From assembly GCF_000018945.1 (NCBI RefSeq), contig NC_011978.1, positions 310,001-374,000 on the forward strand: a stretch of DNA of 64,000 bases. The letters are read 5' to 3'. Positions 1 through 64,000 of the stretch are shown in pieces. How positions within the stretch are numbered: position 1 is the stretch's first letter; each line of letters opens with the position of its first letter. The position numbers were made by a program, and so were the translations under genes. This DNA is from Thermotoga neapolitana DSM 4359. GTDB taxonomy: Bacteria; Thermotogota; Thermotogae; Thermotogales; Thermotogaceae. Under the pieces are notes generated by a model. It searched no databases. It had not been told where the DNA came from and saw only the letters and a list, made by a program, of their open reading frames with translations.

Positions 1-97
1 CAACGAGGATCTTTTTGTCCTTGTAGAACCTTTTGGTGGTGAACGCTGCGACGAGTCCTGCGGGACCTCCTCCCACTATCACAACATCGTACTTCAT
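1..97 (-). CDS. FAD/NAD(P)-dependent oxidoreductase, N-terminal fragment
   Basis: The first 32 codons of a gene that runs off the left edge. It starts at an ATG preceded by GGGAGGTGAG. The peptide opens with a dinucleotide-binding Rossmann strand (VVIVGGGPAGLVAA), the GXGXXG-type FAD site at the start of disulfide-reductase/NADH-oxidase-like flavoproteins. Only this nucleotide-binding start is visible, so the substrate cannot be assigned. From memory, a NADH oxidase lies next to gpsA in T. maritima, which fits. A good promoter sits at 146-174, so the gene is probably transcribed on its own rather than only from the gpsA message. Confidence 0.7.
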   Translation of the reverse strand, partial: MKYDVVIVGGGPAGLVAAFTTKRFYKDKKILV

Positions 98-145
98 GTT
101 CTCACCTCCCAGAAAGAGAAAGATTTCACAATCTGTCCATGAACA

Positions 146-174
146 ATTTTAACTCTTTTTGGGTTAAATTTCAA
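146..174 (-). promoter_or_regulatory. Promoter of the left-edge oxidoreductase
   Basis: On the minus strand, -35 TTGAAA (169-174) and -10 TAAAAT (146-151) are separated by exactly 17 bp. The start codon lies about 50 bp downstream. The spacer and flanks contain an imperfect inverted repeat, TTTAACTC/GGGTTAAA, which could be an operator. The rest of the 98-205 gap shows nothing else. Confidence 0.6.
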
Positions 175-205
175 CTTCAAAGGTAGAAAAATTTGTGGTG
201 GAAAA

Positions 206-1171
206 TCAATCGGCCCAAAATTCGTCTTTCAAACTTCTTTTCATGAGATCCTTCATCGACTGAAACGGAGATTTTCCTCCGTATATCACTCGATAGACCT
301 CTTCAGAGATGGGCATATCTATTTCCAGTTCGTCTGCCTTCTTCACCACAGCTTTGACGGTGAAGGCCCCCTCCACAACCTGATGGGAACTTTCAAGGAG
401 TTTTTGAGGATCGAACCCTTTTGCGATCAACTCACCAAAGCGTCTGTTTCTGCTGTACTTGCTGTTGCACGTGACCATGAGGTCTCCGATGCCTGCAAGT
501 CCCATGAAAGTTTTCTGATCTGCCCCAAAGTGTCTGCCGAATCTTGCTATTTCGTAGATACCACGGGTTTCAAGAGCTGCCTTTGCGTTGTCCCATCCAC
601 CAAGGCCATCAAGAATACCCGCAGCGATCGCGATGACGTTTTTTAACGCTCCGGCGATCTCTACACCCACCACATCTTCGCAGGTGTAAACTCTGAAGTA
701 CTCGTTTGAGATTCTTCTCTGTAACTCTCTTGCGTTGTCTCCGGCAAGCGTAACGGCCGTTGGAAGTTTTCTTGCAACCTCTTCAGCGTGGGAAGGACCC
801 GAAAGAACGGCGTAAGGACATCCGAGAATCTCTTTCACAATTTCGGATATACGTTTTCCTGTCTTTATTTCCAGTCCCTTTGAGAGATTCAGAACCATCG
901 AAGGTTTTTTCGAAAGCCTGGAAAGATGTTCCCTTACGTGCTGCACAGGGATCGCTATCACGAGTATGTCGGTGCTTTTCAGTTCGTCGAGATTGTTCGT
1001 CGCTCTGACAGAGATTTCCATTTCATCTATGTAAGGACTGGTGTGGGAGTTGTTTATAAGATCTGCGATTTCCTTTCTTCTTGCCCACAGAATCACTTCT
1101 TCTCCGTTTTCCTTTAAAAGTTGAGCAAAGACTGTCCCCCAACTTCCAGCCCCGAGAACGAAAAATCTCAT
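206..1171 (-). CDS. gpsA: Glycerol-3-phosphate dehydrogenase [NAD(P)+]
   Basis: Cytoplasmic enzyme that interconverts dihydroxyacetone phosphate and sn-glycerol 3-phosphate, supplying the glycerol backbone of membrane lipids. The 321 residues match the usual family length. An N-terminal Rossmann motif (VLGAGSWGTVFAQLL, from residue 5) binds the cofactor. The family sequence VLSGPSHAEEVARK lies near residue 120, the catalytic-lysine region GVEIAGALKNVIAIAAGI near 168, and the GDLMVTC segment near 228. The upstream side (1172-1328) is non-coding and borders the CRISPR array. A TAAAAT -10-like element lies at 1204-1209, but no convincing -35 was found. There is no terminator between this gene and the next minus-strand gene, so read-through is possible. 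Confidence 0.95.
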   Translation of the reverse strand: MRFFVLGAGSWGTVFAQLLKENGEEVILWARRKEIADLINNSHTSPYIDEMEISVRATNNLDELKSTDILVIAIPVQHVREHLSRLSKKPSMVLNLSKGLEIKTGKRISEIVKEILGCPYAVLSGPSHAEEVARKLPTAVTLAGDNARELQRRISNEYFRVYTCEDVVGVEIAGALKNVIAIAAGILDGLGGWDNAKAALETRGIYEIARFGRHFGADQKTFMGLAGIGDLMVTCNSKYSRNRRFGELIAKGFDPQKLLESSHQVVEGAFTVKAVVKKADELEIDMPISEEVYRVIYGGKSPFQSMKDLMKRSLKDEFWAD

Positions 1172-1216
1172 CTTTCAGCCTCCCTGAACACTTTCTATCT
1201 GGAATTTTAACAGATT

Positions 1217-1229
1217 GAAGTATTGAAAC
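1217..1229. repeat. Possible CRISPR repeat remnant upstream of gpsA
   Basis: GAAGTATTGAAAC, 13 bp, is identical to the right-hand end of the 30-bp repeats of the array at 1329-1756. It lies 100 bp outside the recognisable array. It could be the last trace of a decayed repeat or chance similarity. The stretch 1230-1328 shows no further clear repeat. Confidence 0.4.
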
Positions 1230-1328
1230 AGGATATCCCATACAGGGAGCAACACAAGGAGGGTATCGAAACATGGATTTGCAGTATGCGTGGGAAGGAT
1301 TTTCATATCTCTTTGGAGCAACAAAATC

Positions 1329-1756
1329 TTTCCTATACCTCTAAGAAAGGATTGAAACTTGACATTGTCAAAAGAACGTGGCACTAAACAACGGTTTCCA
1401 TACCTCTAAGGAAGTATTGAAACGATTAGTTTTTACCATGTATTGGTAATCTTGTCAATGTTTCCATACCTCAAAGGAAGTATTGAAACGGGAGTCCTAC
1501 GTTGGATATCCACAGACGGCAGAGTACAGTTTCCATACCTCAAAGGAAGTATTGAAACGTGGAGAAGGCTTTTATCTCAATGGATATCGTTGGTAGTTTC
1601 CATACCTCAAAGGAAGTATTGAAACCGCGAAAGCAAAACTCCACGCCCTCAAAGCGCCTTTGTTTCCATACCTCAAAGGAAGTATTGAAACTCAGTTCGA
1701 ACACAACCTGGCGACGTTTGTCTCGTGTTTCCATACCTCAAAGGAAGTATTGAAAC
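1329..1756 (-). CRISPR. CRISPR array, 6 good repeats plus 1 degenerate
   Basis: Seven 30-bp units start at 1329, 1394, 1460, 1529, 1596, 1662 and 1727, with spacers of 35, 36, 39, 37, 36 and 35 bp. On the plus strand the repeat begins GTTTCCATACCTC and ends AAGTATTGAAAC. The units from 1460 rightward are identical. The unit at 1394 differs by one base (CTCTAAG for CTCAAAG), and the unit at 1329 shares that base but has five mismatches to the 1394 unit. Decay at the left and a promoter on the right (1775-1803) suggest the leader is on the right and the array is transcribed on the minus strand. No cas gene lies in the window, so Cas proteins must act in trans. Spacer origin was not tested. Confidence 0.97.
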
Positions 1757-1774
1757 CCGTTGGATTTCAAAGAA

Positions 1775-1803
1775 ATTATACCACAAAGCATTTCAAAAAG
1801 CAA
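1775..1803 (-). promoter_or_regulatory. Candidate CRISPR leader promoter
   Basis: On the minus strand, TTGCTT (1798-1803) and TATAAT (1775-1780) are 17 bp apart. The expected start is only about 10 bp before the rightmost repeat, as expected for a leader promoter reading into the array. The flanking sequence is AT-rich. Confidence 0.5.
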
Positions 1804-2295
1804 GAGTATATGAGAACATACAGAGGGTGTTTCATCACAGGTGATTCTAACACACAGAAAGGCTCAGTCAAGTACTGTTTGGAAAAATGGAATAATTGCA
1901 TAGTCCATAGAAAGCCTAAAGAAAGGCAAAATCGAAAGATAAATTATCCTAACCTAGGTCAGGCCATTTTGAGTTGTTTTATGGGAAAATCTACTAGTTC
2001 TCATTTTCACAAATTTGTTTAAAAAGGTACTCCTTAAAAGGTTAGAGACTAAGTACGTGGTTTCTTTATTCATGATAGATACACGATAGAATATGAAGAA
2101 ATATTCTCATACCCTGTTTCACATTCTCGCTCATTATTCCATTTTCCATGCATACATTACCTCTCTCAAACCCGCATGAATTTTTTCGTTACCGGTAATT
2201 GCATACTCCGTATCGCACATCAGGAGTCAGTTACAATCACCACCCACTTTGTGAATAAATGGAACTTACCGTAGTTTATTGAATAAAACTATGAT

Positions 2296-2325
2296 CTTTT
2301 AGACTAACATCTTTTACACTAACAT
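2296..2325 (+). repeat. 15-bp tandem duplication containing doubled -10-like elements
   Basis: CTTTTAGACTAACAT (2296-2310) is followed directly by CTTTTACACTAACAT (2311-2325), with one mismatch. Each copy carries a -10-like hexamer (TAGACT, TACACT). A TTGAAT -35-like element lies at 2279-2284, 15 bp before the first. The downstream gene starts 55 bp further on. Confidence 0.6.
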
Positions 2326-2380
2326 AAAAAATAGAAGATGAGTGGTAGAATCTTTCAAAAGGCATGAAGAGGGAAAAAAT

Positions 2381-3004
2381 ATGCTTTCCATATTCTTTGG
2401 AAGTTTCCTTGTTGGACTTTCTGGTGCGATGGCACCGGGACCCTTAATGGCAATCGCCATATCAAAAAGCACAAAAGACTGGAAAGCATCCCTGAAGTTG
2501 ATAACAGGGCATGTTCTACTAGAAGCCCTTCTGGTGATGCTGCTTTTGGTTGGTGTTCGAACGATTCCTCCAGTTCTCATGAGGGCAATTTCACTAGCAG
2601 GTGGCATTTTTCTCCTGTACATGGGGATTTCTCAACTATTTGAAGCAAAAGACCCGTCTTTGATTTCGAACACAGGAAACAGCAGGTTCCCCCTGCCCGT
2701 TCAGGGAGCACTCGTTTCTTTTTCGAATCCCTATTTTCTTCTGTGGTGGTTTTCGGTTGGTAGTGCGTTCCTTTTTCGGGCAAGAGAGCATCTTCTCTCT
2801 GGTGTTCTCCTGTTCTACTCTGGTCACATTCTTTCGGACATAAGCTGGTACACTTTCCTGGGTGTCGCCGGGCAGTTTCTCCACAAACCTTCATGGAAAG
2901 GTGTGTATAGAATCGTTCTTGTGTCCATGTCGTTTGTTCTGATAGGGTTTGGCGTTTACTTCTTACTTGCTGCTTTCAGAGGAGACTTTTCTCACGTACT
3001 CTAG
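2381..3004 (+). CDS. LysE/RhtB-family exporter
   Basis: Integral membrane protein of 207 residues with about six hydrophobic helices, typical of the LysE amino-acid exporter family. The N-terminal helix contains the family sequence SGAMAPGPLMAIAIS, whose P-G-P is characteristic. I chose the ATG at 2381 because AAGAGGGA precedes it by 7 bp. An in-frame upstream start at 2342 has no such site and would add a charged tail before the first helix. The exported substrate is unknown. The 3' end overlaps that of aroQ on the other strand by 42 bp, so neither gene has a separate terminator here. Export of an aromatic amino acid would be an attractive idea given the neighbour, but nothing in the sequence shows it. 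Confidence 0.85.
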   Translation: MLSIFFGSFLVGLSGAMAPGPLMAIAISKSTKDWKASLKLITGHVLLEALLVMLLLVGVRTIPPVLMRAISLAGGIFLLYMGISQLFEAKDPSLISNTGNSRFPLPVQGALVSFSNPYFLLWWFSVGSAFLFRAREHLLSGVLLFYSGHILSDISWYTFLGVAGQFLHKPSWKGVYRIVLVSMSFVLIGFGVYFLLAAFRGDFSHVL

Positions 3005-3400
3005 TGCGAGTATGTATCCGTAAGCTCCTAACCCGCTGATCTGACCGTCACAAACCTCCGCTGTGACACTCTTTCTTCTGAATTCTTCTCTTCCGTGTAT
3101 ATTGGATATGTGAACTTCGACCTTGGGAACTTTCACGATCTCAAGGGCATCCCTTATAGCGTAACTGTAATGCGTGAACGCACCGGGATTTATCACAAGA
3201 CCGTCGAAGTCGAGTCGATGCAGTCTGTCTATGATCTCTCCCTCGTGGTTTGACTGAAAAACCTCCACCTCCACTCCGTTTCTTTTGGCCCAGTCTTCTA
3301 TCATCCTCACCAGATCATCATAGGTGAAATTTCCGTACACGTTCCTGTCCCTCTTTCCCAGCATGTTCAGATTCGGACCGTTCACAACGAGCAGTTTCAA
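2963..3400 (-). CDS. aroQ: 3-dehydroquinate dehydratase, type II
   Basis: Third step of the shikimate pathway: dehydrates 3-dehydroquinate to 3-dehydroshikimate. At 145 residues it has the length of the small dodecameric type II enzyme, not the Schiff-base type I enzyme. Signature segments are NGPNLNMLGKR near residue 6 (binding loop and catalytic region), NPGAFTHYSYAIRDAL near 73 and EVHISNIHGREEFRRKSV near 95. It is the last gene of the aro operon and overlaps the upstream aroKB by 4 bp (ATG within the previous stop), implying translational coupling. Confidence 0.96.
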   Translation of the reverse strand: MKLLVVNGPNLNMLGKRDRNVYGNFTYDDLVRMIEDWAKRNGVEVEVFQSNHEGEIIDRLHRLDFDGLVINPGAFTHYSYAIRDALEIVKVPKVEVHISNIHGREEFRRKSVTAEVCDGQISGLGAYGYILALEYVRKVSSESSK

Positions 3401-4875
3401 TCTACCACCTCCAGAAGTTCGAGCGGATCCACTTCCAGAAACTCCACCTTTCCAGGTTCTCTCACATATGGAAGCCTCACCCTGGAGCCTTTCATGATTT
3501 TCTTGTCGTTCAGAATGAGGGTTCTTGCTTTTTCTCTGTCAACAGCCGGAACCGGGATGGGTACGATCTCTTTGATCTTTTCAACGATCCACCTGAAGGT
3601 ATCTTTTGGAACGATCCCTTTTCTGTAGAGGTACATCGTTTCTTTTTCCAGTCCCCACGCCACCGCTATACCATGGGGCACCCCTTCCAGCATCTCATAG
3701 ACATGTCCCAGGGTGTGTCCTAGATTCAGAGCGTGTCTCAATCCCTTGTCGTAGGGATCTTCCATCACTATCTTTGCCTTCTCTTCCACCGATAGCCTCA
3801 CCATCTCACTGAGGATTCTGAGATTTCTCCTTTCTATCTTCTCTGGATCGTCGAAGAGTTCCAGCCCCCTTCCAGAGAGAAGGGCCATCTTGAAGGCCTC
3901 CACCACTCCTTCCTCGAACCTTCCCTCGTCCATCGAGAGCGTGACAACGGGATCTATGATCACATAGTCTGGCATCCTGAAAGTTCCAACGATGTTCTTC
4001 ACCCCTGCAAAATCGATGGCATTCTTTCCACCAACGGAAGCGTCCACCTGAGCCAGAAGTGTCGTTGGATAGAAAGAAAGTCCCACTCCCCTTTTGAACG
4101 TGCTCGCCACAAAGCCGGTGAAGTCGGTGAGAGCACCTCCTCCGACACCCGCTATGGTCTTTCCCCTGGGAAAGTCCATCCTCACAAGTTCGTAGTACGC
4201 TCTGGAGACATGCTCCAGCGTCTTCACTTCCTCTCCATCCGGAAAAAGAAGCCGATTCTCTGGAAGGTACCTTCCGTATATCTTCTCCACCCTCTCCGTG
4301 GTGAAAACCAGCTCTTCGTTCCTCACCCTCTTGAAACCACCGAGGATGATCTTCACCAGGTGTGGTTTTTCTATCGTTGAGATTTCTTTCTCGTCCAGAG
4401 CCTCCAGCACAACGAGTGCGGTTGTTTCCCACTCGTTCAACTTGGAGGTGTCGATCCCTCTAAACTCCGTGTAGAACTGTTTTCTCCTTTCCCAGATCTC
4501 TCGTATTCTCTCTTTTCCTTCTCTCAGAAGAGGCCTGTTCTCTGTTGTTACTCTTTCCATCAACACTTCAGGGGGAGCGTAGAGAAAGAGAGTCTTCTCT
4601 TTCTTCAAAAGCTCCCTGTTCTCTGGATCGATCACAACACCTCCACCCGTTGCCACGACCACGTTGTCTCTTTCCACAAGTTCCCTAAGAAGTTCTTTCT
4701 CTTTCAATCGGAAGTACTCTTCACCGTCTTCTTCGAAAATCCTTCGAACTCTTCTTCCCTCTCTTCTTTCTATCTCTTCGTCCATATCTATGAACTGAAG
4801 GTCGAGCACCTCGGAAACCCTTTTACCGATCGTACTCTTTCCAGAACCCATCATCCCAACGAGGAAGATTCTCAT
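3397..4875 (-). CDS. aroKB: Bifunctional shikimate kinase / 3-dehydroquinate synthase
   Basis: A natural fusion of two shikimate-pathway enzymes in 492 residues. Residues 1 to about 165 are shikimate kinase: P-loop GMMGSGKST at 7-15, shikimate-binding FIDMDEEIERREG near 28 and GGGVVIDPENRE near 77. Residues from about 170 are 3-dehydroquinate synthase: NAD-binding GVGGGALTDFTGF near 243, PTTLLAQVDASVGGKNA near 270 and zinc-binding HALNLGHTLGH near 385. The two activities are not consecutive in the pathway (steps 5 and 2), so the fusion is for co-expression or assembly rather than channelling. From memory, the same arrangement is annotated in T. maritima. The start overlaps the 3' end of aroC by 53 bp. 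Confidence 0.96.
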   Translation of the reverse strand: MRIFLVGMMGSGKSTIGKRVSEVLDLQFIDMDEEIERREGRRVRRIFEEDGEEYFRLKEKELLRELVERDNVVVATGGGVVIDPENRELLKKEKTLFLYAPPEVLMERVTTENRPLLREGKERIREIWERRKQFYTEFRGIDTSKLNEWETTALVVLEALDEKEISTIEKPHLVKIILGGFKRVRNEELVFTTERVEKIYGRYLPENRLLFPDGEEVKTLEHVSRAYYELVRMDFPRGKTIAGVGGGALTDFTGFVASTFKRGVGLSFYPTTLLAQVDASVGGKNAIDFAGVKNIVGTFRMPDYVIIDPVVTLSMDEGRFEEGVVEAFKMALLSGRGLELFDDPEKIERRNLRILSEMVRLSVEEKAKIVMEDPYDKGLRHALNLGHTLGHVYEMLEGVPHGIAVAWGLEKETMYLYRKGIVPKDTFRWIVEKIKEIVPIPVPAVDREKARTLILNDKKIMKGSRVRLPYVREPGKVEFLEVDPLELLEVVD

Positions 4876-5953
4876 TCCCGAACCTCCTTTTCAGGTCGTC
4901 GATGTTTCCATCGCCCAGGTGTTCGAGCAAGGCGTCCGAAATCACCACAGCGAGCGCGGCTTCACACACGACGGAAGCGGGAGGAACGGCCGTCACGTCA
5001 GATCTCACGTACGGTGTTTTCGCCGGTTCCATTGTTCTCAAATCAACGGAGTTCAACGGCTTTCCTGTGGTAGGAATGGGTTTCACGAAGACGTTCACCC
5101 ACACGTCTTCTCCGTTGGTGATGCCCCCTTCTATTCCTCCCAGATTGTTTGTTCTTCTCTTTATCCTGCCGTCTTCCAGTTCGAACTCATCCAGATAGTC
5201 AAAGCCGTACCACATCTCTTCACTTCCAATCACCACTCCCTTCACAGCGGGAATGGCAAAAAAGAGGGAACCTATCTTCGAGTCGAGCTTTTTGAAAAGA
5301 TCGGAGTAGCTCCCGATGCCTGCCGGGACACCTCTTGCAATGACCTTCACCTTGCCGCCGAGGGTGTTTCCCTCTTCTTTCGCCCTGTCGATCTCGGAGA
5401 TCATTCCTTCCGTTGCCTCTGGATCTGGACAGAAAACGGCCGATTCGTCCCTCTTTCTTCTCAACTCCTCAAAATTGTCTGGGATATTCTTCGCTTCCAC
5501 GTTTCCAAGTCTTGTGACAAACCCGAGAACATCTATGTTGAACTCTCTGAGGAGACTCTTCAGAAGAGCACCCGCCGCCGTGAGAGCCACCGTCCATCTG
5601 GCACTGGATCGTTCCACGTAGACGTTCAGATCCGGCAGTTTGTACTTCACAAAGGCAGCGTAATCTATGTGACCCGGTCTCGGCACGCTTCGAACGTCTT
5701 TCACCGGGTTGCCCGCTTTGTTTGGAACGAGAATCGTCACCGGTGCTCCCGTTGTGATACCTCCCCACACTCCGGAGACGATCTCGAAGGCATCTTCTTC
5801 CATGCTCATCCTCTTTCCTCTACCGTAGCAATTTCTTCTCCTGAAAAGCTCTCTTCTTATGATTTCTTCGTCGATCTTCAAACCCGCAGGAATCCCTTCC
5901 AAAACCGCTATCATGTACTTTCCGTGGGAATCTCCCGCTATTGTGAGCCTCAT
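4823..5953 (-). CDS. aroC: Chorismate synthase
   Basis: Last step of the shikimate pathway: an FMN-dependent anti-elimination of phosphate from EPSP to give chorismate. The 376 residues fit the family. Visible signatures are the N-terminal GDSHGKYMIAVLEGIPAG (variant of the usual GESHG), the FMN-binding RGKRMSMEEDAFEIVSGV near residue 45, and conserved NLGGIEGGITNGEDV near 270 and RSDVTAVPPASVVCEAALA near 317. It is the fifth gene of the operon and overlaps aroE by 4 bp and aroKB by 53 bp. Confidence 0.96.
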   Translation of the reverse strand: MRLTIAGDSHGKYMIAVLEGIPAGLKIDEEIIRRELFRRRNCYGRGKRMSMEEDAFEIVSGVWGGITTGAPVTILVPNKAGNPVKDVRSVPRPGHIDYAAFVKYKLPDLNVYVERSSARWTVALTAAGALLKSLLREFNIDVLGFVTRLGNVEAKNIPDNFEELRRKRDESAVFCPDPEATEGMISEIDRAKEEGNTLGGKVKVIARGVPAGIGSYSDLFKKLDSKIGSLFFAIPAVKGVVIGSEEMWYGFDYLDEFELEDGRIKRRTNNLGGIEGGITNGEDVWVNVFVKPIPTTGKPLNSVDLRTMEPAKTPYVRSDVTAVPPASVVCEAALAVVISDALLEHLGDGNIDDLKRRFGNENLPRWDDGFWKEYDR

Positions 5954-6711
5954 CTCAGTACCTCCTCGAACACTTCTTTGAACGATCTTTCATCGTAGAT
6001 TCCCCATATTTTGAGATTCTCCATCGCCTGATAGTAAAACATGAGGTTTCCCTTTACAACGTGTTCCACTCCCAATCTCTTCGCATCAGAAACGAGAGGA
6101 GTCTCAAAGTACACCACGTCGTAAACAAGATACAGACCTTTCAAAGAAGCTTCGGAAACGGTCAGTTTCTCTCCCTTCATTCCAACGGAAGTGGTGTTGA
6201 AGAGACTCTTCGCCTTTTTCACAACCTCGTCGAGCTGATCGAGAGAGAAAATTTTCACAGGAAAATCGAGAGCCTTCGCCCTTTCGATCGTTCTGTTCAC
6301 CACCCAGATGTCTTTCACGCCCATCTGGAGGAGAGCGTAGATCACAGCACGTGCGGCTCCGCCCGCTCCCACAACGACAACGGGTTCTTTCACCTCTACA
6401 CCCTCGAGCGATTTCACAACGCCAACCCAGTCGGTGTTGTATCCCTTTCCCCGAAAGACGCAGTTCACGGCTTTTATTCTCTGCGCATCTTCAGATGGTT
6501 CGACGTACCGCATCACTCTTTCTTTGTGAGGAATTGTCGCGTTGAAACCATCGTATTCTTCGAGAATCCTTCTTATCTCCGTGTCGAAAGATTCAGGTGG
6601 TATCTCTTCCATACCGTACGAGTGGTTCATTCCCGCCCTTTTGAAATACTCGTTGTAAAGCCTTGGTGATATGCTGTGACTCACCGGATACCCTATGATG
6701 CAGAATTTCAT
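5950..6711 (-). CDS. aroE: Shikimate dehydrogenase
   Basis: Reduces 3-dehydroshikimate to shikimate with NADPH. 253 residues. Substrate-binding [10 protein letters not shown] is near residue 6, the catalytic-lysine motif [10 protein letters not shown] near 56, the nucleotide loop [17 protein letters not shown] near 115, and NTTSVGMKG near 171. I start it at the ATG at 6711, which overlaps the aroA stop by 4 bp and precedes the conserved [13 protein letters not shown] longer reading from 6768 would add 19 residues from within aroA with no family support. Coupled translation within the operon is likely. Confidence 0.95.
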
Positions 6712-7973
6712 GATATCACCACTCTCTCCAGCAGTTCGTAAAAGTTCGGGAAAGACACCGCCACGCATTCGTGATCTTTCACATCAACCCCCTCTTCACT
6801 CACGAGCCCTGCTATGGAAAAGAGCATAGCCATTCTGTGGTCGCCTTCTGGATCCACCGATCCACCTTTTATGCTCTGCTTTCCAACGATCTTGAAACCA
6901 TCTTTGAACTCTTCTATTTCGACACCGAGCCGTTTGAAGTTTTCCACCAGAACCCTTATCCTGTCGGATTCCTTCTTTCTCAACTCCTCCGCGTTTCTCA
7001 CAACCGTTTCTCCTTCCGCAAAAACACCGAGAAGCGCCACAAGAGGCAGTTCATCTATCATGAGAGGTACGAGGTGTTCGGGAACAACCACACCTTTCAG
7101 GTTTGGAGATGTCTCAACCCTCACAGTTCCTATCGGTTCAAGATTTTCTTCCGTGATCTCCCACTCCAGGTTGGCTCCCATGAGTTTCATAACTTCGAGG
7201 AGTCCCGTTCGGGTGGGATTCAGGCCAACGTCCGTTACTGTGATTCGAGCGTTGGGATGAATGGCGCCGAGAACCACGAAGAAAGCAGCCGACGAGATAT
7301 CACCAGGGACTTTCATCGTGAAACCCCTGAAGGTAGCAGGCTCCAGAACCACACGTGTTCCCTCCACCTCGACGGGAACACCGAGGTTTTTGAGCATCCT
7401 TTCCGTGTGATCTCTGCTTTTTGCTGGTTCGATAACGATTGTTCGTCCGCTGGCTCTGAGCCCCGCCAGAAGAACCGCGCTCTTCACTTGAGCGCTCGCC
7501 ACCGGTGTTTTATAGCTGATACCGGAAAGGTGATTTCCCTTGATAGCCATGGGAAGGTAGTTGTTCTGCCTCGCCATGAAACGCGCTCCCATCATCTCCA
7601 GAGGTTCGATCACTCTTCTCATCGGCCTTCTGGAAAGAGAAGAATCCCCGTAAAGCACTGTGAACATCTCGTATGAAGCAAGAACTCCACTCATCAACCT
7701 CGTGGTTGTTCCGGAGTTTCCACAGAAGAGAGGTTCTATTGGCTCAGCGAAGGGCTTCGGAAAGACCTTCATCTTTTCCCAATCGCCTTCAAAACGTGTA
7801 CCGAGTTTTTCGAGAATATCGTGGGTTCTCTCCGTGTCCAGACATCTCAAAAGGTTGTAAAGTGTGCTTTCGCTCTCTGCAAGGGCCGAGAGAATGAGAG
7901 CCCTGTGAGTTATGGATTTGTCCGGAGGAACGCTCAGCACTCCTTCAACCTTCTTCGCCGGAAGTACCTTCAA
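6708..7973 (-). CDS. aroA: 3-phosphoshikimate 1-carboxyvinyltransferase (EPSP synthase)
   Basis: Joins shikimate 3-phosphate and PEP to form EPSP. 421 residues, normal for the family. [17 protein letters not shown] is near residue 17 (the catalytic lysine segment), the family glycine/threonine motif [14 protein letters not shown] near 82, [16 protein letters not shown] near 117 and the C-terminal KESDRIRVL near 338. The family sequence [13 protein letters not shown] corresponds to the usual DxGNAGTA(M/T)R, here with C-G-N-S-G-T-T-T. It overlaps tyrA and aroE by 4 bp on each side. Confidence 0.96.
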
Positions 7974-8731
7974 GATATCACTTCCCTTATCACTTTTTTC
8001 AGGTTTTCGAAATCCTCTTTCTCTGTGAGATGATATAAAACATTCAGAAAGTTTCTTGCGTTCTCCAGGTATTTGAGGATGTTTTCTTTATTATATCTGA
8101 TCATATCCAGCGCCATCTCCATGTTCTGTTTCGAAAGTCTCGTGTTGGAAAGATAACCAGGTCCCGCGTATTCTTCAAAGGGTTTCCCTACGTACCGTGC
8201 GCTCAGTGAGATCAAGTACTGAACGTGGCTCACCGCAGCGACGATCTCGTCGTGGATCCTGTAGTCTATCCACAAAGGTCTGGCACCAAGATCTTTCACG
8301 ATGTTTTCAATCATCCCATCCTCTTTTCCGTCGAGAGAGCAGAGAAAGAAGATCTTTCCGTCGAACATTTCTCGATCCCAACCTGATTTTCCCTTTCGTT
8401 CGTTTCCGGCCATGGGATGTCCTCCTGTGAAGTTCAATCCCCTCTCTCTGGCTATTTCCATGAAAGGTGTCTTCACGCTCGCCACATCGAGAATCTTCCC
8501 TGAAAAGTCCGTTTCTTTCAGGAATCTCTCCTCGACGCTCATGGGAAGCGCAAGAACGAGAAGGTCTGTATCGTAGAGATCGCTTTCCTTTGAAACAGTT
8601 TCTATTCCGTTTTCTTCCAATGCTTTCATCGTTTCTTCATCTCTGTCGAAGGCTGTGACATGATGCTTTTCTTTCAATTTAAGTGCGATCGATCCACCGA
8701 TGCATCCCGCTCCGAGCACAGAAATTTTCAA
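7970..8731 (-). CDS. tyrA: Prephenate dehydrogenase
   Basis: Oxidatively decarboxylates prephenate to 4-hydroxyphenylpyruvate, the committed step to tyrosine. 253 residues, a short form without chorismate mutase or ACT domains. The NAD-binding Rossmann loop [15 protein letters not shown] starts at residue 5, and [15 protein letters not shown] near 98 is the family substrate/catalytic segment with its conserved histidine. Its place second in the operon, after the DAHP synthase, gives tyrosine synthesis a share in the attenuator's control. No separate chorismate mutase or pheA is visible in the window. Confidence 0.93.
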
Positions 8732-9744
8732 TTCACCTTCACCCCCAGGGCATCAGCGAGTTTCTTCATTTCCTGAACCAGTTCCTTGAAGAGCTCGAAG
8801 TCAAGACTCTGTTTTCCATCCGAAAGTGCCTTCTCCGGCTCCGGATGAACCTCCACAATGATTCCATGAGCTCCAACCGCTATAGCGGCCCGGGAGAGTG
8901 GAATAACGAGGTCTCTTCTTCCCCCAGAGTGGCTCGGATCCACCAGAATGGGAAGATGGGATTCCTTTCTGATTATAGGAACAGCGGATATATCGAGTGT
9001 GTTCCTCGTGGCCTTTTCGAACGTTCTGATTCCCCTTTCACACAGTATGATCTTCGTGTTTCCAGAGTTTGCGATGTATTCAGCGGAGAGAAGGAACTCT
9101 TCGATGGTGTTCATGAAACCCCTTTTCAGAAGAACGGGTTTGTTGTAGCTTCCCGCTTTAGAGAGCAATCTGAAGTTCTGAGCGTTTCTCGCTCCTATCT
9201 GAATGATATCAGCGTACTCGGCCACTTTTGGAAGATCGTCTTCTCCGAGAGCCTCCGTCACCACGTACATACCGTACTTGTCGGCAGCTTCTCTCAGGTA
9301 CTCCAACCCTTTCTCTCCGAGTCCTTGGAAAGAGTAAGGAGATGTTCGAGGCTTGTAAGCCCCTCCCCTCAAAACCTTGACACCGAGTTCGCTCAAAAAG
9401 TGCGCGGTTTCCATGAGCATTTCCCTGCCCTCAACTGAGCACGGTCCCGCTATGATGGTGAAGTAGCCGTTTCCTATCTTCACATCTCCGAGGTCGATCA
9501 CCGTGTCCTCCGGATGGAACTCACGAGAGACGAGTTTGTAAGGCTTGAGCACCCTCACAACGCTTTCCACACAGTCCAAAGATTCGAACTTGTCCGCCAC
9601 CACGTACCTATCGTCCCCGATGATCCCAATAACCGTTCTTTCCTGACCTTTGGAAATGTGACACTTCAAGTTGTAACTCTCAGCCAACTTCACCACCTTC
9701 CTTATATCTTCTTCTGTGGAACCGGGTTTCAAAACGACTATCAT
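8728..9744 (-). CDS. aroF: 3-deoxy-7-phosphoheptulonate (DAHP) synthase
   Basis: First step of aromatic biosynthesis: condenses PEP and erythrose 4-phosphate. 338 residues: an N-terminal ferredoxin-like regulatory domain (about 1-65) and a catalytic barrel with the metal-cysteine motif AGPCSVE near residue 96, the PEP-binding KPRTSPYSFQG near 127, and DPSHSGGRRDLV near 269. This is the type I-beta layout, in which the N-terminal domain mediates tyrosine/phenylalanine feedback in T. maritima (knowledge of the family). The ATG at 9744 follows AGGAGGTGGTAGATCT. A longer frame to 9870 would read through the terminator hairpin and is rejected. It is the first structural gene after the leader-peptide attenuator. 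Confidence 0.96.
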   Translation of the reverse strand: MIVVLKPGSTEEDIRKVVKLAESYNLKCHISKGQERTVIGIIGDDRYVVADKFESLDCVESVVRVLKPYKLVSREFHPEDTVIDLGDVKIGNGYFTIIAGPCSVEGREMLMETAHFLSELGVKVLRGGAYKPRTSPYSFQGLGEKGLEYLREAADKYGMYVVTEALGEDDLPKVAEYADIIQIGARNAQNFRLLSKAGSYNKPVLLKRGFMNTIEEFLLSAEYIANSGNTKIILCERGIRTFEKATRNTLDISAVPIIRKESHLPILVDPSHSGGRRDLVIPLSRAAIAVGAHGIIVEVHPEPEKALSDGKQSLDFELFKELVQEMKKLADALGVKVN

Positions 9745-9776
9745 AGATCTACCACCTCCTACGGGATTTTGGTAAT

Positions 9777-9881
9777 AAAAAAAGGGCTCCGCTGCCCGGA
9801 GCCCTTCAGTGTTTTCTATCGCTCCGGGCAGATACCGAAAGAGGCACCTGCCCGGAGCGGTCGCACTCACGGACAGGTGCC
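9777..9881 (-). promoter_or_regulatory. Transcription attenuator of the aro operon
   Basis: Five RNA segments in minus-strand order form competing stems. Arm 1 (9881-9871, GGCACCTGTCC) pairs with arm 2a (9853-9843, GGGCAGGTGCC). Arm 2 (9858-9848, GCTCCGGGCAG) pairs perfectly over 11 bp with arm 3 (9831-9821, CTGCCCGGAGC). Arm 3 also pairs perfectly with arm 4 (9802-9792), which has the same sequence as arm 2. Arm 4 as GGGCTCCG (9804-9797) with arm 5 CGGAGCCC (9791-9784), followed by seven T, is an intrinsic terminator. If the ribosome stalls on the leader's aromatic codons, arm 1 stays free, 1:2 forms, 3:4 blocks the terminator and aroF is read. If it reaches the stop, arm 1 is covered, 2:3 forms and the terminator folds. 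The pairing is seen; the mechanism is inferred. Confidence 0.9.
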
Positions 9882-9950
9882 CCTGTTAAACCAAAAGTAA
9901 TAATAATTGTGTTCAATCGATTTGAGACATATTATTCTTCCACATCGCAT
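9867..9950 (-). CDS. Aromatic leader peptide of the aro operon (27 aa)
   Basis: A short ORF of 27 codons starts at ATG with AGGGGTGA six bases upstream and ends in TGA. Codons 16-21 are TAT TAT TAC TTT TGG TTT, i.e. YYYFWF, all three aromatic amino acids in one run. Its last codons overlap arm 1 of the attenuator, so ribosome position can decide RNA folding. With a normal ribosome footprint a stall at the three Tyr codons leaves arm 1 (codon 24 onward) fully free, while a stall at the last Phe would partly cover it. Tyrosine may therefore be the main signal (inference). The peptide itself probably has no other function. Confidence 0.9.
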   Translation of the reverse strand: MRCGRIICLKSIEHNYYYFWFNRGTCP

Positions 9951-9975
9951 AACCTTTCACCCCTGTTTGGTTACT

Positions 9976-10004
9976 ATTCTAACAAACAACGCTGGAAAAA
10001 TCAA
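9976..10004 (-). promoter_or_regulatory. Promoter of the aro operon
   Basis: On the minus strand, -35 TTGATT (9999-10004) and -10 TAGAAT (9976-9981) have a 17-bp spacer. The expected RNA start is about 20 bases before the leader-peptide ATG. The -35 overlaps the stop codon of the upstream exporter gene (10001-10003). No terminator separates the two units, so some read-through into the attenuator is possible. Confidence 0.75.
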
Positions 10005-11242
10005 GTGGGAAGCTCTTTTCCCCTCAAAGCTACCAGAAGCAGCACAGCGACCAGAAAAGAAAGCGCTCCGACAATATAGTAAAGAAAATGGACCGGTACT
10101 CTATCAACGAGGTATCCGTAGAGAACCGATCCGAGCGGAGTGACTCCGTTTGCCACGAGAATGAGGAAAGAAAAGGCCCTCGCTCTGATGTGAGAAGGTG
10201 TCATCCTTTGAAACGCGGTGTCCAGAGGAACGTTGATGATAGGATTCAAAAAACCCATTATCAGGAAAGTGATGAAGAACAACGAGAAGATGACCAGCCT
10301 GCTCAAAGAAAAATCAGGCATGACAAGAAAACCAAGGAAGACGATGGGAAGTTCAAAAAGAAAGATAGAAATCTTCATGGCCTTCCACATGTTCTTCTTT
10401 GACAGGTACGATGCGATCAGAAAGTTCCCAAGAAGCGCCCCTAAGGTGAAGGAAGTCTCCAGGAAACCAAATTCCTGAGCCGAAAATTTCATCACTTCCC
10501 TGATCGTGTAAGGATACACCACCATGAACAGCGGAGAGATGAGCAGATTCAGAAAAAGTGCGAAGATCAAAATGGTTCGTATGAGTTCGTGGTTCCAGAT
10601 GAAGAGAAATCCTTCTTTGAGATCTTCAAGAATCTGAGAGAATTTTGCTGGCTTTTTCTCCACCTTTCGGCTGTAAACGATGAAGATCTCACTGATGGCA
10701 GAGAGGACAAAAGACACTCCATTCACAAGAAAAACGATCGCTATACCGTAGAATCCGTAGATCACTCCTCCCAGTGCGGGGCCCAGGATCTGTGGAAAGA
10801 TCCTCACCATACCCATGATGGAGTTGGCTCTCATGAGAAAATCCTGAGGAACGATATCGGGAAACATCGCACCTGTCGGTATATCGAAGAGATTGTCCAT
10901 GACAGCCATCGCTATCTGAGAAACGTAGAGAACGGGAAGGGTGACGGAGTTTCTGAACGCAAGAAGGGCCAGAAAACAGATGAGAAATCCCCTCAGAAAA
11001 TCCATCGAGACCATGAGAAACTTTCTGTCTCCCCTGTCTCCCACGATCCCGGCTATGGGTGTGAAAAGGATCCTCGGAACCATGTAGGCTACGGTCATCA
11101 GAGCAACAGCAGATCCGGAGTGTGTCAGATCCAGTACAAAAAGAGGAATCGCAACCGCCTGAATGGAACTTCCAAGAATCGATACGAACCTTCCGAGGGC
11201 AAGAAGGAAGAAGTTCCTCTTCCAGTGTAAGAGCTCATTCAC
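10001..11242 (-). CDS. Major facilitator superfamily transporter
   Basis: Polytopic membrane protein of 413 residues with about twelve hydrophobic helices. The loop after helix 2 reads GIVGDRGDRKFLM, the MFS loop 2-3 signature (G-x-x-x-D-R-x-x-R). It resembles the drug/macrolide-efflux (DHA3) branch, and the substrate is unknown. The start is a GTG with GAGGAGGGAG upstream. A nearby ATG is out of frame. It is the last gene of a four-gene unit behind a DUF2089 protein, a bactofilin-like protein and a 58-residue membrane peptide. Its stop codon is part of the aro promoter. Confidence 0.88.
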   Translation of the reverse strand: MNELLHWKRNFFLLALGRFVSILGSSIQAVAIPLFVLDLTHSGSAVALMTVAYMVPRILFTPIAGIVGDRGDRKFLMVSMDFLRGFLICFLALLAFRNSVTLPVLYVSQIAMAVMDNLFDIPTGAMFPDIVPQDFLMRANSIMGMVRIFPQILGPALGGVIYGFYGIAIVFLVNGVSFVLSAISEIFIVYSRKVEKKPAKFSQILEDLKEGFLFIWNHELIRTILIFALFLNLLISPLFMVVYPYTIREVMKFSAQEFGFLETSFTLGALLGNFLIASYLSKKNMWKAMKISIFLFELPIVFLGFLVMPDFSLSRLVIFSLFFITFLIMGFLNPIINVPLDTAFQRMTPSHIRARAFSFLILVANGVTPLGSVLYGYLVDRVPVHFLYYIVGALSFLVAVLLLVALRGKELPT

Positions 11243-11254
11243 AGTACTCCCTCC

Positions 11255-11431
11255 TCATCGATCCTGAAGACTTCCAGGTACCATTGCACTGGATGTTTCT
11301 GTGACACCCAGTTCCCAAACCGCCGGTGAAGATGAAGCTGTCTCTACAGGAGAAAAAAACAGCACATACAGCCATATCAAAGAAAACAACATCACCACAA
11401 GAATCGTCGAAACCATCAGATACACCTTCAT
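11255..11431 (-). CDS. Small single-span membrane peptide (58 aa)
   Basis: I do not recognise this ORF, but it looks real. It starts with ATG preceded by AAGGAGTGAT at good spacing, begins 6 bp after the stop of the upstream gene, and ends 12 bp before the GTG of the exporter. The N-terminal MKVYLMVSTILVVMLFSLIW and following residues to about 27 form one uninterrupted hydrophobic segment, followed by a Ser/Thr/Ala-rich tail. It could be a small membrane subunit or a signal-anchored peptide linked to the exporter or the bactofilin-like protein. An overlapping frame (11235-11441) is rejected because it lacks this ribosome site and hydrophobic pattern. Confidence 0.65.
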   Translation of the reverse strand: MKVYLMVSTILVVMLFSLIWLYVLFFSPVETASSSPAVWELGVTETSSAMVPGSLQDR

Positions 11432-11437
11432 GGAAGA

Positions 11438-11938
11438 TCACTCCTTTCCTTCGACCTTCTTCTTGGAAGAAACAGAGATGTTACTGATGAAAGGAGAGAC
11501 CATTTTCAAAATACCGCTGACGAAGAAGTTCGATATCCTCGCGATATCACCTTCCACCACCGGCGTTTTCCCTGATTCTTTGACACCGACGAGAGCGAGA
11601 TCTCCCTTCACCGTTCCTCCATCGAATTCGATCTTTCCGCCGATGACGGCAAGATCACCTTCCACCTCTCCGGAAAAGAACGTTTCACAGTTGATGAGCG
11701 CAAGATCTCCTTTGATTTTTCCCCTTATGATCGCTTTCTTTTTAGAAAGGACGAGATCTTCTTCCACTATCTCGTTTTCGCCGAGGATGTAGTCGCCCTC
11801 CCGTTCAGAAAAATCACCTTTTGGCCCGATTTCTTCTCTTTCCTTTTCCTGTACCGCCTTTATCAGCATCTCCCCTTCTTCTGGACTGATTTCTTCCCTT
11901 GCCACAGCTTCCAGGATCTTTCTGATCTCCTCAGACAT
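11438..11938 (-). CDS. Bactofilin-like polymer-forming protein with N-terminal SHOCT-like helix pair
   Basis: 166 residues. Residues 1-30 (EEIRKILEAVAREEISPEEGEMLIKAV) resemble the short helical bundle found at ends of bacterial membrane-associated regulators. From about residue 45 the chain shows regular short glycine-turn repeats (GDYILGENEIVEEDLVL, GKIKGDLALINCE, GEVEGDLAVIGGK, GTVKGDLALVGVK, VVEGDIARISN), the pattern of a right-handed beta-helix as in bactofilins. No signal peptide was seen. It overlaps the upstream DUF2089 gene by 8 bp. A cytoskeletal or scaffolding role is inferred from the fold pattern only. Confidence 0.7.
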   Translation of the reverse strand: MSEEIRKILEAVAREEISPEEGEMLIKAVQEKEREEIGPKGDFSEREGDYILGENEIVEEDLVLSKKKAIIRGKIKGDLALINCETFFSGEVEGDLAVIGGKIEFDGGTVKGDLALVGVKESGKTPVVEGDIARISNFFVSGILKMVSPFISNISVSSKKKVEGKE

Positions 11939-12314
11939 CGCTCTCTCCTCCTTTTTTCCTCTTCTTCAGAATTTCCAAAGCTTCCTCAACGCTGATCTTC
12001 CCTTCTTTCACCTGCTTGAAGAGATCCTCTTCTGCAGCTTCTTCCTCTACTTCTCCAAGGGGTTGGAGATTCATCTTCTCCAGGATTCTCTCCAGCTTCC
12101 CCCTCAAGGCGAAATAGCCCTGTCCTGTGTAACGCTCTATCTCCTTCAAATTCCCACGCGCCTTGAAGAATAGAATCACGAACTCGAGTTCATCTTTGTC
12201 GAGAAAATCGAACGGGCTCGCTTTGAAATGTCCCCGCACAGTGACATCGTCTCTTTTGCAGTGAAGCTCTGTAACTATCATTTCTTTTCCGCAGACCGGA
12301 CACTTGGGCAACAT
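11931..12314 (-). CDS. DUF2089-family protein, zinc ribbon plus HTH-like region
   Basis: 127 residues. The N-terminus CPVCGKEMIVTELHCKR (residues 5-21) gives half of a zinc ribbon (C-P-x-C) plus a third cysteine. Residues about 40-85 (DELEFVILFFKARGNLKEIERYTGQGYFALRGKLERIL) match the DUF2089 helix-turn-helix pattern, normally written GNLKEVERELGISYPTVRNRL. The C-terminal tail (about 95-120) repeats the helical motif EGKISVEEALEILKKRK, also found at the start of the next gene's product. A regulatory role, possibly of its own operon, is inferred. The promoter at 12337-12366 has repeated AAAATATTT elements that could be its target. Confidence 0.75.
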   Translation of the reverse strand: MLPKCPVCGKEMIVTELHCKRDDVTVRGHFKASPFDFLDKDELEFVILFFKARGNLKEIERYTGQGYFALRGKLERILEKMNLQPLGEVEEEAAEEDLFKQVKEGKISVEEALEILKKRKKGGESDV

Positions 12315-12336
12315 ATTTTGTCACCTCCTGCAAAAT

Positions 12337-12366
12337 ATTTTAGACTAGCACCAAATATTTTGTCAA
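12337..12366 (-). promoter_or_regulatory. Promoter of the DUF2089-exporter operon with repeated AT motif
   Basis: On the minus strand, consensus -35 TTGACA (12361-12366) and -10 TAAAAT (12337-12342) are 18 bp apart. The sequence CAAAATATTT or its near copy occurs three times, overlapping the -35, the -10 and the ribosome site/start codon. This layout suits an autorepressor operator. Confidence 0.65.
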
Positions 12367-12529
12367 GTCCCCAAAAATTTTTCTGTGAGGATTCTTATTG
12401 CTCCCTTCTTCACCGTGAAATGAGTCTTTCTTTACATATAATTAGCGTTACCTTATTTGACTCTTAATCTCCCGATGATACACTTACACATGAAAAATGA
12501 GAGTAATTCTCAAAAAGGAGGTGAGGAAA

Positions 12530-12604
12530 ATGTTAGTGTTGATACCGGTAGATGTGTTGATTTCGATCCACAATGAAAAGATAAAGCAACCTCAAAAGAA
12601 ATAA
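12530..12604 (+). CDS. Tiny ORF (24 aa), possible leader peptide
   Basis: ATG preceded by AAAAAGGAGGTGAGGAAA, one of the strongest ribosome sites in the window, opens a 24-codon frame beginning MLVLIPVDVLISIH and ending in a basic KIKQPQKK. A candidate promoter is TTGACT (12457-12462) with TACACT (12479-12484), spacer 16. A small inverted repeat TGAGA/TCTCA precedes the ribosome site. An intrinsic terminator follows 35 bp after the stop. It could be a leader peptide for the downstream operon, a micropeptide, or part of a small RNA. No run of one amino acid suggests an attenuator signal. Confidence 0.45.
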   Translation: MLVLIPVDVLISIHNEKIKQPQKK

Positions 12605-12638
12605 GTACCGTGCCCCTGCGTCCCTATTTTTTAACCAG

Positions 12639-12661
12639 GCCTCGAAACGAGGCTTTTTTTG
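12639..12661 (+). terminator. Intrinsic terminator upstream of the radical-SAM/pyr operon
   Basis: GCCTCG-AAA-CGAGGC followed by eight T. It lies 24 bp before the GTG of the next gene. It may simply end the short upstream transcript or act as an attenuator. No obvious competing stem was found. Confidence 0.85.
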
Positions 12662-12685
12662 TTTTAAAATACATAGGGTGATACT

Positions 12686-14389
12686 GTGTTTCTTCCCACA
12701 ACACGTGAGGAAATGAAAAAATTAGGCTGGAGAGAGCTCGATGTCATTCTTGTCACAGGCGACGCTTATGTGGATCATCCCTCCTTCGGTGTTGCCCTCA
12801 TCGGTCATTATCTCGTCTCTCACGGCTTCAAAGTGGGAATCATAGCTCAGCCGGACTGGAGAACAGAAAAAGACATCACACGTCTTGGAAGGCCTCGTCT
12901 TTTCTTCGGTGTCACCGCTGGAAACGTTGACTCGATGGTGGCGAATTACACGGCCTCGAAGAAAAAAAGAAAAACGGACGACTACACACCGGGTGGATCT
13001 GGTGGAAAAAGACCCGACAGGGCAACCATCGTCTATACGAATCTCATCAAGAGATTCTTCCCGGAAGTTCCCGTTGTCCTTGGTGGATTGGAAGCGAGCC
13101 TCAGAAGGTTCGCACATTACGACTGGTGGAGCGAAAAGGTGAGAAAATCCATCCTCGTCGATTCAAAGGCGGATCTCCTCGTCTATGGAATGGGTGAGAA
13201 GGCAGTTCTTGAGATCGCACAGATTCTTTCCAGAACAGGTGATATAGAAAAGTGCAAAAGTGTTCGTGGAGTTGTCTGGTGGGCCTCTCAAAAACCTGAA
13301 GAAGGTATCGAACTGCCCTCCTACGATGAAATCTCAGAAAATCCCGAAAAATACGCCGAAGCGTTGAAACTTCAAACTTGGTACACTGATCCATACAAGA
13401 ACATTCTGATCTACCAGAAACAGGACACAAGATATGTTGTTCAGAATCCCCCGCAACTTCCACTTTCCCAGGAGGAACTCGACCGGCTCTACCTTCTTCC
13501 TTTCGAAAGAGAAGTTCATCCCTTCTACGCAAAGATGGGAAGAGTGAAGGCGATAGAAACGGTGAAGTTCTCGATAACGGCCGTGAGAGGTTGTTTCGGA
13601 AGCTGTTCTTTCTGCGCCCTCACACAGCACCAGACGACCCACGTTTCCTACCGCAGCAAAGATTCCATTCTCGAAGAAGTGAGGATCCTCACAAAGAAAA
13701 AGGATTTCAAAGGTACCATCACGGATGTTGGAGGGCCGACTGCGAACCTCTACGGTTCGAGCTGTTCCATCAGAGAAACGAAAGGACAGTGCCAGAAGTT
13801 CTGTTTGTATCCCAGCGTGTGCAAGATTGTCCGACCGAACCATGACGAATTCATCTCTCTTCTCGAGTCGATCAGGAAAATACCAGGTGTCAGAAACGTC
13901 TTTGTCTCTTCCGGGATCAGGCACGACTTCGTCCTTGCCGAAAAAGATCCAGACGTCTTCATAAGGGAACTCGTGAAGTACACCCCGGGACAGCTGAAAC
14001 TCGCCCCCGAACACGCTCATCCAAAGGTGCTATCTCTGATGAGAAAACCGCCTGTGGAACTGTTCCTCGAGTTCAAAAAACGCTTTGAAACACTTGCAAA
14101 GAAGATGGGAAAGAGAAAGTACGTGATCGGCTACTTCATAGTGGGACATCCGGGAGAAGGCTGGAGGGAGAACAATTACTTGAGAGACTTCATACTCAAA
14201 CACCTCGGGTACTTTCCTCAGCAGATCCAGATATTCACACCTACTCCCGGAACGGTGAGCACCGCGATGTACTACTCTGGTTTGGATCCCTTCACAGGTG
14301 AAAAGGTTCACGTCGAAAGATCGCTGAAGGTAAGAAACAAGATGAAGGAGAACGTGCTGTTCAAAAAGAAGGGGAGGGAAAAGAGATGA
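12686..14389 (+). CDS. YgiQ-family radical SAM protein
   Basis: 567 residues. The N-terminal region resembles a cobalamin-binding-like domain (DAYVDHPSFGVALIGHYL near residue 26, GLEASLRRFAHYDWWS near 133), as in the UPF0313/YgiQ family. The radical-SAM iron-sulfur motif is C-X3-C-X2-C in AVRGCFGSCSFCALTQHQ, near residue 302. Further family segments are GGPTANLYGS near 350 and the cysteine-rich CQKFCLYPSVCKI near 371. The biochemical reaction of the family is not established to my knowledge. The start is GTG with AGGGTGAT upstream. It overlaps the next gene by 4 bp and heads the unit containing the pyrimidine genes. Why it sits there is unclear. Confidence 0.9.
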   Translation: MFLPTTREEMKKLGWRELDVILVTGDAYVDHPSFGVALIGHYLVSHGFKVGIIAQPDWRTEKDITRLGRPRLFFGVTAGNVDSMVANYTASKKKRKTDDYTPGGSGGKRPDRATIVYTNLIKRFFPEVPVVLGGLEASLRRFAHYDWWSEKVRKSILVDSKADLLVYGMGEKAVLEIAQILSRTGDIEKCKSVRGVVWWASQKPEEGIELPSYDEISENPEKYAEALKLQTWYTDPYKNILIYQKQDTRYVVQNPPQLPLSQEELDRLYLLPFEREVHPFYAKMGRVKAIETVKFSITAVRGCFGSCSFCALTQHQTTHVSYRSKDSILEEVRILTKKKDFKGTITDVGGPTANLYGSSCSIRETKGQCQKFCLYPSVCKIVRPNHDEFISLLESIRKIPGVRNVFVSSGIRHDFVLAEKDPDVFIRELVKYTPGQLKLAPEHAHPKVLSLMRKPPVELFLEFKKRFETLAKKMGKRKYVIGYFIVGHPGEGWRENNYLRDFILKHLGYFPQQIQIFTPTPGTVSTAMYYSGLDPFTGEKVHVERSLKVRNKMKENVLFKKKGREKR

Positions 14390-15624
14390 AACTCACTGTC
14401 TTCCTTTCGCTCTTTCTCGGTGTGATGGTGTTTGGTGCCTTCGATCAGGAAGCGTTTCTCTTCGTTCAACATCTCACCTCTGAAAACTTCGAATCGGCTT
14501 TGAATATGTGTTCCAATCAGGTAAAAGCACAGCTCAGTGTCCAGAGTCTTTCAAACATCTGGAACTCTCTGAAAGCACAGCTCAGTGACTTCAGAGAAAT
14601 CGCTGGATACGAGAAAATCATCCAGGCTGAATACGAGATCTACAACTTCACTCTGAAGTTCGACAGAGGAGAAATCTCAGCACTTGTCACCATGGACAGA
14701 GAAGGAAAAGTCGCCGGACTCTTCTTCAAACAGGCTACAAAGACAGAGTACGAACTTCCAGACTACGTGGACCCGGAGAGCTTTGAGGAGAAGGATATCA
14801 CCGTGAACGGCCTTCCCGGGAAGATCACGATCCCAAAAGGAAGCGGACCGTTCCCGGCTGTTGTCCTCGTGCACGGCTCTGGACCGAACGACATGGACGA
14901 AACCATCGGTCCAAACAAGATATTCAAGGACATCGCGTACGGTCTGTCTTCGAAGGGTATCATCGTTCTCAGATACCACAAAAGAACGTTCGTCGAGAAA
15001 GTAGACCCTACCACCCTGACCGTCGAAAAAGAAGTCATAGAAGACGCACTGGAAGCGGTGAAGATACTCAAAGAGAGAAAAGACGTCTCCCGAGTTTATG
15101 TGCTGGGACACAGCCTCGGTGCGATGCTCACACCGGAGATAGCGGAAAGATCGAAGGCAGACGGTGTTGTCATGATAGCACCGCCCGCAAGACCGCTCGA
15201 AGAAGTCATGGAAGATCAGTTGAAATATCTTCAGTCTCTGGGTCTTGCAAGCAACGTAGAAGAAACTCTGAACATTCTGGAAAAACTCAAAAGAAAAGAG
15301 ATTCCTCCAGATGAATTCGTCCTTGGAGCTCCCGCGAAGTACTTTTACGATCTGAGAGAAAGAGATCCTGCTTCAATTGCGAAGAGACTAACCATCCCCA
15401 TGCTTTTGATCTTCGGCGGCAGAGACTACCAGGTGACTGAAAAGGACCAGGAGATCTGGTTGAAGGAACTTTCAGGCAGGGAAAATGTGAAAATACTCGT
15501 CTTCGACGATCTCAATCACTTGATGATTTCAGGAGAAGGAAAATCAACGCCGGTTGAATACATGAAGAAAGGTCACGTTGACAAAAGAGTAATAGATGAG
15601 ATCGCCAGGTGGATGGTAAAATAA
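14386..15624 (+). CDS. Exported alpha/beta-hydrolase with N-terminal DUF3887-like domain
   Basis: 412 residues with a signal peptide (MKLTVFLSLFLGVMVFGAF, cleavage near 18). Residues about 20-110 form a small alpha/beta domain typical of DUF3887 (repeated SVQSLSNIWNSLKAQLSDF-type helices). The rest is a serine hydrolase: oxyanion region VLVHGSGPNDMDET near 160, nucleophile elbow LGHSLGAML near 243, an acid near 350 in LLIFGGRDYQVTE, and the histidine in DDLNHLMISGEGKS near 380. Esterase or peptidase activity in the periplasm is likely; the substrate is unknown. It lies between the radical-SAM gene and the dihydroorotase, overlapping the former. Confidence 0.85.
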   Translation: MKLTVFLSLFLGVMVFGAFDQEAFLFVQHLTSENFESALNMCSNQVKAQLSVQSLSNIWNSLKAQLSDFREIAGYEKIIQAEYEIYNFTLKFDRGEISALVTMDREGKVAGLFFKQATKTEYELPDYVDPESFEEKDITVNGLPGKITIPKGSGPFPAVVLVHGSGPNDMDETIGPNKIFKDIAYGLSSKGIIVLRYHKRTFVEKVDPTTLTVEKEVIEDALEAVKILKERKDVSRVYVLGHSLGAMLTPEIAERSKADGVVMIAPPARPLEEVMEDQLKYLQSLGLASNVEETLNILEKLKRKEIPPDEFVLGAPAKYFYDLRERDPASIAKRLTIPMLLIFGGRDYQVTEKDQEIWLKELSGRENVKILVFDDLNHLMISGEGKSTPVEYMKKGHVDKRVIDEIARWMVK

Positions 15625-15650
15625 CAGGAAAGGAATTCGGAGGGAAAAGT

Positions 15651-17399
15651 GTGAGGATCTACGATCCGTTTAGAAAGAAATGGATAGAAGAAGAAATAGA
15701 AACACCCTTTCCCTCGAAAGGATTGGTTGCCACGTTTCCCTTTGTCGATCTTCACGTTCATGTTCGCCTCAATGGTGGAGAAGATTACAGCTCCTTAGAA
15801 GAAGCCTCCCTTGTGGGAGGCTTTTTTAAAGTGGTGGTACAGCCCAATACAAAGCCACTCATAGACAGCAAAGAAGTTCTGGAAAGACACCTGGATCTCT
15901 CCAAAAACAGAGCGGTCGAGTTTCTCTTTGCCGTTTCTCCCTTCGGATCGATCGAAGCTGAAGGAGAAAGAGTGGTGGGCTTTTCAACGGACGGCATAGA
16001 GTACGACTACCCTACACTCGTTGAAACGATGAAAAAGAAAAAGAAAGCCCTCTGGTTCGACCACAGCCAGATGTACGAGGTGGATGGAATCTTCTACGAG
16101 GGAGCTCCTCTACCGTTTCAGAAAAGACCGAGATCGAACGAAGCGATAGCCATAGCACGAACCGTTCTGACGGGCCTTGAGTACGGATTCGAAAGATTCC
16201 ACATCCAGCATGTAACAACGAAGTACTCCGTAGAAGTGATATCGTTTTTGAAGAACCTGGCAAAGGTCAGCTGTGAAGTAACACCGCACCACCTGTTTTT
16301 CTGCTACGAAGACATCAAAAACACGAACTTCAAGATCAACCCTCCTCTCGGATCTCCGGAGGATAGAAGAGCTCTCATTGAGGCCGTGAAAAAAGATGTG
16401 ATCGATGTTCTAGCGACGGATCACGCGCCACACCACGAAAAACCGGACGATTTTCTCACCGCTCCCTACGGCTCAACATCCATAGAAATCGCCTTTCCTG
16501 CCTATTACACAGCCCTGGGTGATCTCGAACTCGTCGTAAAAAAACTCACGAAAAAGCCCCTCGAAGTGCTCGGTGTTGAAGCTCGTCTCACAGAAGATAC
16601 TCTTGTGTTCATCGATCCGGAGGCAGAGTTCATCGTGGACGCAAAAAAATTCAAAAGCAAAGGGAAGAATTCCATGTTCGACGGTGTCAGACTGAAGGGA
16701 AAAGTGGTCGCTCTTAAACTCAAAGGAAGATGGGTGATGATAGATGGAGAGAGGTTATTGCTGACCAAAAAGAAAACGATTAGAGTGAACGAGGATACCT
16801 GGATCGTTCTCTTCGAGGAGCGGATCGATTTCTCTCCAGGACAGTTCGTCATGTTGGAGACACCGAAACTCGTCAGAAAGCCTTTCGTTCTCGGATACTG
16901 GGAAGATCACACAGCGATCTCCGTTCAGGTGAAGGGAAAGGGAACGAAGTGGATCGTCGAAGAAGCAGAGAAGATAAAAGGTCACGGTCCTCTTGGAAAC
17001 GGCTTCGAAAAGCCTGGAAAAGGCCTTCTCATCATCTCTCCCACATGCCTCACGATGGCAAAGGCGTTTGAAAGAACCATGAACGTGGACGTTCTCGTTG
17101 GAAGCAGAACTCCTATTCTCACACCCCTGGAATACGAAACTGTCATCGGAAACGATGAATTTTTGAAAAAACTCTCATCGCTTCCAGAGTACGACTGGTA
17201 CCTTGTCTCTGGATCCAGAAGTATGGAGAAGGTGTGCTGGGAACACCTGAGGGGAAAAGAAGTTTACTTCTCACTCGAAGAATACATGGGATGCGGCATA
17301 GGTGCCTGCAAGTCATGTGCTGTTTTCACGGAAAGTGGCGTGAAACACGTCTGCACGGATGGTCCGATATTCAGAGGTGATGAACTGTGCTGGAGTTGA
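15651..17399 (+). CDS. Dihydroorotase fused to PyrK-like electron-transfer domain
   Basis: About 582 residues combining two pyrimidine steps. The first 360 or so residues are a dihydroorotase: metal-binding DLHVHVRLNGGEDY, VVVQPNTKP, histidines in IQHVTTKYSVE and EVTPHHLFF, and LATDHAPHHEKPDD. From about residue 375 comes a PyrK-like domain: FAD-binding VRKPFVLGYW and the C-terminal [2Fe-2S] cluster CGIGACKSCAVF plus a fourth cysteine (HVCTDGP). The expected glycine-rich NAD-binding loop is replaced by IISPTCLTM, so NAD use is doubtful. I prefer the GTG at 15651, preceded by GGAGGG at 7 bp. An upstream GTG at 15609 overlaps the hydrolase gene. The frame is open across the junction, so the fusion is real unless the sequence has an error. 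Confidence 0.88.
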   Translation: MRIYDPFRKKWIEEEIETPFPSKGLVATFPFVDLHVHVRLNGGEDYSSLEEASLVGGFFKVVVQPNTKPLIDSKEVLERHLDLSKNRAVEFLFAVSPFGSIEAEGERVVGFSTDGIEYDYPTLVETMKKKKKALWFDHSQMYEVDGIFYEGAPLPFQKRPRSNEAIAIARTVLTGLEYGFERFHIQHVTTKYSVEVISFLKNLAKVSCEVTPHHLFFCYEDIKNTNFKINPPLGSPEDRRALIEAVKKDVIDVLATDHAPHHEKPDDFLTAPYGSTSIEIAFPAYYTALGDLELVVKKLTKKPLEVLGVEARLTEDTLVFIDPEAEFIVDAKKFKSKGKNSMFDGVRLKGKVVALKLKGRWVMIDGERLLLTKKKTIRVNEDTWIVLFEERIDFSPGQFVMLETPKLVRKPFVLGYWEDHTAISVQVKGKGTKWIVEEAEKIKGHGPLGNGFEKPGKGLLIISPTCLTMAKAFERTMNVDVLVGSRTPILTPLEYETVIGNDEFLKKLSSLPEYDWYLVSGSRSMEKVCWEHLRGKEVYFSLEEYMGCGIGACKSCAVFTESGVKHVCTDGPIFRGDELCWS

Positions 17400-18199
17400 G
17401 ACCCCCTCTTGTTCTTCTCTCCGGTCCTGCCGGCTTTGGAGAGTATCTGAAGCTCATGGATCACAGATACGTGGGCGGTGTTTTGCTGAAAACCGTCACG
17501 CTCCATCCGAAAGAAGGAAACCCCACTCCCAGAATGGCAGACAGCGATTTCTACGTGATAAACAGGATCGGACTGGAAAACCCCGGAATACACGCGTTCG
17601 TTGAAAACATTCCGGAACTTCCCGTTCCCATGATCGCAAGTCTCGGCGGTGATTCTTTCGAGGAGTATCTGGAAGTGGCCCGTGTGTTCAAAAAGGTAGC
17701 GGACAGATTCTATGCGGTGGAGTTCAATTTCTCCTGTCCGAACGTGAAAGAAGGAGGACTCTCCATAGTCAAAAACGCGGAAGAGTGGAAGAAACTCCTG
17801 AACACACTTAGAAAAGAACTTCCCGACTCCTTCCTGATAGCGAAAGTGGGAGTAGAGGGTATCTTCGTGGAAGACGCTGCGGAATTCGTGATGAAAGCGG
17901 AATGGGACGGAATCACGCTCGTGAACACGGTGAGGGGACTGCATTTTGAAAAAGACACGATGATCTTAGGAGGACTTTCTGGTCCCGTGCTGAAACCGAT
18001 CGCCCTCAGGGCAGTGTACGAAGTGAAGAAAAGATTCCCAGAACTCTTTGTGATAGCAAGCGGTGGTGTGTACTCCGTGAAAGACGCAGAAGAATTCCTG
18101 AAAGTGGGAGCGGACGTGATAGGAGTCGGAAGCGCTCTCTTCAAAGATCCCGGTGTTGTGGAAGAAATTGGAAAATATCTGCTGGAGGTGAAAAGATGA
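17387..18199 (+). CDS. pyrD: Dihydroorotate dehydrogenase, catalytic subunit (class 1B-like)
   Basis: Oxidises dihydroorotate to orotate with FMN. 270 residues, a little shorter than the usual 300. Visible are the family segments FNFSCPNVKEGG near residue 113 (catalytic-loop region in class 1), IAKVGVEGIFVEDAAEF near 150, TLVNTVRGL near 180 and the phosphate-binding GGLSGPVLKPIALR and VIASGGVYSVKDA / DVIGVGSALF. The loop near residue 113-118 carries the cysteine typical of class 1. It overlaps the PyrK-containing gene by 13 bp, fitting a PyrD-PyrK complex. It starts at GTG, and its 3' end overlaps pyrF by 4 bp. Confidence 0.93.
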   Translation: MLELRPPLVLLSGPAGFGEYLKLMDHRYVGGVLLKTVTLHPKEGNPTPRMADSDFYVINRIGLENPGIHAFVENIPELPVPMIASLGGDSFEEYLEVARVFKKVADRFYAVEFNFSCPNVKEGGLSIVKNAEEWKKLLNTLRKELPDSFLIAKVGVEGIFVEDAAEFVMKAEWDGITLVNTVRGLHFEKDTMILGGLSGPVLKPIALRAVYEVKKRFPELFVIASGGVYSVKDAEEFLKVGADVIGVGSALFKDPGVVEEIGKYLLEVKR

Positions 18200-18801
18200 C
18201 ACCTGTTCTCAGTCTGGACATGGAAGATCCTATCAGATTCATCGACGAAAACGGCAGTTTCGAAGTGGTGAAGGTGGGGCACAACCTCGCCGTACACGGA
18301 AAAAAGATCTTCGACGAACTCGCAAAGAGGAATTTGAAGATAATCCTTGACCTGAAGTTCTGTGATATCCCTTCAACGGTGGAACGTTCCATAAAGAGCT
18401 GGGATCATCCGGCGATCATAGGTTTCACAGTTCACTCCTGCGCTGGATACGAAAGCGTGGAGAGAGCCCTCAGGACAACAGACAAACATGTGTTCGTTGT
18501 GGTGAAACTCACTTCCATGGAAGGATCTCTCGAGGATTACATGGACAGGATAGAAAAACTGAACAAGCTTGGGTGTGATTTCGTGCTTCCTGGTCCATGG
18601 GCAAAGGCTCTGAGAGAGAAGATAAAAGGCAAAATTCTCGTTCCCGGCATCAGAATGGAAGTGAAAGCAGACGATCAAAAGGACGTCGTAACGCTCGAAG
18701 AAATGAAGGGAATAGCGGATTTTGCTGTGCTCGGAAGAGAGATCTACCTGAGCGAAAATCCCGGAGAAAAGATCAAAAGAATAAAGGAGATGAGACTGTG
18801 A
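18196..18801 (+). CDS. pyrF: Orotidine 5'-phosphate decarboxylase
   Basis: Decarboxylates OMP to UMP, the last step of the pathway. 201 residues, a compact TIM barrel. Catalytic residues are visible as the DLKFCDIP motif near residue 53 (Asp-Lys-x-x-Asp), the substrate loop LPGPWAKALRE near 132, PGIRMEVKADDQK near 152 and the terminal phosphate-binding FAVLGREIYLSENP. It overlaps pyrD by 4 bp and pyrE by 4 bp. Confidence 0.95.
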   Translation: MTPVLSLDMEDPIRFIDENGSFEVVKVGHNLAVHGKKIFDELAKRNLKIILDLKFCDIPSTVERSIKSWDHPAIIGFTVHSCAGYESVERALRTTDKHVFVVVKLTSMEGSLEDYMDRIEKLNKLGCDFVLPGPWAKALREKIKGKILVPGIRMEVKADDQKDVVTLEEMKGIADFAVLGREIYLSENPGEKIKRIKEMRL

Positions 18802-19361
18802 TAAAGGAAATCCTCGAGAAAACCGGTGCTTTGATGGAGGGGCACTTCATTCTCTCTTCCGGGAAACACTCCTCAAGATACGTGCAGTGCGCACGTCTTT
18901 TCGAGTTCCCAGAGTACGGCGACATCGTGGGAGAAGAATTAGCAAAGCTTCTGAGGAAGTACGATGTGGAAACAGTAGTGGGTCCTGCGATGGGAGGAGT
19001 GATACTCTCGTACGTCGTCGCAAGGTACCTGAAAGCGAGGTCGTTGTTCGCGGAAAGAGAAAACGGAGTGATGAAACTCAGAAGGGGCTTTTTCGTAAGA
19101 CCTGGTGAGAAAGCAGCAGTAGTTGAAGACGTGGTGACCACGGGTGGTTCTGTGAAGGAAGTGATAGAGCTCTTGAAAGAGTATGGAGCAAACGTGGTGT
19201 GTGTGGGTTCCATCATCGATCGCTCCGGCGGAAAAGTGGACTTTGGAGTTCCGTTCGAAAGTCTTCTGAAGCTCGACCTTCCGGTCTACGATCCTGAAGA
19301 CTGTCCACTCTGCAAACAGGGAATCCCGGCAGAAAAACCGGGAAGCAGGGGGTTGAAATGA
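18798..19361 (+). CDS. pyrE: Orotate phosphoribosyltransferase
   Basis: Adds PRPP-derived ribose phosphate to orotate to give OMP. 187 residues. The PRPP-binding signature is AAVVEDVVTTGGSVKEVIELL (near residue 108), with the dimer-active-site loop around ERENGVMKLRRGF near 85 and the N-terminal GHFILSSGKHSSRYVQC near 16. The start is a GTG inside the pyrF stop region (GTGA), with AAGGAGATGAG before it. A longer frame from 18597 lies inside pyrF and is rejected. A small C-terminal cysteine pair (DCPLCKQGIPAEKPGSRG) is also found in other orotate phosphoribosyltransferases of this group. Confidence 0.95.
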   Translation: MIKEILEKTGALMEGHFILSSGKHSSRYVQCARLFEFPEYGDIVGEELAKLLRKYDVETVVGPAMGGVILSYVVARYLKARSLFAERENGVMKLRRGFFVRPGEKAAVVEDVVTTGGSVKEVIELLKEYGANVVCVGSIIDRSGGKVDFGVPFESLLKLDLPVYDPEDCPLCKQGIPAEKPGSRGLK

Positions 19362-20662
19362 TAATAAAAGGTGCCCTGGTGTGGAATGGAAGGGAGTTTG
19401 TTCAAAAAGATCTGTTCGTGGAAAACGGAGAATTCGTCGAAAAAGCAAATGAACCTGTCATTGATGCGAAAGGATACTTCCTCGTTCCGGGCTTTGTCGA
19501 TTCACACGCACACGTTGTGGGAACGGGCTTTTCGAAACTCAGTGTCCAGTTCAACGATTGGGACGAGCTTTTCGAAAGAGATCTCACCAGTGAAGTTGTG
19601 GTGGGAAGGGGTTGGTTCGAAGAACCAGATGGATCGGTTGTTGAGAGGTTGGACAGAATCGAAGCGCCTGTCTTTCTCATAAGAAGGTGCGGTCACAAAG
19701 CGTTTCTCAACAAAAAAGCGATGGAGGTTCTGGGAGTCGAAGAAAGGTATCTCGTAGAGAACTTGGAAAAGATCTACGAATACGTCTTCAAAGAGAAAAT
19801 AGCAGAATTCTACAGAGTAGGAGAAGAGGAATTTCTCAAACACGGTGTAACATTCGTTCAGAGCGATGACCTTTACGGTGTGAGCGTGGAAAGGCTTCTT
19901 TCCATTATAAAACACTCCAGAATCAGACTCTTCGAGAAGCTGAAACCAAAGGATCTAAAACCCGAACACTTCGGAGATCTCAACAAGAGAGTGCACGTTA
20001 AAGGAGTCAAAGTCTTCATGGACGGTTCCCTTGGAGCAAAAACGGCTCTCATCTCCGGTGAATACGACGACGGAACGCAGGGTGTGCAACTTCTCACAGA
20101 AGAAAAACTCGAAGAACTGGCTCGCTTCTGCGACGAACACGATCTCATTTTGAACGTTCACGCCATAGGAGACAGTGCGGTGAGCCTTGTTCTCGATGTT
20201 CTCGAAAGACACCGCGGTCACAGAATCATCCACGCTCAGTTCGTCCAGGAAAAGGATCTACAACGGGTGAAAAACACCACTTTTTCCGTTCAGCCACATT
20301 TCTTCTTCGAAGATCAGCCCCTTTTGAAGAAAGTCAAGGTGAACGCTCTTCACTATCCGTTCTACAGAATGTTCAAAGCGGGTGTTTCTATCTCTTTCTC
20401 TTCGGATTCTCCCGTTTCACCGTGTGACCCAAAATATATCGCAGAACACGCACTCAAAATGGGTTTCTCCAGAGAAGAAACGTTCTACCTGATGACGGAA
20501 GCGGGGGCAAGTCAGGTGGGAATAAAAACAGGAAAGATAGAAGCAGGGTACAGAGCAGACTTTTGTCTCTACGAGAGAAATCCACTTCTTTTCGAGGATG
20601 ATCCCATTGCGGTGTTTGTGGAGGGGGAGAAGATTTATGAGAAAAACGGATCCTCTCATTGA
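19358..20662 (+). CDS. YtcJ-like metal-dependent amidohydrolase
   Basis: 434 residues of the amidohydrolase-3/YtcJ type. Metal-binding histidines are in FVDSHAHVVGTG near residue 50; a further histidine lies in LNVHAIGDSAV near 265, and the catalytic aspartate is probably in ISFSSDSPVSPCDPKY near 345. The C-terminus (AGYRADFCLYERNPL) is the usual closing strand. The substrate is unknown; family members hydrolyse amide or formyl bonds. Translation is coupled to pyrE (4-bp overlap), so a link with nitrogen or pyrimidine metabolism is possible but unproven. The last 26 bp overlap the start of the restriction endonuclease gene. Confidence 0.85.
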   Translation: MIIKGALVWNGREFVQKDLFVENGEFVEKANEPVIDAKGYFLVPGFVDSHAHVVGTGFSKLSVQFNDWDELFERDLTSEVVVGRGWFEEPDGSVVERLDRIEAPVFLIRRCGHKAFLNKKAMEVLGVEERYLVENLEKIYEYVFKEKIAEFYRVGEEEFLKHGVTFVQSDDLYGVSVERLLSIIKHSRIRLFEKLKPKDLKPEHFGDLNKRVHVKGVKVFMDGSLGAKTALISGEYDDGTQGVQLLTEEKLEELARFCDEHDLILNVHAIGDSAVSLVLDVLERHRGHRIIHAQFVQEKDLQRVKNTTFSVQPHFFFEDQPLLKKVKVNALHYPFYRMFKAGVSISFSSDSPVSPCDPKYIAEHALKMGFSREETFYLMTEAGASQVGIKTGKIEAGYRADFCLYERNPLLFEDDPIAVFVEGEKIYEKNGSSH

Positions 20663-21311
20663 TATTTTCAAAAAGAACAAAGAGAGAATCGATATCCTTG
20701 GAAAAGCATGGGATATCTTTTATTTTGAAGGAAGAGCTCCCGATGTAGGTAAAAGGCGTGAGAATTTCATAGTTGAGATGATAAGAAAAGAACTTTCACA
20801 CTTCATAAAATCCGTTAATCAAGCCCCAGACACAGAAAGAAACTGGGATATTGAAATAACTTTTCAAGACGACTCAACAAAGAGGTACAGTATAAAAACA
20901 ACTGAAGGATTTTCCGACGTTAAAATAGCATGGGATGGATTCCCAACCAAAGATAGAATTTTAACTTTCAACTTCCAGGCAGATATATTCTACATTGCAA
21001 GAAACAAAGACAAAATAATACTATGCGTTATTGATTTAGAAAAATTGAGAGACCTACAGAGAGAAGTAGAAAAAAATGAATCAAAGTTGGAGGAGTACTA
21101 CTCACTCCCGAGCAGCAACACAAACCCGCGTGGTTTTGGATTGAAGAGTTCTACTGTAAAAAGATTGATCGAGCTTTCAAAAAAAGAGGAAAACTATTTA
21201 GAGATCGATTACAAACCTTTTCCCGTTGAATTGATACTCAAAGCAAAAGAAGAATATTTCAAAGGATGGTACGATCTCATAAAAGAGTTGATAGAAAAAT
21301 ATCAACAGTGA
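20637..21311 (+). CDS. Type II restriction endonuclease, ThaI/TneDI-like
   Basis: 224 residues, Lys/Glu/Asn-rich, in clearly more AT-rich codons than the pyr genes before it. I recognise a resemblance to the ThaI endonuclease family, and from memory a CGCG-specific enzyme (TneDI) is known from T. neapolitana. The cognate site here is therefore a guess. A candidate nuclease core is NWDIEITFQDD...RYSIKTTEGFSD near residues 75-100 (acidic residue, then a strand with a lysine), in the style of PD-(D/E)XK enzymes. The ATG at 20637 follows GGAGGGGGAGAAG. It starts inside the amidohydrolase gene, and its 3' end overlaps the convergent methyltransferase by 10 bp. Transfer into this locus is likely. 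Confidence 0.75.
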   Translation: MRKTDPLIDIFKKNKERIDILGKAWDIFYFEGRAPDVGKRRENFIVEMIRKELSHFIKSVNQAPDTERNWDIEITFQDDSTKRYSIKTTEGFSDVKIAWDGFPTKDRILTFNFQADIFYIARNKDKIILCVIDLEKLRDLQREVEKNESKLEEYYSLPSSNTNPRGFGLKSSTVKRLIELSKKEENYLEIDYKPFPVELILKAKEEYFKGWYDLIKELIEKYQQ

Positions 21312-22228
21312 TCTTCAAAAAGAGTAGGTTTGCTGAGAATATCCTTTACCCTTTCTTCGGCCTTTTTTACGTATTCGGGATTTATCTCTATTCCAACAAA
21401 ATGCCGTCCTGTTTTAACGGCAGCCACACAAGTTGTTCCTACACCAGCAAAAGGATCGAGAACGACATCTCCTTTAAAGGTGTAGAGCTGTATACAACGG
21501 TAAGGAAGTTCCTCAGGAAAGGGGGCAGGATGTCCTACTCTCTTAGCTGACTCTGGTGGAAATTTCCACACACTCCTTGTGAATTCTAAAAATTCTTCCC
21601 TTGTTATTGTTGATTTTGCTTCTCTATCACTGGGTTTTCTTCGCTTTAGATCTCCTTTACTCATTACAATTATATATTCGTGTTGATCTCTTAGCACGGG
21701 ATTTACAGGAGACATCCACGAACCCCACGCAGTCGAAGAACCACTCACCGCTTCCCCTTTGTCCCAAATGATCTCTCCACGTATCAAAAAGCCTATCTTT
21801 TCAAACAAATGGATGAGATACGCATGAAGAGGAATGTACGGTTTTCTTCCAAGATTTGCTACATTAAAACAGGCTCTTCCACCCCAGACGAGAACCCTGT
21901 ACACTTCTTTCATGATTTCTTCTATGAATTCAAGGTATTCATCAAGAGTCATATCTTCATCGTATTCTTTCCCTACATTGTACGGAGGTGAAGTCACCAT
22001 GAGATGTATCGAACAGTCAGGTATTTTTTTCAGAACTTCTCTGGCATCCCCCTCAATGACCTTGTCTAAGAGATTTTCAGGAAGTGGGTTCTCGATGAGA
22101 TCTTCCTCTGAAGGTTTTGGAAGGGAAAAGTTGGAATAGATCGCTCTACTATAAAATGGAGATGAATCATGGCTTTCCCGGCCTTTTACTCCAAAAGAAC
22201 TGGTTCTTGTTGATTTTCTTCTCTTCAC
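21302..22228 (-). CDS. DNA methyltransferase of the restriction-modification pair (probably N4-cytosine)
   Basis: About 308 residues. The catalytic motif is TSPPYNVGKEYDED near residue 74 (SPPY, the N4-cytosine type) and the SAM-binding motif VVLDPFAGVGTTCVAAVKTGR lies near 265, so the order is motif IV before motif I (beta class). The context fixes its role: protecting DNA from the neighbouring endonuclease. A frame up to 22381 would read through the tRNA, so I start at the GTG at 22228, preceded by AGGGGAT. That ribosome site lies in a small stem (ATCCC-CAG-GGGAT). It is downstream of tRNA-Thr in the same direction, with no terminator between, so it may use the tRNA promoter. Confidence 0.85.
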   Translation of the reverse strand: MKRRKSTRTSSFGVKGRESHDSSPFYSRAIYSNFSLPKPSEEDLIENPLPENLLDKVIEGDAREVLKKIPDCSIHLMVTSPPYNVGKEYDEDMTLDEYLEFIEEIMKEVYRVLVWGGRACFNVANLGRKPYIPLHAYLIHLFEKIGFLIRGEIIWDKGEAVSGSSTAWGSWMSPVNPVLRDQHEYIIVMSKGDLKRRKPSDREAKSTITREEFLEFTRSVWKFPPESAKRVGHPAPFPEELPYRCIQLYTFKGDVVLDPFAGVGTTCVAAVKTGRHFVGIEINPEYVKKAEERVKDILSKPTLFEDHC

Positions 22229-22261
22229 AATGTCATCCCCTGGGGATAGGAAAATAGAAAA

Positions 22262-22338
22262 TGGAGCAGGCGGTGGGACTCGAACCCACACCCTCCGCCT
22301 TACCAAGGCGGCGCTCCACCGCTTGAAGCTACGCCTGC
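22262..22338 (-). tRNA. tRNA-Thr (anticodon GGU)
   Basis: 77 nt with encoded CCA. Acceptor stem GCAGGCG/CGCCTGC, D arm GCTT/GAGC, anticodon stem CCGCC/GGCGG with loop TTGGTAA (anticodon GGT), T arm GTGGG-TTCGAGT-CCCAC, discriminator T then CCA. All stems pair. It reads ACC/ACU threonine codons. A near-consensus promoter is 15 bp upstream. Confidence 0.97.
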
Positions 22339-22352
22339 TCGCTGCTAGGGTT

Positions 22353-22381
22353 ATTTTAACACATTGTCGCCTGTGATTCAA
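22353..22381 (-). promoter_or_regulatory. Promoter of tRNA-Thr and probably the methyltransferase
   Basis: TTGAAT (22376-22381) and TAAAAT (22353-22358) on the minus strand, spacer 17 bp. It overlaps the last codons of the upstream dehydrogenase gene. Transcription would begin about 8 bp before the tRNA. Confidence 0.75.
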
Positions 22382-23361
22382 GATGTTTCCTGCAATCCTT
22401 TACGCTTCAAAAGATCTATCACCTCTTCGTTCACCACATGTTTTGGAATTTTCCCACTAAAGAAATCCACCACTGCCTGAGCAGCCATCATGTTCATTCT
22501 GTAGATGGCTTCCTTTGTGTGAGCACCTATGTGCGCAGTGGTAATGAGGTTTGGACATTCAAACAGTGGTGAGCCGGGATCTGGAGGCTCTTCAGAGAAA
22601 ACATCGAGTGCGGCCCCGGCGATTTTCCCTTCCTTTAAAGCCTTCACGAGTGCTTTTTCGTCCACAAGACCACCACGAGAGGTGTTGATCAAAAAGGCAG
22701 ATTTCTTCATCAGGGAAATTTCCCTTTCACCTATCATGTTTCTTGTGCTTTCGTTCAGTGGAACATGGAGCGATACAAAATCACTCTCCCTGAGAAGGTG
22801 ATCCAGATCGTCGACCGGAGTGGCCTCTGACAATCTCACACTGTCCTTGCTCACGTATGGATCGTAAACGAGCACGTTCATACCAAGGCAAACAGCCTTC
22901 TTAACCACTTCCCTGCCTATTGCTCCAAAACCTATTACACCGAGTGTTTTTCCAGAAACTTCCTGCCCGATTATTCCTTCCCACTTTCTCTCCTGAAACA
23001 GTCTGTTGTGGGCCCACACAAGACCTCTGCTGAGTGCGAAGATGAAGGCGATGGTGAGTTCGGCAACAGAAAGCGAATTCGCACCGGCTGTGATGGTAAC
23101 GGGTATTCCTTTCTTTGTTGCTGCATTCAGATCTATGTTGTCCACTCCCACCCCGTGCTTGGCTATGATCTTGAGGTTGGAGTTTTCTATCATCTCAGCC
23201 GTGACAGGATGTGTGCCCACAATCAGAGCGTCCGCGTCTTTTAAAGCGTCTGGATCTATGGTATCGGCCCTGATTGTCTCAAATCCATTTTTCCTGAGAA
23301 AATCAATGGGTTCCTGAGAATACTTACCAAAAGTTCGTGTCACAATGAGTACTTTCCTCAT
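22378..23361 (-). CDS. D-2-hydroxyacid dehydrogenase (phosphoglycerate dehydrogenase-like)
   Basis: 327 residues. NAD-binding VIGFGAIGREVVKKA near residue 145, the catalytic arginine segment LINTSRGGLVDEKALVKAL near 228, glutamate in LDVFSEEPPDPG near 255, and histidine in TAHIGAHT near 280. Together they give the R-E-H triad of the family. There is no C-terminal ACT domain, unlike regulated SerA, and from memory it is annotated as phosphoglycerate dehydrogenase in T. maritima. It is the last gene of a TRAP-transporter operon with an RpiR regulator and a short-chain dehydrogenase. Reduction or oxidation of a sugar-acid-derived 2-hydroxyacid is therefore as likely as serine synthesis. Confidence 0.85.
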   Translation of the reverse strand: MRKVLIVTRTFGKYSQEPIDFLRKNGFETIRADTIDPDALKDADALIVGTHPVTAEMIENSNLKIIAKHGVGVDNIDLNAATKKGIPVTITAGANSLSVAELTIAFIFALSRGLVWAHNRLFQERKWEGIIGQEVSGKTLGVIGFGAIGREVVKKAVCLGMNVLVYDPYVSKDSVRLSEATPVDDLDHLLRESDFVSLHVPLNESTRNMIGEREISLMKKSAFLINTSRGGLVDEKALVKALKEGKIAGAALDVFSEEPPDPGSPLFECPNLITTAHIGAHTKEAIYRMNMMAAQAVVDFFSGKIPKHVVNEEVIDLLKRKGLQETS

Positions 23362-23377
23362 ATTTTTCCCTCCACGT

Positions 23378-24220
23378 TCAGTACTTTAGCTCCGAGACAG
23401 ACAACCTGCTCTTGTTCAGATTCTCTATGGCTTTTGGATCTCTCGCCGCAAGAAGTGTGTAAATCGTGTCGAGTATGACAAGTTGTACGATTCTGGAGGT
23501 CATAGCGTCCGTTCTTATCTTCGTCTCTTTCGTGTTTGTTACAAGGACAACGTCTGAGTACTTTGCGAGGGTAGACTTCTTGTTTCCCGTTATCGCAACG
23601 ACCGGTATCCTCATCTCTCTGGCCTTCCTGGCGAAGTTCACAACGGATATCGTTTCCCCCGTGTGCGAAACGGCAACGAGGAGATCACCGGGAGATGCGG
23701 TGGCAAGGATGGTGGCTATGATGTGTTCGTCGTTGGAGAACAAACAGTTTTTTCCAATGCGGGTGAACTTGTGAAACGCATCGAAAGCAACAGCAGCAGA
23801 AGCTGCAAAACCTATGAATATGATCCTTCGAGCCTCTCTGAACATTTCGACGGCTTTTTTGATCGACTCAACATCTATGGAGTTCAGGGTATCCAGAATT
23901 GCCCTCACAGTGGCTTTGAAAATCTTTTCGGTGATGGTTCGGGTGTCGTCTTCAGTGGAAACATCTTCGTAAACGATCTCAAGAGGTGCTCTTGAAATGC
24001 TCTGTACCAGGATCACCTTGAACTGCTGAAAACTGTTCAGCCCCAGTTTCTTGTAAAACTTCACCACGGAAGCTTCGCTTTTCACACCCGCTTTTTTACT
24101 GAGATCGCTAATGGAACTTTCTATGACCCCTCCTGGATCTGAAAGAATAACATCGGCTATTTGTTTTTCCGCGTTGGTGAATTCATCGTATTTTTCCTTA
24201 ATCATCTGAATCACATCCAC
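23378..24220 (-). CDS. RpiR-family transcriptional regulator
   Basis: 280 residues. The N-terminal domain (1-80) is the RpiR helix-turn-helix (SISDLSKKAGVKSEASVVKFYKKLGLNSFQQFKV). The C-terminal part (about 115-250) is a SIS sugar-phosphate-binding domain with the family segments IIFIGFAASAAVAFDAFHKF and LLVAVSHTGETISVVNFARKA. It probably senses a phosphorylated sugar or sugar acid and controls the TRAP operon in which it lies (inference). The start is GTG with AGGAGG at 7 bp. An inverted repeat at 27877-27889 is a candidate target. Confidence 0.9.
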   Translation of the reverse strand: MDVIQMIKEKYDEFTNAEKQIADVILSDPGGVIESSISDLSKKAGVKSEASVVKFYKKLGLNSFQQFKVILVQSISRAPLEIVYEDVSTEDDTRTITEKIFKATVRAILDTLNSIDVESIKKAVEMFREARRIIFIGFAASAAVAFDAFHKFTRIGKNCLFSNDEHIIATILATASPGDLLVAVSHTGETISVVNFARKAREMRIPVVAITGNKKSTLAKYSDVVLVTNTKETKIRTDAMTSRIVQLVILDTIYTLLAARDPKAIENLNKSRLSVSELKY

Positions 24221-24232
24221 ATTAAGACCTCC

Positions 24233-24988
24233 TCACACAGCAGTGGATCCTCCATCTATACTTATGATACTTCCCGTCATAAAGCCCGCCTCATCGCATG
24301 CGGCAAAAAGGATAGCGAAAGCAATTTCCTCTTCTTCTCCAAGCCTCTTCATGGGGATCCTGGACGTCATTTTTTTCAGAAGTTCTTCCGGATTTGGGGA
24401 TGCGTTTACCCTTGCCATCAATCCCTCAGACTTCGTGGTACCCGGGCACACCGCGTTCACCCTTATTCCATAGTCCACGTAATCGACCGCAAGGGATCTT
24501 GTAAGACCCAGAAGCGCTGCCTTTGAAACACTGTAAACACATCTTCTTGGGATTCCCACAAGCCCCGCTTCGGAGGAAACATTCACAATAACTCCTCCAC
24601 CCTGCTTTTTCATCTGCTCGACCGCGTATCTCGACAGTAAAAACGGTCCTTTGACATTCACAGCGATCGTTCTGTCGAAGTCCTCTTCTGAAGTCTCTTC
24701 TATGTTTCCATAGGGAACTATACCCGCGTTGTTCACAAGGATATCGAGTCTCCCAAACGCTTCCACCGTTCTTCTCACTATCCGTTCTGCATCCTTTGTT
24801 ACGTCTCCAAGAATGAACACGGCCTCTCCACCCTTGCTTTTTATCAGTTCCACAGTGCCATTGCCTTTCTCCTCGGAAATGTCGTTCACTGCCACTTTCG
24901 CTCCTCTCTCTGCGAACATGATGGCGGCTTTTTTTCCTATTCCGGAACCTGCTCCCGTTATCAAAACCACCTTTCCCTGAAAGTTCAT
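24233..24988 (-). CDS. Short-chain dehydrogenase/reductase
   Basis: 251 residues with the cofactor motif LITGAGSGIGKKAA near residue 8, NNAGIVPYGN near 85, catalytic Ser in VNVSSEAGLVG near 138 and YSVSK (Tyr-x3-Lys) near 153. The C-terminus ends in the family closing segment FMTGSIISIDGGSTAV. The substrate is probably a hydroxyl/keto group of a sugar acid delivered by the TRAP system encoded upstream. It is a clear paralogue of the product at 44685-45452 (shared VNVxSEAGLVGI and GIRVNAVCPGTT segments). Confidence 0.9.
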   Translation of the reverse strand: MNFQGKVVLITGAGSGIGKKAAIMFAERGAKVAVNDISEEKGNGTVELIKSKGGEAVFILGDVTKDAERIVRRTVEAFGRLDILVNNAGIVPYGNIEETSEEDFDRTIAVNVKGPFLLSRYAVEQMKKQGGGVIVNVSSEAGLVGIPRRCVYSVSKAALLGLTRSLAVDYVDYGIRVNAVCPGTTKSEGLMARVNASPNPEELLKKMTSRIPMKRLGEEEEIAFAILFAACDEAGFMTGSIISIDGGSTAV

Positions 24989-25003
24989 AGCTTCAATCCC
25001 TCC

Positions 25004-26287
25004 TTATCCAAAGATGAGGTTCGGTATGAACAGCACGATCTGCGGGAAGAAGATGATGAGAAGTATGGCTATCACCGTTACTATGAGGAAAGGCCAGGAT
25101 GCCTGAATGTACTCTTCTATGCTCGCACCAAGGACTGAACAGCCTGCGTACATGGAAGCCCCCACAGGTGGTGTCTGGTTTCCCATAGCGGCAGAAAGAA
25201 TGAAGACCAGACCGAAATGGACGGGATCGATTCCCAGCTGCCTTGCCACAGGAAGAAGTACAGCCGTGAGCATTAGTATTAGAGCCGTTGCATCAACGAA
25301 CAGACCTGCAAACACGAGGAATATGGAAATCATGACCATCAACACGTTTGAATTGCTGGTGATACCGAGAAGGAACTGAGCAAGTCTTTCTGGAATCCTT
25401 TCCCATATCATTCCATACCCAAAGATAGAAGACATCGAGAGGATGAACATGACACTGCCAATATCGCCAAGAGAGTTTTCGAGGGTTTCCCAGTAGAAAG
25501 TCCTGATGGACATTTCCCTGTGAATCAGAAAACCAACCAGCATTCCGTAAAGCACAGCAAACGAACCAACTTCCGACGGAGTGAAGATACCTCCTCTGAG
25601 TCCTACGATCAACAGAACAGGAAAGATGAGTGCCCAGATACTTCTTCCCAGTGTTCTGAAAATCTCACCTGTTGAAGCACGCTTTTCTCTTTCTGGGGCA
25701 AGGTTCAGTCTATTCGCAACGAACCATATGGTTATCATATAGACAACCATTAAAAGAAGCCCAGGTCCAATTCCCGCCGCAAAGAGCCTTCCAATGGAAA
25801 CCTGACCTATCGTACCGTAGATGATGAAAGCGATACCAGGTGGTATGATCGGCGTGATCAAAGATGTCCAGACGTTGACAGCCACTGCAAAACCTCTTGG
25901 ATATCCTCGTCTTAGCATTTCAGGTCCAAGCATCCTTGTTTCCATCGCTGCATCCGCTATACTAGAACCAGAAACCCCTCCCATCAACGTGGAAAGAACC
26001 GCCGAAACCTGACCGAGTCCACCTTTCATATGACCAACAAGAGTGGAAGCAAAATCAAGAAGCCTTCTTGTCACACCAGCGGAGTTCATCACGTTCCCAG
26101 CCACTATGAACATGGGGATTGCCAGAAGAGCGAAATTGACCGTCTGAGAAAGCAACCTTTGAATGGGGATCGTAATGGGAAGTTCAGGATGCTGAAGGAA
26201 CCACAGAAAACCAGATATTCCAATTGCGAACGCGACGGGCATCCCAAGAATCAAAAATACAGCGAACGCGATCAGCACTATTAGCAT
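25004..26287 (-). CDS. TRAP transporter large permease (DctM type)
   Basis: 427 residues, almost wholly hydrophobic with about twelve membrane helices. This is the sodium-coupled channel subunit of a TRAP transporter. Recognisable family segments include FALLAIPMFIVAGNVMNSAG near residue 53, GQVSAVLSTLMGGVSGSSIADAA near 92 and ANRLNLAPE in the central loop. It starts one base after the small permease gene ends, so the two are coupled. The solute is set by the binding protein encoded at 26824-27837 and is not known from sequence. Confidence 0.93.
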   Translation of the reverse strand: MLIVLIAFAVFLILGMPVAFAIGISGFLWFLQHPELPITIPIQRLLSQTVNFALLAIPMFIVAGNVMNSAGVTRRLLDFASTLVGHMKGGLGQVSAVLSTLMGGVSGSSIADAAMETRMLGPEMLRRGYPRGFAVAVNVWTSLITPIIPPGIAFIIYGTIGQVSIGRLFAAGIGPGLLLMVVYMITIWFVANRLNLAPEREKRASTGEIFRTLGRSIWALIFPVLLIVGLRGGIFTPSEVGSFAVLYGMLVGFLIHREMSIRTFYWETLENSLGDIGSVMFILSMSSIFGYGMIWERIPERLAQFLLGITSNSNVLMVMISIFLVFAGLFVDATALILMLTAVLLPVARQLGIDPVHFGLVFILSAAMGNQTPPVGASMYAGCSVLGASIEEYIQASWPFLIVTVIAILLIIFFPQIVLFIPNLIFG

Positions 26288-26288
26288 A

Positions 26289-26774
26289 TTATTGTGCCTC
26301 CTTCTTGTTGCGGAATTCGGCCAATATCTTCAAGATGGTGGATCTGAACAGGAGTACCCCACCGACAGGAACACTCAGGGTAACCCAGGTGTAGCTGAAG
26401 TTTGGCATACCAACGAAGGTTCTGTATCTTGTTTTATAGGACAGATAAAAGCCCCACACGATCAGATAGAAAGAAAACGCAAGGATTATGAAGTAATTTA
26501 TGAGCCTTATGATCTTCTGTTTGCGTTCTGAAAGACGTTTCACAAAGATATCTACAGACATCATTTTGTTTTCACGCCATGCGATATCCACCGCAAAGAA
26601 AGCCGCCCAGCCGAACAGAAACGTGCTGAAATCCACCGCCCAGTTTATAGGATGACCTATGAATCTTGCAACACCAGAGGCAAAAACCATAACGATCATC
26701 ACAAGAAGGAGTATCTTGGCAGAGTGCTTTTCGATTTTCAGAAGGATCTCGTCCAGTTTTTTCACGTCTCTCAC
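26289..26774 (-). CDS. TRAP transporter small permease (DctQ type)
   Basis: 161 residues with four hydrophobic helices and the family segment AAFFAVDIAWRENKMMSVDIFVKRLSE (near 55-81). The membrane partner of DctM in a tripartite ATP-independent periplasmic transporter. It lies between the binding-protein gene and dctM, and a GC-rich hairpin separates it from the binding-protein gene. Confidence 0.9.
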   Translation of the reverse strand: MRDVKKLDEILLKIEKHSAKILLLVMIVMVFASGVARFIGHPINWAVDFSTFLFGWAAFFAVDIAWRENKMMSVDIFVKRLSERKQKIIRLINYFIILAFSFYLIVWGFYLSYKTRYRTFVGMPNFSYTWVTLSVPVGGVLLFRSTILKILAEFRNKKEAQ

Positions 26775-26794
26775 CTCTGATAGATAGAATGAAG

Positions 26795-26817
26795 GCCCGC
26801 CCCCGAAGGGGCCGGGC
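26795..26817 (-). other. GC-rich hairpin after the TRAP binding-protein gene
   Basis: A stem of 9 pairs with one mismatch (GCCCG and CCCC arms) around a 3-nt loop, without a T run. It lies 7 bp after the binding-protein stop and inside the operon. It could stabilise the 3' end of the binding-protein message or terminate partially, giving more binding protein than permease. Confidence 0.7.
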
Positions 26818-26823
26818 TGATGG

Positions 26824-27837
26824 TCACTCTCCTTTCACTTCTCTGATCAGCTGGTTGAGAGCATCTTCGAGTCCAAGGTTCCTGTAAGCCTGTTTTGCTC
26901 TTTCCATGAAGGCTTCTTTGTCGATTTCAGAGGCCGGTATCACCGTCATACCCTTTTCAATACACTTCTGTTTGAACTCTTCTTCGAGCTCTTTCATGAT
27001 TTTGAGAGAAACCTCTATACCTGCTTTGTCCATTTCTTCCTCAACTATCTGCTGGTATTCCGGTGGCAGGCTGTTGAACCAGTCTGCGCTGACGATCTCA
27101 AAGTTGATGAGGAGGAAGTGTCCCGTCTCAGACATGTACTTCAAAACTTCGTACAGACCACCGTTGTAGACGTTCGCGTAGGTGAGTTCTGCACCGTCGA
27201 CCGCTTTCGTCTGGACTGCCGTGTAGATTTCTCCAAAGTTGATGGCAACCGGTACCGCTCCGAGGGCTCTTATGGACTCCTGCCATGCTGGAGCACCCGG
27301 TGTTCTGATTCTGAGTCCCTGGAGATCCTCGGGTTTTCTGATGGGCTTGTTCGTTACAAAGTGCCTGTAACCCTGTACCCAGTAGAATGAGAGAACCTTT
27401 ATGTTGTACTTCTGTTCGAGTTCCTTCAGCCACTTCTGCATCGTTGGTGACTGTTTGATCTTCTTCAAAATCTCAATGGCTTCTTCGGGTGTTTTCGCTC
27501 CCATGAAATCGATGAAGTAGGCAAGGTTCATAACACCGATGTCCTTCACGTACATTCCAAGCCTTGCGGAGTCGGTGTTCCATCCTACAGGTGCTCCCAT
27601 TCTGATCTGCTCGATGATGTCTTCTTCCACACCAAGCTGAGAACTCGGGAAGACTTCAATTCTGACATCACCGTTCGTTCTCTCTTCAACGGCCTTTGCC
27701 CACTTCAGAAATGCCTGGTGGTAGGGTTCTCCGGGAGCGAGAACGTGACCGAATCTCAGAGTCCACCTGGCACCGAACACAACAGACACGAGAAACACAC
27801 CCAGAATCACCGCTAGGAGAATCTTCCTGCTCACCAT
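26824..27837 (-). CDS. TRAP transporter solute-binding protein (DctP type)
   Basis: 337 residues with a signal peptide (ILLAVILGVFLVSVVFGA). Mature-protein features of the DctP family are RFGHVLAPGEPYHQAFLKWAKAVEE near residue 28, a conserved arginine in GLRIRTPGAPAWQESIRALGAVPV near 172 (the carboxylate-binding residue in the family), and NFGEIYTAVQTKAVDGAELTYAN near 199. It is the first gene of the operon and therefore determines its specificity, presumably an organic or sugar acid. A promoter with an inverted repeat lies upstream. Confidence 0.93.
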   Translation of the reverse strand: MVSRKILLAVILGVFLVSVVFGARWTLRFGHVLAPGEPYHQAFLKWAKAVEERTNGDVRIEVFPSSQLGVEEDIIEQIRMGAPVGWNTDSARLGMYVKDIGVMNLAYFIDFMGAKTPEEAIEILKKIKQSPTMQKWLKELEQKYNIKVLSFYWVQGYRHFVTNKPIRKPEDLQGLRIRTPGAPAWQESIRALGAVPVAINFGEIYTAVQTKAVDGAELTYANVYNGGLYEVLKYMSETGHFLLINFEIVSADWFNSLPPEYQQIVEEEMDKAGIEVSLKIMKELEEEFKQKCIEKGMTVIPASEIDKEAFMERAKQAYRNLGLEDALNQLIREVKGE

Positions 27838-27876
27838 CCTACACCTCCTCTGTAAAAATATTTTTTTCTCATGATG

Positions 27877-27930
27877 ATGTGTTTCACATTTTGCAAAAAA
27901 ATTTTATGTCGGACGAGGATGCAAAGTCAA
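27877..27930 (-). promoter_or_regulatory. Promoter and candidate operator of the TRAP operon
   Basis: Minus strand: TTGACT (27925-27930), TAAAAT (27901-27906), spacer 18 bp. A perfect inverted repeat ATGTG-TTT-CACAT at 27877-27889 covers the region just after the expected RNA start, a position for repression, perhaps by the RpiR protein of the same operon. Confidence 0.6.
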
Positions 27931-27987
27931 CGGTTAACATTTCTGTTACATAGTGTGGTGATAGGATATCGATAAGGAGGGACTGGG

Positions 27988-28569
27988 ATGCGGGTGTTTG
28001 CCTTTCTTGGTGACAGATACCACGATCATGATCTCTTTCTGGAAACGCTGAAGGACGTTTTGAACGGGCAAATCCACGATCTTAATCCAGAAGACTTTTC
28101 AGAGATAGAAAAACTTCCGGATCTTGTCGTTATAGGACGCTGGAACCTTCTCGATGAAACCATCCCGTGGGTGAGTGAAAAGGAAACAAAACTTCTGGAG
28201 GAATACATCAAAACAGGTGGGAAACTCTTTGTCTGGCACTCCGGACTTTCCCGCTTTCCCGAGAGTTACAACAGACTCGTTGGAGGAAGGTTCATACACC
28301 ATCCGCCACAGAAAAAAGTGAAATACTACGGAAAAAATGTTGAATTCGAACTGATAGATGAGCACTACTTCGTTGAGCTGTACTCGGATGTGGAGATATT
28401 CCTCTGGAGTGAATCAGAAGACGGTGTTTCCATCGCGGGCTGGACGAGAAGGTTTCACGAAGGGAAAATACTGGCCCTCACGCCCGCTCACGGTGAGGGC
28501 CTGAAGGATGAAACTTTCAGGAACTTTTTGAAGAACACCCTTTCATCTTTCATGACTCAGGCTTCCTGA
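27988..28569 (+). CDS. ThuA-like (trehalose-utilisation type) protein
   Basis: 193 residues with a class-I glutamine-amidotransferase-like flavodoxin fold as in ThuA. Visible segments are FLGDRYHDHDLFLETLKDVL, LLEEYIKTGGKLFVWHSGLSRF near residue 75, GGRFIHHPPQKKVKY near 100, and IAGWTRRFHEGKILALTPAHGEG near 152 with the family histidine. The function is not established; ThuA relatives act in disaccharide catabolism. It is alone on its strand, next to the divergent TRAP promoter, and its end overlaps the convergent metallochaperone gene by 13 bp. Confidence 0.75.
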   Translation: MRVFAFLGDRYHDHDLFLETLKDVLNGQIHDLNPEDFSEIEKLPDLVVIGRWNLLDETIPWVSEKETKLLEEYIKTGGKLFVWHSGLSRFPESYNRLVGGRFIHHPPQKKVKYYGKNVEFELIDEHYFVELYSDVEIFLWSESEDGVSIAGWTRRFHEGKILALTPAHGEGLKDETFRNFLKNTLSSFMTQAS

Positions 28570-28760
28570 TAACTCTCCACCGGATAGTCGATTTCCTCGA
28601 GTTTTTTCAGAACACTGTCCAGATCTTCTGTTTCAACGATAACTTTCTTTTCCTCCACACTCACTTCGTAATCTTTGATCCCAAGTTCGTCTAGTGCCTT
28701 CGAAATCCTCATCTTGCAGTGATTACAGGAAATATCCGGTACGTTGAGTACGTACTTCAT
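28557..28760 (-). CDS. HMA-domain metallochaperone (CopZ-like)
   Basis: 67 residues, a single heavy-metal-associated domain. The metal loop is PDISCNHCKMRISKAL with the CXXC pair at about 12 and 15, in the ferredoxin-like alpha/beta pattern. It probably delivers a soft metal ion, most likely Cu(I), to the ATPase encoded upstream. It is the last gene of the metal operon. Confidence 0.9.
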   Translation of the reverse strand: MKYVLNVPDISCNHCKMRISKALDELGIKDYEVSVEEKKVIVETEDLDSVLKKLEEIDYPVESYQEA

Positions 28761-28772
28761 AACAGCACCTCC

Positions 28773-29015
28773 TCACAGAAATTGAGATTCTATCTCTCTT
28801 ATTATCCTCTCTTCCTCGTTGATCTCCTCCACGATTCTGTTTAGATCTTCTAGAACCTTTTCAACATCCAGACCTTTCTTTTTGCAGGCGTCCTTCAAAC
28901 TCTCCATCTTCGCACAGCAGGTGTCAAAGCCGTATTTTCTGAGTGCCCTTTCCAGTCTCTCATGGGCTTCCATGATTTCCTTGAGAGTGGTATCCTCTCT
29001 TATCTTCTCAATCAC
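28773..29015 (-). CDS. ScdA-N/DUF542-like small protein
   Basis: About 80 residues, mostly helical. The segment YGFDTCCAKMESLKDACKKKGLDVEKVLEDLN matches the DUF542 (ScdA N-terminal) pattern, with a double cysteine where iron-sulfur-repair proteins of the RIC type have theirs. The C-terminal haemerythrin-like half of RIC is absent. I favour the GTG at 29015 (GGAGGTGAGG at proper spacing) over the GTG at 29024, which lies within the ribosome site. A role in metal or redox stress is inferred from the domain and the operon. Confidence 0.75.
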   Translation of the reverse strand: MIEKIREDTTLKEIMEAHERLERALRKYGFDTCCAKMESLKDACKKKGLDVEKVLEDLNRIVEEINEEERIIREIESQFL

Positions 29016-29631
29016 TTTCCTCACCTCCTTTTCTGGCAGTTATCAAACGTACCACATCGCCAAGAAGGTGCTTTTCTTCCTCGATCACAAATCCTGCTTT
29101 CTTTATGTTATCAACCGTTTTTCGGAGCATGCTCGTTCCCAGAAGAGGCTTTGTGAAGATGTGCATCACAAACAACATCACGTTAACGTACCATTTTCCG
29201 CTTCTCATGTGTTCAAGAAAAACGGCTTTTCCAGAGGGCTTGAGAACTCTGTGAACTTCTTTCAAACCCTTTATGGGATCCGGCACCGTACAGAAGACGA
29301 ACGTGGAAACAACGCAGTCGAACTCTTCGTCTGAAAAAGGAAGATTCTGAACGTCCGCTCTCAACAACTTCACCTTTTTTTCTGGAAACTTTTTTAACCT
29401 CTCCTGACACACCCTGAGCATTCCTTCACTGACATCTACACCCACAACGTCTACATCGTCCGGATAGTACGGAACGTTCTTTCCAGTGCCGATGCCAACT
29501 TCCAGAATCCTCTTCCCCTCCACTCTTTTGAAGAGTTCTTCACGAAACCTTGAGAAAAACTTCTTCTCGATGAAGCATTCGAATCTATCGTAAAGTGATG
29601 CAAATCTGTCGTATTTCTTTTCGACACTCAC
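29008..29631 (-). CDS. Class I SAM-dependent methyltransferase
   Basis: 207 residues. SAM-binding motif I is ILEVGIGTGKNVPYYP near residue 40, followed by the acidic VVGVDVSEGML, motif VQNLPFSDEEFDCVVSTFVFC near 93 and LKEVHRVLKPSGKAVFLEHM near 120. It resembles the UbiE/arsenite-type methyltransferases. The substrate is unknown; within this metal-resistance operon a metalloid or a quinone/lipid is possible. The start GTG shares its first base with the stop of the ATPase gene. Confidence 0.85.
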   Translation of the reverse strand: MSVEKKYDRFASLYDRFECFIEKKFFSRFREELFKRVEGKRILEVGIGTGKNVPYYPDDVDVVGVDVSEGMLRVCQERLKKFPEKKVKLLRADVQNLPFSDEEFDCVVSTFVFCTVPDPIKGLKEVHRVLKPSGKAVFLEHMRSGKWYVNVMLFVMHIFTKPLLGTSMLRKTVDNIKKAGFVIEEEKHLLGDVVRLITARKGGEESD

Positions 29632-31775
29632 TATTTCACCCTCATGGAATTGAGGGTCACGGTGATGGAACTGAACGCCATGGCAAGTTCTGCGATCACC
29701 GGATGAAGCAATCCCATCATCGCCATTGGAATGGCTATCACATTGTAGAAGAAGGCCCAGAACAGGTTCTGTTTTATGATTCTGAAGGTTTTTCTCGACA
29801 CCTCGATGGCATCGACGACTTTTGATATACCACCCTTTGTTATGATGATGTCTGCACTGTCGATGGCAAGGTCTGTTCCTGAACCTATTGCTATTCCGAC
29901 GTCTGCCCCTTTCAAAGCAGCGGCGTCGTTCATACCGTCTCCCACCATCGCAACTTTCTTTCCCTGGGCCTGGTAATATCTCACAAGGTCCAGTTTCTCA
30001 GAAGGTTTCACACCCGCGTGGAACTTCTCTATCCCAAGTCGCCTTGCAACCGCTCTTGCTGTCTTTTCGTTGTCTCCCGTTATCATGACAGGTTCTATTC
30101 CCATCTCCTTGAGCCTTCTCACGGCCTCGGGACTGTCTTCCCTGATAGGATCTTCTATCGCAAGAAATCCCACAACTTCACCGTTTCTTCTCACCTCAAC
30201 CACGGTCTTTCCCTCTTCCAGAAGAGACTCGTACCTTGAGTAATCCTGGGGCTTTCCAACAAAATACTCTTCTCCCTTGTAAAGTGCCCTTACCCCTTCT
30301 CCCGGGATCTCTTCCACGTTTTCTATCTCGACCACATCCTGAGAGAGTTCCGAAATTGCTTTTGCAAGAGGATGGTTCGAATTTCTCTCCACGCTCGCTA
30401 CGATCCTCACCAGTTCGTCGGAAAGGTTGTGATCCACCACCCTTGGACTGCCCTCGGTGAGCGTTCCTGTTTTGTCTGTGAGAACCACCCCAATGTCCTT
30501 CGATGTCTGAATCGCCTCGGCGTTTCTTATGAGAAGACCTTTCTTTGCCGCAAGTCCCGTTCCAGTCACAAGGGCCATGGGAGTTGCAAGACCAAGCGCA
30601 CATGGACACGCTATGACGATCGTGGCAACAAAGACGAAGATGGAAAAGGTCAGCGGATCACCGGTCTGTATGATCCACGGAAAGATCTCCCTTGCTTTTT
30701 CTACAAAGGGAAGGAATTGTTCGTAATTGAAGTACCACACCAGGGCACTGGCTATCGCAAGGACGATGATCGTGGGGACAAACCACATGGTGATTCTATC
30801 GGCGAGAGCCTGAATCGGCACCTTCGAACCCTGCGCTTCCTGAATCAATTTGATCATTTGAGACAAAAAGGTGTCTTCTCCTACTTTTGCGACTTTTATT
30901 TTGATAGGGCTCGATACATTCAAAGAACCACCGATTACTTCATCGTTTTCTCTCTTCAAAACCGGTATGGATTCTCCCGTCACTACGGACTCATCGATTG
31001 AAGACTGGCCTTCCACGATCACCCCATCCACGGGTATTCTTTCGCCGGGCTTCACGAGTACGATGAAATCCTCTTTCACCGCCTCTATCGGCATCATCAC
31101 TTCTCCTTCATCGGTGATGACACGGGCTTCTTTCGCCTGAAGTTTCAGAAGGGCTTTGATTTCTTTGCTGGCCCTGTCACGCAGATAAGATTCTATGAAA
31201 CGTCCTGTGATGTGGAACGCAACGATCATGGCACCTATGGCACCGAAAGACATCACGGGAAGTCCTATACTGTCGAGAACAGCCGTTACCCAGGAAGTCA
31301 CCGCACCGAAGAAGATGAGTGTGTCCATGTTCGTGTGCTTATGTGTGAGGGCTATCCATGCCCCTCTGATCGTTCCTCTGCCCACATAGAACGTAACGAA
31401 CGCACCTGCGAAGACCTCTATCCAGGTGAAATACGGCACCTTGGAAACAAACATGTGATAAATCATAAGGAGGGCAAGAGGAGCCGTGACGAGCCAGGCA
31501 AGGATCAAATTCTTTTTCGATTCTTCGTAACGCTTTCTTTCCACGTCCTCTGGTGATTCTGTACTGATTCCATAACCTACCTCTTCCACCGCTTTTTTGA
31601 TTTCCTCGAAGGATAACTCTCTTTCTGCCACGATGAAACCCGTGGAGGTTGCCAGATTCACCGCTGCGAATTTCACCCCGTCGAGTTTTCTCAGGGCCTT
31701 TTCAACGGTTTTCGCACATGTGGCACACGTCATTCCTGTTACGGTGAAGGTCTTCTTTATCCCTTCATTCTTCAC
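29631..31775 (-). CDS. copA: Copper-type P1B-ATPase
   Basis: About 714 residues. One N-terminal HMA domain (GMTCATCAKTVEKAL) precedes eight membrane helices. The transport site is CPCALGLATP, phosphorylation DKTGTLTEGSP, the SNHPLAKAI serine/HP site of P1B pumps, and GDGMNDAAALKGADVGIAIG near the end. The CPC motif and N-terminal CXXC indicate Cu(I) or Ag(I) export across the inner membrane. The start is uncertain: GTG at 31775 has GGAGGA at 7 bp, while an ATG at 31790 has a poorly placed site. The 5' end overlaps the AhpD-like gene. Confidence 0.93.
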   Translation of the reverse strand: MKNEGIKKTFTVTGMTCATCAKTVEKALRKLDGVKFAAVNLATSTGFIVAERELSFEEIKKAVEEVGYGISTESPEDVERKRYEESKKNLILAWLVTAPLALLMIYHMFVSKVPYFTWIEVFAGAFVTFYVGRGTIRGAWIALTHKHTNMDTLIFFGAVTSWVTAVLDSIGLPVMSFGAIGAMIVAFHITGRFIESYLRDRASKEIKALLKLQAKEARVITDEGEVMMPIEAVKEDFIVLVKPGERIPVDGVIVEGQSSIDESVVTGESIPVLKRENDEVIGGSLNVSSPIKIKVAKVGEDTFLSQMIKLIQEAQGSKVPIQALADRITMWFVPTIIVLAIASALVWYFNYEQFLPFVEKAREIFPWIIQTGDPLTFSIFVFVATIVIACPCALGLATPMALVTGTGLAAKKGLLIRNAEAIQTSKDIGVVLTDKTGTLTEGSPRVVDHNLSDELVRIVASVERNSNHPLAKAISELSQDVVEIENVEEIPGEGVRALYKGEEYFVGKPQDYSRYESLLEEGKTVVEVRRNGEVVGFLAIEDPIREDSPEAVRRLKEMGIEPVMITGDNEKTARAVARRLGIEKFHAGVKPSEKLDLVRYYQAQGKKVAMVGDGMNDAAALKGADVGIAIGSGTDLAIDSADIIITKGGISKVVDAIEVSRKTFRIIKQNLFWAFFYNVIAIPMAMMGLLHPVIAELAMAFSSITVTLNSMRVK

Positions 31776-32091
31776 AGCACGATCCTCCATTGTCCTCTGA
31801 TCGGCCATCTTGCCACACCTCCCTCGCCCAGGTTTCTGCAATGCACGCTCCCATGGTGACAGCAACTTCGAGGATCTCTTTTATTTCATCCTTTGTGGCA
31901 CCCATTTCGATCGCTTTCTGATAATATCCCTGAGCACAGGGTTTGCACTTTTCCACAACCGCTATGGCTAAAGCCGTCAGCACTTTGTACTTTGCAGGGA
32001 TAGAACCGTCAGCGAAAGCCTTGTTTCTCATTCTTACAACGGCACCACTCACTTCAGGGAATTCCTTTCTCCAGCGTTCAAATTCACTCAT
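31765..32091 (-). CDS. Carboxymuconolactone decarboxylase / AhpD-like protein
   Basis: 108 residues. The family redox motif is visible as VVEKCKPCAQGYYQKAIEMGATKDEIKEIL (CXXC at about 50 and 53; the usual histidine is replaced by tyrosine). Such proteins are small trimeric peroxidase partners or unknown. A second cysteine pair ends the chain (GSCCEE), which is unusual and could bind metal. It is the second gene of the metal operon, overlapping its neighbours at both ends. Confidence 0.85.
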   Translation of the reverse strand: MSEFERWRKEFPEVSGAVVRMRNKAFADGSIPAKYKVLTALAIAVVEKCKPCAQGYYQKAIEMGATKDEIKEILEVAVTMGACIAETWAREVWQDGRSEDNGGSCCEE

Positions 32092-32341
32092 CCTGGATCC
32101 TCCTTTTCATTCTTTCGTACTCTTCTTCGGTGATCTCACCGCGGGCAAACCTTTCCTTCAGTATCTCAAGAGCCTTTTTGTTACTGGTTCTTCCTTCCGT
32201 TTTCTCATGTCTTTCTCCTCCAAGCCACCTGAAGAGAAAGGCAAAGAGAACCACCAGAATAACTGCCCAGAAAATCATCATGATAACTCCTCCCCAGTTC
32301 CAGGGCCAGAAGCCCCAGCTCCAAAAACAAAAAGGACACAT
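32084..32341 (-). CDS. SHOCT-domain membrane protein
   Basis: 85 residues: a Trp/Cys-rich start (MCPFCFWSWGFWPWNWGG), one membrane helix (about 19-40), a charged linker, and a C-terminal SHOCT motif (ALEILKERFARGEITEEEYERMKRRIQ). The N-terminal C-P-F-C could bind metal. The function is unknown. It is the first gene of the metal-resistance operon, read divergently from the YHS gene across a palindrome. Confidence 0.85.
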   Translation of the reverse strand: MCPFCFWSWGFWPWNWGGVIMMIFWAVILVVLFAFLFRWLGGERHEKTEGRTSNKKALEILKERFARGEITEEEYERMKRRIQDE

Positions 32342-32364
32342 CGTTGATTCCTCCTCTCAAATTA

Positions 32365-32383
32365 TGCTACACTAATTGTAGCA
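32365..32383. promoter_or_regulatory. Palindromic operator between divergent metal genes
   Basis: TGCTACA-CTAAT-TGTAGCA, perfect 7-bp arms, in the 94-bp gap between the SHOCT operon and the YHS gene. It has the size and symmetry of an ArsR/CopY-type metal-sensor site. No such regulator is encoded in the window. AT-rich -10-like elements occur on both sides, so one site could control both directions. Confidence 0.65.
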
Positions 32384-32435
32384 CATTATGAGAGACTAAT
32401 TCAAGTCGAATTTTTCCAGTAAGGAGGTGGATTTT

Positions 32436-32615
32436 ATGAAAGTGAAGGATCCCGTCTGCGGAATGAAGATCGAAAAGGAAGAGGCGGTGGAAAAGGTGGA
32501 ATACATGGGGAAAGAGTACTACTTCTGTTCTCAAGAGTGTGCTGAAAAGTTTAAAGATAATCCAGAACAATACGCGCACCGGGGAAAGTCACGTGGTCAT
32601 GGATGTTGTCATTGA
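32436..32615 (+). CDS. YHS-domain metal-binding protein
   Basis: 59 residues. Begins VKDPVCGMKI and continues VEYMGKEYYFCSQECAEKFKDNPEQY, the YHS domain found in or next to copper ATPases; the C-terminus GHGCCH adds a Cys/His cluster. Probably a small copper or mercury carrier. The ATG at 32436 has AAGGAGGTGG 6 bp upstream; a GTG at 32427 lies in the ribosome site. It is divergent from the metal operon across the shared palindrome. Confidence 0.88.
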   Translation: MKVKDPVCGMKIEKEEAVEKVEYMGKEYYFCSQECAEKFKDNPEQYAHRGKSRGHGCCH

Positions 32616-32621
32616 AAGATT

Positions 32622-32649
32622 AAAAAAAGGCGCCGCCCGGCGCCTTTTA
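32622..32649. terminator. Terminator hairpin at left island boundary
   Basis: GGCGCCG-CC-CGGCGCC flanked by A and T runs, so it works in both directions between the convergent YHS gene and the GH31 gene. Its 24-bp core (32626-32649) is the same as 54445-54468 except for one base, marking both ends of the accessory island. Confidence 0.85.
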
Positions 32650-32669
32650 CTTTGGATTTTGAGATTAGC

Positions 32670-34676
32670 TTAGAATAACCTCTCATTACCTTTGAAGAAC
32701 ACCGGGATAACATCGAGAGGTGCTTTTACTTCTATCCATTGTCCCCCATCATAGGTTTTACTTGTGCTCCTTTCTGTCCAAAAAGTTCCTTTCGGCAAAT
32801 AGACTTTCCTAGTTCTTGCTCCCTTTTCCAGAACAGGGGCGACCAGTACATTCGAGCCAAACATGTATTCATCTTCCACATTCCAGACCACGGGATCATC
32901 CGGAAAATCCACAAAGAGAGGCCTCATCAAAGGAATTCCTTGTTCAATGGACAGCTTCATCTGCTCCACTATGTAGTGCTTCATCTTCTCTCTCAAAAAG
33001 ACGTATTCCCTCAGTATGTTGTAAACTTCTTCACCGTACGACCAGAGTTCATTCGGACCCCCCGTAAGCTCTTCCGGTGGGCAGGTATTAGGATCATCTG
33101 GATAGGGCAACCTAAACCCGTGTAATCTGAAAATAGGACAAAACACACCAAACTGGAACCATCTCACAAGGAGCTCTCTGAACTCCGGATCGTTGGGATC
33201 TCCTCCGTAGAAACCTCCTATGTCTGTTGTCCACCAGAAGATACCCGTCAGTGAGATGTTCAGACCAGCCCTCACCTGTTTCCTCAAGGACTCAAAGGTA
33301 GATGGAATATCACCCGACCAGACCACAACCCCCAACCTTTGACTTCCAAGCCACGCACACCGGATGAGATTCACTATCTCTGTTTCCCCTTCCTTTCTCA
33401 AACCATCGTAAAAAGCCTTGGCGTAGTAAAACGGATATATGTTGCTGACCTCTAAACCGTTTCCAATGCTGTATCTTAAATTCTCGTAAAAGTACGGATC
33501 TGTGTTCTCATAGTGAAACCCTGGCATGCCGAGCTCCGGTTCCGCCTCATCCAGCCAGAACATCTTCACACCGTACCTGTAGTAGTTCTCTTTCACCTTG
33601 TTCCATACGTACTCTCTGGCCTCTGGATTGGTGAAATCCACATGCGTACAGATTCCCCTGAAGGTGAAAATCGTGGGAACCCCTTTTTCTGTCCGTACAA
33701 GCAAATTTCTCTCCACCATTTCCTTGTAATTCTCGCTGCTTATTTCCACGGTGGGCCAGAAGGAAACCAGAAGCTTTACTCCCATCTCCTCGAGTTCCTT
33801 CACCATCCCCTCTGGATCGGGCCAGAACCTCTCATCGAACTTCCAGTCTCCCTGATGAGGCCAGTGGAAGAAGTCTATCACGATGACAGAAAGGGGTATT
33901 CCTCTTTTCTTGTATTCCTGAGCAATTCCAAGGAGCTCTTCCTGATTTCTGTACCTCAGTTTGCACTGCCACAAACCGAGTGCCCACTCCGGCACCGGTG
34001 AGGGTTTTCCTACGATGTTCATGTATTTCTGAAGGATCTCTGCTGGTGTTTTCCCGTATATAACCAGGTAATCTATCTGCCTTGTTGCCTTCGCTGCCCA
34101 GCAGGTGTGGTTCCTGGCTAGTTCAGCCCTCCCGATAGAAGGGTTGTTCCAGATAAATCCATATCCTCTCGAAGACAGAAGAAATGGAACACTGATCTGG
34201 GTGTTTTTCTGTGCAAGTTCGAGAACGCACCCCTTCAGGTTCAAAAAGTCATTGGCGTACTGGCCCATCCCGTAAAATCTTTCATCCTCGAAGGCTTTGA
34301 AGTAAAGTTCGACCTCAAATAAATCACTGCTCAGCGCCCTGTAATTCCGCGCCTTGCGAAGTGCTGCGTTTTTAACCCGATGGTCTATCCACAACTCCTC
34401 AAGCAGAACCTCTCCACTGCTGGAAAGATACCGAACACGTCCATCATTCGCCACTTCTCCTATCAATTCTCCGTTTCTGATGATGGCTTTATCCTCCCCT
34501 ATCCTTATCTCAACTTCGACACCCTCCTGCGGTAACAGCGTCCAGTCCTGGTTCTTTATCTGTCTCCTCCTGGTGGATCTGAACCGCAAACAATCCCTCC
34601 CCCACGGTTCTATCTGGATGATTTCTCCCTCTCCCCTCACAACAAGTTTCCCCTCTTGAACTTTCTCAAAAATCAT
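32670..34676 (-). CDS. GH31 glycoside hydrolase (alpha-xylosidase-like)
   Basis: 668 residues. The nucleophile segment is KMFWLDEAEPELGMPG near residue 383 and the acid/base region VVWSGDIPSTFESLRKQVRAGL near 455, followed by FWWTTDIGGFYGG. The WLDEAEPE form is like XylS/Xyl31-type alpha-xylosidases rather than the KTDFGE form of the YicI type encoded at 61396-63687. There is no signal peptide, so it acts in the cytoplasm on imported oligosaccharides. The ATG at 34676 follows GGAGGAT-like sequence; a frame to 34817 runs back into the upstream permease. It lies at the end of a minus-strand operon with a MalEFG-type transporter. Confidence 0.88.
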   Translation of the reverse strand: MIFEKVQEGKLVVRGEGEIIQIEPWGRDCLRFRSTRRRQIKNQDWTLLPQEGVEVEIRIGEDKAIIRNGELIGEVANDGRVRYLSSSGEVLLEELWIDHRVKNAALRKARNYRALSSDLFEVELYFKAFEDERFYGMGQYANDFLNLKGCVLELAQKNTQISVPFLLSSRGYGFIWNNPSIGRAELARNHTCWAAKATRQIDYLVIYGKTPAEILQKYMNIVGKPSPVPEWALGLWQCKLRYRNQEELLGIAQEYKKRGIPLSVIVIDFFHWPHQGDWKFDERFWPDPEGMVKELEEMGVKLLVSFWPTVEISSENYKEMVERNLLVRTEKGVPTIFTFRGICTHVDFTNPEAREYVWNKVKENYYRYGVKMFWLDEAEPELGMPGFHYENTDPYFYENLRYSIGNGLEVSNIYPFYYAKAFYDGLRKEGETEIVNLIRCAWLGSQRLGVVVWSGDIPSTFESLRKQVRAGLNISLTGIFWWTTDIGGFYGGDPNDPEFRELLVRWFQFGVFCPIFRLHGFRLPYPDDPNTCPPEELTGGPNELWSYGEEVYNILREYVFLREKMKHYIVEQMKLSIEQGIPLMRPLFVDFPDDPVVWNVEDEYMFGSNVLVAPVLEKGARTRKVYLPKGTFWTERSTSKTYDGGQWIEVKAPLDVIPVFFKGNERLF

Positions 34677-34702
34677 CCTCCCCCTCCTTCTCTTTATTCT
34701 TT

Positions 34703-35521
34703 TTATTCTTTCAAAGCCCCGGCAGTGAGACCTGCAACGATCGCTTTTCCCGCGATCAGAGCAATTATGAGAGGTGGTATGGTGTATATCATGCTCCCCG
34801 CCATGAGTTTGTTCCATTCAACCCCGTACTGCCCGATAAACATATATAGCCCGATACTCATTGGTTGGAGACTCCTCTCTTTTATGAAGGCAAGAGGAAC
34901 TATGAAATTACCCCAGGCAAGTAAAAAAACAAGGATAGACACAGACGCTATAGAAGGAGCAGAAAGTGGTAAAATTATTTTGACGAATATATCTGTATAA
35001 CTTGCTCCGTCAATTAAGGCTGCTTCCAAAAGAGCGTCTGGTATTGATATCATATAAGCTCGAAGAATTATGACAGCAAAAGGGACAAGGAAGACCGAAA
35101 TTCCAAGAACTGCTCCCCAAATATTGTTGATCAATTTAAGCTTTGTGAAAATCAGGAAGAGAGGAATAATGACAGCAACATAAGGTAGCATCTGGACGAA
35201 CGTGAAGAATTCGTGGGCAAACCTATTTATTTTCATTTTAAACTTCGATAAAACAAATGCTGACGGTAGAGACAGAAGGAGAGTAATTCCAAGGGTTCCG
35301 AAGGAAATGAGGAAACTATTTTTCATGTAAGGTAAAAGTGTGAGAAACGCTTCTTTGCAATATGCTAATGTCGGATGAGGAGGGAATAGATAAGGTGGTT
35401 TTCTAAAGATTTCTGCTACAGACATAAATCCTCCAATAGCTATAAAATAGAGAGGAAAAACGATCAAAACAACAACCAGGGTCACCACACCTGTCCACTT
35501 CCAACCCTTTCTTTTTCTCAT
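34703..35521 (-). CDS. Sugar ABC transporter permease (MalG type)
   Basis: 272 residues, six membrane helices. The ABC-coupling EAA loop is visible as LLEAALIDGASYTDIFVKIILPLSAPSIAS near residue 162. A short charged N-terminus RKRKGWKW precedes the first helix. It pairs with the permease encoded just upstream (35525-36400). No matching ATPase is in this operon, so a shared sugar ATPase elsewhere must energise it, as is usual for the MalK/MsiK type. Confidence 0.92.
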   Translation of the reverse strand: MRKRKGWKWTGVVTLVVVLIVFPLYFIAIGGFMSVAEIFRKPPYLFPPHPTLAYCKEAFLTLLPYMKNSFLISFGTLGITLLLSLPSAFVLSKFKMKINRFAHEFFTFVQMLPYVAVIIPLFLIFTKLKLINNIWGAVLGISVFLVPFAVIILRAYMISIPDALLEAALIDGASYTDIFVKIILPLSAPSIASVSILVFLLAWGNFIVPLAFIKERSLQPMSIGLYMFIGQYGVEWNKLMAGSMIYTIPPLIIALIAGKAIVAGLTAGALKE

Positions 35522-35524
35522 AGA

Positions 35525-36400
35525 TTATCCCTCCTCAATCTTTACTTTGTTCAAAGCGAAGACTAAGGCTATAACGATTAGAAGCATCAAAATTATGACT
35601 GCTGAGGATTTTCCAAATTGGAATCTATCAAATGCTAGAGAGTAAGATAAGGTTGTGAAAAGATGGGAAGCTCCTCCTGGTCCTCCTTTTGTGATTATCC
35701 ACACAAGATCGAACACTTTCATTGTAAAAATGCAACCAAGAACGAGTGTGGTTAAGATTACGGGTTTCAGACAGGGAAGTGTTATGTACAAAACCTTTTG
35801 CCATCCCTTAGCACCGTCTATTTCGGCACTCTCATAAAGTTCTTCTGGGATTTCCTGCAAACCTGTATAAAGCAGTAAGTAGTTGAATGGTATACCAAGC
35901 CAGATATTCGCAAATGTGATGGAATATACTGCCAATTTTTCGCTGGTAATCCACCTTATAGGTTCTTTTATCCAACCAAGAGAGATCAGTAAATTATTCA
36001 AAAAACCACTGTCCCCAAAGGTCCATCGGAAATATGTCCCACTCACCATAATAGGCATAACCCACGGAACCATAATCAGTGCTTGCAAAAAACCTTTAAG
36101 CGGAAATTCGTAATTGAAAAGAAGAGCAATCCCAAAACCAATTGTCATTTGAAAAAACAATGATAACCCCGTGAAAACAAGAGTATTCTTGAAAGCTCCC
36201 CAAAACAGAGGATCCTTCAGCACCTCTAGGTAATTAGAAAACCCTATATACTTCGCTGTACCTCTTATGTAGGTTATTAGGTTTACATCTTTAAAACTCA
36301 AGAGTAAGCTATAAATGGTGGGATACACTCCAAAAGCAACAACAAAAAGGACAGACGGTAAAAGAAAGACAAAAAGCGCTTTTTTTCTCTTTATTTTCAT
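35525..36400 (-). CDS. Sugar ABC transporter permease (MalF type)
   Basis: 291 residues with six membrane helices and the EAA loop ELYESAEIDGAKGWQKVLYITLPCLKPV near residue 193. The N-terminal KRKKALFVFLLPSVLFVVAFG is a typical start for this family. The coding sequence is notably AT-rich compared with the aro and pyr genes, a sign of different ancestry for the island. It lies between the binding-protein gene and the MalG-type gene, 3 bp from the latter. Confidence 0.92.
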   Translation of the reverse strand: MKIKRKKALFVFLLPSVLFVVAFGVYPTIYSLLLSFKDVNLITYIRGTAKYIGFSNYLEVLKDPLFWGAFKNTLVFTGLSLFFQMTIGFGIALLFNYEFPLKGFLQALIMVPWVMPIMVSGTYFRWTFGDSGFLNNLLISLGWIKEPIRWITSEKLAVYSITFANIWLGIPFNYLLLYTGLQEIPEELYESAEIDGAKGWQKVLYITLPCLKPVILTTLVLGCIFTMKVFDLVWIITKGGPGGASHLFTTLSYSLAFDRFQFGKSSAVIILMLLIVIALVFALNKVKIEEG

Positions 36401-36403
36401 GAA

Positions 36404-36446
36404 CTCCCCTCCCGATAAAATGAAGGGGAGGGAGGATATACCTCCC
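36404..36446 (-). other. GC-rich inverted repeats after the MalE-type gene
   Basis: Directly after the binding-protein stop, two overlapping inverted repeats (GGGAGG-ATATA-CCTCCC at 36430-36446, and CCCTCCC pairing around 36407-36432) could form alternative stems before the MalF ribosome site. This matches hairpins after other binding-protein genes in this window. Confidence 0.55.
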
Positions 36447-36448
36447 CC

Positions 36449-37783
36449 TTATTTTCCTTCCATCATCCTCTTACGGGTGTTGTCCAAAATTTCTCTAGCC
36501 ATTTTCTTATATTTCTCGAATTCCTCCTTTGAGAACAGTTTTCTTATATTAGCTGCAGCCTCTTTAAATGCTTCTTCGGGTGTCTGGACTCCCGTCAAAG
36601 CTCGCTGAATGGCCATAATAACTTCGTGTGATACGTCTGGATACTTGTCGATCCCGCCGACCAAAGGTCTTGGAATAGCGTATTTTGCTTGCTCTATGAA
36701 CGACCTCAGCTCCGGTCTGAGTTGTGCGATTTTTTCTGCGTAAGAAGCTCTCGTGGGAATATGTCCTGTCCATTTTTCATAGAATTCTCCTACTTTCTCA
36801 ACATAGAAGAGTTTCAAAAATTCCCAGGCGTATTTGAGTTTCTCGGAATCTATGGTAGCAGAGATACCGTAGCATTCCCCTCCGAAAGGTACTAGTGCTT
36901 TCATGCCCTTTTTCGGAACAGGAAGAGGAGCTACCTCGACATCACCCAATTCTTTCAACACATCAGGTGTCAGATGCCAGCCAAATTCCCAATTTCCGTT
37001 AACCATCATCGCAACTTCTCCGTTAATGAACCAGATAGTGAGGTCACCCTGTCCGCTCACATTGACCACATCTCGTGGCATGTAGCCTTCCTCCACTAGC
37101 TTGACCAAGAATGAAAGTGCTTCTATTGCTTCTGGTTGATCCAGTTCAAAGAGACTCCCACCATTAGTCCATAGGAACGGCTCGAACTGCCACGTTCCTT
37201 CTTCACTTGCCGTTGCACAGAGAGCAAAACCATAGATTCCGAGTTTTTCTTTGATCTTTTTACAAGCTTCTAGGAGTTCATTCCAAGTTTCTGGCACTTT
37301 TGTTACTCCTGCTTTTTCCAAAAGACTCCTTCTGTAGAAGAGCGCCAGGTTGTTCGTATGTAACTGTAAGGCGTATATTCTGCCATCCTTACTTGTCACT
37401 AATCTATGACCCTCAAAGAAATCAAGCCAGAATTCTTCTCCGAGGTCGTTCATTACCAGATCTGTAATATCTTTGAAAACTCCTGCTTCAATTAATTGTG
37501 GTACCCAAGGGTTGTCAGCCATGATGATTTCGGGCAGTGTTCCTGTGAGTGACTGTTGAAGAATGGTTGGGAGGAGTTCTGCAAAGGGTATATAAACGTG
37601 CTTCACTTCTACTTCTGGATATCGTTTTTGAAACTCCGGAATTAAGACATTTTCAATGAATCGGGCAGTTCCTTCCCCTGGATGGAAGTAATCCTGAATG
37701 GTTATTGTAATCTTTGCTGAAAATAGGAGAGGAGTTAACACTAAAAATGATAGAAACAGTATCAAGAACGTTCTTACCCTCAT
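36449..37783 (-). CDS. Sugar ABC transporter solute-binding protein (family 1)
   Basis: 444 residues with a signal peptide (FLILFLSFLVLTPLLFSA, cleavage near 23) and no lipobox cysteine. The mature part starts ITITIQDYFHPGEGTARFIENVLIPEFQKRYPEVEVKHV, the family-1 binding-protein pattern, with the hinge segment GNWEFGWHLTPDVLKELGDVEVAPLP near 260. It probably binds an oligosaccharide that the downstream GH31 enzyme cleaves (inference from operon). The ATG at 37783 has GGGGGTGG before it. Its promoter region is shared with the divergent cupin gene. Confidence 0.92.
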   Translation of the reverse strand: MRVRTFLILFLSFLVLTPLLFSAKITITIQDYFHPGEGTARFIENVLIPEFQKRYPEVEVKHVYIPFAELLPTILQQSLTGTLPEIIMADNPWVPQLIEAGVFKDITDLVMNDLGEEFWLDFFEGHRLVTSKDGRIYALQLHTNNLALFYRRSLLEKAGVTKVPETWNELLEACKKIKEKLGIYGFALCATASEEGTWQFEPFLWTNGGSLFELDQPEAIEALSFLVKLVEEGYMPRDVVNVSGQGDLTIWFINGEVAMMVNGNWEFGWHLTPDVLKELGDVEVAPLPVPKKGMKALVPFGGECYGISATIDSEKLKYAWEFLKLFYVEKVGEFYEKWTGHIPTRASYAEKIAQLRPELRSFIEQAKYAIPRPLVGGIDKYPDVSHEVIMAIQRALTGVQTPEEAFKEAAANIRKLFSKEEFEKYKKMAREILDNTRKRMMEGK

Positions 37784-37824
37784 GCGACCACCCCCTTAGA
37801 ATGATTGGAAGCTCTTTCTGGTCA

Positions 37825-37906
37825 ATTATATCCACACTAATTCTGCTCTGCATTGTCAAGACAAAATATTGACATATTGACATGATGTTATGACTTTTGA
37901 TATACT
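37825..37906. promoter_or_regulatory. Divergent promoter region in the island
   Basis: Plus strand: TTGACA (37877-37882) and TATACT (37901-37906), spacer 18, about 23 bp before the cupin start. The spacer (37883-37898) contains ATGTTATGAC, related to the perfect palindrome at 43452-43467. Minus strand: a perfect TATAAT (37825-37830) for the binding-protein gene; the only good -35 (TTGACA, 37854-37859) is 23 bp away, too far, suggesting an activator. A perfect palindrome TTGTCAAGACAA (37853-37864) overlaps that -35. TTGACAT occurs twice in tandem. Confidence 0.6.
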
Positions 37907-37928
37907 ACACGCAAAAGGGGGGATTTTA

Positions 37929-38423
37929 ATGATCAGAAACCTGGAAGTTAAAGAGTTGTCAAACGAGCTATTTAAACCGTATGGAAGCGTAATAGATCCC
38001 GAAAAGTTGGAACCAAAGATGAAAGAAGATATTTTCACATTCTGGGATGGCTTGGCAGAGATGAAAGTGGACGGAATTTTAACAGTGGGTTTCTTAGAAG
38101 TTTACGAGCGCTCGAAGGAATTCAGCAAGATGGAGAGACACATCAGAACAAAGGAAATATTCTTTGTCATTGATAATTCCGTGATAGCTCTTGTGGGGAA
38201 ACCCACTCCTGATCAAGATTTTCCAGATCCAGAAACTGTGAGAGCTTTTCTCGTCAAGCCGGGACAAGGAGTTCTGTTGAAAGAGGGAACTTGGCACTGG
38301 ATACCTTATCCTCTTGCAAAAAAAGCAAGGCTTCTGGTTCTTTTCAAGAAAGGCACTCCCGACGAGGATCTTGAAATAAAAGACTTGCTCGAAAAGGGCC
38401 TTTCGTTCAGGATAAATATCTGA
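37929..38423 (+). CDS. Ureidoglycolate lyase (AllA)-like cupin
   Basis: 164 residues, one cupin domain. Features of the AllA family: LFKPYGSVIDPEK near residue 13, MERHIRTKEIFFVIDNSVIALVGKP near 70, and RAFLVKPGQGVLLKEGTWHWIPYPL near 105. The true substrate is doubtful. No allantoin genes are near, and its place before a sugar ABC transporter suggests a sugar-acid or sugar-isomer function. The ATG at 37929 lies after the promoter; an in-frame ATG at 37890 is upstream of the -10 and cannot be used. It is the first gene of the plus-strand part of the island. Confidence 0.75.
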   Translation: MIRNLEVKELSNELFKPYGSVIDPEKLEPKMKEDIFTFWDGLAEMKVDGILTVGFLEVYERSKEFSKMERHIRTKEIFFVIDNSVIALVGKPTPDQDFPDPETVRAFLVKPGQGVLLKEGTWHWIPYPLAKKARLLVLFKKGTPDEDLEIKDLLEKGLSFRINI

Positions 38424-38447
38424 AATTTCCACATAGGGGGGGTTGTC

Positions 38448-39881
38448 ATGAGAAGAGTTTTTCTGGTGCTTGTCCTCTCCATATTCGTGGCAAGCGTACT
38501 AGTAGGGGGTCCTGCGTGGTTCGAAGAGTTCAAAAAGGCGCATCCAAACCTTGATGATGAAGCGCTGAGAAAGGAGCTAGCGAAAACCTATGCCAACGCA
38601 AAGCCTGGAGAGAAGTTCGCAATAGGTTACATAACTTGGGGACTGGCTCAGGAGTATCTCATGATATGCTGGCAGGCCGTAGAACAAGCGTGCAGACAGC
38701 TTGGGCTAGAATTCATAGGTGCCGTGGCGGAAACTGATGCTGCGTGGATAGAGACAACAGAGAACATGATAGCCGCGGGTGCCAAAGCAATAATCTACAA
38801 CTGTCCATCAGCTGCGGTTATGCCAGAACTTGTTAGAATTTGTAACGAAAACAAGGTATTCATGGCTACGTTCTTCGGTTACACTGGTGATTTCCTCCCG
38901 GGCGATTTTGGACCATACTGGGTTCTTGACAACACTCCCATGTCCGATGAACAAACGTACTTCCCGGTCATGATCCTCATGGAAAAAATGAGGCAGAATG
39001 GAAAAACCAAACTGTTGCATCACCAGGCTTCCAAAACAGTTGCCACCGTTTCAACCGTGTACATAAACCTGGGTGTCTTCATGGCTTGGAAAAATTATCC
39101 AGAGATCCAGCTTCTGGGCCACCAGTACGGAGAGTGGACCTACGAAGGAGGAAGAAAGGCAGCTCTCGCCTCCCTCGCCATCAGAAAAGACTACGAGGGA
39201 CTCTGGGGAGCCAACGATTCTCAGACAATGGGAGCTCTGAGAGCTCTCGAAGAGCATGGATTGAAGATAGGACCGTTCACAGCATCTAGGGATATGGAGT
39301 ACAGCACCGCCTTAGAGATTATGAAAGGGAATTTCCTGTGCACTTCAGGTTTCGACATTCCATACTTTGCTGGGAGAATGGTACCCATGCTTTACGACAT
39401 GTGTGTGGGAGAATGGTACCCGCTGCCGGAAGAGATGATACAGGCTCCCAGACTAACTGTTTACGGAAGGCTCGAAGAAATCGAGCCACTTGCTAAAGCG
39501 GCCGGAATCATAGATCATCCGAGTTTCGCCATGGCAGATCCTGGAGAGTACTTCGACAAGATATTGGCGGAGATGAAGAAGGAGAAACCAAATTATCCTT
39601 TCGATTTCAGACTGATGTCGCTTGCAAAGTGTAAAGAACTGGGATTGAAATACGACAGACACGCAGGGGCGGAGCAGTTCGGCATTAAACACCTTGGCCG
39701 GTTCGATTACTACTACCCTGTTCTGAGTCCCAGATTCGGCGGAAGCTTTGAAGCATTCAGAGCTCATGTTAAAGCCCTTCACGAGTATTTCCTCGACTTC
39801 AGCTGGGCGGACACATGGGAAGAAGCCGAAGAGTATGCAAAACGCTTCCCGCCCGAGCTGAAAATTGAACCAGTCTGGTGA
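38448..39881 (+). CDS. Periplasmic binding protein of Rbs-type ABC transporter, extended form
   Basis: 477 residues with a signal peptide (VFLVLVLSIFVASVLVGG). The central part (about 55-340) is a type-1 periplasmic binding fold: FAIGYITWGLAQEYLMICWQAVEQA, ENMIAAGAKAIIYNCPSAAVMPELV, GLWGANDSQTMGALRALEEHG. An N-terminal helical insertion (residues 22-50) and about 130 extra C-terminal residues rich in aromatic residues are not usual for ribose-type binding proteins of about 310 residues. The substrate is unknown; the unusual size suggests an uncommon ligand or a partner domain. A GC-rich hairpin separates it from the ATPase gene. Confidence 0.85.
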   Translation: MRRVFLVLVLSIFVASVLVGGPAWFEEFKKAHPNLDDEALRKELAKTYANAKPGEKFAIGYITWGLAQEYLMICWQAVEQACRQLGLEFIGAVAETDAAWIETTENMIAAGAKAIIYNCPSAAVMPELVRICNENKVFMATFFGYTGDFLPGDFGPYWVLDNTPMSDEQTYFPVMILMEKMRQNGKTKLLHHQASKTVATVSTVYINLGVFMAWKNYPEIQLLGHQYGEWTYEGGRKAALASLAIRKDYEGLWGANDSQTMGALRALEEHGLKIGPFTASRDMEYSTALEIMKGNFLCTSGFDIPYFAGRMVPMLYDMCVGEWYPLPEEMIQAPRLTVYGRLEEIEPLAKAAGIIDHPSFAMADPGEYFDKILAEMKKEKPNYPFDFRLMSLAKCKELGLKYDRHAGAEQFGIKHLGRFDYYYPVLSPRFGGSFEAFRAHVKALHEYFLDFSWADTWEEAEEYAKRFPPELKIEPVW

Positions 39882-39886
39882 TGAAC

Positions 39887-39909
39887 CGGGAGGGGCAACC
39901 CCCCTCCCG
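39887..39909 (+). other. GC-rich hairpin after first Rbs-type binding-protein gene
   Basis: CGGGAGGGG-CAACC-CCCCTCCCG, 9-bp perfect stem with 5-nt loop, no T run, 5 bp after the stop codon and inside the operon. A likely mRNA stabiliser or partial terminator. Confidence 0.7.
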
Positions 39910-39928
39910 TTGATCGGAGGGAAGTTAT

Positions 39929-41461
39929 ATGATGAAAGCAGAAACCCCCTTGCTGGAGGTATGTAACGTCAAAAAGACGTTCGATGGGAGTGTGGAAGCC
40001 CTCAAAGGAGTGAGTATCTCTGTTTTCCCTTCTGAGGTGCTCGGAATAGTGGGAGAGAACGGAGCTGGAAAATCCACCCTCATGAAAATTCTGGCAGGAA
40101 TTTTCCCACCGGATTCCGGGGAGATCTTTTACAGAGGAGTGCCTATTTCTTTTCCCAGGAATCCCAAGGAAGCGGTCCGAATGGGTATCGCTTTAGTTCC
40201 TCAGGAGCAGGGAGTCGTACCTCATTTGAAAGTGTATCAGTTTGCACTTCTGGGTCATGAAGAAAAATTTTCCACAGTATTTGGTTTAAAAAAGAAAGAG
40301 ATGAAGTCTGTGGTTCGAGAAATTTTGAAAGAGTTGAAGATAGACTGTGATGTAGACTCGTATATGTACGAGCTTTCCCTCTCTACTCGCAAACTGGTCG
40401 AGATAGCAAAAGCATTTCTTTCAATTAACCTTGAGTGCGAAGAAGAGAGATACCCTATCATCATTCTTGATGAACCAACGGCTCCACTTGCGATTGAACA
40501 GAGGGAAAACCTGTTCGAGTTTATTATGGAATCAAAAAGAACCGCTTCCTTCATATTTGTTTCACATATCATCCCTGAAATACTCAATTTTGCAGACAGA
40601 GTTTATGTATTACGCGACGGTATGTTAATCGCTCATCATGATTTAAGGAAAGAAGCTCTCACGGAAGAAGACCTGTTCAGGGAAATTGTGGGAAGAAGTT
40701 CTTCCGAGTATATGAGAAGAAGTGCTTTGAAAAAAGTCCAGAGAGAAAGAGAAGAGATCCTCAATGTCCAAAATATTTCGAAGAGAGGCTGTTATTACAA
40801 TATTTCGTTTACTCTGCACCGTGGGGAGTGTCTGGGGCTTTTTGGGGCGTCCGGATCAGGAAAAGCAGATATTTTGCATACGCTAGCGGGAATTCAAGAT
40901 TTCGATGAAGGCATCATCAGAGTTGAAGGTAAGGTGATTAAAAAAGGAGAGGCGCCATATGTGAGACTCGAGAAATACGGAATAGGATACTTCTCCGGTG
41001 AGACGGGGAAAGAATTGTTCCTGAACTGGTCTGTTGCCCGAAATATCTCCACATTGAACCTTGAGAAAGTGACCAATTATTTTGTTATCGATTCTAGAAA
41101 AGAGGAGGAAATCGCGACTCGTGTGGTGAAAAGGTTGAGAATAAAATGCCCTTCTGTTCACACCGAGTGCTATTCCCTGAGCGGAGGTAACAAGCAGAAA
41201 GTCTCGGTGGGAAAGTGGATGGAAAAGAGCCCCAAAATACTACTTCTCGAGGATCCAACCATAGGAATAGACGTGGGAGCAAGAGAGGATATATATGACG
41301 CACTTTTGGAAATGAAAGAGAAGGGTATCTCGATGATACTGGTGAGTGATGATCCGAAGGAGTATTTGCTGCTTTGTGACAGGGTACTTTACATAAAGGG
41401 AGGAAGAGTAGAGAAGGAACTCTTGCCTGAAGAACTGGAGGTCATAATGAAGGAGGAATGA
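39929..41461 (+). CDS. Rbs-type sugar ABC transporter ATPase (tandem NBD)
   Basis: 510 residues with two nucleotide-binding domains. The first has Walker A GENGAGKSTLMK near residue 42 and Walker B IIILDEPTAPL, but its signature is ELSLSTRKLVEIAKA, without LSGGQ. The second has an altered Walker A, FGASGSGKADILH (Ala after the lysine), and a good signature SLSGGNKQKVSVGKWM with LLLEDPTIGIDVG. Such asymmetry is normal in this family. It drives the two permeases encoded next and probably serves the binding protein upstream. Confidence 0.92.
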   Translation: MMKAETPLLEVCNVKKTFDGSVEALKGVSISVFPSEVLGIVGENGAGKSTLMKILAGIFPPDSGEIFYRGVPISFPRNPKEAVRMGIALVPQEQGVVPHLKVYQFALLGHEEKFSTVFGLKKKEMKSVVREILKELKIDCDVDSYMYELSLSTRKLVEIAKAFLSINLECEEERYPIIILDEPTAPLAIEQRENLFEFIMESKRTASFIFVSHIIPEILNFADRVYVLRDGMLIAHHDLRKEALTEEDLFREIVGRSSSEYMRRSALKKVQREREEILNVQNISKRGCYYNISFTLHRGECLGLFGASGSGKADILHTLAGIQDFDEGIIRVEGKVIKKGEAPYVRLEKYGIGYFSGETGKELFLNWSVARNISTLNLEKVTNYFVIDSRKEEEIATRVVKRLRIKCPSVHTECYSLSGGNKQKVSVGKWMEKSPKILLLEDPTIGIDVGAREDIYDALLEMKEKGISMILVSDDPKEYLLLCDRVLYIKGGRVEKELLPEELEVIMKEE

Positions 41462-41464
41462 GGT

Positions 41465-42400
41465 GTGCGGTTTTTCAAATTCCTGAGAGATAACTTCGTA
41501 TTATTGGCACTGATCGCCTTAATTGTGGTTTTCTCCTCCGCATACCCGGATAAATTCTGGTCTCGTATGAATCTCTCCTCAATAGTTAGGCAGTTCCTCA
41601 GGCTTTCTCTTTTCGCTTTGGGACCCACCATTGTGATCATCACGGGTTCCATGGATCTGTCGTACATCGGTATATGGATGTTAGGGGGTATTCTCACCTG
41701 GTACCTCCACTCCCAGGTCGGACCCCTGGCTATCTTGGTCTATCCCCTGATAGGAGCTCTCACCGGTCTGATAACCGGTTTCTTACAGGTGAAGGGAAAG
41801 ATCCCTTCCTTCATTCTCACCCTGAGCATCACAGTCACTTATTGGGGGATAACCGCCTGGATGTCAGGAGGATACCCAAGAGTCGTCAGGGGATATCGTT
41901 TCATAACGGCTTCCATCATCCCATTCTTTCCGGCAGCGTTCTTCTGGGCGCTCCCCCTGATGTTCTTTGTCATCTTCCTGATGCACCGCACCAGAATCGG
42001 CACGTACTTCTACGCAATTGGTTCAAACGAGGAAGGAGCACGAGTAAGTGGAATAGATGTAGAGAAATACAGAATTCTTGCTTTCACTTTGAGCGGATTG
42101 ATAACAGGTACTGGTATGATCATACTGTTTCCTCTAATGGGAGGATCTGTTCCAACGGAACTTAAACTTGGAAGCCTCATAGATCCACTGATAGCCATCG
42201 TATTGGGGGGAACCTCTCTCGCGGGAGGAGTGGGAAGTCCTGCCAAGACCCTGCTCGGTGCTATTACATTCGCTGTTATTCAAAGAGGAATAAGCCTTAC
42301 CTTCTGGAAACCTGAGCTGATACAGCTGATTCTGGGATTGATAGTGTTGGGTGCCATTTTAACAGGTACCAGAAGGCTGAGGGGGATGATCGTAAAGTGA
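41465..42400 (+). CDS. Rbs-type sugar ABC transporter permease, first copy
   Basis: 311 residues, mostly hydrophobic, of the RbsC/BPD-2 family. The family's cytoplasmic coupling segment is YFYAIGSNEEGARVSGIDVEKYRILAFTLSGLITGTG near residue 180, and GSLIDPLIAIVLGGTSLAGGVGSPAKTLLGA near 237 is the conserved C-terminal loop. It starts with GTG three bases after the ATPase stop and overlaps the next permease by 4 bp. With the second permease it probably forms a heterodimeric channel. Confidence 0.9.
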   Translation: MRFFKFLRDNFVLLALIALIVVFSSAYPDKFWSRMNLSSIVRQFLRLSLFALGPTIVIITGSMDLSYIGIWMLGGILTWYLHSQVGPLAILVYPLIGALTGLITGFLQVKGKIPSFILTLSITVTYWGITAWMSGGYPRVVRGYRFITASIIPFFPAAFFWALPLMFFVIFLMHRTRIGTYFYAIGSNEEGARVSGIDVEKYRILAFTLSGLITGTGMIILFPLMGGSVPTELKLGSLIDPLIAIVLGGTSLAGGVGSPAKTLLGAITFAVIQRGISLTFWKPELIQLILGLIVLGAILTGTRRLRGMIVK

Positions 42401-43341
42401 GATGGACATGGCTGAAGAAGAACATCACAGCCCTCTATTCACTCGCAACTGTTTTGATCATAATTTTCATTTTTCAAGCTTTGAATCCTTCATTTCTGAG
42501 TTATGAAGGATTCCGGGCACTCATATATGCCATGTCTTACTTCCTCATAGCCGCATGTGGATTGACTTTCGTCATTTTGATGGGTTCGTTCGATTTTTCA
42601 GTGGTGAGTCTGCTCAAACTTGCCGCGATGTTTTGCGCCGTTTTCTTCGATAAATACGGAATGATGGTCATCCCTATCTCCCTGCTCCTTACAACGGCAT
42701 TTGGTTGTCTCAACGGTCTTCTGGTATCCCTCTTCAGCATTCCTTCCTTCATGGCAACACTGGGTGTTTCCATTGTTCTGGAGGGTATTGTTCTTTATTT
42801 CTCAAAGGGAAAATTATTTTTAATCTATGACGAGACCTTCAGGGCACTGGCTGTCAAACAAATACTGGGACTGCCGGCTGTATTTTTCTGGGCCTTGATG
42901 GTCTGGGCGATATGTGTTTTTGTGGCACTCTACACTCCTTTTGGAAGAAAAACGTATGCTATAGGGGAAAACATTGTGGCGGCCAGACTTTCAGGGATAG
43001 ATGTGGAAAAGCACAGAATCTTGGTTTTTACGCTGAGTGGTTTTCTTTCCGGGCTGGCAGGTGTGCTTTACATGGCTCAGTACGGAGGTGGATCTGTCCA
43101 GCTGGGAGCGGATATGTCAGTACCCCTGTTCGCCAGTATTGTAGCTGGAGGAACCGCTCTGACGGGAGGTATAGGGGGGCCCCATCTTACGTTGATAGGC
43201 GTGATCATCATTACATGGACGCAGACGGGTTTGCTCATGCTGGCCGTCGGAAGAGACGTTCAGATGATCATTTTTGGAATCATCGCCATTGCCCTGGCTG
43301 CTGCCACAGTGGATAGAAAGAGGGTAAGGATAGTGAAATGA
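42397..43341 (+). CDS. Rbs-type sugar ABC transporter permease, second copy
   Basis: 314 residues, same family and a paralogue of the previous permease. Key segments are KTYAIGENIVAARLSGIDVEKHRILVFTLSGFLSGLAG near residue 185 and PLFASIVAGGTALTGGIGGPHLTLIG near 245. The start GTG overlaps the previous stop (GTGA). It is the last gene before a 176-bp gap with a new promoter. Confidence 0.9.
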   Translation: MRWTWLKKNITALYSLATVLIIIFIFQALNPSFLSYEGFRALIYAMSYFLIAACGLTFVILMGSFDFSVVSLLKLAAMFCAVFFDKYGMMVIPISLLLTTAFGCLNGLLVSLFSIPSFMATLGVSIVLEGIVLYFSKGKLFLIYDETFRALAVKQILGLPAVFFWALMVWAICVFVALYTPFGRKTYAIGENIVAARLSGIDVEKHRILVFTLSGFLSGLAGVLYMAQYGGGSVQLGADMSVPLFASIVAGGTALTGGIGGPHLTLIGVIIITWTQTGLLMLAVGRDVQMIIFGIIAIALAAATVDRKRVRIVK

Positions 43342-43435
43342 AAAGAGAAAAAGAGAAAATGTGAGATTCCGGGTGATATTTACTGATAATCCTCTGTCTT
43401 CGCTGATAATGTCCAATAAAGGTCCTTTTCACAAC

Positions 43436-43467
43436 TTGAAGTTGAAAGTGATAATGTTATAACATTA
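43436..43467 (+). promoter_or_regulatory. Promoter with palindromic operator for the second half of the island
   Basis: TTGAAG (43436-43441) and TATAAC (43458-43463), spacer 16. A perfect 16-bp palindrome TAATGTTATAACATTA (43452-43467) covers the -10, an ideal place for a repressor. The sequence CTGATAAT is repeated twice about 60 bp further upstream. A related half occurs in the promoter at 37883-37898. The GntR protein encoded at 51591 is the obvious candidate regulator. Confidence 0.65.
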
Positions 43468-43517
43468 CTACTGGATCACCGGAGTGGGACACCACATTTT
43501 GAGGGGGTGAAGTCTTT

Positions 43518-44642
43518 ATGAGAGGGTTGCTGGTTCTGGCTGTTCTGATGCTGTCGGTTCTGCTGCTGGCACAGGAGATTCCTGAGATCGTCATAGGTTG
43601 GGCCCCACCTGACATCACTGGAGTTTTCAAGACCGCCACAGACTTCTTTAACAAAGCTGCCGAAGAGGCCAAGAAACACGGTATTCCTGTGAAGGTTATA
43701 ACAAAAGCACCACAATCACACACTGCGTTCGCTGATCAAATCAAGATCATTGAGGATTTCATCCAGAGAAAGGTGGATGTTATAGCCATCTCCCCCATCG
43801 AAGTTGAGGTTGTAAAACCCGCTCTGAAAAAGGCTAAGGAAGCAGGTATTCCCATTATCGTCGTTAACTTGCTTGAGCCGATTGAAGGGCTCGATGTGGA
43901 TTGTTACATAGGATTTGACAACACCGTAGCTGGTATGATCTCTGCTTACGCTGTTATCGATTACTTCGGAGGGCCTGGTGTGCTGGGAGAGGGTGAAAAC
44001 CTCAACGTTCCTCCTGAAGCCTACTTGGATCTCGGTTTCTGGCAGGCAATCTATTCACCTCCGATGATCGAAAAAATCAAGGATAAGATAAAGGCACGTG
44101 GAGCCATCATCGAGGGAATAGCCGGTGGATTCTTCTCGACTGCCAGGCTCAGAGGATTTCACGCGGTGATCGATCAATTCCCAGGAATAGAGATAGTCAC
44201 AACGCTTCCCGCAGATTGGAACAGGGAAAAAGCCATAAAGGTGGCGGAAGATATTCTAACAGCTCATCCAAAAGGTACTCTGGACTTCATATGGGCCGCC
44301 TCCAATGAAATGGGACTCGGTGCCATGCTGACGTGTGAAAGAATGGGAAGAACGGAAGTCAAAATTTTCACAAACGACGGCACCCCAGAATCTGTACAGC
44401 GAATACGGGAAGGAAGAATCATTGCGGAAACATGGCACGGGTTCCCGGAGTGGGGCTGGTACGGTACCAAGTACGCCGTGATGCTCGCTCTCGGGTTGAA
44501 AGATCTGGTACCACAGTTTGTGGATATCAGACCAAGAACAGAGTGGAAAGGAAACGCGGATATGTTCTATCCGAACACTTACTTGGAACCAACAGACTGG
44601 GAAGCGATCAAAGCAGAGTATCTTAAGAGACAGAAGAAATGA
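43518..44642 (+). CDS. Periplasmic binding protein of the second Rbs-type transporter
   Basis: 374 residues with a signal peptide (GLLVLAVLMLSVLLLAQ). The type-1 binding fold is shown by IVIGWAPPDITGVFKTATDFFNKAAEEAKKHG, IIEDFIQRKVDVIAISPIEVEVVKPALKKAKEAGIPIIVVN and AEDILTAHPKGTLDFIWAASNEMGLGAM. The pattern is that of family-2 sugar-binding proteins (ribose, xylose, inositol types). The ligand is unknown. It is the first gene of a long unit (43518-54446) and is followed by a hairpin. Confidence 0.9.
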   Translation: MRGLLVLAVLMLSVLLLAQEIPEIVIGWAPPDITGVFKTATDFFNKAAEEAKKHGIPVKVITKAPQSHTAFADQIKIIEDFIQRKVDVIAISPIEVEVVKPALKKAKEAGIPIIVVNLLEPIEGLDVDCYIGFDNTVAGMISAYAVIDYFGGPGVLGEGENLNVPPEAYLDLGFWQAIYSPPMIEKIKDKIKARGAIIEGIAGGFFSTARLRGFHAVIDQFPGIEIVTTLPADWNREKAIKVAEDILTAHPKGTLDFIWAASNEMGLGAMLTCERMGRTEVKIFTNDGTPESVQRIREGRIIAETWHGFPEWGWYGTKYAVMLALGLKDLVPQFVDIRPRTEWKGNADMFYPNTYLEPTDWEAIKAEYLKRQKK

Positions 44643-44643
44643 G

Positions 44644-44664
44644 AGGGGAGGGATCCCCTCCCCT
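44644..44664 (+). other. GC-rich hairpin after second Rbs-type binding-protein gene
   Basis: AGGGGAGGG-ATC-CCCTCCCCT, 9-bp perfect stem, followed by TT only, 1 bp after the stop region and before the dehydrogenase gene. It resembles those at 39887 and 26795. Confidence 0.7.
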
Positions 44665-44684
44665 TTAACCAAGGGGGGAGAGAG

Positions 44685-45452
44685 ATGGATTTAAAGCTGA
44701 AGAATAAGGTAGCAATCGTGACTGGTGGAGGCGCCGGGATTGGTGAGGCTACATGCAAACTCTTAGCTGAGGAAGGAGCCATCGTAATAGTAACCGATAT
44801 GGATGAAGTGAATGGAAAAAGAGTCACTTCCGAGATATCACGGATGGGAGGAAAGGCTGAGTTTTTCAAGATGGATGTGAGCAATGTTGACGAGATTGAA
44901 AAGGTGGTAAAAACTGTTGAAAAGGAATATGGAACGATAGATGTCTTGGTGAACAACGCGGGTATCTACGCAAAGGGAAACGTCCTGGAAATCACGGAAC
45001 AAGATTTCGAGAAGCTGGTGGCGGTGAATGTCAAAGGTGTTCTTTTTTGCACAAAATATGTGGCTGAGGTTATGAAGAGAAATGGAAGAGGAACCATTGT
45101 GAACGTAGCCTCAGAGGCAGGTCTGGTCGGAATAAAAGGACAGGTGATATACAATCTGACGAAGGCTGCGGTGATATCCATCACCAAAAGTTGCGCGGTG
45201 GATCTGGCTCCATATGGAATAAGGGTTAACGCTGTATGTCCGGGAACCACTATGACTCCGTTGGTCGAGAAAGCCCTGAAGATGGAAAAATCTCCCGAGA
45301 TGGTGAAGAAACAACTGGAATCTTCTCGCCCTCTGAATCGATTGGGGGATCCTTCGGAGATAGCGGCAGCTATTGTTTTTCTCGCGTCTGATGTGCCCGG
45401 GTATGCTACAGGTGCGATTTTCCCGATCGATGGGGGTTACACCGCATGGTGA
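44685..45452 (+). CDS. Short-chain dehydrogenase/reductase
   Basis: 255 residues. Cofactor motif VTGGGAGIGEATCKLL near residue 10, an acidic TDMDEVNG near 38 suggesting NAD preference, NNAGIYAKGN near 88, catalytic Ser in VNVASEAGLVG near 143 and YNLTK near 158. A sugar or polyol oxidoreductase role is inferred from its place between a sugar-binding protein and its ATPase. It is a paralogue of the protein encoded at 24233-24988 in the TRAP operon. Its end overlaps the next gene by 7 bp. Confidence 0.88.
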   Translation: MDLKLKNKVAIVTGGGAGIGEATCKLLAEEGAIVIVTDMDEVNGKRVTSEISRMGGKAEFFKMDVSNVDEIEKVVKTVEKEYGTIDVLVNNAGIYAKGNVLEITEQDFEKLVAVNVKGVLFCTKYVAEVMKRNGRGTIVNVASEAGLVGIKGQVIYNLTKAAVISITKSCAVDLAPYGIRVNAVCPGTTMTPLVEKALKMEKSPEMVKKQLESSRPLNRLGDPSEIAAAIVFLASDVPGYATGAIFPIDGGYTAW

Positions 45453-46936
45453 AGGAACCGATACTTGTTCTGAAGGGAATCACGAAAGAGTTTCCCGGGG
45501 TGAAAGCTTTACAAAGTGTAGATCTGGAAGTATTTCCAGGAGAAATACATGCTCTTCTCGGAGAGAACGGAGCCGGAAAAAGCACCCTCATGAAGATCAT
45601 CAGTGGGATAATAGAACCGGATAGTGGTAGCATCGTACTGGATGGAAAGAAAGTCAGGTTTAGAACACCTAGGGAGGCTTTGAACGCTGGTATAGCTCTT
45701 GTGCATCAAGAACTCTCACTGATACCTTCTCTTAGCGTCGCTGAAAACATATTCCTGGGACGGTGGCCGAGGGGGATCTTTGGGATAGACTGGTCTTACA
45801 TAAACGATCGAGCTCAAGAACTTTTGAAAAAGTTCGATCTCAGGATCAATCCTAGAGCTCTCGTGAGAGACCTGAGCGTAGCAGAGCAACAAATAGTTGA
45901 AATCTTAAAAGCGATCAGTCAACCCCATGTGAAACTACTCCTTCTGGATGAACCCACATCGGCTCTCAGTGAAGACGAAGTTGAACGGCTCTTTGAACTT
46001 CTCTTCGAGATTAAGAAAGAAGGAAAAGCCATCATATTTATTTCGCACAAACTTGATGAGGCCCTGAGGATAGCGGACAGAATTACTATTTTGAGAGATG
46101 GTAAAAAAATAATCACAGCCCCTAGAGGAGAGCTAACAGAGAGAGATGTTGTCTTTTATATGACAGGAAAACACCTTGAAGAGGAAGTGATTACACACGA
46201 CTCTGTAGAAGGATCCCCCCTTCTATCTGTTCGCAATTTTTCAGCCGGTGTTGTAAAAAACGTGAATCTAGATCTCTACGCCGGTGAAATCCTAGCAATA
46301 TTTGGACTGCTGGGATCAGGTCGTACAACTCTTGCACGTGGATTGTTTGGCTTAGAAAAAGCGGAGGGAGACATTCTCATCGAAGGAAATAAGGTGAGAA
46401 TTTCTTCGCCCATCGATGCGATAAATGCTGGCATAGGATACTTACCGGAGGACAGAAGAGAAGCTCTTGTCTTCCAATTTTCGGTGTCCAAAAACATCAC
46501 CCTTGCTAGCTTCAGAGAAATCTGTAGAAAGGGAATTCTCGACTTTAGAAAAGAGAGGGAACTGTCTTCTTCCCTTGTTGAGAAGCTGAGAATAAAGACA
46601 CCCAGCTTAGACAAGAGAGTGATGTATTTGAGCGGTGGTAATCAACAGAAAGTTTTGCTGGCCAGATGGATATGCAGAAAACCCAGAGTACTCATTCTCG
46701 ACGAACCGACCCGGGGAATAGACGTGGGTGCAAAGTATGAAATAAGACAACTGGTCAGGGAGCTCGCAAAAGAAGGAATGGGCATTATTTACATCACTTC
46801 AGAAGCACAAGAAGCTGTTGAGGTGGGAGATCGTATTGCTATTATGAGAAATGGTAAGATAATCAAAACTTTGAAAAATATTAACTTATCGAAGGGAGAT
46901 ATTCTTGCAGAGGCGGGAGGAGCTGTGAGAGCATGA
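45446..46936 (+). CDS. Rbs-type sugar ABC transporter ATPase (tandem NBD)
   Basis: 496 residues. First domain: Walker A GENGAGKSTLMK near 39, DLSVAEQQIVEILKA, LLLLDEPTSAL. Second domain: GLLGSGRTTLARG (Walker A without lysine, the usual degenerate form), LPEDRREALVF, signature YLSGGNQQKVLLARW, LILDEPTRGIDVG. A normal RbsA/XylG/AraG-type ATPase. It overlaps the dehydrogenase gene upstream and the permease gene downstream (4 bp), so the three are translated together. Confidence 0.93.
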   Translation: MVKEPILVLKGITKEFPGVKALQSVDLEVFPGEIHALLGENGAGKSTLMKIISGIIEPDSGSIVLDGKKVRFRTPREALNAGIALVHQELSLIPSLSVAENIFLGRWPRGIFGIDWSYINDRAQELLKKFDLRINPRALVRDLSVAEQQIVEILKAISQPHVKLLLLDEPTSALSEDEVERLFELLFEIKKEGKAIIFISHKLDEALRIADRITILRDGKKIITAPRGELTERDVVFYMTGKHLEEEVITHDSVEGSPLLSVRNFSAGVVKNVNLDLYAGEILAIFGLLGSGRTTLARGLFGLEKAEGDILIEGNKVRISSPIDAINAGIGYLPEDRREALVFQFSVSKNITLASFREICRKGILDFRKERELSSSLVEKLRIKTPSLDKRVMYLSGGNQQKVLLARWICRKPRVLILDEPTRGIDVGAKYEIRQLVRELAKEGMGIIYITSEAQEAVEVGDRIAIMRNGKIIKTLKNINLSKGDILAEAGGAVRA

Positions 46937-47949
46937 AGGAAAACGTTTTGAAAATGACAACCGGAACCAGCAGATTAAAAGTGATGAGCAACATCCTTAT
47001 TAGAGGAGGATCACTGGTAGGACTTTTGGGATTGGTGATAGTCTTCTCTGTTCTCTCTCCATATTTCTTCACCATCAGCAACTGGCTCAATATTCTCAGA
47101 CAGGTTTCTGTACTCTTGATCTTAGCATCCGCCCAGACGATGGTGATCATCTCTGCGGGTATAGATCTTTCCGTTGGAGCAATACTGGCTCTTGGTGGGT
47201 GCTTGGCTGCTGTTGCGATGAGTTATTGGGGTTGGAATTTCCTTCTTGGCTCACTTCTTGGTGTAGCTGTCGCCACACTGGTTGGATTCTTCAATGGTTC
47301 CATCATCACAAAAGGAAGAATACCTGATTTTATCGCCACATTAGGAATGTTGGGAGCTGTCAGAGGAGTAGCACTCCTCATAACAGGTGGTCTGCCCGTA
47401 CCTTCACATTTCACAGCCACTGCGCTCAAGGGATACCTTCCAGAAGCTCTCATCTGGTTAGGAAGTGGTGACATAGGACCGGTACCAGTTCCCGCCCTGG
47501 TCGCTCTCATAATGGTACTTATTACATGGTTTGTGCTATCACGAACATGCCTCGGTCGCTCGATTTATGCGGTGGGAGGAAACAGAGAAGCAGCCAGAGA
47601 ATCAGGAATAAATGTTGACAAGGTGAAGACGATAGTTTACACCTTGTCGGGATTGTACGCCGGTATAGCAGGATTGGTTATGGTGGGAAGGATGAATTCG
47701 GCAAACGCTCTGATGGCAGAGGGTATAGAGCTAAACACGATAGCAGCCGTTGTTATAGGAGGTACCAACCTCTTTGGCGGTGAAGGAAGTGTCCTTGGAA
47801 CATTGATAGGTGCTCTGCTGATCGGTGTGTTGAGTAACGGCTTGAACCTCCTAGATGTAGAACCTTTCTGGCAGAAAGTAATCAACGGTCTTCTCATCAT
47901 AATCATTGTTGTGTTCGATCAATGGAGGAGAAGAAGACTCACAGCATGA
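46933..47949 (+). CDS. Rbs-type sugar ABC transporter permease
   Basis: 338 residues, hydrophobic, with the family segments ASAQTMVIISAGIDLSVGAILALGG near residue 55, RIPDFIATLGMLGAVRGVALL near 130, SIYAVGGNREAARESGINVDKVKTIVYTLSGLYAGIAG near 210 and NTIAAVVIGGTNLFGGEGSVLGTLIGA near 270. Only one permease gene is present in this system, so it should form a homodimer, unlike the two-permease system encoded upstream. Confidence 0.92.
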   Translation: MKENVLKMTTGTSRLKVMSNILIRGGSLVGLLGLVIVFSVLSPYFFTISNWLNILRQVSVLLILASAQTMVIISAGIDLSVGAILALGGCLAAVAMSYWGWNFLLGSLLGVAVATLVGFFNGSIITKGRIPDFIATLGMLGAVRGVALLITGGLPVPSHFTATALKGYLPEALIWLGSGDIGPVPVPALVALIMVLITWFVLSRTCLGRSIYAVGGNREAARESGINVDKVKTIVYTLSGLYAGIAGLVMVGRMNSANALMAEGIELNTIAAVVIGGTNLFGGEGSVLGTLIGALLIGVLSNGLNLLDVEPFWQKVINGLLIIIIVVFDQWRRRRLTA

Positions 47950-47961
47950 GGGGGTGCAACG

Positions 47962-48984
47962 ATGGTTAACCTGTGTGTCATAGGTGCTGGAAGGGTGGGA
48001 AAACATCATACAAGTGTTATCACTCGCAGAATACCGAAGGGGAGAGTAGTTGGTATTTACGACAAAGATCAGGAACTCACAAGAGAGGTGGCAAGCGAAT
48101 TCGGTATAAGAGCGTACAGCAGTATTGAGGAAATAGGAGAGGATCCCACAGTAGACGCTGTGATCATCACAACTCCTACATTCACTCATCACTCGATAGC
48201 TACCTACTTTATGAGCAAGAAAAAACATGTCTTTTGTGAAAAACCCCTTGCTATCACTTTAGAAGAAGCGTACGATATGAAAAGAGTGCTCGAAAACTCA
48301 GGAGTCAAGTTCCAAATAGGTTTTATGAGACGTTTCGATAGTGGATTCAGAGAAGCCAAAGAAATCATAGAGAACGGATTACTTGGCGATATCATGTCCA
48401 TCAGAAGTATCACGAGGGGTCCTGGTTTACCTCCGGAGTGGGCATGGGATGTCGAGAAAAGCAACGGCTTCCTGGCGGAAGTGAACAGCCATGATTTTGA
48501 CAGTGTAAGGTGGCTCTGCGACTCCGAGTTTGTGGAAGTATTTGCCTACGGGAAGGCCAGAAAGGAGAAAAAGATTCTTGAGAAGTACCCAGATTTTTAC
48601 GACACATCGGTGGTCAGCTTTCTCCTGGAAAACGAGACGATAGGAGTCATAGAGGGAAGCTGTCCTGTTGAGTACGGTTACGATGCAAGGGTAGAAGTAC
48701 TGGGAACAAAAGGGCTGTTGATGATCGGTGATGTTCAGGATCATCAATCAGTACTCTTCTGTGAAACGGCGAAGAAGTCCGTGAGAAAGACTATAGGAGG
48801 ATGGAGGGACAGGTTCAAAGAAGCCTACATACTGGAACTGGAAAACTTCATAGAGTCCATTTTGAATGATAAAGAGCCTTCACCCAGTATAGAAGATGGA
48901 ATAAAAGCGTTAGAAGCGGTGATAGCTGCAAATAAGTCCATCAAAGAAGGAAGACCGGTGAAAATTGAGGAGGTACGAAAATGA
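47962..48984 (+). CDS. Gfo/Idh/MocA-family oxidoreductase
   Basis: 340 residues. N-terminal Rossmann CVIGAGRVGKHHTSVI, then AVIITTPTFTHHSIATYF and the diagnostic CEKPLAITLEEAYDMK near residue 93, where the lysine of E-K-P is catalytic. GFMRRFDSGFREAKEII near 120 and EVNSHDFDSVRWLCDSE near 173 (with D and H) are as in inositol 2-dehydrogenase-like enzymes. It probably oxidises a cyclitol, polyol or sugar with NAD; the exact substrate is unknown. It overlaps the next gene by 4 bp. Confidence 0.88.
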   Translation: MVNLCVIGAGRVGKHHTSVITRRIPKGRVVGIYDKDQELTREVASEFGIRAYSSIEEIGEDPTVDAVIITTPTFTHHSIATYFMSKKKHVFCEKPLAITLEEAYDMKRVLENSGVKFQIGFMRRFDSGFREAKEIIENGLLGDIMSIRSITRGPGLPPEWAWDVEKSNGFLAEVNSHDFDSVRWLCDSEFVEVFAYGKARKEKKILEKYPDFYDTSVVSFLLENETIGVIEGSCPVEYGYDARVEVLGTKGLLMIGDVQDHQSVLFCETAKKSVRKTIGGWRDRFKEAYILELENFIESILNDKEPSPSIEDGIKALEAVIAANKSIKEGRPVKIEEVRK

Positions 48985-50039
48985 AGGCCTTTGTTTTTGA
49001 AGGTGTTAATCGAGTTGCCTTGAAAGAAGTGAGCGAACCCAAGTTGTGCGAAGAAGGAGCGGTGATTAGAGTTGTCTCTGCCGCAGTCTGTGCCACCGAT
49101 GTGAAGATATACAAACACGGCCATTTCAAAATAAAAGACGGAGAAAGCAGAATTTTAGGGCACGAGATTTTTGGTGAAATATATGAAATTTCCGATGGTT
49201 TTTCTGACAGATTCCCCGCTGGTACAAAGGTGTTTGTGGCTCCGAACATCGGATGTGGTAAATGTAACTACTGTCTGGTGGGTAAGTATAACTTGTGCCC
49301 AGATTATGACGCCTTCGGTATAACGCTAGATGGAGCATTAGCTGAGTACATGTTCATACCTGCCAGAGCGTTTGAACAAGGAAATGTTATGAAAGTTAAG
49401 GAAAATGAAGATGAGGTGTTTACACCCCTCGTTGAGCCCCTCTCCACGTGCGTTTATAATTTGAACAACATCTCGATAAAACCGGGAGATAAGGTTTTAG
49501 TGTTTGGGGCAGGATTCATGGGATCACTGAACGCCCTGGTCGCAAAACACATGGGGGCTTCGTTTGTAGCAGTGGTAGATCCGAAGAGAGAAAGACTCGA
49601 AAAAGCGAAAGAGATCGGTATCCATTATCGCCTGGACCCTTCTGTTGAGGATATCAAGAAAGTTTCCTGGGAGATCACCGAAGGTCAGGGCTTCGATGTG
49701 GTGATTGTCACTGCGCCACTCCCAGAGGTGCAGGCTCTCTCTTTGGAAATCGTCGCAAAACTAGGAAGGGTGAGTTTTTTCGCTGGTCTCCCAAAAAAAT
49801 CTAACTTCCCGAGTATCAACACGAACCTGATTCACTACAATCAACTGGTACTCACCGGTACTACAGGAGCAGATGTTGAGTACTACAGAAGGGCACTCGA
49901 AATGTTTCATCATCGGGACGATTTAAGGGAGGACATAAAGAAATTAGTGACTTCCGTGGTTACTCTTGAGGAGTTGCCCGAGGCTTTCGAGAGATTGACA
50001 CAGGGAATTGAATTGAAGGTTGTTGTAAAAACAGAGTGA
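48981..50039 (+). CDS. Zinc-dependent medium-chain dehydrogenase
   Basis: 352 residues of the sorbitol/threonine dehydrogenase type. Catalytic zinc ligands are Cys in AAVCATDVKIYKHG near 38 and His in ILGHEIFGEI near 60. The structural zinc cysteines are CGKCNYCLVGKYNLC near 92-106. NAD site VLVFGAGFMGSLNALVAKHMGA lies near 175, with an acidic VVDPKRERL for NAD preference. A polyol or sugar-alcohol oxidation is likely. Its place between the Gfo/Idh gene and the kinase gene implies consecutive steps. Confidence 0.9.
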   Translation: MKAFVFEGVNRVALKEVSEPKLCEEGAVIRVVSAAVCATDVKIYKHGHFKIKDGESRILGHEIFGEIYEISDGFSDRFPAGTKVFVAPNIGCGKCNYCLVGKYNLCPDYDAFGITLDGALAEYMFIPARAFEQGNVMKVKENEDEVFTPLVEPLSTCVYNLNNISIKPGDKVLVFGAGFMGSLNALVAKHMGASFVAVVDPKRERLEKAKEIGIHYRLDPSVEDIKKVSWEITEGQGFDVVIVTAPLPEVQALSLEIVAKLGRVSFFAGLPKKSNFPSINTNLIHYNQLVLTGTTGADVEYYRRALEMFHHRDDLREDIKKLVTSVVTLEELPEAFERLTQGIELKVVVKTE

Positions 50040-50056
50040 TTGAGGTGGGATGTTTC

Positions 50057-51613
50057 ATGTTCTACATTATGGGGGTTGATTTGGGAACTACGAATGTTAA
50101 GGCGGCAATTTTCGACGAAAACGGAAAACACGTAGCAGAAGATTCATTGGAAGTTCCTCTCAGACAGCCCAAACCGGGATGGGCTGAACAAGATTTGAAC
50201 GAGATTCTGTCCGTGGCAACATCGTGTATTCGAAATACACTCGAAAAAGCAAATATAGATCCATCAAAAATCGTCGGAATAGCCTTTGATGGCCAAATGT
50301 CTGGCCTTGGAGCTGTTGATAAAAATCTTGAACCTGTCATGCCCTTCGATTCGTGGTTGGACACACGTTGTACTCCTTATATAAAGAAAATGTACAAATA
50401 TGCTGATTTGATCATTCAGAGATCCGGTGGTGCTCCTGGCTACTCTCATGGTCCCAAGATTTTAAGGTGGAAAGAAGAAATGCCGGAACTCTTCGACAAA
50501 ATATCAAAGGTTGTGGTACCAGCAACTTACGTTGCTTCAAAACTCGCAGGCCTGAAAGCGAGCGATGTCTTCATTGACTACACGTATCTTCATTTTTCAA
50601 ATGTATGTGACTTGAAAAATATTCGATGGGACGAGGAATTGTGCCAAATGTTTGGAATCCCCGCAGAAAAACTTCCTCGCATAGTGAAACCGTGGGAAAT
50701 CGTTGGAAAGTTATCAAAAGAAGCCTCCTCCAAAACGGGTTTGCTTGAGGGAACACCGATAATAGCTGGATGTGGTGACCAAGCATCTGCCATGTTGGGT
50801 GTTGGTATTGTAGAACCATACATTCTATTTGATTCCGCTGGAACAGCGAGCGTTCTGGCTCTCTCGATAGACGATTTCAGGCCAGATATGAAACATAAAG
50901 TGTTACTCACAGCTCGTTCCGTACTGCCTGAACTCTGGTATGCGATTGCTTTTATAAACGGTGGAGGGCAAAATTTGAGGTGGTTCAGGGATGTATTCGC
51001 ATTCTCTGAAAAGGAAGTGGCAAAACACCTGCAAAGAGATCCCTATGAAATTCTTAACGAGGAAGCGGAAAGACTCTCTCCAGGGAGTGATGGTATCATT
51101 TTCGTACCTCATCTGGGAGGACGAATGTGCCCACCACAACCACACTTCAGAGGTGTCTGGTTCGGGTTCAACTGGGGCCATAGCAAAGCGGGTTTTTACC
51201 GTTCCATCCTCGAGGGTATAGCTTACGAATACAGCTTCTATCTGGAGATCATAAAAGACCTTTTCCCCGATGCGTCCTTCAAATACACCATTGTCGTGGG
51301 TGGTGGAGCGAAGAGTGATCTCTGGAATAAGATCAAGGCGAGTGTTCTAGAAATGCCTTACGTAAAAGTTAACAGAAGGGAAGGAGCAGTCTTCGGAACA
51401 GCCGTCCTGGCAGGGTACGGTTCCGGGCTCATAAGGGATATAAAAGATTTCATAAAAAGAGTAGTAACAATAGAAAAGACCATGGAACCTGTCGAAGAGT
51501 GGAAGAAAGTTTATGAAAGATACAGAAAGTTTTACAGAAAACTTCTCATTGAAACAGATCACTTATTCTTGGAGTTTTTGGAGGGCGAGTGTGACCATGA
51601 CAGAAGAAATTAA
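50057..51613 (+). CDS. FGGY-family carbohydrate kinase (xylulokinase-like)
   Basis: 518 residues. Phosphate-binding MGVDLGTTNVKAAIFDENG at the N-terminus, GIAFDGQMSGLGAVD near 79, PFDSWLDTRCTPYI near 100, the ATP-binding IVVGGGAKSDLWNKIKASVLEMP near 420 and REGAVFGTAVLAGYGSG near 447. It is closest in style to xylulokinases among FGGY kinases; ketopentoses, xylitol- or erythritol-type substrates remain open. The ATG at 50057 has GAGGTGGGAT upstream; an in-frame start at 50036 lies in the preceding gene. The last 23 bp overlap the regulator gene. Confidence 0.88.
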   Translation: MFYIMGVDLGTTNVKAAIFDENGKHVAEDSLEVPLRQPKPGWAEQDLNEILSVATSCIRNTLEKANIDPSKIVGIAFDGQMSGLGAVDKNLEPVMPFDSWLDTRCTPYIKKMYKYADLIIQRSGGAPGYSHGPKILRWKEEMPELFDKISKVVVPATYVASKLAGLKASDVFIDYTYLHFSNVCDLKNIRWDEELCQMFGIPAEKLPRIVKPWEIVGKLSKEASSKTGLLEGTPIIAGCGDQASAMLGVGIVEPYILFDSAGTASVLALSIDDFRPDMKHKVLLTARSVLPELWYAIAFINGGGQNLRWFRDVFAFSEKEVAKHLQRDPYEILNEEAERLSPGSDGIIFVPHLGGRMCPPQPHFRGVWFGFNWGHSKAGFYRSILEGIAYEYSFYLEIIKDLFPDASFKYTIVVGGGAKSDLWNKIKASVLEMPYVKVNRREGAVFGTAVLAGYGSGLIRDIKDFIKRVVTIEKTMEPVEEWKKVYERYRKFYRKLLIETDHLFLEFLEGECDHDRRN

Positions 51614-52442
51614 AAAACTCAGTTTCAGTTTGAAAAAGGATTCTCCTGTTCCTCTGTACCATCAGGTCGAAGAGATACTTTACCGTTGGATAACAGAACA
51701 TATGAAACCTGGAGAGATACTGCCCAGCGAAAAAGAGCTCTGCGATATCTTCCAGGTGAGTAGAAGCGTCATTAGACAGGCGCTAGGGAATCTGGTGAAT
51801 CGTGGTGTCATAGAGCGTCAGAGAGGAAAAGGTACCATTGTCGCCAGACCAAAGATAAATGAATATTTGATGGCTAAACTGATTGGTTTCTACGCAGACA
51901 TGAAAGCGCAAGGATTGACGCCTGTCACTAAACTCCTCTCCCAGGAGATCATAGAAGCTGATGATATACTAGCCTACTATCTGGATCTGAACGTGGGAGA
52001 CAAGGTCGCCAAAATAGAGAGATTGAGATACATAGAAAACGAACCTATTCTTACGGTGACCACCTACATTCCATACAATCTTTGTCCCACTATACTAGAA
52101 GAAGACCTTGAAAATAATTCACTCTACGAAATCTTGAAAAGTAAATACAACATCAATCTCATATGGGGAGAAAGAATCATAGAGGCAATCACCGCTGAAA
52201 GTCGGGATGCGAAGCTGTTGAAAGTGAAGAAAGGAGCGCCTCTTCTTTTCCTGAGAAGTATAACCTACACCGAAAACAACGTACCAGTTGAATACTATGA
52301 AGCGAAGCACAGAGCAGATCGCACACGATTCATAACTCGTCTATTTATGGTGCCTGTTAGCAATGAAACACTCACCAAGGCTCTCAGTGCGCATTCAAAG
52401 CTCTCGAAATTCTTCAGTAAGGATTATGAATCCTTAACATAG
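51591..52442 (+). CDS. GntR-family regulator (HutC/UTRA type)
   Basis: 283 residues from the GTG at 51591 (GGAGGG 5 bp upstream; an ATG at 51597 is possible). The N-terminal winged helix contains PLYHQVEEILYRWITEHMKPGEILPSEKELCDIFQVSRSVIRQAL and RGKGTIVA. The C-terminal UTRA ligand domain starts near residue 105 (GLTPVTKLL) and includes KIERLRYIENEPILTVTTYIP and FLRSITYTENNVPVEYYEAKHRADR. It probably senses the island's sugar or an intermediate. The 16-bp palindrome at 43452-43467 and the half-like site at 37883-37898 are candidate targets. Confidence 0.92.
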   Translation: MTMTEEIKKLSFSLKKDSPVPLYHQVEEILYRWITEHMKPGEILPSEKELCDIFQVSRSVIRQALGNLVNRGVIERQRGKGTIVARPKINEYLMAKLIGFYADMKAQGLTPVTKLLSQEIIEADDILAYYLDLNVGDKVAKIERLRYIENEPILTVTTYIPYNLCPTILEEDLENNSLYEILKSKYNINLIWGERIIEAITAESRDAKLLKVKKGAPLLFLRSITYTENNVPVEYYEAKHRADRTRFITRLFMVPVSNETLTKALSAHSKLSKFFSKDYESLT

Positions 52443-52456
52443 AGGGAGGGAAAAGC

Positions 52457-53896
52457 ATGGTTTTCAAATGTATCGTGAACGGAAATCTCATCGAATCAAA
52501 GACTGGTAGAGTCTATGAGGTAAGAAATCCCGCCAACACCAAGGAGATAGTGGGAAGAGTACCTCTCCTGTCCGGCGAAGAAGTCGAACAAGCCATAGTA
52601 TCTGCTCATAGGGCTTTTAAAGAATGGAGCACCACGCCTCCCGCAAAGAGAGCCGAAATCATAAAGAAAGGTGTAGAAATAGCGCGGAAAAAATTGGAAG
52701 AAATCGCAAGGCTCTTAACATTAGAGAACGGAAAGACCCTGAAGGAGGCTAAAGAAGAGGTAAAAGCTTCTCTTGACTCAATAGAATATTTTGCAGAAGG
52801 TGCTCTGAGAATCCTCGGTGAAACGTACCCAACCAACAGCGAAAACAGGTTGAGTATAGTTGTCAAACAACCGGTGGGTGTTGTATCAGCTATCGTCCCA
52901 TGGAACTATCCTTTGTTACTTCTAGCCTGGAAAATCGGGCCTGCTCTGACAACAGGTTGTACGGTAGTTGCAAAGCCCGCTCATGTTACTCCCCTGTCGA
53001 CATTGAAAATGGCTGAGTGTTTCTTGGAAGCAGGTCTACCCGCCGGTGTGCTGAACATTGTCACGGGTGACGCAAGAGAAATAGGAAAAGTTTTACTAAC
53101 GCATCCACTGATCGCGAAGATAGCCTTTACGGGAAGTACGAACACAGGAAGGATGATCATGAAAGAAGCCGCAGATACAGTGAAAAGGTTAACTCTGGAA
53201 CTGGGAGGAAACTGCCCTCTGGTGGTCTTCGAAGATGCCGATCTCAAAGAAGCGGTAAAAGGCGCCGTGAGGAGAGCCTTCAGGAACGCGGGACAGGTTT
53301 GCAATGCCATCAACCGCATCTACGTACATCGGTCCATCTACAAAGACTTTTTGGATCTTTTCCTGGAGGAGACGAAAAAAATAAGGGTGGGAAATGGCCT
53401 GAGAGAGGACGTGGACATGGGGCCTTTAACCACCGAGGAGGGGTGGAAGAGGGTTAAAGAGTACGTGGAGGAAGCCGTGGCAAAGGGTGCAAAGATACTG
53501 TATGGTGGTAAAAAACCAGAGGGTGAAGAATACGAAAAGGGCTATTTCTTCGAGCCCACGATTCTTGTTGATACAGATCACTCAATGAAGGTGGTGAAGG
53601 AGGAAGTGTTCGGCCCCACGGCTCCTGTGATGACTTTTGATACATTCGACGAGGCGATAGAGAAGGCTAACGATACGAATTACGGTCTTGTCGCATATGT
53701 TTATACGAAGGATCTGGGGAAGGCTCTCAGGGCTTCCCTGTTGATTGAGAGTGGAACGGTGGGAGTGAACAATGTCTCTGGGGGAGAGTATCCATATCCT
53801 TATGGAGGGTGGAAACAGAGCGGATTCGGAGTGGAAAATTCTCATCACGTTTTCGATGAGTACTTGAACATCAAACACATCAGGATTGATTTCTAA
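52457..53896 (+). CDS. NAD(P)-dependent aldehyde dehydrogenase
   Basis: 479 residues, full length for the family. VPWNYPLLLLAWKIGPAL near 148, the coenzyme loop IAFTGSTNTGRMI near 220, general base Glu in LTLELGGNCP near 245 and nucleophile Cys in NAGQVCNAINRIYV near 280, plus EEVFGPTAPVMTF near 378. Similar to the succinate-semialdehyde/glycolaldehyde group. It would oxidise a small aldehyde made in this pathway, for instance after cleavage of a phosphorylated sugar, but no aldolase is found in the island. Confidence 0.92.
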   Translation: MVFKCIVNGNLIESKTGRVYEVRNPANTKEIVGRVPLLSGEEVEQAIVSAHRAFKEWSTTPPAKRAEIIKKGVEIARKKLEEIARLLTLENGKTLKEAKEEVKASLDSIEYFAEGALRILGETYPTNSENRLSIVVKQPVGVVSAIVPWNYPLLLLAWKIGPALTTGCTVVAKPAHVTPLSTLKMAECFLEAGLPAGVLNIVTGDAREIGKVLLTHPLIAKIAFTGSTNTGRMIMKEAADTVKRLTLELGGNCPLVVFEDADLKEAVKGAVRRAFRNAGQVCNAINRIYVHRSIYKDFLDLFLEETKKIRVGNGLREDVDMGPLTTEEGWKRVKEYVEEAVAKGAKILYGGKKPEGEEYEKGYFFEPTILVDTDHSMKVVKEEVFGPTAPVMTFDTFDEAIEKANDTNYGLVAYVYTKDLGKALRASLLIESGTVGVNNVSGGEYPYPYGGWKQSGFGVENSHHVFDEYLNIKHIRIDF

Positions 53897-53909
53897 GGAG
53901 GGAAAAGAC

Positions 53910-54446
53910 ATGAAACCGTTTGTGGTCAATTTCAGCGATATTGGTATAGATTTTAAAGGCAATCATATTGTGAGGAAATACAATGACATAAAACATATTT
54001 TCAAAACCACAGATCCTACATTGGAGAGAGAAAATCCTGTGATTTACGAGGTTTTTGAAGGGCCCATTCAAGAAAAAGAAGGCGAACTCATGTTTCTAAT
54101 CACTATTCTTTATCCGGGCACTGTGAACGGAGAATTTTTCATGACAAAAGGACACTACCATACAGTAGAAAATACAGCCGAAGTTTATCTGGGTCTACGT
54201 GGTAAAGGATTGATTCTCTGTCAGACGAAAAAAGGTGAATTTGAAGCCGTAGAGATAGGGCCGAACAAGGTGGTATACATCCCACCATTCTGGGCGCACA
54301 GGACTGTGAATATATCGGACGAACCCCTGATCTTTTTCGCCGTTTATCCTGCTCACGCAGGTCACGACTATGAAACTGTTGAAAAAGAAGGTTTTAAAAA
54401 GAGAATCTTTAGGGGAGATAATGGTATTTTGTTTGTGGAACAATAA
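53910..54446 (+). CDS. Cupin-type glucose-6-phosphate isomerase family protein
   Basis: 178 residues of the archaeal-type (cupin) phosphoglucose isomerase family. Metal ligands are seen in KGHYHTVENTAEVYLGLRGKG near 82 (H-x-H and E) and VVYIPPFWAHRTVNISDEP near 123 (H), with FFAVYPAHAGHDYETVEKEGF at the end. Interconversion of an aldose phosphate and ketose phosphate is expected; in this context the substrate may be another hexose or pentose phosphate. The ATG at 53910 follows AAGGAGGGAAAAG. It is the last gene of the island. Confidence 0.88.
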   Translation: MKPFVVNFSDIGIDFKGNHIVRKYNDIKHIFKTTDPTLERENPVIYEVFEGPIQEKEGELMFLITILYPGTVNGEFFMTKGHYHTVENTAEVYLGLRGKGLILCQTKKGEFEAVEIGPNKVVYIPPFWAHRTVNISDEPLIFFAVYPAHAGHDYETVEKEGFKKRIFRGDNGILFVEQ

Positions 54447-54468
54447 AGGCGCCGTCCGGCGCCTTTTA
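54445..54468. terminator. Terminator hairpin at right island boundary
   Basis: GGCGCCG-TC-CGGCGCC with A and T runs on the two sides, between the convergent cupin and aldo/keto reductase genes. It differs from the left-boundary hairpin (32626-32649) by a single loop base. Confidence 0.85.
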
Positions 54469-55434
54469 TTCATTCAGGATCTTTTCTATCTCTTCCATTA
54501 CTTCATCTGTGAGTTTTTCTTTGATCTCGACTGCTTTCAGGTTCTCTTCGAGCTGTTCTGGTCTGCTCACTCCGAGAATGACACTGCTGACGTTTTTGTT
54601 TTTCAAGATCCACGCGATGGCAAGCTGTGGAAGGCTCGCTCCGAGCTGGTCCGCTATATTCTGGAGTTTTCTGAGCTTTTCGAAGGTTTTTTCGTTGAGA
54701 AGACCTCCCTCTTCAAGCCACTTCCTCACCTGCGGGAACGTGGCAAGTCTTGAATTCTCTGGAATTCCGTTGTTGTATTTTCCAGAAAGAAGGCCAGACG
54801 CGAGAGGTGAATAAGTAGTCAGCCCCATGCCGTACTTTTCGTAGAGAGGTGCGTACTCTTTTTCCACCCTTTCTCTCACGAACATGTTGTACTGCGGTTG
54901 CTCCACGATGGGAGGCATGACGCCCAGTTCCTTACAAACCCTGTGCGCTTCCTCTATCTCCTTTGCACTCCACTCAGAGGTTCCCCAGTAGAGTGCAAGC
55001 CCTTCTCTCAAAATGTAGTCCATCGCGAAGACAACTTCTTCCATGGGAACGTTCGAATCGGGTCTGTGACAGTAGAGGATATCCACGTAGTCCATCTGAA
55101 GCCTCTTCAAAGAGTTCCAGGTCCCCTCGAGAAGATGCTTCTTCGAAAGCCCCAGATCGTTCGGGCCACTTCCACCCCAGAAGATCTTCGTGGAAACGAC
55201 GAGGTCCTCTCTTCTGAAGTTCTTGAGTATTTTTCCAAGCATCGCCTCTGCTATTCCACCCGCGTACGCCTCTGCCGTGTCGAAGAAGTTTATTCCACTG
55301 TTGAATGCCTTTTTCACCACTTCTGTGGCAGTATCGAGGTCGAGCTGTTTTCCAAACGTGAGCCAGGATCCAAGAGAGAGTTCGCTGATCTTGACACCCC
55401 ATTTTCCTACTTTTCTGTACTCCATCGAAGACAC
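54466..55434 (-). CDS. Aldo/keto reductase
   Basis: 322 residues of the voltage-gated-potassium-channel-beta/YghZ-like branch. N-terminal GVKISELSLGSWLTFGKQ, catalytic Tyr in FFDTAEAYAGGIAEAMLGKIL near 50, Lys in LVVSTKIFWGGSGPNDLGLSKKHLLEGT near 82, His in DYVDILYCHRPD near 116. Cofactor region YSPLASGLLSGKYNNGIPENSRLA near 218 and GVSRPEQLEENLKAVE near 287. It reduces sugar or carbonyl substrates with NAD(P)H. It is the last gene of a minus-strand unit with the Gfo/Idh oxidoreductase. Its 3' end abuts the island terminator. Confidence 0.93.
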   Translation of the reverse strand: MSSMEYRKVGKWGVKISELSLGSWLTFGKQLDLDTATEVVKKAFNSGINFFDTAEAYAGGIAEAMLGKILKNFRREDLVVSTKIFWGGSGPNDLGLSKKHLLEGTWNSLKRLQMDYVDILYCHRPDSNVPMEEVVFAMDYILREGLALYWGTSEWSAKEIEEAHRVCKELGVMPPIVEQPQYNMFVRERVEKEYAPLYEKYGMGLTTYSPLASGLLSGKYNNGIPENSRLATFPQVRKWLEEGGLLNEKTFEKLRKLQNIADQLGASLPQLAIAWILKNKNVSSVILGVSRPEQLEENLKAVEIKEKLTDEVMEEIEKILNE

Positions 55435-55438
55435 CTCC

Positions 55439-56425
55439 TTACAGTAGACTTGAAACGAACACTCTGTTTCCCCCCGATTTCACACAGGCTTCTATAAATG
55501 CAAGATCCTTCAGAGCCTGAACCGGACTTCCCAGATCGTTCGATTTTCCCTCCACAACCACGTGATAGAAATCTTCAAACTCTTTCTGGTAGCTGTTTTC
55601 CTGTGGAACTCTTATTTCCTCTTCGTTCAGAACGATCCTGTCCCAGGCTATGGAAATTTTTCCATTCGTTCCTGTGATTTCAAACCGCTCTTTTCCCTTC
55701 AGAGAGTACGAAACCGTGTAGTTTCCGACTGTGCCGTTTTCGAACTCGAATATAGAGGAAAGAAAATCCATTCCCCCGAGAAGCGGAGAAAGATCCTTCG
55801 CAACGGCGGAAACCCATTCTATCTCACCAAGAATCAACCTCATCGCCGCTGCGTGGTGCACACCGCCGTCCGAGAGAAAACCTCCAACGTGTTTCGGTTT
55901 CTTCCTCCAGTCGGTGTGGACGTACTCGTTGCTTTCGTCCATCCCCACCCAGATCTGCCAGCTCATGAAAACAGGATCACCTATCGACCCGCTCTCAACG
56001 AGCTCTTTCGCCTTCCAGAAGGCCGGAACGTGTCTGAAATTTTCCGCGATGTAGACTGTCTTTTCAGACTTTTTTGACAACTCGACAACTTTCTTTCCCG
56101 TTTCCACGTCCGTTGAGATGGGTTTTTCACAGATCACATGGACTCCTTTTTGAAGAGCCTTCTCAATGAACGGGAGGTTCAATTCAACGGGAAGTGTGAG
56201 GTCGACCGCGTCAACAAGACCAGAATCCAAAAGTTCCTCGTAGCTATCGAAAACAACAGGATTTCCGACCATTTTCGCGAACTCTTCAGCGTGAGACTTC
56301 GTTCTACTCGTGACAGCCGTGATCTCAAAGAGATGGGAAAGGTTCTTCAGAGCAGGAAGGTGCAGCTCTCGAGCGGCGATTCCACACCCCACAACACCCA
56401 ATCTGATCTTTCTCAAAGGCTTCAC
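55439..56425 (-). CDS. Gfo/Idh/MocA-family oxidoreductase
   Basis: 328 residues. Rossmann GVVGCGIAARELHLPAL, VDLTLPVELNLPFIEKAL, the catalytic-lysine segment CEKPISTDVETGKKVVELSKKS near 96 and GGFLSDGGVHHAAAMRLIL near 178 with the conserved Asp and His. The substrate is unknown; its neighbours act on xyloglucan-type sugars. The start is a GTG with GAAGGTGAAG-like sequence upstream. A consensus promoter with an operator lies directly before it. Confidence 0.88.
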   Translation of the reverse strand: MKPLRKIRLGVVGCGIAARELHLPALKNLSHLFEITAVTSRTKSHAEEFAKMVGNPVVFDSYEELLDSGLVDAVDLTLPVELNLPFIEKALQKGVHVICEKPISTDVETGKKVVELSKKSEKTVYIAENFRHVPAFWKAKELVESGSIGDPVFMSWQIWVGMDESNEYVHTDWRKKPKHVGGFLSDGGVHHAAAMRLILGEIEWVSAVAKDLSPLLGGMDFLSSIFEFENGTVGNYTVSYSLKGKERFEITGTNGKISIAWDRIVLNEEEIRVPQENSYQKEFEDFYHVVVEGKSNDLGSPVQALKDLAFIEACVKSGGNRVFVSSLL

Positions 56426-56450
56426 CTTCTTTCATGTGGTTTCCAAATAC

Positions 56451-56479
56451 ATTATAGTTTGAAAATGTTTTCATTTCAA
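56451..56479 (-). promoter_or_regulatory. Promoter and operator of the oxidoreductase unit
   Basis: Minus strand: TTGAAA (56474-56479), TATAAT (56451-56456), spacer exactly 17. The spacer is filled by the inverted repeat TGAAAATGTTTTCA (56460-56473), the same palindrome core as at 61337-61352 before the alpha-xylosidase gene. A repressor bound here would block polymerase. The -35 overlaps the stop codon of the upstream membrane-protein gene. Confidence 0.75.
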
Positions 56480-56967
56480 TGTTCAGTGAAGACGTCGATC
56501 CAAGGTTTTTCAAATGAAAAAGCGGTGTAGAAGATTATGGAGATGATGAAAAGTACAACTATCACTGTTTTGAAATCTGTTCCGATAGAGTTTCTTTCCA
56601 GATTTCTCTCGAAAATTTCCGACAGGATCGCAGCAAGGAAGGTTACCACAAAAGCCCAGGAAAGATCCACAGCAAGCGATTCGATGTGTCCAAAGAACAC
56701 AGGAAGCATGTACCAGATGAGCACTATGAACCAGGGAAGAAGAACTGTTGATAGGATACGAGGATACCAGAACCCGTGTTTTTTCTTCGCGAAGAAATAC
56801 TCGATGATATTCGTGAAAAAGTACGCCCAGAAGCCGATCTTGAGATGTTCAAAGACAGACTCGTCAACTCCACAGATGGGCTTTAAGAATTCCCAGCCGG
56901 AGAGTTCGTAGCCAAAGTGAAGAACAGCGTAGATACCCAGAAAGATCAAAGCCTTCCAGAGCATCAT
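56476..56967 (-). CDS. Integral membrane protein (DUF6512-like)
   Basis: About 163 residues with five hydrophobic segments (ALIFLGIYAVLHFGYEL, IGFWAYFFTNIIEYFF, LLPWFIVLIWYMLPVFF, SWAFVVTFLAAILSEIF, VIVVLFIISIIFYTAF). CGVDESVFEHLKIGFWAYFF after the first helix resembles a family of uncharacterised membrane proteins. The function is unknown. I start it at the first of two adjacent ATGs after GGGGAGGTGTG; the second (56964) has slightly better spacing. It lies between the beta-galactosidase gene and the promoter of the oxidoreductase unit. Confidence 0.7.
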   Translation of the reverse strand: MMLWKALIFLGIYAVLHFGYELSGWEFLKPICGVDESVFEHLKIGFWAYFFTNIIEYFFAKKKHGFWYPRILSTVLLPWFIVLIWYMLPVFFGHIESLAVDLSWAFVVTFLAAILSEIFERNLERNSIGTDFKTVIVVLFIISIIFYTAFSFEKPWIDVFTEH

Positions 56968-57061
56968 CACACCTCCCCTATACGAAGCTTGTACAAATTC
57001 TAACACCAGAACAAAAAAGGGCGGAAATCCGCCCTTGAACACACTCCTGTTGGTAAAACTC

Positions 57062-59080
57062 TCACTCTTTCAGAAGGATCAAGACATCGAGCGGTTGCAG
57101 CCTCGCCTTTTTTTCATACGAATTTCCTTTGATCAGATCCCTGAACATTCCTTCCGGCAAGTCAACGATCTGCGGTTCATGAGAGTGATTGAAGAGAAAG
57201 TAGAAGGTCTTCTCTCCTTTGACTTTCTTTATCACCTCTACACCATCTGGCGGTGTGATCTCTGCTCTGAGATCGTGTTCTCTCTCTATGAACTTCACGA
57301 GATCCCATACAAGATCGAAAGACGCGGAAGAACCTACGTAGTAAACCCATCCACCACCGTATCTGTTTCTCAACACGGCAGGTTCGTTCATGTAATAGTC
57401 CCTTCCAAATCTTCCGAGCACTTCCGCAGTGGTGGTTTTTATGTAGTCAAACACCAAACTACACTCGTACCTTTTGCCAAACATCAAGATTTCGTTTTTC
57501 TCCTCAGGTGGCAAAGCATCTATTTCTTCCACACAGCCCCCCATAAGATCGCGAAGATAACCTGGATAACCTCCCAGAACAACCTGATCGTCTTCATCGA
57601 CAATACCGCTCATTGTTGTGAGGATCAAGATTCCCCCGTTCGAGACGTAATCTTTCAGCTTCTGTGCAAGTTCTTCGCCCACCATGTAAAGCGCCGGAGC
57701 AACGATGATCCTGTATCCCTCAAAATTCTGATCTTTACCAACAACATCGACTCCAAGACCGGTTTTCACAAGTGCCTTGAAATACTTTTCTGCTTCGTTC
57801 AGGTACTTGAAGTCTATGTTCGGTGTCAGGGTGTCTTCCATCGCCCACCAGCTTTCCCAGTCGAACAGAAGGGCAGTCTGTGAGACTACTCTTGTGTCGA
57901 GAATATCCGATAGGGACTTTATCTCTTCTCCCACTCTCTTCACTTCCTGAAACACCCTCGTCCTGGTGCTGTCAACGTGTGTGATGACGGCCCCGTGGAA
58001 CTTCTCCACACCACCCCTCGACTGTCTCAACTGAAAGAACATGAGAGTTTCGGCTCCATGAGCGAGAGCGTGATAACTCCAGAGTCTCATCTCACCAGGT
58101 CTTTTCTGGGGATTGTACCATCTCCAGCACGCCTGGGAAGGAGACTGTTCCATTAGAACAAAGGGCTGACCTTCTTTCAACCCTCGTATCAGAGAATGTC
58201 TCAACGAGATCACAGAGAAATCCTCTCTGTATCCGGGGTAGTTATCCCACGCTGCAACGTCCATGTGTTTTGCCCATTCGAAGTAGTTCCACTCTTTGAA
58301 CGTGGCTGCGATCAGGTTCGTCGTGACCGGAACGTTCGGGGTGTGTTTCTTTATGGCCCGGTATTCTTCAAGGAAACATTCGAGCATGCTCTGCGTCATG
58401 AACCGTCTGTAGTCGAGGAACAGTTCTGGAAGAACGGATTGGTACCTATCTTTTCTCCAGAAAAGAACGCTCCTTGTTGTTGGAACGGGGATTTCCTCCC
58501 AGCTCGTAAACGTCTGCGACCAGAACCTCGTGTTCCACCTTCTATTCAGTTCATCGAGGGTACCGTACTTTTCCTTCAGCCAGTTCTGGAACTTTGCCCT
58601 GCACGTGTCGCAGTAACAGTAGTTCAGGTATTCGTTGTTCACGTGCCACAGAACAAGTGCGGGATGATCCTTGAAGTGTTCTGCGAGTTTTTCTGCGATA
58701 TTTCTTGCAAAATATCTGTACTTTTCGCTGTTTGGACAGAAGTTCTGTCTGCCACCTTTTTCTCTTTTCACACCGTTCACGTCTGTGAGGAGTATTTCCG
58801 GGTACTTCTGCGTCATCCAGTGAGGAGGAGCGGATGTGGGAGTCGCAAGACAGACGTAGATGCCCTCTCTGTAAAGACGATCCATCACCTTCTCGAAAAA
58901 CGAAAAATCGTAGGTGTTCTCATCCGGTTGCATCAGAGTCCATGAAAAGACACCGAGTGTTACCACGTTGATCCCTGCTTCTTTGAACATCTTGATGTCT
59001 CTTTCAAAGGTTTCCTCATCCCACTGCTCTGGGTAATAGTCCCCACCGTACCAGATCACAGGAAGTTTTGGATTGATCAC
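57062..59080 (-). CDS. GH42 beta-galactosidase
   Basis: 672 residues, full length for family 42. The acid/base Glu is in ALVLWHVNNEYLNYCYCDTC near residue 147, followed at once by the structural zinc cysteines (CYCDTC and the earlier FCPNSEK). The nucleophile Glu is in PFVLMEQSPSQACWRWY near 310. A C-terminal trimerisation domain (IIVAPALYMVGEELAQKLKDYVSNGGILILTTMSG) is present. There is no signal peptide, so it hydrolyses beta-galactosides in the cytoplasm. The start is GTG with GGAGGTG upstream. An intrinsic terminator lies just before it, so expression depends on read-through of the binding-protein message or on a weak own promoter. Confidence 0.93.
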   Translation of the reverse strand: MINPKLPVIWYGGDYYPEQWDEETFERDIKMFKEAGINVVTLGVFSWTLMQPDENTYDFSFFEKVMDRLYREGIYVCLATPTSAPPHWMTQKYPEILLTDVNGVKREKGGRQNFCPNSEKYRYFARNIAEKLAEHFKDHPALVLWHVNNEYLNYCYCDTCRAKFQNWLKEKYGTLDELNRRWNTRFWSQTFTSWEEIPVPTTRSVLFWRKDRYQSVLPELFLDYRRFMTQSMLECFLEEYRAIKKHTPNVPVTTNLIAATFKEWNYFEWAKHMDVAAWDNYPGYREDFSVISLRHSLIRGLKEGQPFVLMEQSPSQACWRWYNPQKRPGEMRLWSYHALAHGAETLMFFQLRQSRGGVEKFHGAVITHVDSTRTRVFQEVKRVGEEIKSLSDILDTRVVSQTALLFDWESWWAMEDTLTPNIDFKYLNEAEKYFKALVKTGLGVDVVGKDQNFEGYRIIVAPALYMVGEELAQKLKDYVSNGGILILTTMSGIVDEDDQVVLGGYPGYLRDLMGGCVEEIDALPPEEKNEILMFGKRYECSLVFDYIKTTTAEVLGRFGRDYYMNEPAVLRNRYGGGWVYYVGSSASFDLVWDLVKFIEREHDLRAEITPPDGVEVIKKVKGEKTFYFLFNHSHEPQIVDLPEGMFRDLIKGNSYEKKARLQPLDVLILLKE

Positions 59081-59094
59081 CCTGTGTTCACCTC

Positions 59095-59119
59095 CAAAAA
59101 ACCCCGGCGAGCGCCGGGG
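59095..59119 (-). terminator. Intrinsic terminator between binding-protein and beta-galactosidase genes
   Basis: Minus strand: CCCCGGCG-CT-CGCCGGGG followed by six T. It lies 8 bp after the binding-protein stop. Confidence 0.9.
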
Positions 59120-59126
59120 TGAATCG

Positions 59127-61103
59127 TCATTTCTGTTCTATGTAGAACTGTATCGGCATGGCGTTCCATGGGCTGAAGAACGGCGTTGCGGTCACCAGTT
59201 CTTCGGGTACATTCTTGAAGTTGTTCTTGACGATAGCGGGAGACACGTCCTCTCCCACAGTCCCTATCATCCAGAGGTTTTCTCTGTGGATCTTCGTCAC
59301 TTCTTTCATGAGTTCCTTTATCTTCTCTGGATCGGGGGTGTTCTGGATCCCTTTCCAGAGGTCAAGCAGCCTTTCGAGTGGCTCTCTTATTCCCTCAGGA
59401 GGCACGATCGCATCTTCCTGCTGGAGGTATTCTTTTAGAGATTCTTCTCCTTCGAGGTAAGAACCTGCCCACTCAGCCCATCCAATGTACCAGGCAGCCG
59501 CGTACTCTGTACTTCCGGGAATGATCCACATGGGATCCACAAGGGGCTGACCTGCCCTGTCCATCACCCACGCCTGGGCATCGAACTCGTGTGCACTGAG
59601 CCTTGAATCGTAGAGGGACCTCTCAAGGTTTTCTATCTCGACCCACACACCGATCTGTTTCCAATACTCTTTCACCATCGTCCAGACATCAACGTGTGTC
59701 TGACCGGTGACCTGTATCGTGAACCTCAGAGGTCTTCCATCTGGAAGGAGTCTGTATTCGTGCTTGTCGTCCCACTTCAGTCCCATCTCATCGAGCAGTT
59801 TGTTCGCCCTGTCTGGATCGTACTCGGCGTACGCCTTTTCCCACTCAGGATCGTAGTATGGAGATCCACTCACGAAGGACGCCTGTCTTGGCTCTGCAAG
59901 GCCGTTGAAGAGTATCTCGTTGATCTCTTCTCTGTTGATGGCAAGTGAAAGTGCCTGCCTGAATCTCACATCCCTGAAGACTTCACCCAGAGCAGGATCT
60001 GGTGGATCAGAAATGTTCAGCATCACCATGCTCACAGAACCGTTGTCGGTACTCCATTTCAACACCTTGTATCCACCGGTCTTTGCGTTCTCGAGAAGGA
60101 GCGGCAGAACACCCGGACCAGGTCCCAGAAGACCTATGTGTCTCCACTGCATGTCGATTTCACCAGAGATCGCCTTCAGTATTATGACCTCACTGCTCTG
60201 AACGTACTCGTGCCTGATCCTGTCGATGTAAGGCAGTTGATTTCCTTCGATATCAACAGCTCAGAAGTACGGGTTTCTCTCGAGGATGTAGAACTGATCG
60301 GTGGGATCAGTCACAGGTTTCCACGGTGTTAGAACTGGTAGATCAAGACTTTCGAGAAAATCGCTCTTGTCGTCGAAGAGATCTACCCACGTGTTGTGCA
60401 CACCGGGTACCATTTTCTTTTCTATCTCTTCCATCGGTGTGTACTTCGGGTGGAACTGTTTCAGGAAGTGCTTCGGTGCCCCTGTGAATCCTCTGTTTGC
60501 CACCTGAAGTAGGAACAGGGCGTAGGGCTGCTTGAATATGAACTTCACCGTGTATGGATCAGGTGCTTCAACCCTATCAAGGAGTCTGTACCAGGCGGGC
60601 TTTGCAGGGGTGAGGTCATCGTTTCCCAGGATGTCCTCTATCCAGAACAGAATGTCTTCCGAGGTGTAAGGATGACCATCTGACCACTTCGTTCCCTCTC
60701 TCAGATGAAAGACGTAGACCTTTCCGTCCTCGAGAATGTCCCAACCTTTCGCAAGACCCGGTACAAACTTTTCTCCGTTTTTATCCCAGAACACAAGGCT
60801 TGCCTGGTTGATCCTGGGAATTCCCCACCTGTCGGATGGTCCCTTCCAGACTCTTCTCCACGTGCCACCGTACTGTCCCACGCTCTCTTCGGGGACCACG
60901 ACGAGCGGCTCTTTCGGAAGTCTTTCTTCGACGGGTGGAAGTTTTCCCTGTTTTACAAGTTCCGCAAGCATGGGTGCTTCATGGAATTTCTCGATCTTCT
61001 TCCCTGTTGCTTTGTAGTAATCTTCGGGTGTTGCATAGACACTCCAGGAAAGCCCTACCACAACAAGCAGCGAGATCATCAAAAAAGCGAAGACCTTTCT
61101 CAT
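59127..61103 (-). pseudogene. Family-5 (oligopeptide/oligosaccharide) solute-binding protein, interrupted by in-frame TGA
   Basis: The two open parts (61103-60261 and 60152-59127) and the 36 codons between them are all in one frame. The only break is TGA at 60263-60261, codon 281. Around it the translation reads NPYF-stop-AVDIEGNQLPYIDRI; in the family the residue after NPYF/Y is Trp, so one TGG to TGA change explains the break. The full chain of 658 residues would have a signal peptide (VFAFLMISLLVVVGLSWSVYA), the N-terminal family pattern, and the C-terminal SLAINREEINEILFNG segment. In T. maritima the equivalent protein is, from memory, thought to bind a xyloglucan-type oligosaccharide. 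A recent nonsense mutation, read-through or a sequencing error are all possible. Confidence 0.9.
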
Positions 61104-61395
61104 ACGAACACACCCCCTTCGATGAATGATCTGCGAAAGATCGTTTCTTTTTTTCTACCAAACAATTTTCCCAACCATTATATTACCACCATCTCCCTCA
61201 GAAAAACAAACACAGAAAAATCCTATTTCCATGGTTTATTCACTGTTATCACAGATTATCGCCGTTTATCGTTCGATCTTCAATTTGAAACCGTATTTCC
61301 TGATTTGAAAATTTCATCAAGGAAATCTGTATTTGTATGAAAACATTTTCATGATAATCTTGATTAAAAATCAACTTCGCTTGAGGAGGGATAAC
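61104..61395. promoter_or_regulatory. Divergent regulatory region with ATGAAAACATTTTCAT operator
   Basis: 292 bp without a gene. The inverted repeat ATGAAAA-CA-TTTTCAT (61337-61352) lies between -35-like and -10-like elements (TATTTG, GATAAT, 17-bp spacer) in front of the alpha-xylosidase gene. It shares its core with the operator at 56460-56473. A weaker copy, TGAAAATTTCA, is at 61306-61316. On the minus strand, TATAAT-like sequence at about 61177-61182 could serve the binding-protein gene, but its -35 is weak. Confidence 0.65.
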
Positions 61396-63687
61396 ATGCG
61401 GTTCATGGAGGGACTCTGGAGATTGAGGGAAGGGGTTCAGGTGTTCAGTGCGAAGCAGATATATGAATACTTCCGCGATGGAAAAAAACTTGTTCTTCAC
61501 GTACCGTTCCAGAGAGTGGTGAGTCGCGGACAAACCCTTCAGGGCCCGGTTTTCGAGATCGAACTTTCCTCGCCGTTTGAAAACGTGATAAGGGTACAAT
61601 TCAGGCATTTCAAAGGTGTTCAGCAGGGACTTCACTTTGAAACGTATCAGGACGAAAGTTTCGTTCCAGAGATCGTCGAAACAAACGACGGTTTGATCTT
61701 TTCCTCGGGGAAAACAAAGGCCGTTGTGAAGAAAGACCCCTTCAGCATTGAGTTCTTCTACGAGGATCGATTCCTCACAAGATCGACCCCCGGATACGCA
61801 ATCGCCCCGGAAGGAAGGTTCTGTTTTGAGAGGCTCCACCTGAGCGTTGGAGAGTGTGTGTACGGCCTTGGAGAAAGGTTTTCTCCGTTTGTGAAGAATG
61901 GACAGAGGGTCATCATGTGGAACGAAGACGCAGGGACGATCTCCGATATGACGTACAAGAACATCCCCTTCTACGTGAGTAACAGAAAGTACGGGGTCTT
62001 CGTGAACGATCCCGGAAAGGTGGATTTCGAGATAGCAACAGAACATGTGGAAAAGGTTCAGTTCAGTGTGAAAGGAGAAACGCTGGATTACTTCGTCATT
62101 GCGGGAGAAGATCTGAAAGAAGTTCTGGAACGTTACACACTCCTCACGGGAAGACCTGAACTTCCACCTGCCTGGAGTTTTGGACTCTGGCTCACAACGT
62201 CCTTCACCACACAGTACGATGAGAAAACGGTGATGGAGTTCGTAGAGGGAATGAAAGAGAGGGATATCCCTCTCAGCGTTTTTCACTTCGACTGTTTCTG
62301 GATGAAGGAATTTCACTGGGTTGATTTCGAATGGAACAGGGAAAACTTTCCGGATCCAGAAGGCCTTTTGAAACGGCTGAAAGAAAAAGGCCTGAAGGTC
62401 TGTGTCTGGATAAACCCCTATGTATCGCAGTTCTCCAGTCTCTTTGACGAAGGAAAGAAAAAGGGCTACTTCCTGAAAAAATCAAACGGAGATGTTTGGC
62501 AAACGGACGACTGGCAACCGGGCATGGCGATCGTTGATTTCACGAATCCAGAAGCCAGAAAGTGGTTCGCTTCGAAACTGGAGAAATTGATAGATATGGG
62601 AGTTGACTGCTTTAAGACGGACTTTGGAGAGAGAATACCCACGGATGTGGTCTATCACGACGGATCCGATCCTGAGAAGATGCACAACTACTACACCTAC
62701 CTGTACAACAAAACGGTTTTCGAAACCATTGAGAGAAAACTCGGAAAGAGAAACGCCGTCGTTTTCGCAAGATCCGCAACGGCGGGAAGTCAAAAATTCC
62801 CCGTTCACTGGGGAGGGGATTGTCTTGCCTCCTACGAGTCCATGGCAGAGACCCTGAGAGGAGGACTCTCTCTATCACTGTGTGGTTTTGGTTTCTGGAG
62901 CCACGACATCGGTGGTTTTGAGGACATCACAACGGCAGATCTGTACAAAAGATGGGTTGCTTTTGGCCTTCTTTCCTCCCACAGCAGGCTTCACGGTAAC
63001 TCGATGTACAAGGTTCCATGGAACTTCGACGAAGAGGCAGTAGAGGTTCTCAGATTTTTCACGAAACTGAAATGCCGACTGATGCCGTACATCTTCTCCT
63101 GTGCAGTTGAAGCACATAAGAAGGGAATTCCCGTCATGAGACCCATGATTTTAGAGTTTCCAGACGATCCCACCTGTTCTTATCTGGACAAACAGTACAT
63201 GCTTGGAGAATCGCTCCTCGTTGCCCCGATCTTCAGCGAAACTGGAGAGGTAACTTATTATCTTCCAGATGGAATCTGGACACATCTTCTCACGGGAGAA
63301 AGGGTGGAAGGAGGACGATGGAGAACGGAAAGGTACGACTATTTCGGTCTTCCTCTCTTTGTGAGACCGAACACCATCCTTCCCACGGGAAACACAGACA
63401 ACAGGCCAGACTACGACTATGCAGACGGTGTCACGCTGAACGTCTTTGAAATATCCAGCAAAACGGCGAATGTCTACAACACATCCGGTGATCTCGAACT
63501 GTCCGTGAAGGTGGAAAGGAAGGAGAATGAAATACACGTTGAAGTTCTGAGGAACTCAGGGAAACCCTGGAAATTGTTCTTCTGGAATGAAAGAGTTGAA
63601 AACTTCGAAGGAGCAGAAATAGAAGAGACAGAAAAGGGAACAGCGGTAATCCTCAGATCTCAGAAAGCCATCCTGGAAGCAAAATGA
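61396..63687 (+). CDS. GH31 alpha-xylosidase (YicI type)
   Basis: 763 residues. The catalytic nucleophile lies in VDCFKTDFGERIPTDVVYHDG near residue 416, the KTDFGE form that marks alpha-xylosidases of the YicI type. The acid/base region is FARSATAGSQKFPVHWGGDCLASYESM near 477, followed by FWSHDIGGFED. N-terminal beta-sandwich GLGERFSPFVKNGQ near 160. No signal peptide: it removes alpha-1,6-xylose from xyloglucan oligosaccharides in the cytoplasm (family knowledge). The ATG at 61396 has GAGGAGGG upstream; a longer frame from 61333 would run through the operator. Its neighbours, a beta-galactosidase, a fucose-isomerase-like protein and a binding protein, fit xyloglucan use. Confidence 0.93.
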   Translation: MRFMEGLWRLREGVQVFSAKQIYEYFRDGKKLVLHVPFQRVVSRGQTLQGPVFEIELSSPFENVIRVQFRHFKGVQQGLHFETYQDESFVPEIVETNDGLIFSSGKTKAVVKKDPFSIEFFYEDRFLTRSTPGYAIAPEGRFCFERLHLSVGECVYGLGERFSPFVKNGQRVIMWNEDAGTISDMTYKNIPFYVSNRKYGVFVNDPGKVDFEIATEHVEKVQFSVKGETLDYFVIAGEDLKEVLERYTLLTGRPELPPAWSFGLWLTTSFTTQYDEKTVMEFVEGMKERDIPLSVFHFDCFWMKEFHWVDFEWNRENFPDPEGLLKRLKEKGLKVCVWINPYVSQFSSLFDEGKKKGYFLKKSNGDVWQTDDWQPGMAIVDFTNPEARKWFASKLEKLIDMGVDCFKTDFGERIPTDVVYHDGSDPEKMHNYYTYLYNKTVFETIERKLGKRNAVVFARSATAGSQKFPVHWGGDCLASYESMAETLRGGLSLSLCGFGFWSHDIGGFEDITTADLYKRWVAFGLLSSHSRLHGNSMYKVPWNFDEEAVEVLRFFTKLKCRLMPYIFSCAVEAHKKGIPVMRPMILEFPDDPTCSYLDKQYMLGESLLVAPIFSETGEVTYYLPDGIWTHLLTGERVEGGRWRTERYDYFGLPLFVRPNTILPTGNTDNRPDYDYADGVTLNVFEISSKTANVYNTSGDLELSVKVERKENEIHVEVLRNSGKPWKLFFWNERVENFEGAEIEETEKGTAVILRSQKAILEAK

Positions 63688-63706
63688 GGGCGCGTAGCGC
63701 CCTCAT
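63684..63706. terminator. Bidirectional terminator after the alpha-xylosidase gene
   Basis: ATGAGGGCGC-GTA-GCGCCCTCAT, perfect 10-bp arms with A run before and T-rich sequence after. It overlaps the stop codons of both convergent genes. Confidence 0.8.
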
Positions 63707-64000
63707 TTCATCAAAACAAAATCGATACCGGCGATCTCACAGAAGATCCTGATCTCTTCCACGTAGTCTCCATAGACACCGTGGATGTGGTTGGAGGAAT
63801 ACCTGGACAAGAATTCATCTATCGGTGTTTCCATCTTCAAAAACGCGTGCGGCCAGTTGTTCTGTATGCTGTCTGCTATCTCGTAGTTCTTCTCCTCTCC
63901 AAAGTCTACAAACTCTCCAGGAACAACCGTGAACCTGTATCTACCACCTTCTCTTGTGAGTCTTCCAAGTGTCACCCTTCCAGGAGCTGCTATGTGTTTC
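63703..64000 (-). CDS. L-fucose isomerase-like protein, C-terminal fragment
   Basis: The last 98 codons of a gene that enters from the right edge; the frame is open to the window end (KHIAAPGRVTLGRLTREGG...). The segment VTLGRLTREGGRYRFTVVPGEF, NNWPHAFLKMETPIDEFLSRYSSNHIHGVYGDY is the C-terminal domain of the L-fucose/L-arabinose isomerase family, whose metal-binding histidine is in SNHIHGV. From memory, T. maritima has a putative L-fucose isomerase gene at this place, beside an alpha-fucosidase. It would use fucose released from xyloglucan side chains. Confidence 0.8.
   Translation of the reverse strand, partial: KHIAAPGRVTLGRLTREGGRYRFTVVPGEFVDFGEEKNYEIADSIQNNWPHAFLKMETPIDEFLSRYSSNHIHGVYGDYVEEIRIFCEIAGIDFVLMK

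Follow-up and report, generated by a model that had tools for sequence, protein, structure and literature searches.

The closest described counterpart of the locus considered here is the xtpN-bgaL operon of Thermotoga maritima, which is induced by xylose, belongs to the XylR regulon and, in the available part of the source, is filed under xylose and xylan (PMC3750489). XtpN is listed there separately from a full transporter, XtpEFGKL, and the transporter genes gloEFGKL of T. maritima are placed with cel74 and the fuc genes (PMC3750489). With respect to gene loss, the accessible part of a comparison of strains RQ7 and DSM 4359 states that some genes unique to one of these strains arose as the counterpart became a pseudogene; the xtpN-like gene is unnamed in that part (PMC5637354). 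Among the matches listed for Thermotoga xyloglucan use, pseudogenes and premature stops, titles and the beginnings of abstracts do not report a stop in an xtpN-like gene. The locus tag TM0309, which we take to be that of XtpN in T. maritima, gave no literature match.

The window, i.e. the whole stretch of 64 000 nucleotides analysed, corresponds to positions 310001-374000 of contig C1 of the source genome (G000). Six other genomes of the genus were compared (G001-G006), among which G001 is presumably T. maritima MSB8 and G002 presumably T. petrophila RKU-1. The window has an xtpN-like gene of 658 codons for a family-5 solute-binding protein, on the minus strand at 61103-59127, that is broken at codon 281. 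The most probable explanation is a very recent single nonsense mutation, TGG to TGA, in this one Thermotoga strain, presumably T. neapolitana DSM 4359. The gene and its two immediate neighbours are as follows.

60261-60263, minus strand: premature TGA in place of the TGG (Trp) of relatives at codon 281, from the reading frame and orthologue comparison
60264-61103, minus strand: codons 1-280 of the xtpN-like gene, covering the beginning of SBP_bac_5 (PF00496 profile positions 1-140), with an N-terminus that by eye resembles a signal peptide
59127-60260, minus strand: codons 282-658 and the normal TGA stop, with the second part of SBP_bac_5 and without the N-terminal signal (PF00496 profile positions 143-344)
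57062-59080, minus strand: bgaL-like gene for a GH42 beta-galactosidase, immediately downstream and in the same orientation, intact, 672 aa with full Pfam domains
61396-63687, plus strand: GH31 alpha-xylosidase gene, divergent, intact, 763 aa with full Pfam domains

The premature TGA (minus strand, 60263-60261) is preceded by RNPYF and followed by AVDIEGNQLPYID, all in one frame. Apart from codon 281, the frame is open between the ATG at 61103 and the normal TGA at 59129-59127. The 658-residue read-through product is one continuous SBP_bac_5 protein that scores 250 bits against PF00496 (curated cut-off 32.4), and each half alone also passes the cut-off, with 91.5 and 139.3 bits. The two sides of the stop match consecutive stretches of the profile, and therefore the interruption is real in this sequence. 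An earlier reading of the window, made from sequence only, had described a lone in-frame TGA in a family-5 binding-protein gene and proposed that TGG became TGA after NPYF, with the GH31 and GH42 genes intact. The present comparison bears out all three points.

At the level of the orthologues, a DNA search of the seven genus genomes, including the source genome, gave full-length matches of 84-92% identity in G000 and G001-G004, and no match to the xtpN-like gene in G005 or G006. In a search of 45 genomes of the order at the protein level, the orthologues of G001-G004 are stop-free and display 93-97% identity across residues 1-658. The gene is 1977 bases long in all five genomes, with no indel, and codon 281 is TGG in each of the four others; G003 has ATA at the place of the ATG start that is found in the other genomes. 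Close paralogues (loci L002 and L009-L012) also carry TGG at the equivalent of codon 281, whereas distant family members have TTC (Phe), with the exception of L014, which has TGG. At E 1e-100 or better, the order-wide search produced 27 matches, spread over 12 genomes, and only two contain a stop, both in G000. When conserved neighbour genes were compared with those of G001-G004 in their coding frames, an internal stop was found only in the xtpN-like gene; wrong-strand frames do contain stops, as expected. A wider contig scan, which may omit records near the source genome, returned six loci of 41-67% identity in the best segment, none of them from the same species.

The age of the stop was approached by counting substitutions on the branch leading to G000 since its split from G004, with G001-G003 as outgroups; only sites at which all three outgroups agree with the sister were used, and codon 281 was excluded. 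Nonsynonymous and synonymous changes number 10 and 48 on the G000 branch and 11 and 52 on that of the sister G004 (Fisher p 1.0). Under neutrality ∼73-79% of changes should be nonsynonymous, depending on transition bias, and this is rejected by the branch counts. Purifying selection has thus acted along most of the G000 branch. With no relaxation of selection over the gene as a whole, the stop is either very recent or a sequence error, and the proposal of a very recent loss or a sequencing error is upheld in that form by the branch counts together with the TGG in all four orthologues. A weak hint against a brand-new stop comes from an excess of nonsynonymous change in the part after it: the G000 branch has nine nonsynonymous and 25 synonymous changes there and one and 23 before the stop (Fisher p 0.035, uncorrected). 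The same post-stop part in sister G004 shows four and 35, from which G000 does not differ significantly (p 0.12). An older decay of the gene was also considered, and was rejected because the whole-gene branch counts do not support it.

Other transporter genes of the strain provide a setting for this stop. PF00496 matches in 14 genomes of the family number 123, of which two carry a stop, although frameshifts do not enter this count and some genes are represented by more than one match. Both are in G000, where stop-bearing matches amount to two of 10 for PF00496, none of 51 for PF00528 and two of 80 for PF00005 (both at one place near 1214 kb); the other 13 genomes have none among 113 PF00496 matches. 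A stop-enrichment test (2/10 versus 1/∼126, p 0.014) was given no weight, as its denominators are rough and were set after the data had been seen. The second broken family-5 gene of G000 (∼1467781-1469730, L097) has a lone TAG at 1468855 where its orthologue L022, 87% identical, has TGG. It resembles the xtpN-like gene in that a family-5 gene carries one in-frame stop at a Trp codon, but differs in having TAG and not TGA and in its gene neighbourhood. It is flanked by a GH4 gene and an apiosidase-like gene, and the cluster also contains an MFS transporter and genes of the GH2 and DUF2264 families. Around it, 1460-1478 kb is free of PF00528 and PF00005 matches, the nearest being an ATPase match at 1479 kb. 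That two of ten family-5 matches are interrupted by a lone stop suggests that this strain may lose genes of this kind readily. At 1214088-1214536 of G000 contig C1, two overlapping ABC ATPase matches are found in different frames, each with a TGA, and this gene is possibly broken. In G004, the two parts of a family-5 match on contig C3 at ∼6.2-7.6 kb (L013/L017) are in different frames and the match is cut short, so that this gene, too, may be broken.

The main competing explanation is that the TGA of the deposited genome stems from a base-calling or cloning error, and that cells of the strain carry TGG and make a functional protein. We consider this unlikely, yet worth serious attention. An error would be expected to leave a gene with no other disablement and with selection unrelaxed throughout, which is what is seen, and an excess of errors across the genome could account for all of the stops found in G000. 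On the other hand, G000 has another lone stop in a gene of this protein family, a TGA is found at one ABC ATPase place, and substitution errors that create stops are expected to be rare in a finished genome. We infer that the mutation is present in cells and not merely in the deposited record. RNA-seq of a derived strain has been mapped to this assembly, and the accessible part of that report gives no base-level result (PMC7039931).

Two further readings would retain some or all of the protein in the presence of the stop. If the TGA were read through at a useful level, by a near-cognate tRNA-Trp or by recoding, full-length protein would result, and Trp is the residue that UGA misreading would insert. 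Unrelaxed selection on the branch fits such a process, but a recent mutation fits equally. Read-through at this level is very improbable. The source genome has 48 tRNA genes by an RF00005 search. Their anticodons, assigned by ARAGORN in loci covering 47 of them and in the window for the remaining one, include none for TGA, TAG or TAA, although a gene missed by RF00005 would escape this assignment. The normal stop of the xtpN-like gene is also TGA, in five of five genomes, and the RNA fold 3′ of the premature TGA is unremarkable (z −1.54, with 15 of 200 shuffles as good), with no Rfam match in 59000-61500. A code change with UGA read as Trp was rejected, since tRNA-Trp is found only with the anticodon cca and TCA does not occur among the 48 genes. 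Selenocysteine recoding was likewise rejected: the best of nine SelB matches reaches 196 bits (cut-off 242), lies on a 407-codon frame and looks like EF-Tu, and of 30 tRNA-Sec matches the one above the cut-off (47.3 versus 47, at 186098-186182) is a tRNA-Ser (tga) by ARAGORN. Programmed recoding of the TGA thus finds no support, and neither does the low-level read-through that had been suggested from the sequence, though ordinary misreading could still occur. The other reading, in which internal re-initiation yields the downstream half as a separate product with its own function, is scarcely plausible. A 341-codon open frame does begin at an ATG at 60152; but this ATG is an internal Met codon whose Met is also present in the paralogue 5ipw_A, the downstream fragment would have neither signal peptide nor the first part of the fold, and a naturally split gene is found in none of the 27 order-wide protein matches. 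The match in genome G020 is in two pieces, but these are on two contigs, one of them starting at base 4, and it therefore looks like an assembly break.

A very recent nonsense mutation, the preferred reading, would leave a truncated binding protein that is almost certainly non-functional, as it would lack the second half of the ligand-binding fold. What the strain would lose by this depends on the role of the gene. By gene order and the published operon name, the interrupted gene fits XtpN of the xtpN-bgaL operon. As in T. maritima, a family-5 protein gene stands directly upstream of GH42, and the product is 93% identical to that of G001; the difference is the stop at codon 281 in the G000 copy. 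The order of binding protein followed by GH42 is found in G000-G004 and in a Thermotogota MAG locus (L070). The surrounding set consists of GH42, the binding protein, GH31, fucose isomerase-like and alpha-fucosidase genes. GH31 is assigned as an alpha-xylosidase in NCBIfam (1283 bits, cut-off 606), and the fucose isomerase-like gene is open across 561 aa (L023). These enzymes would suit xyloglucan side chains. In G000 an aldolase gene comes after the alpha-fucosidase gene, an arrangement that differs from the association of glo genes with cel74 and fuc genes given for T. maritima in the part of PMC3750489 available.

No PF00528 permease or PF00005 ATPase match is present at 357-389 kb of G000, which extends 12 kb to one side of the gene and 18 kb to the other; XtpN would therefore have to borrow a permease from elsewhere. 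A paralogue resembling XtpE, with 71% amino-acid identity to the xtpN product and the same NPYFWAVD motif, is encoded at 641691-643628 of G000 (L002/L024). It differs from the xtpN-like gene in being intact and in its position beside transporter genes, with two permease and two ATPase genes ahead of it and a GH67 alpha-glucuronidase gene behind it, all of these stop-free. This paralogue and its permease operon would be the natural partner and backup of XtpN, and with its own permease operon, XtpFGKL, the intact XtpE may cover part of the lost uptake. The sequence-only reading held that the stop removes the main solute importer component of a xyloglucan-type cluster. This overstates the loss, because no permease is near the gene and an intact paralogue stands beside a complete permease operon. 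Overall, the locus is an ordinary nonsense allele, or a sequence error, and the sugar-binding protein gene affected is partly redundant. A working XtpN should accordingly not be presumed when the strain is modelled metabolically or tested for growth.

The best of four distinct PDB sequences found at E up to 1e-20 is 5ipw_A, a putative oligopeptide-binding protein, which aligns over residues 23-657 with 1059 bits and carries Trp where the stop occurs. Its segment NPYFWAVDIEGNQLPYIDYVRHEYV is identical to that of the XtpE-like loci L010-L012, and therefore it is likely to be an XtpE-type paralogue and not XtpN.

A second property of the operon concerns the short region between xtpN and bgaL.

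59101-59120, minus strand: intrinsic-terminator-like hairpin of eight pairs with a T run, located after the xtpN stop and ahead of the bgaL ribosome-binding site and conserved in all five genomes

The hairpin is GC-rich. Its stem starts 6 nt downstream of the normal xtpN stop codon, and directly after the hairpin comes the bgaL ribosome-binding site. The inner seven pairs are identical in the five genomes; the outermost pair is A-T in G000 and G004 and possibly G-T in the other three, and one loop base differs between the same two groups. The T run has five residues in G004 and six in the other four genomes. Among the five terminator-like sites of the region (shuffles average 2.7) this one has the most pairs, and its fold of −18.3 kcal/mol has a z of −2.5, which becomes only −0.8 with more flank. 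A ribosome footprint is large enough to cover a stem that starts 6 nt past a stop codon. As the stem starts at this distance, a ribosome terminating on xtpN would overlap the hairpin, and transcription would pass into bgaL. With translation ending at codon 281 and 377 codons untranslated, the hairpin would be free and the intact GH42 gene would be turned down. Perhaps, then, the nonsense codon also lowers bgaL through a translation-sensed terminator that couples enzyme output to binding-protein synthesis in Thermotoga, although we regard this as doubtful. The conserved terminator-like hairpin between the binding-protein and enzyme genes is a small regulatory lead.

At the other end of the gene, the sequence GGGGGTG 5′ of the xtpN-like start is retained, as is an upstream palindrome.

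61337-61352, no strand assigned: palindrome ATGAAAACATTTTCAT in the divergent GH31/xtpN intergenic region, present in five genomes with zero to two mismatches

The palindrome is a probable repressor site. Near-identical 16-base palindromes (ATGAAAANNTTTTCAT, up to one mismatch) are found at 56459-56474, upstream of oxidoreductase genes, and at 61337-61352. The chance expectation for the pair is 0.03, with the pattern taken from one of the two sites. Sites with up to two mismatches occur at both places in L025-L028, and the two palindromes are probably sites of one repressor. With up to two mismatches, the palindrome was not found in the 19-kb stretch that contains the xtpE operon (L024).

Elsewhere in the window, the genes that flank ∼32.4-54.4 kb lie within ∼0.8 kb of each other in all four relatives, and this ∼22 kb stretch looks lineage-specific here. 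The accessible part of the strain comparison lists a CTN_0355-0373 cluster among genes present in only one of RQ7 and DSM 4359, and the ∼22 kb stretch may be that cluster (PMC5637354).
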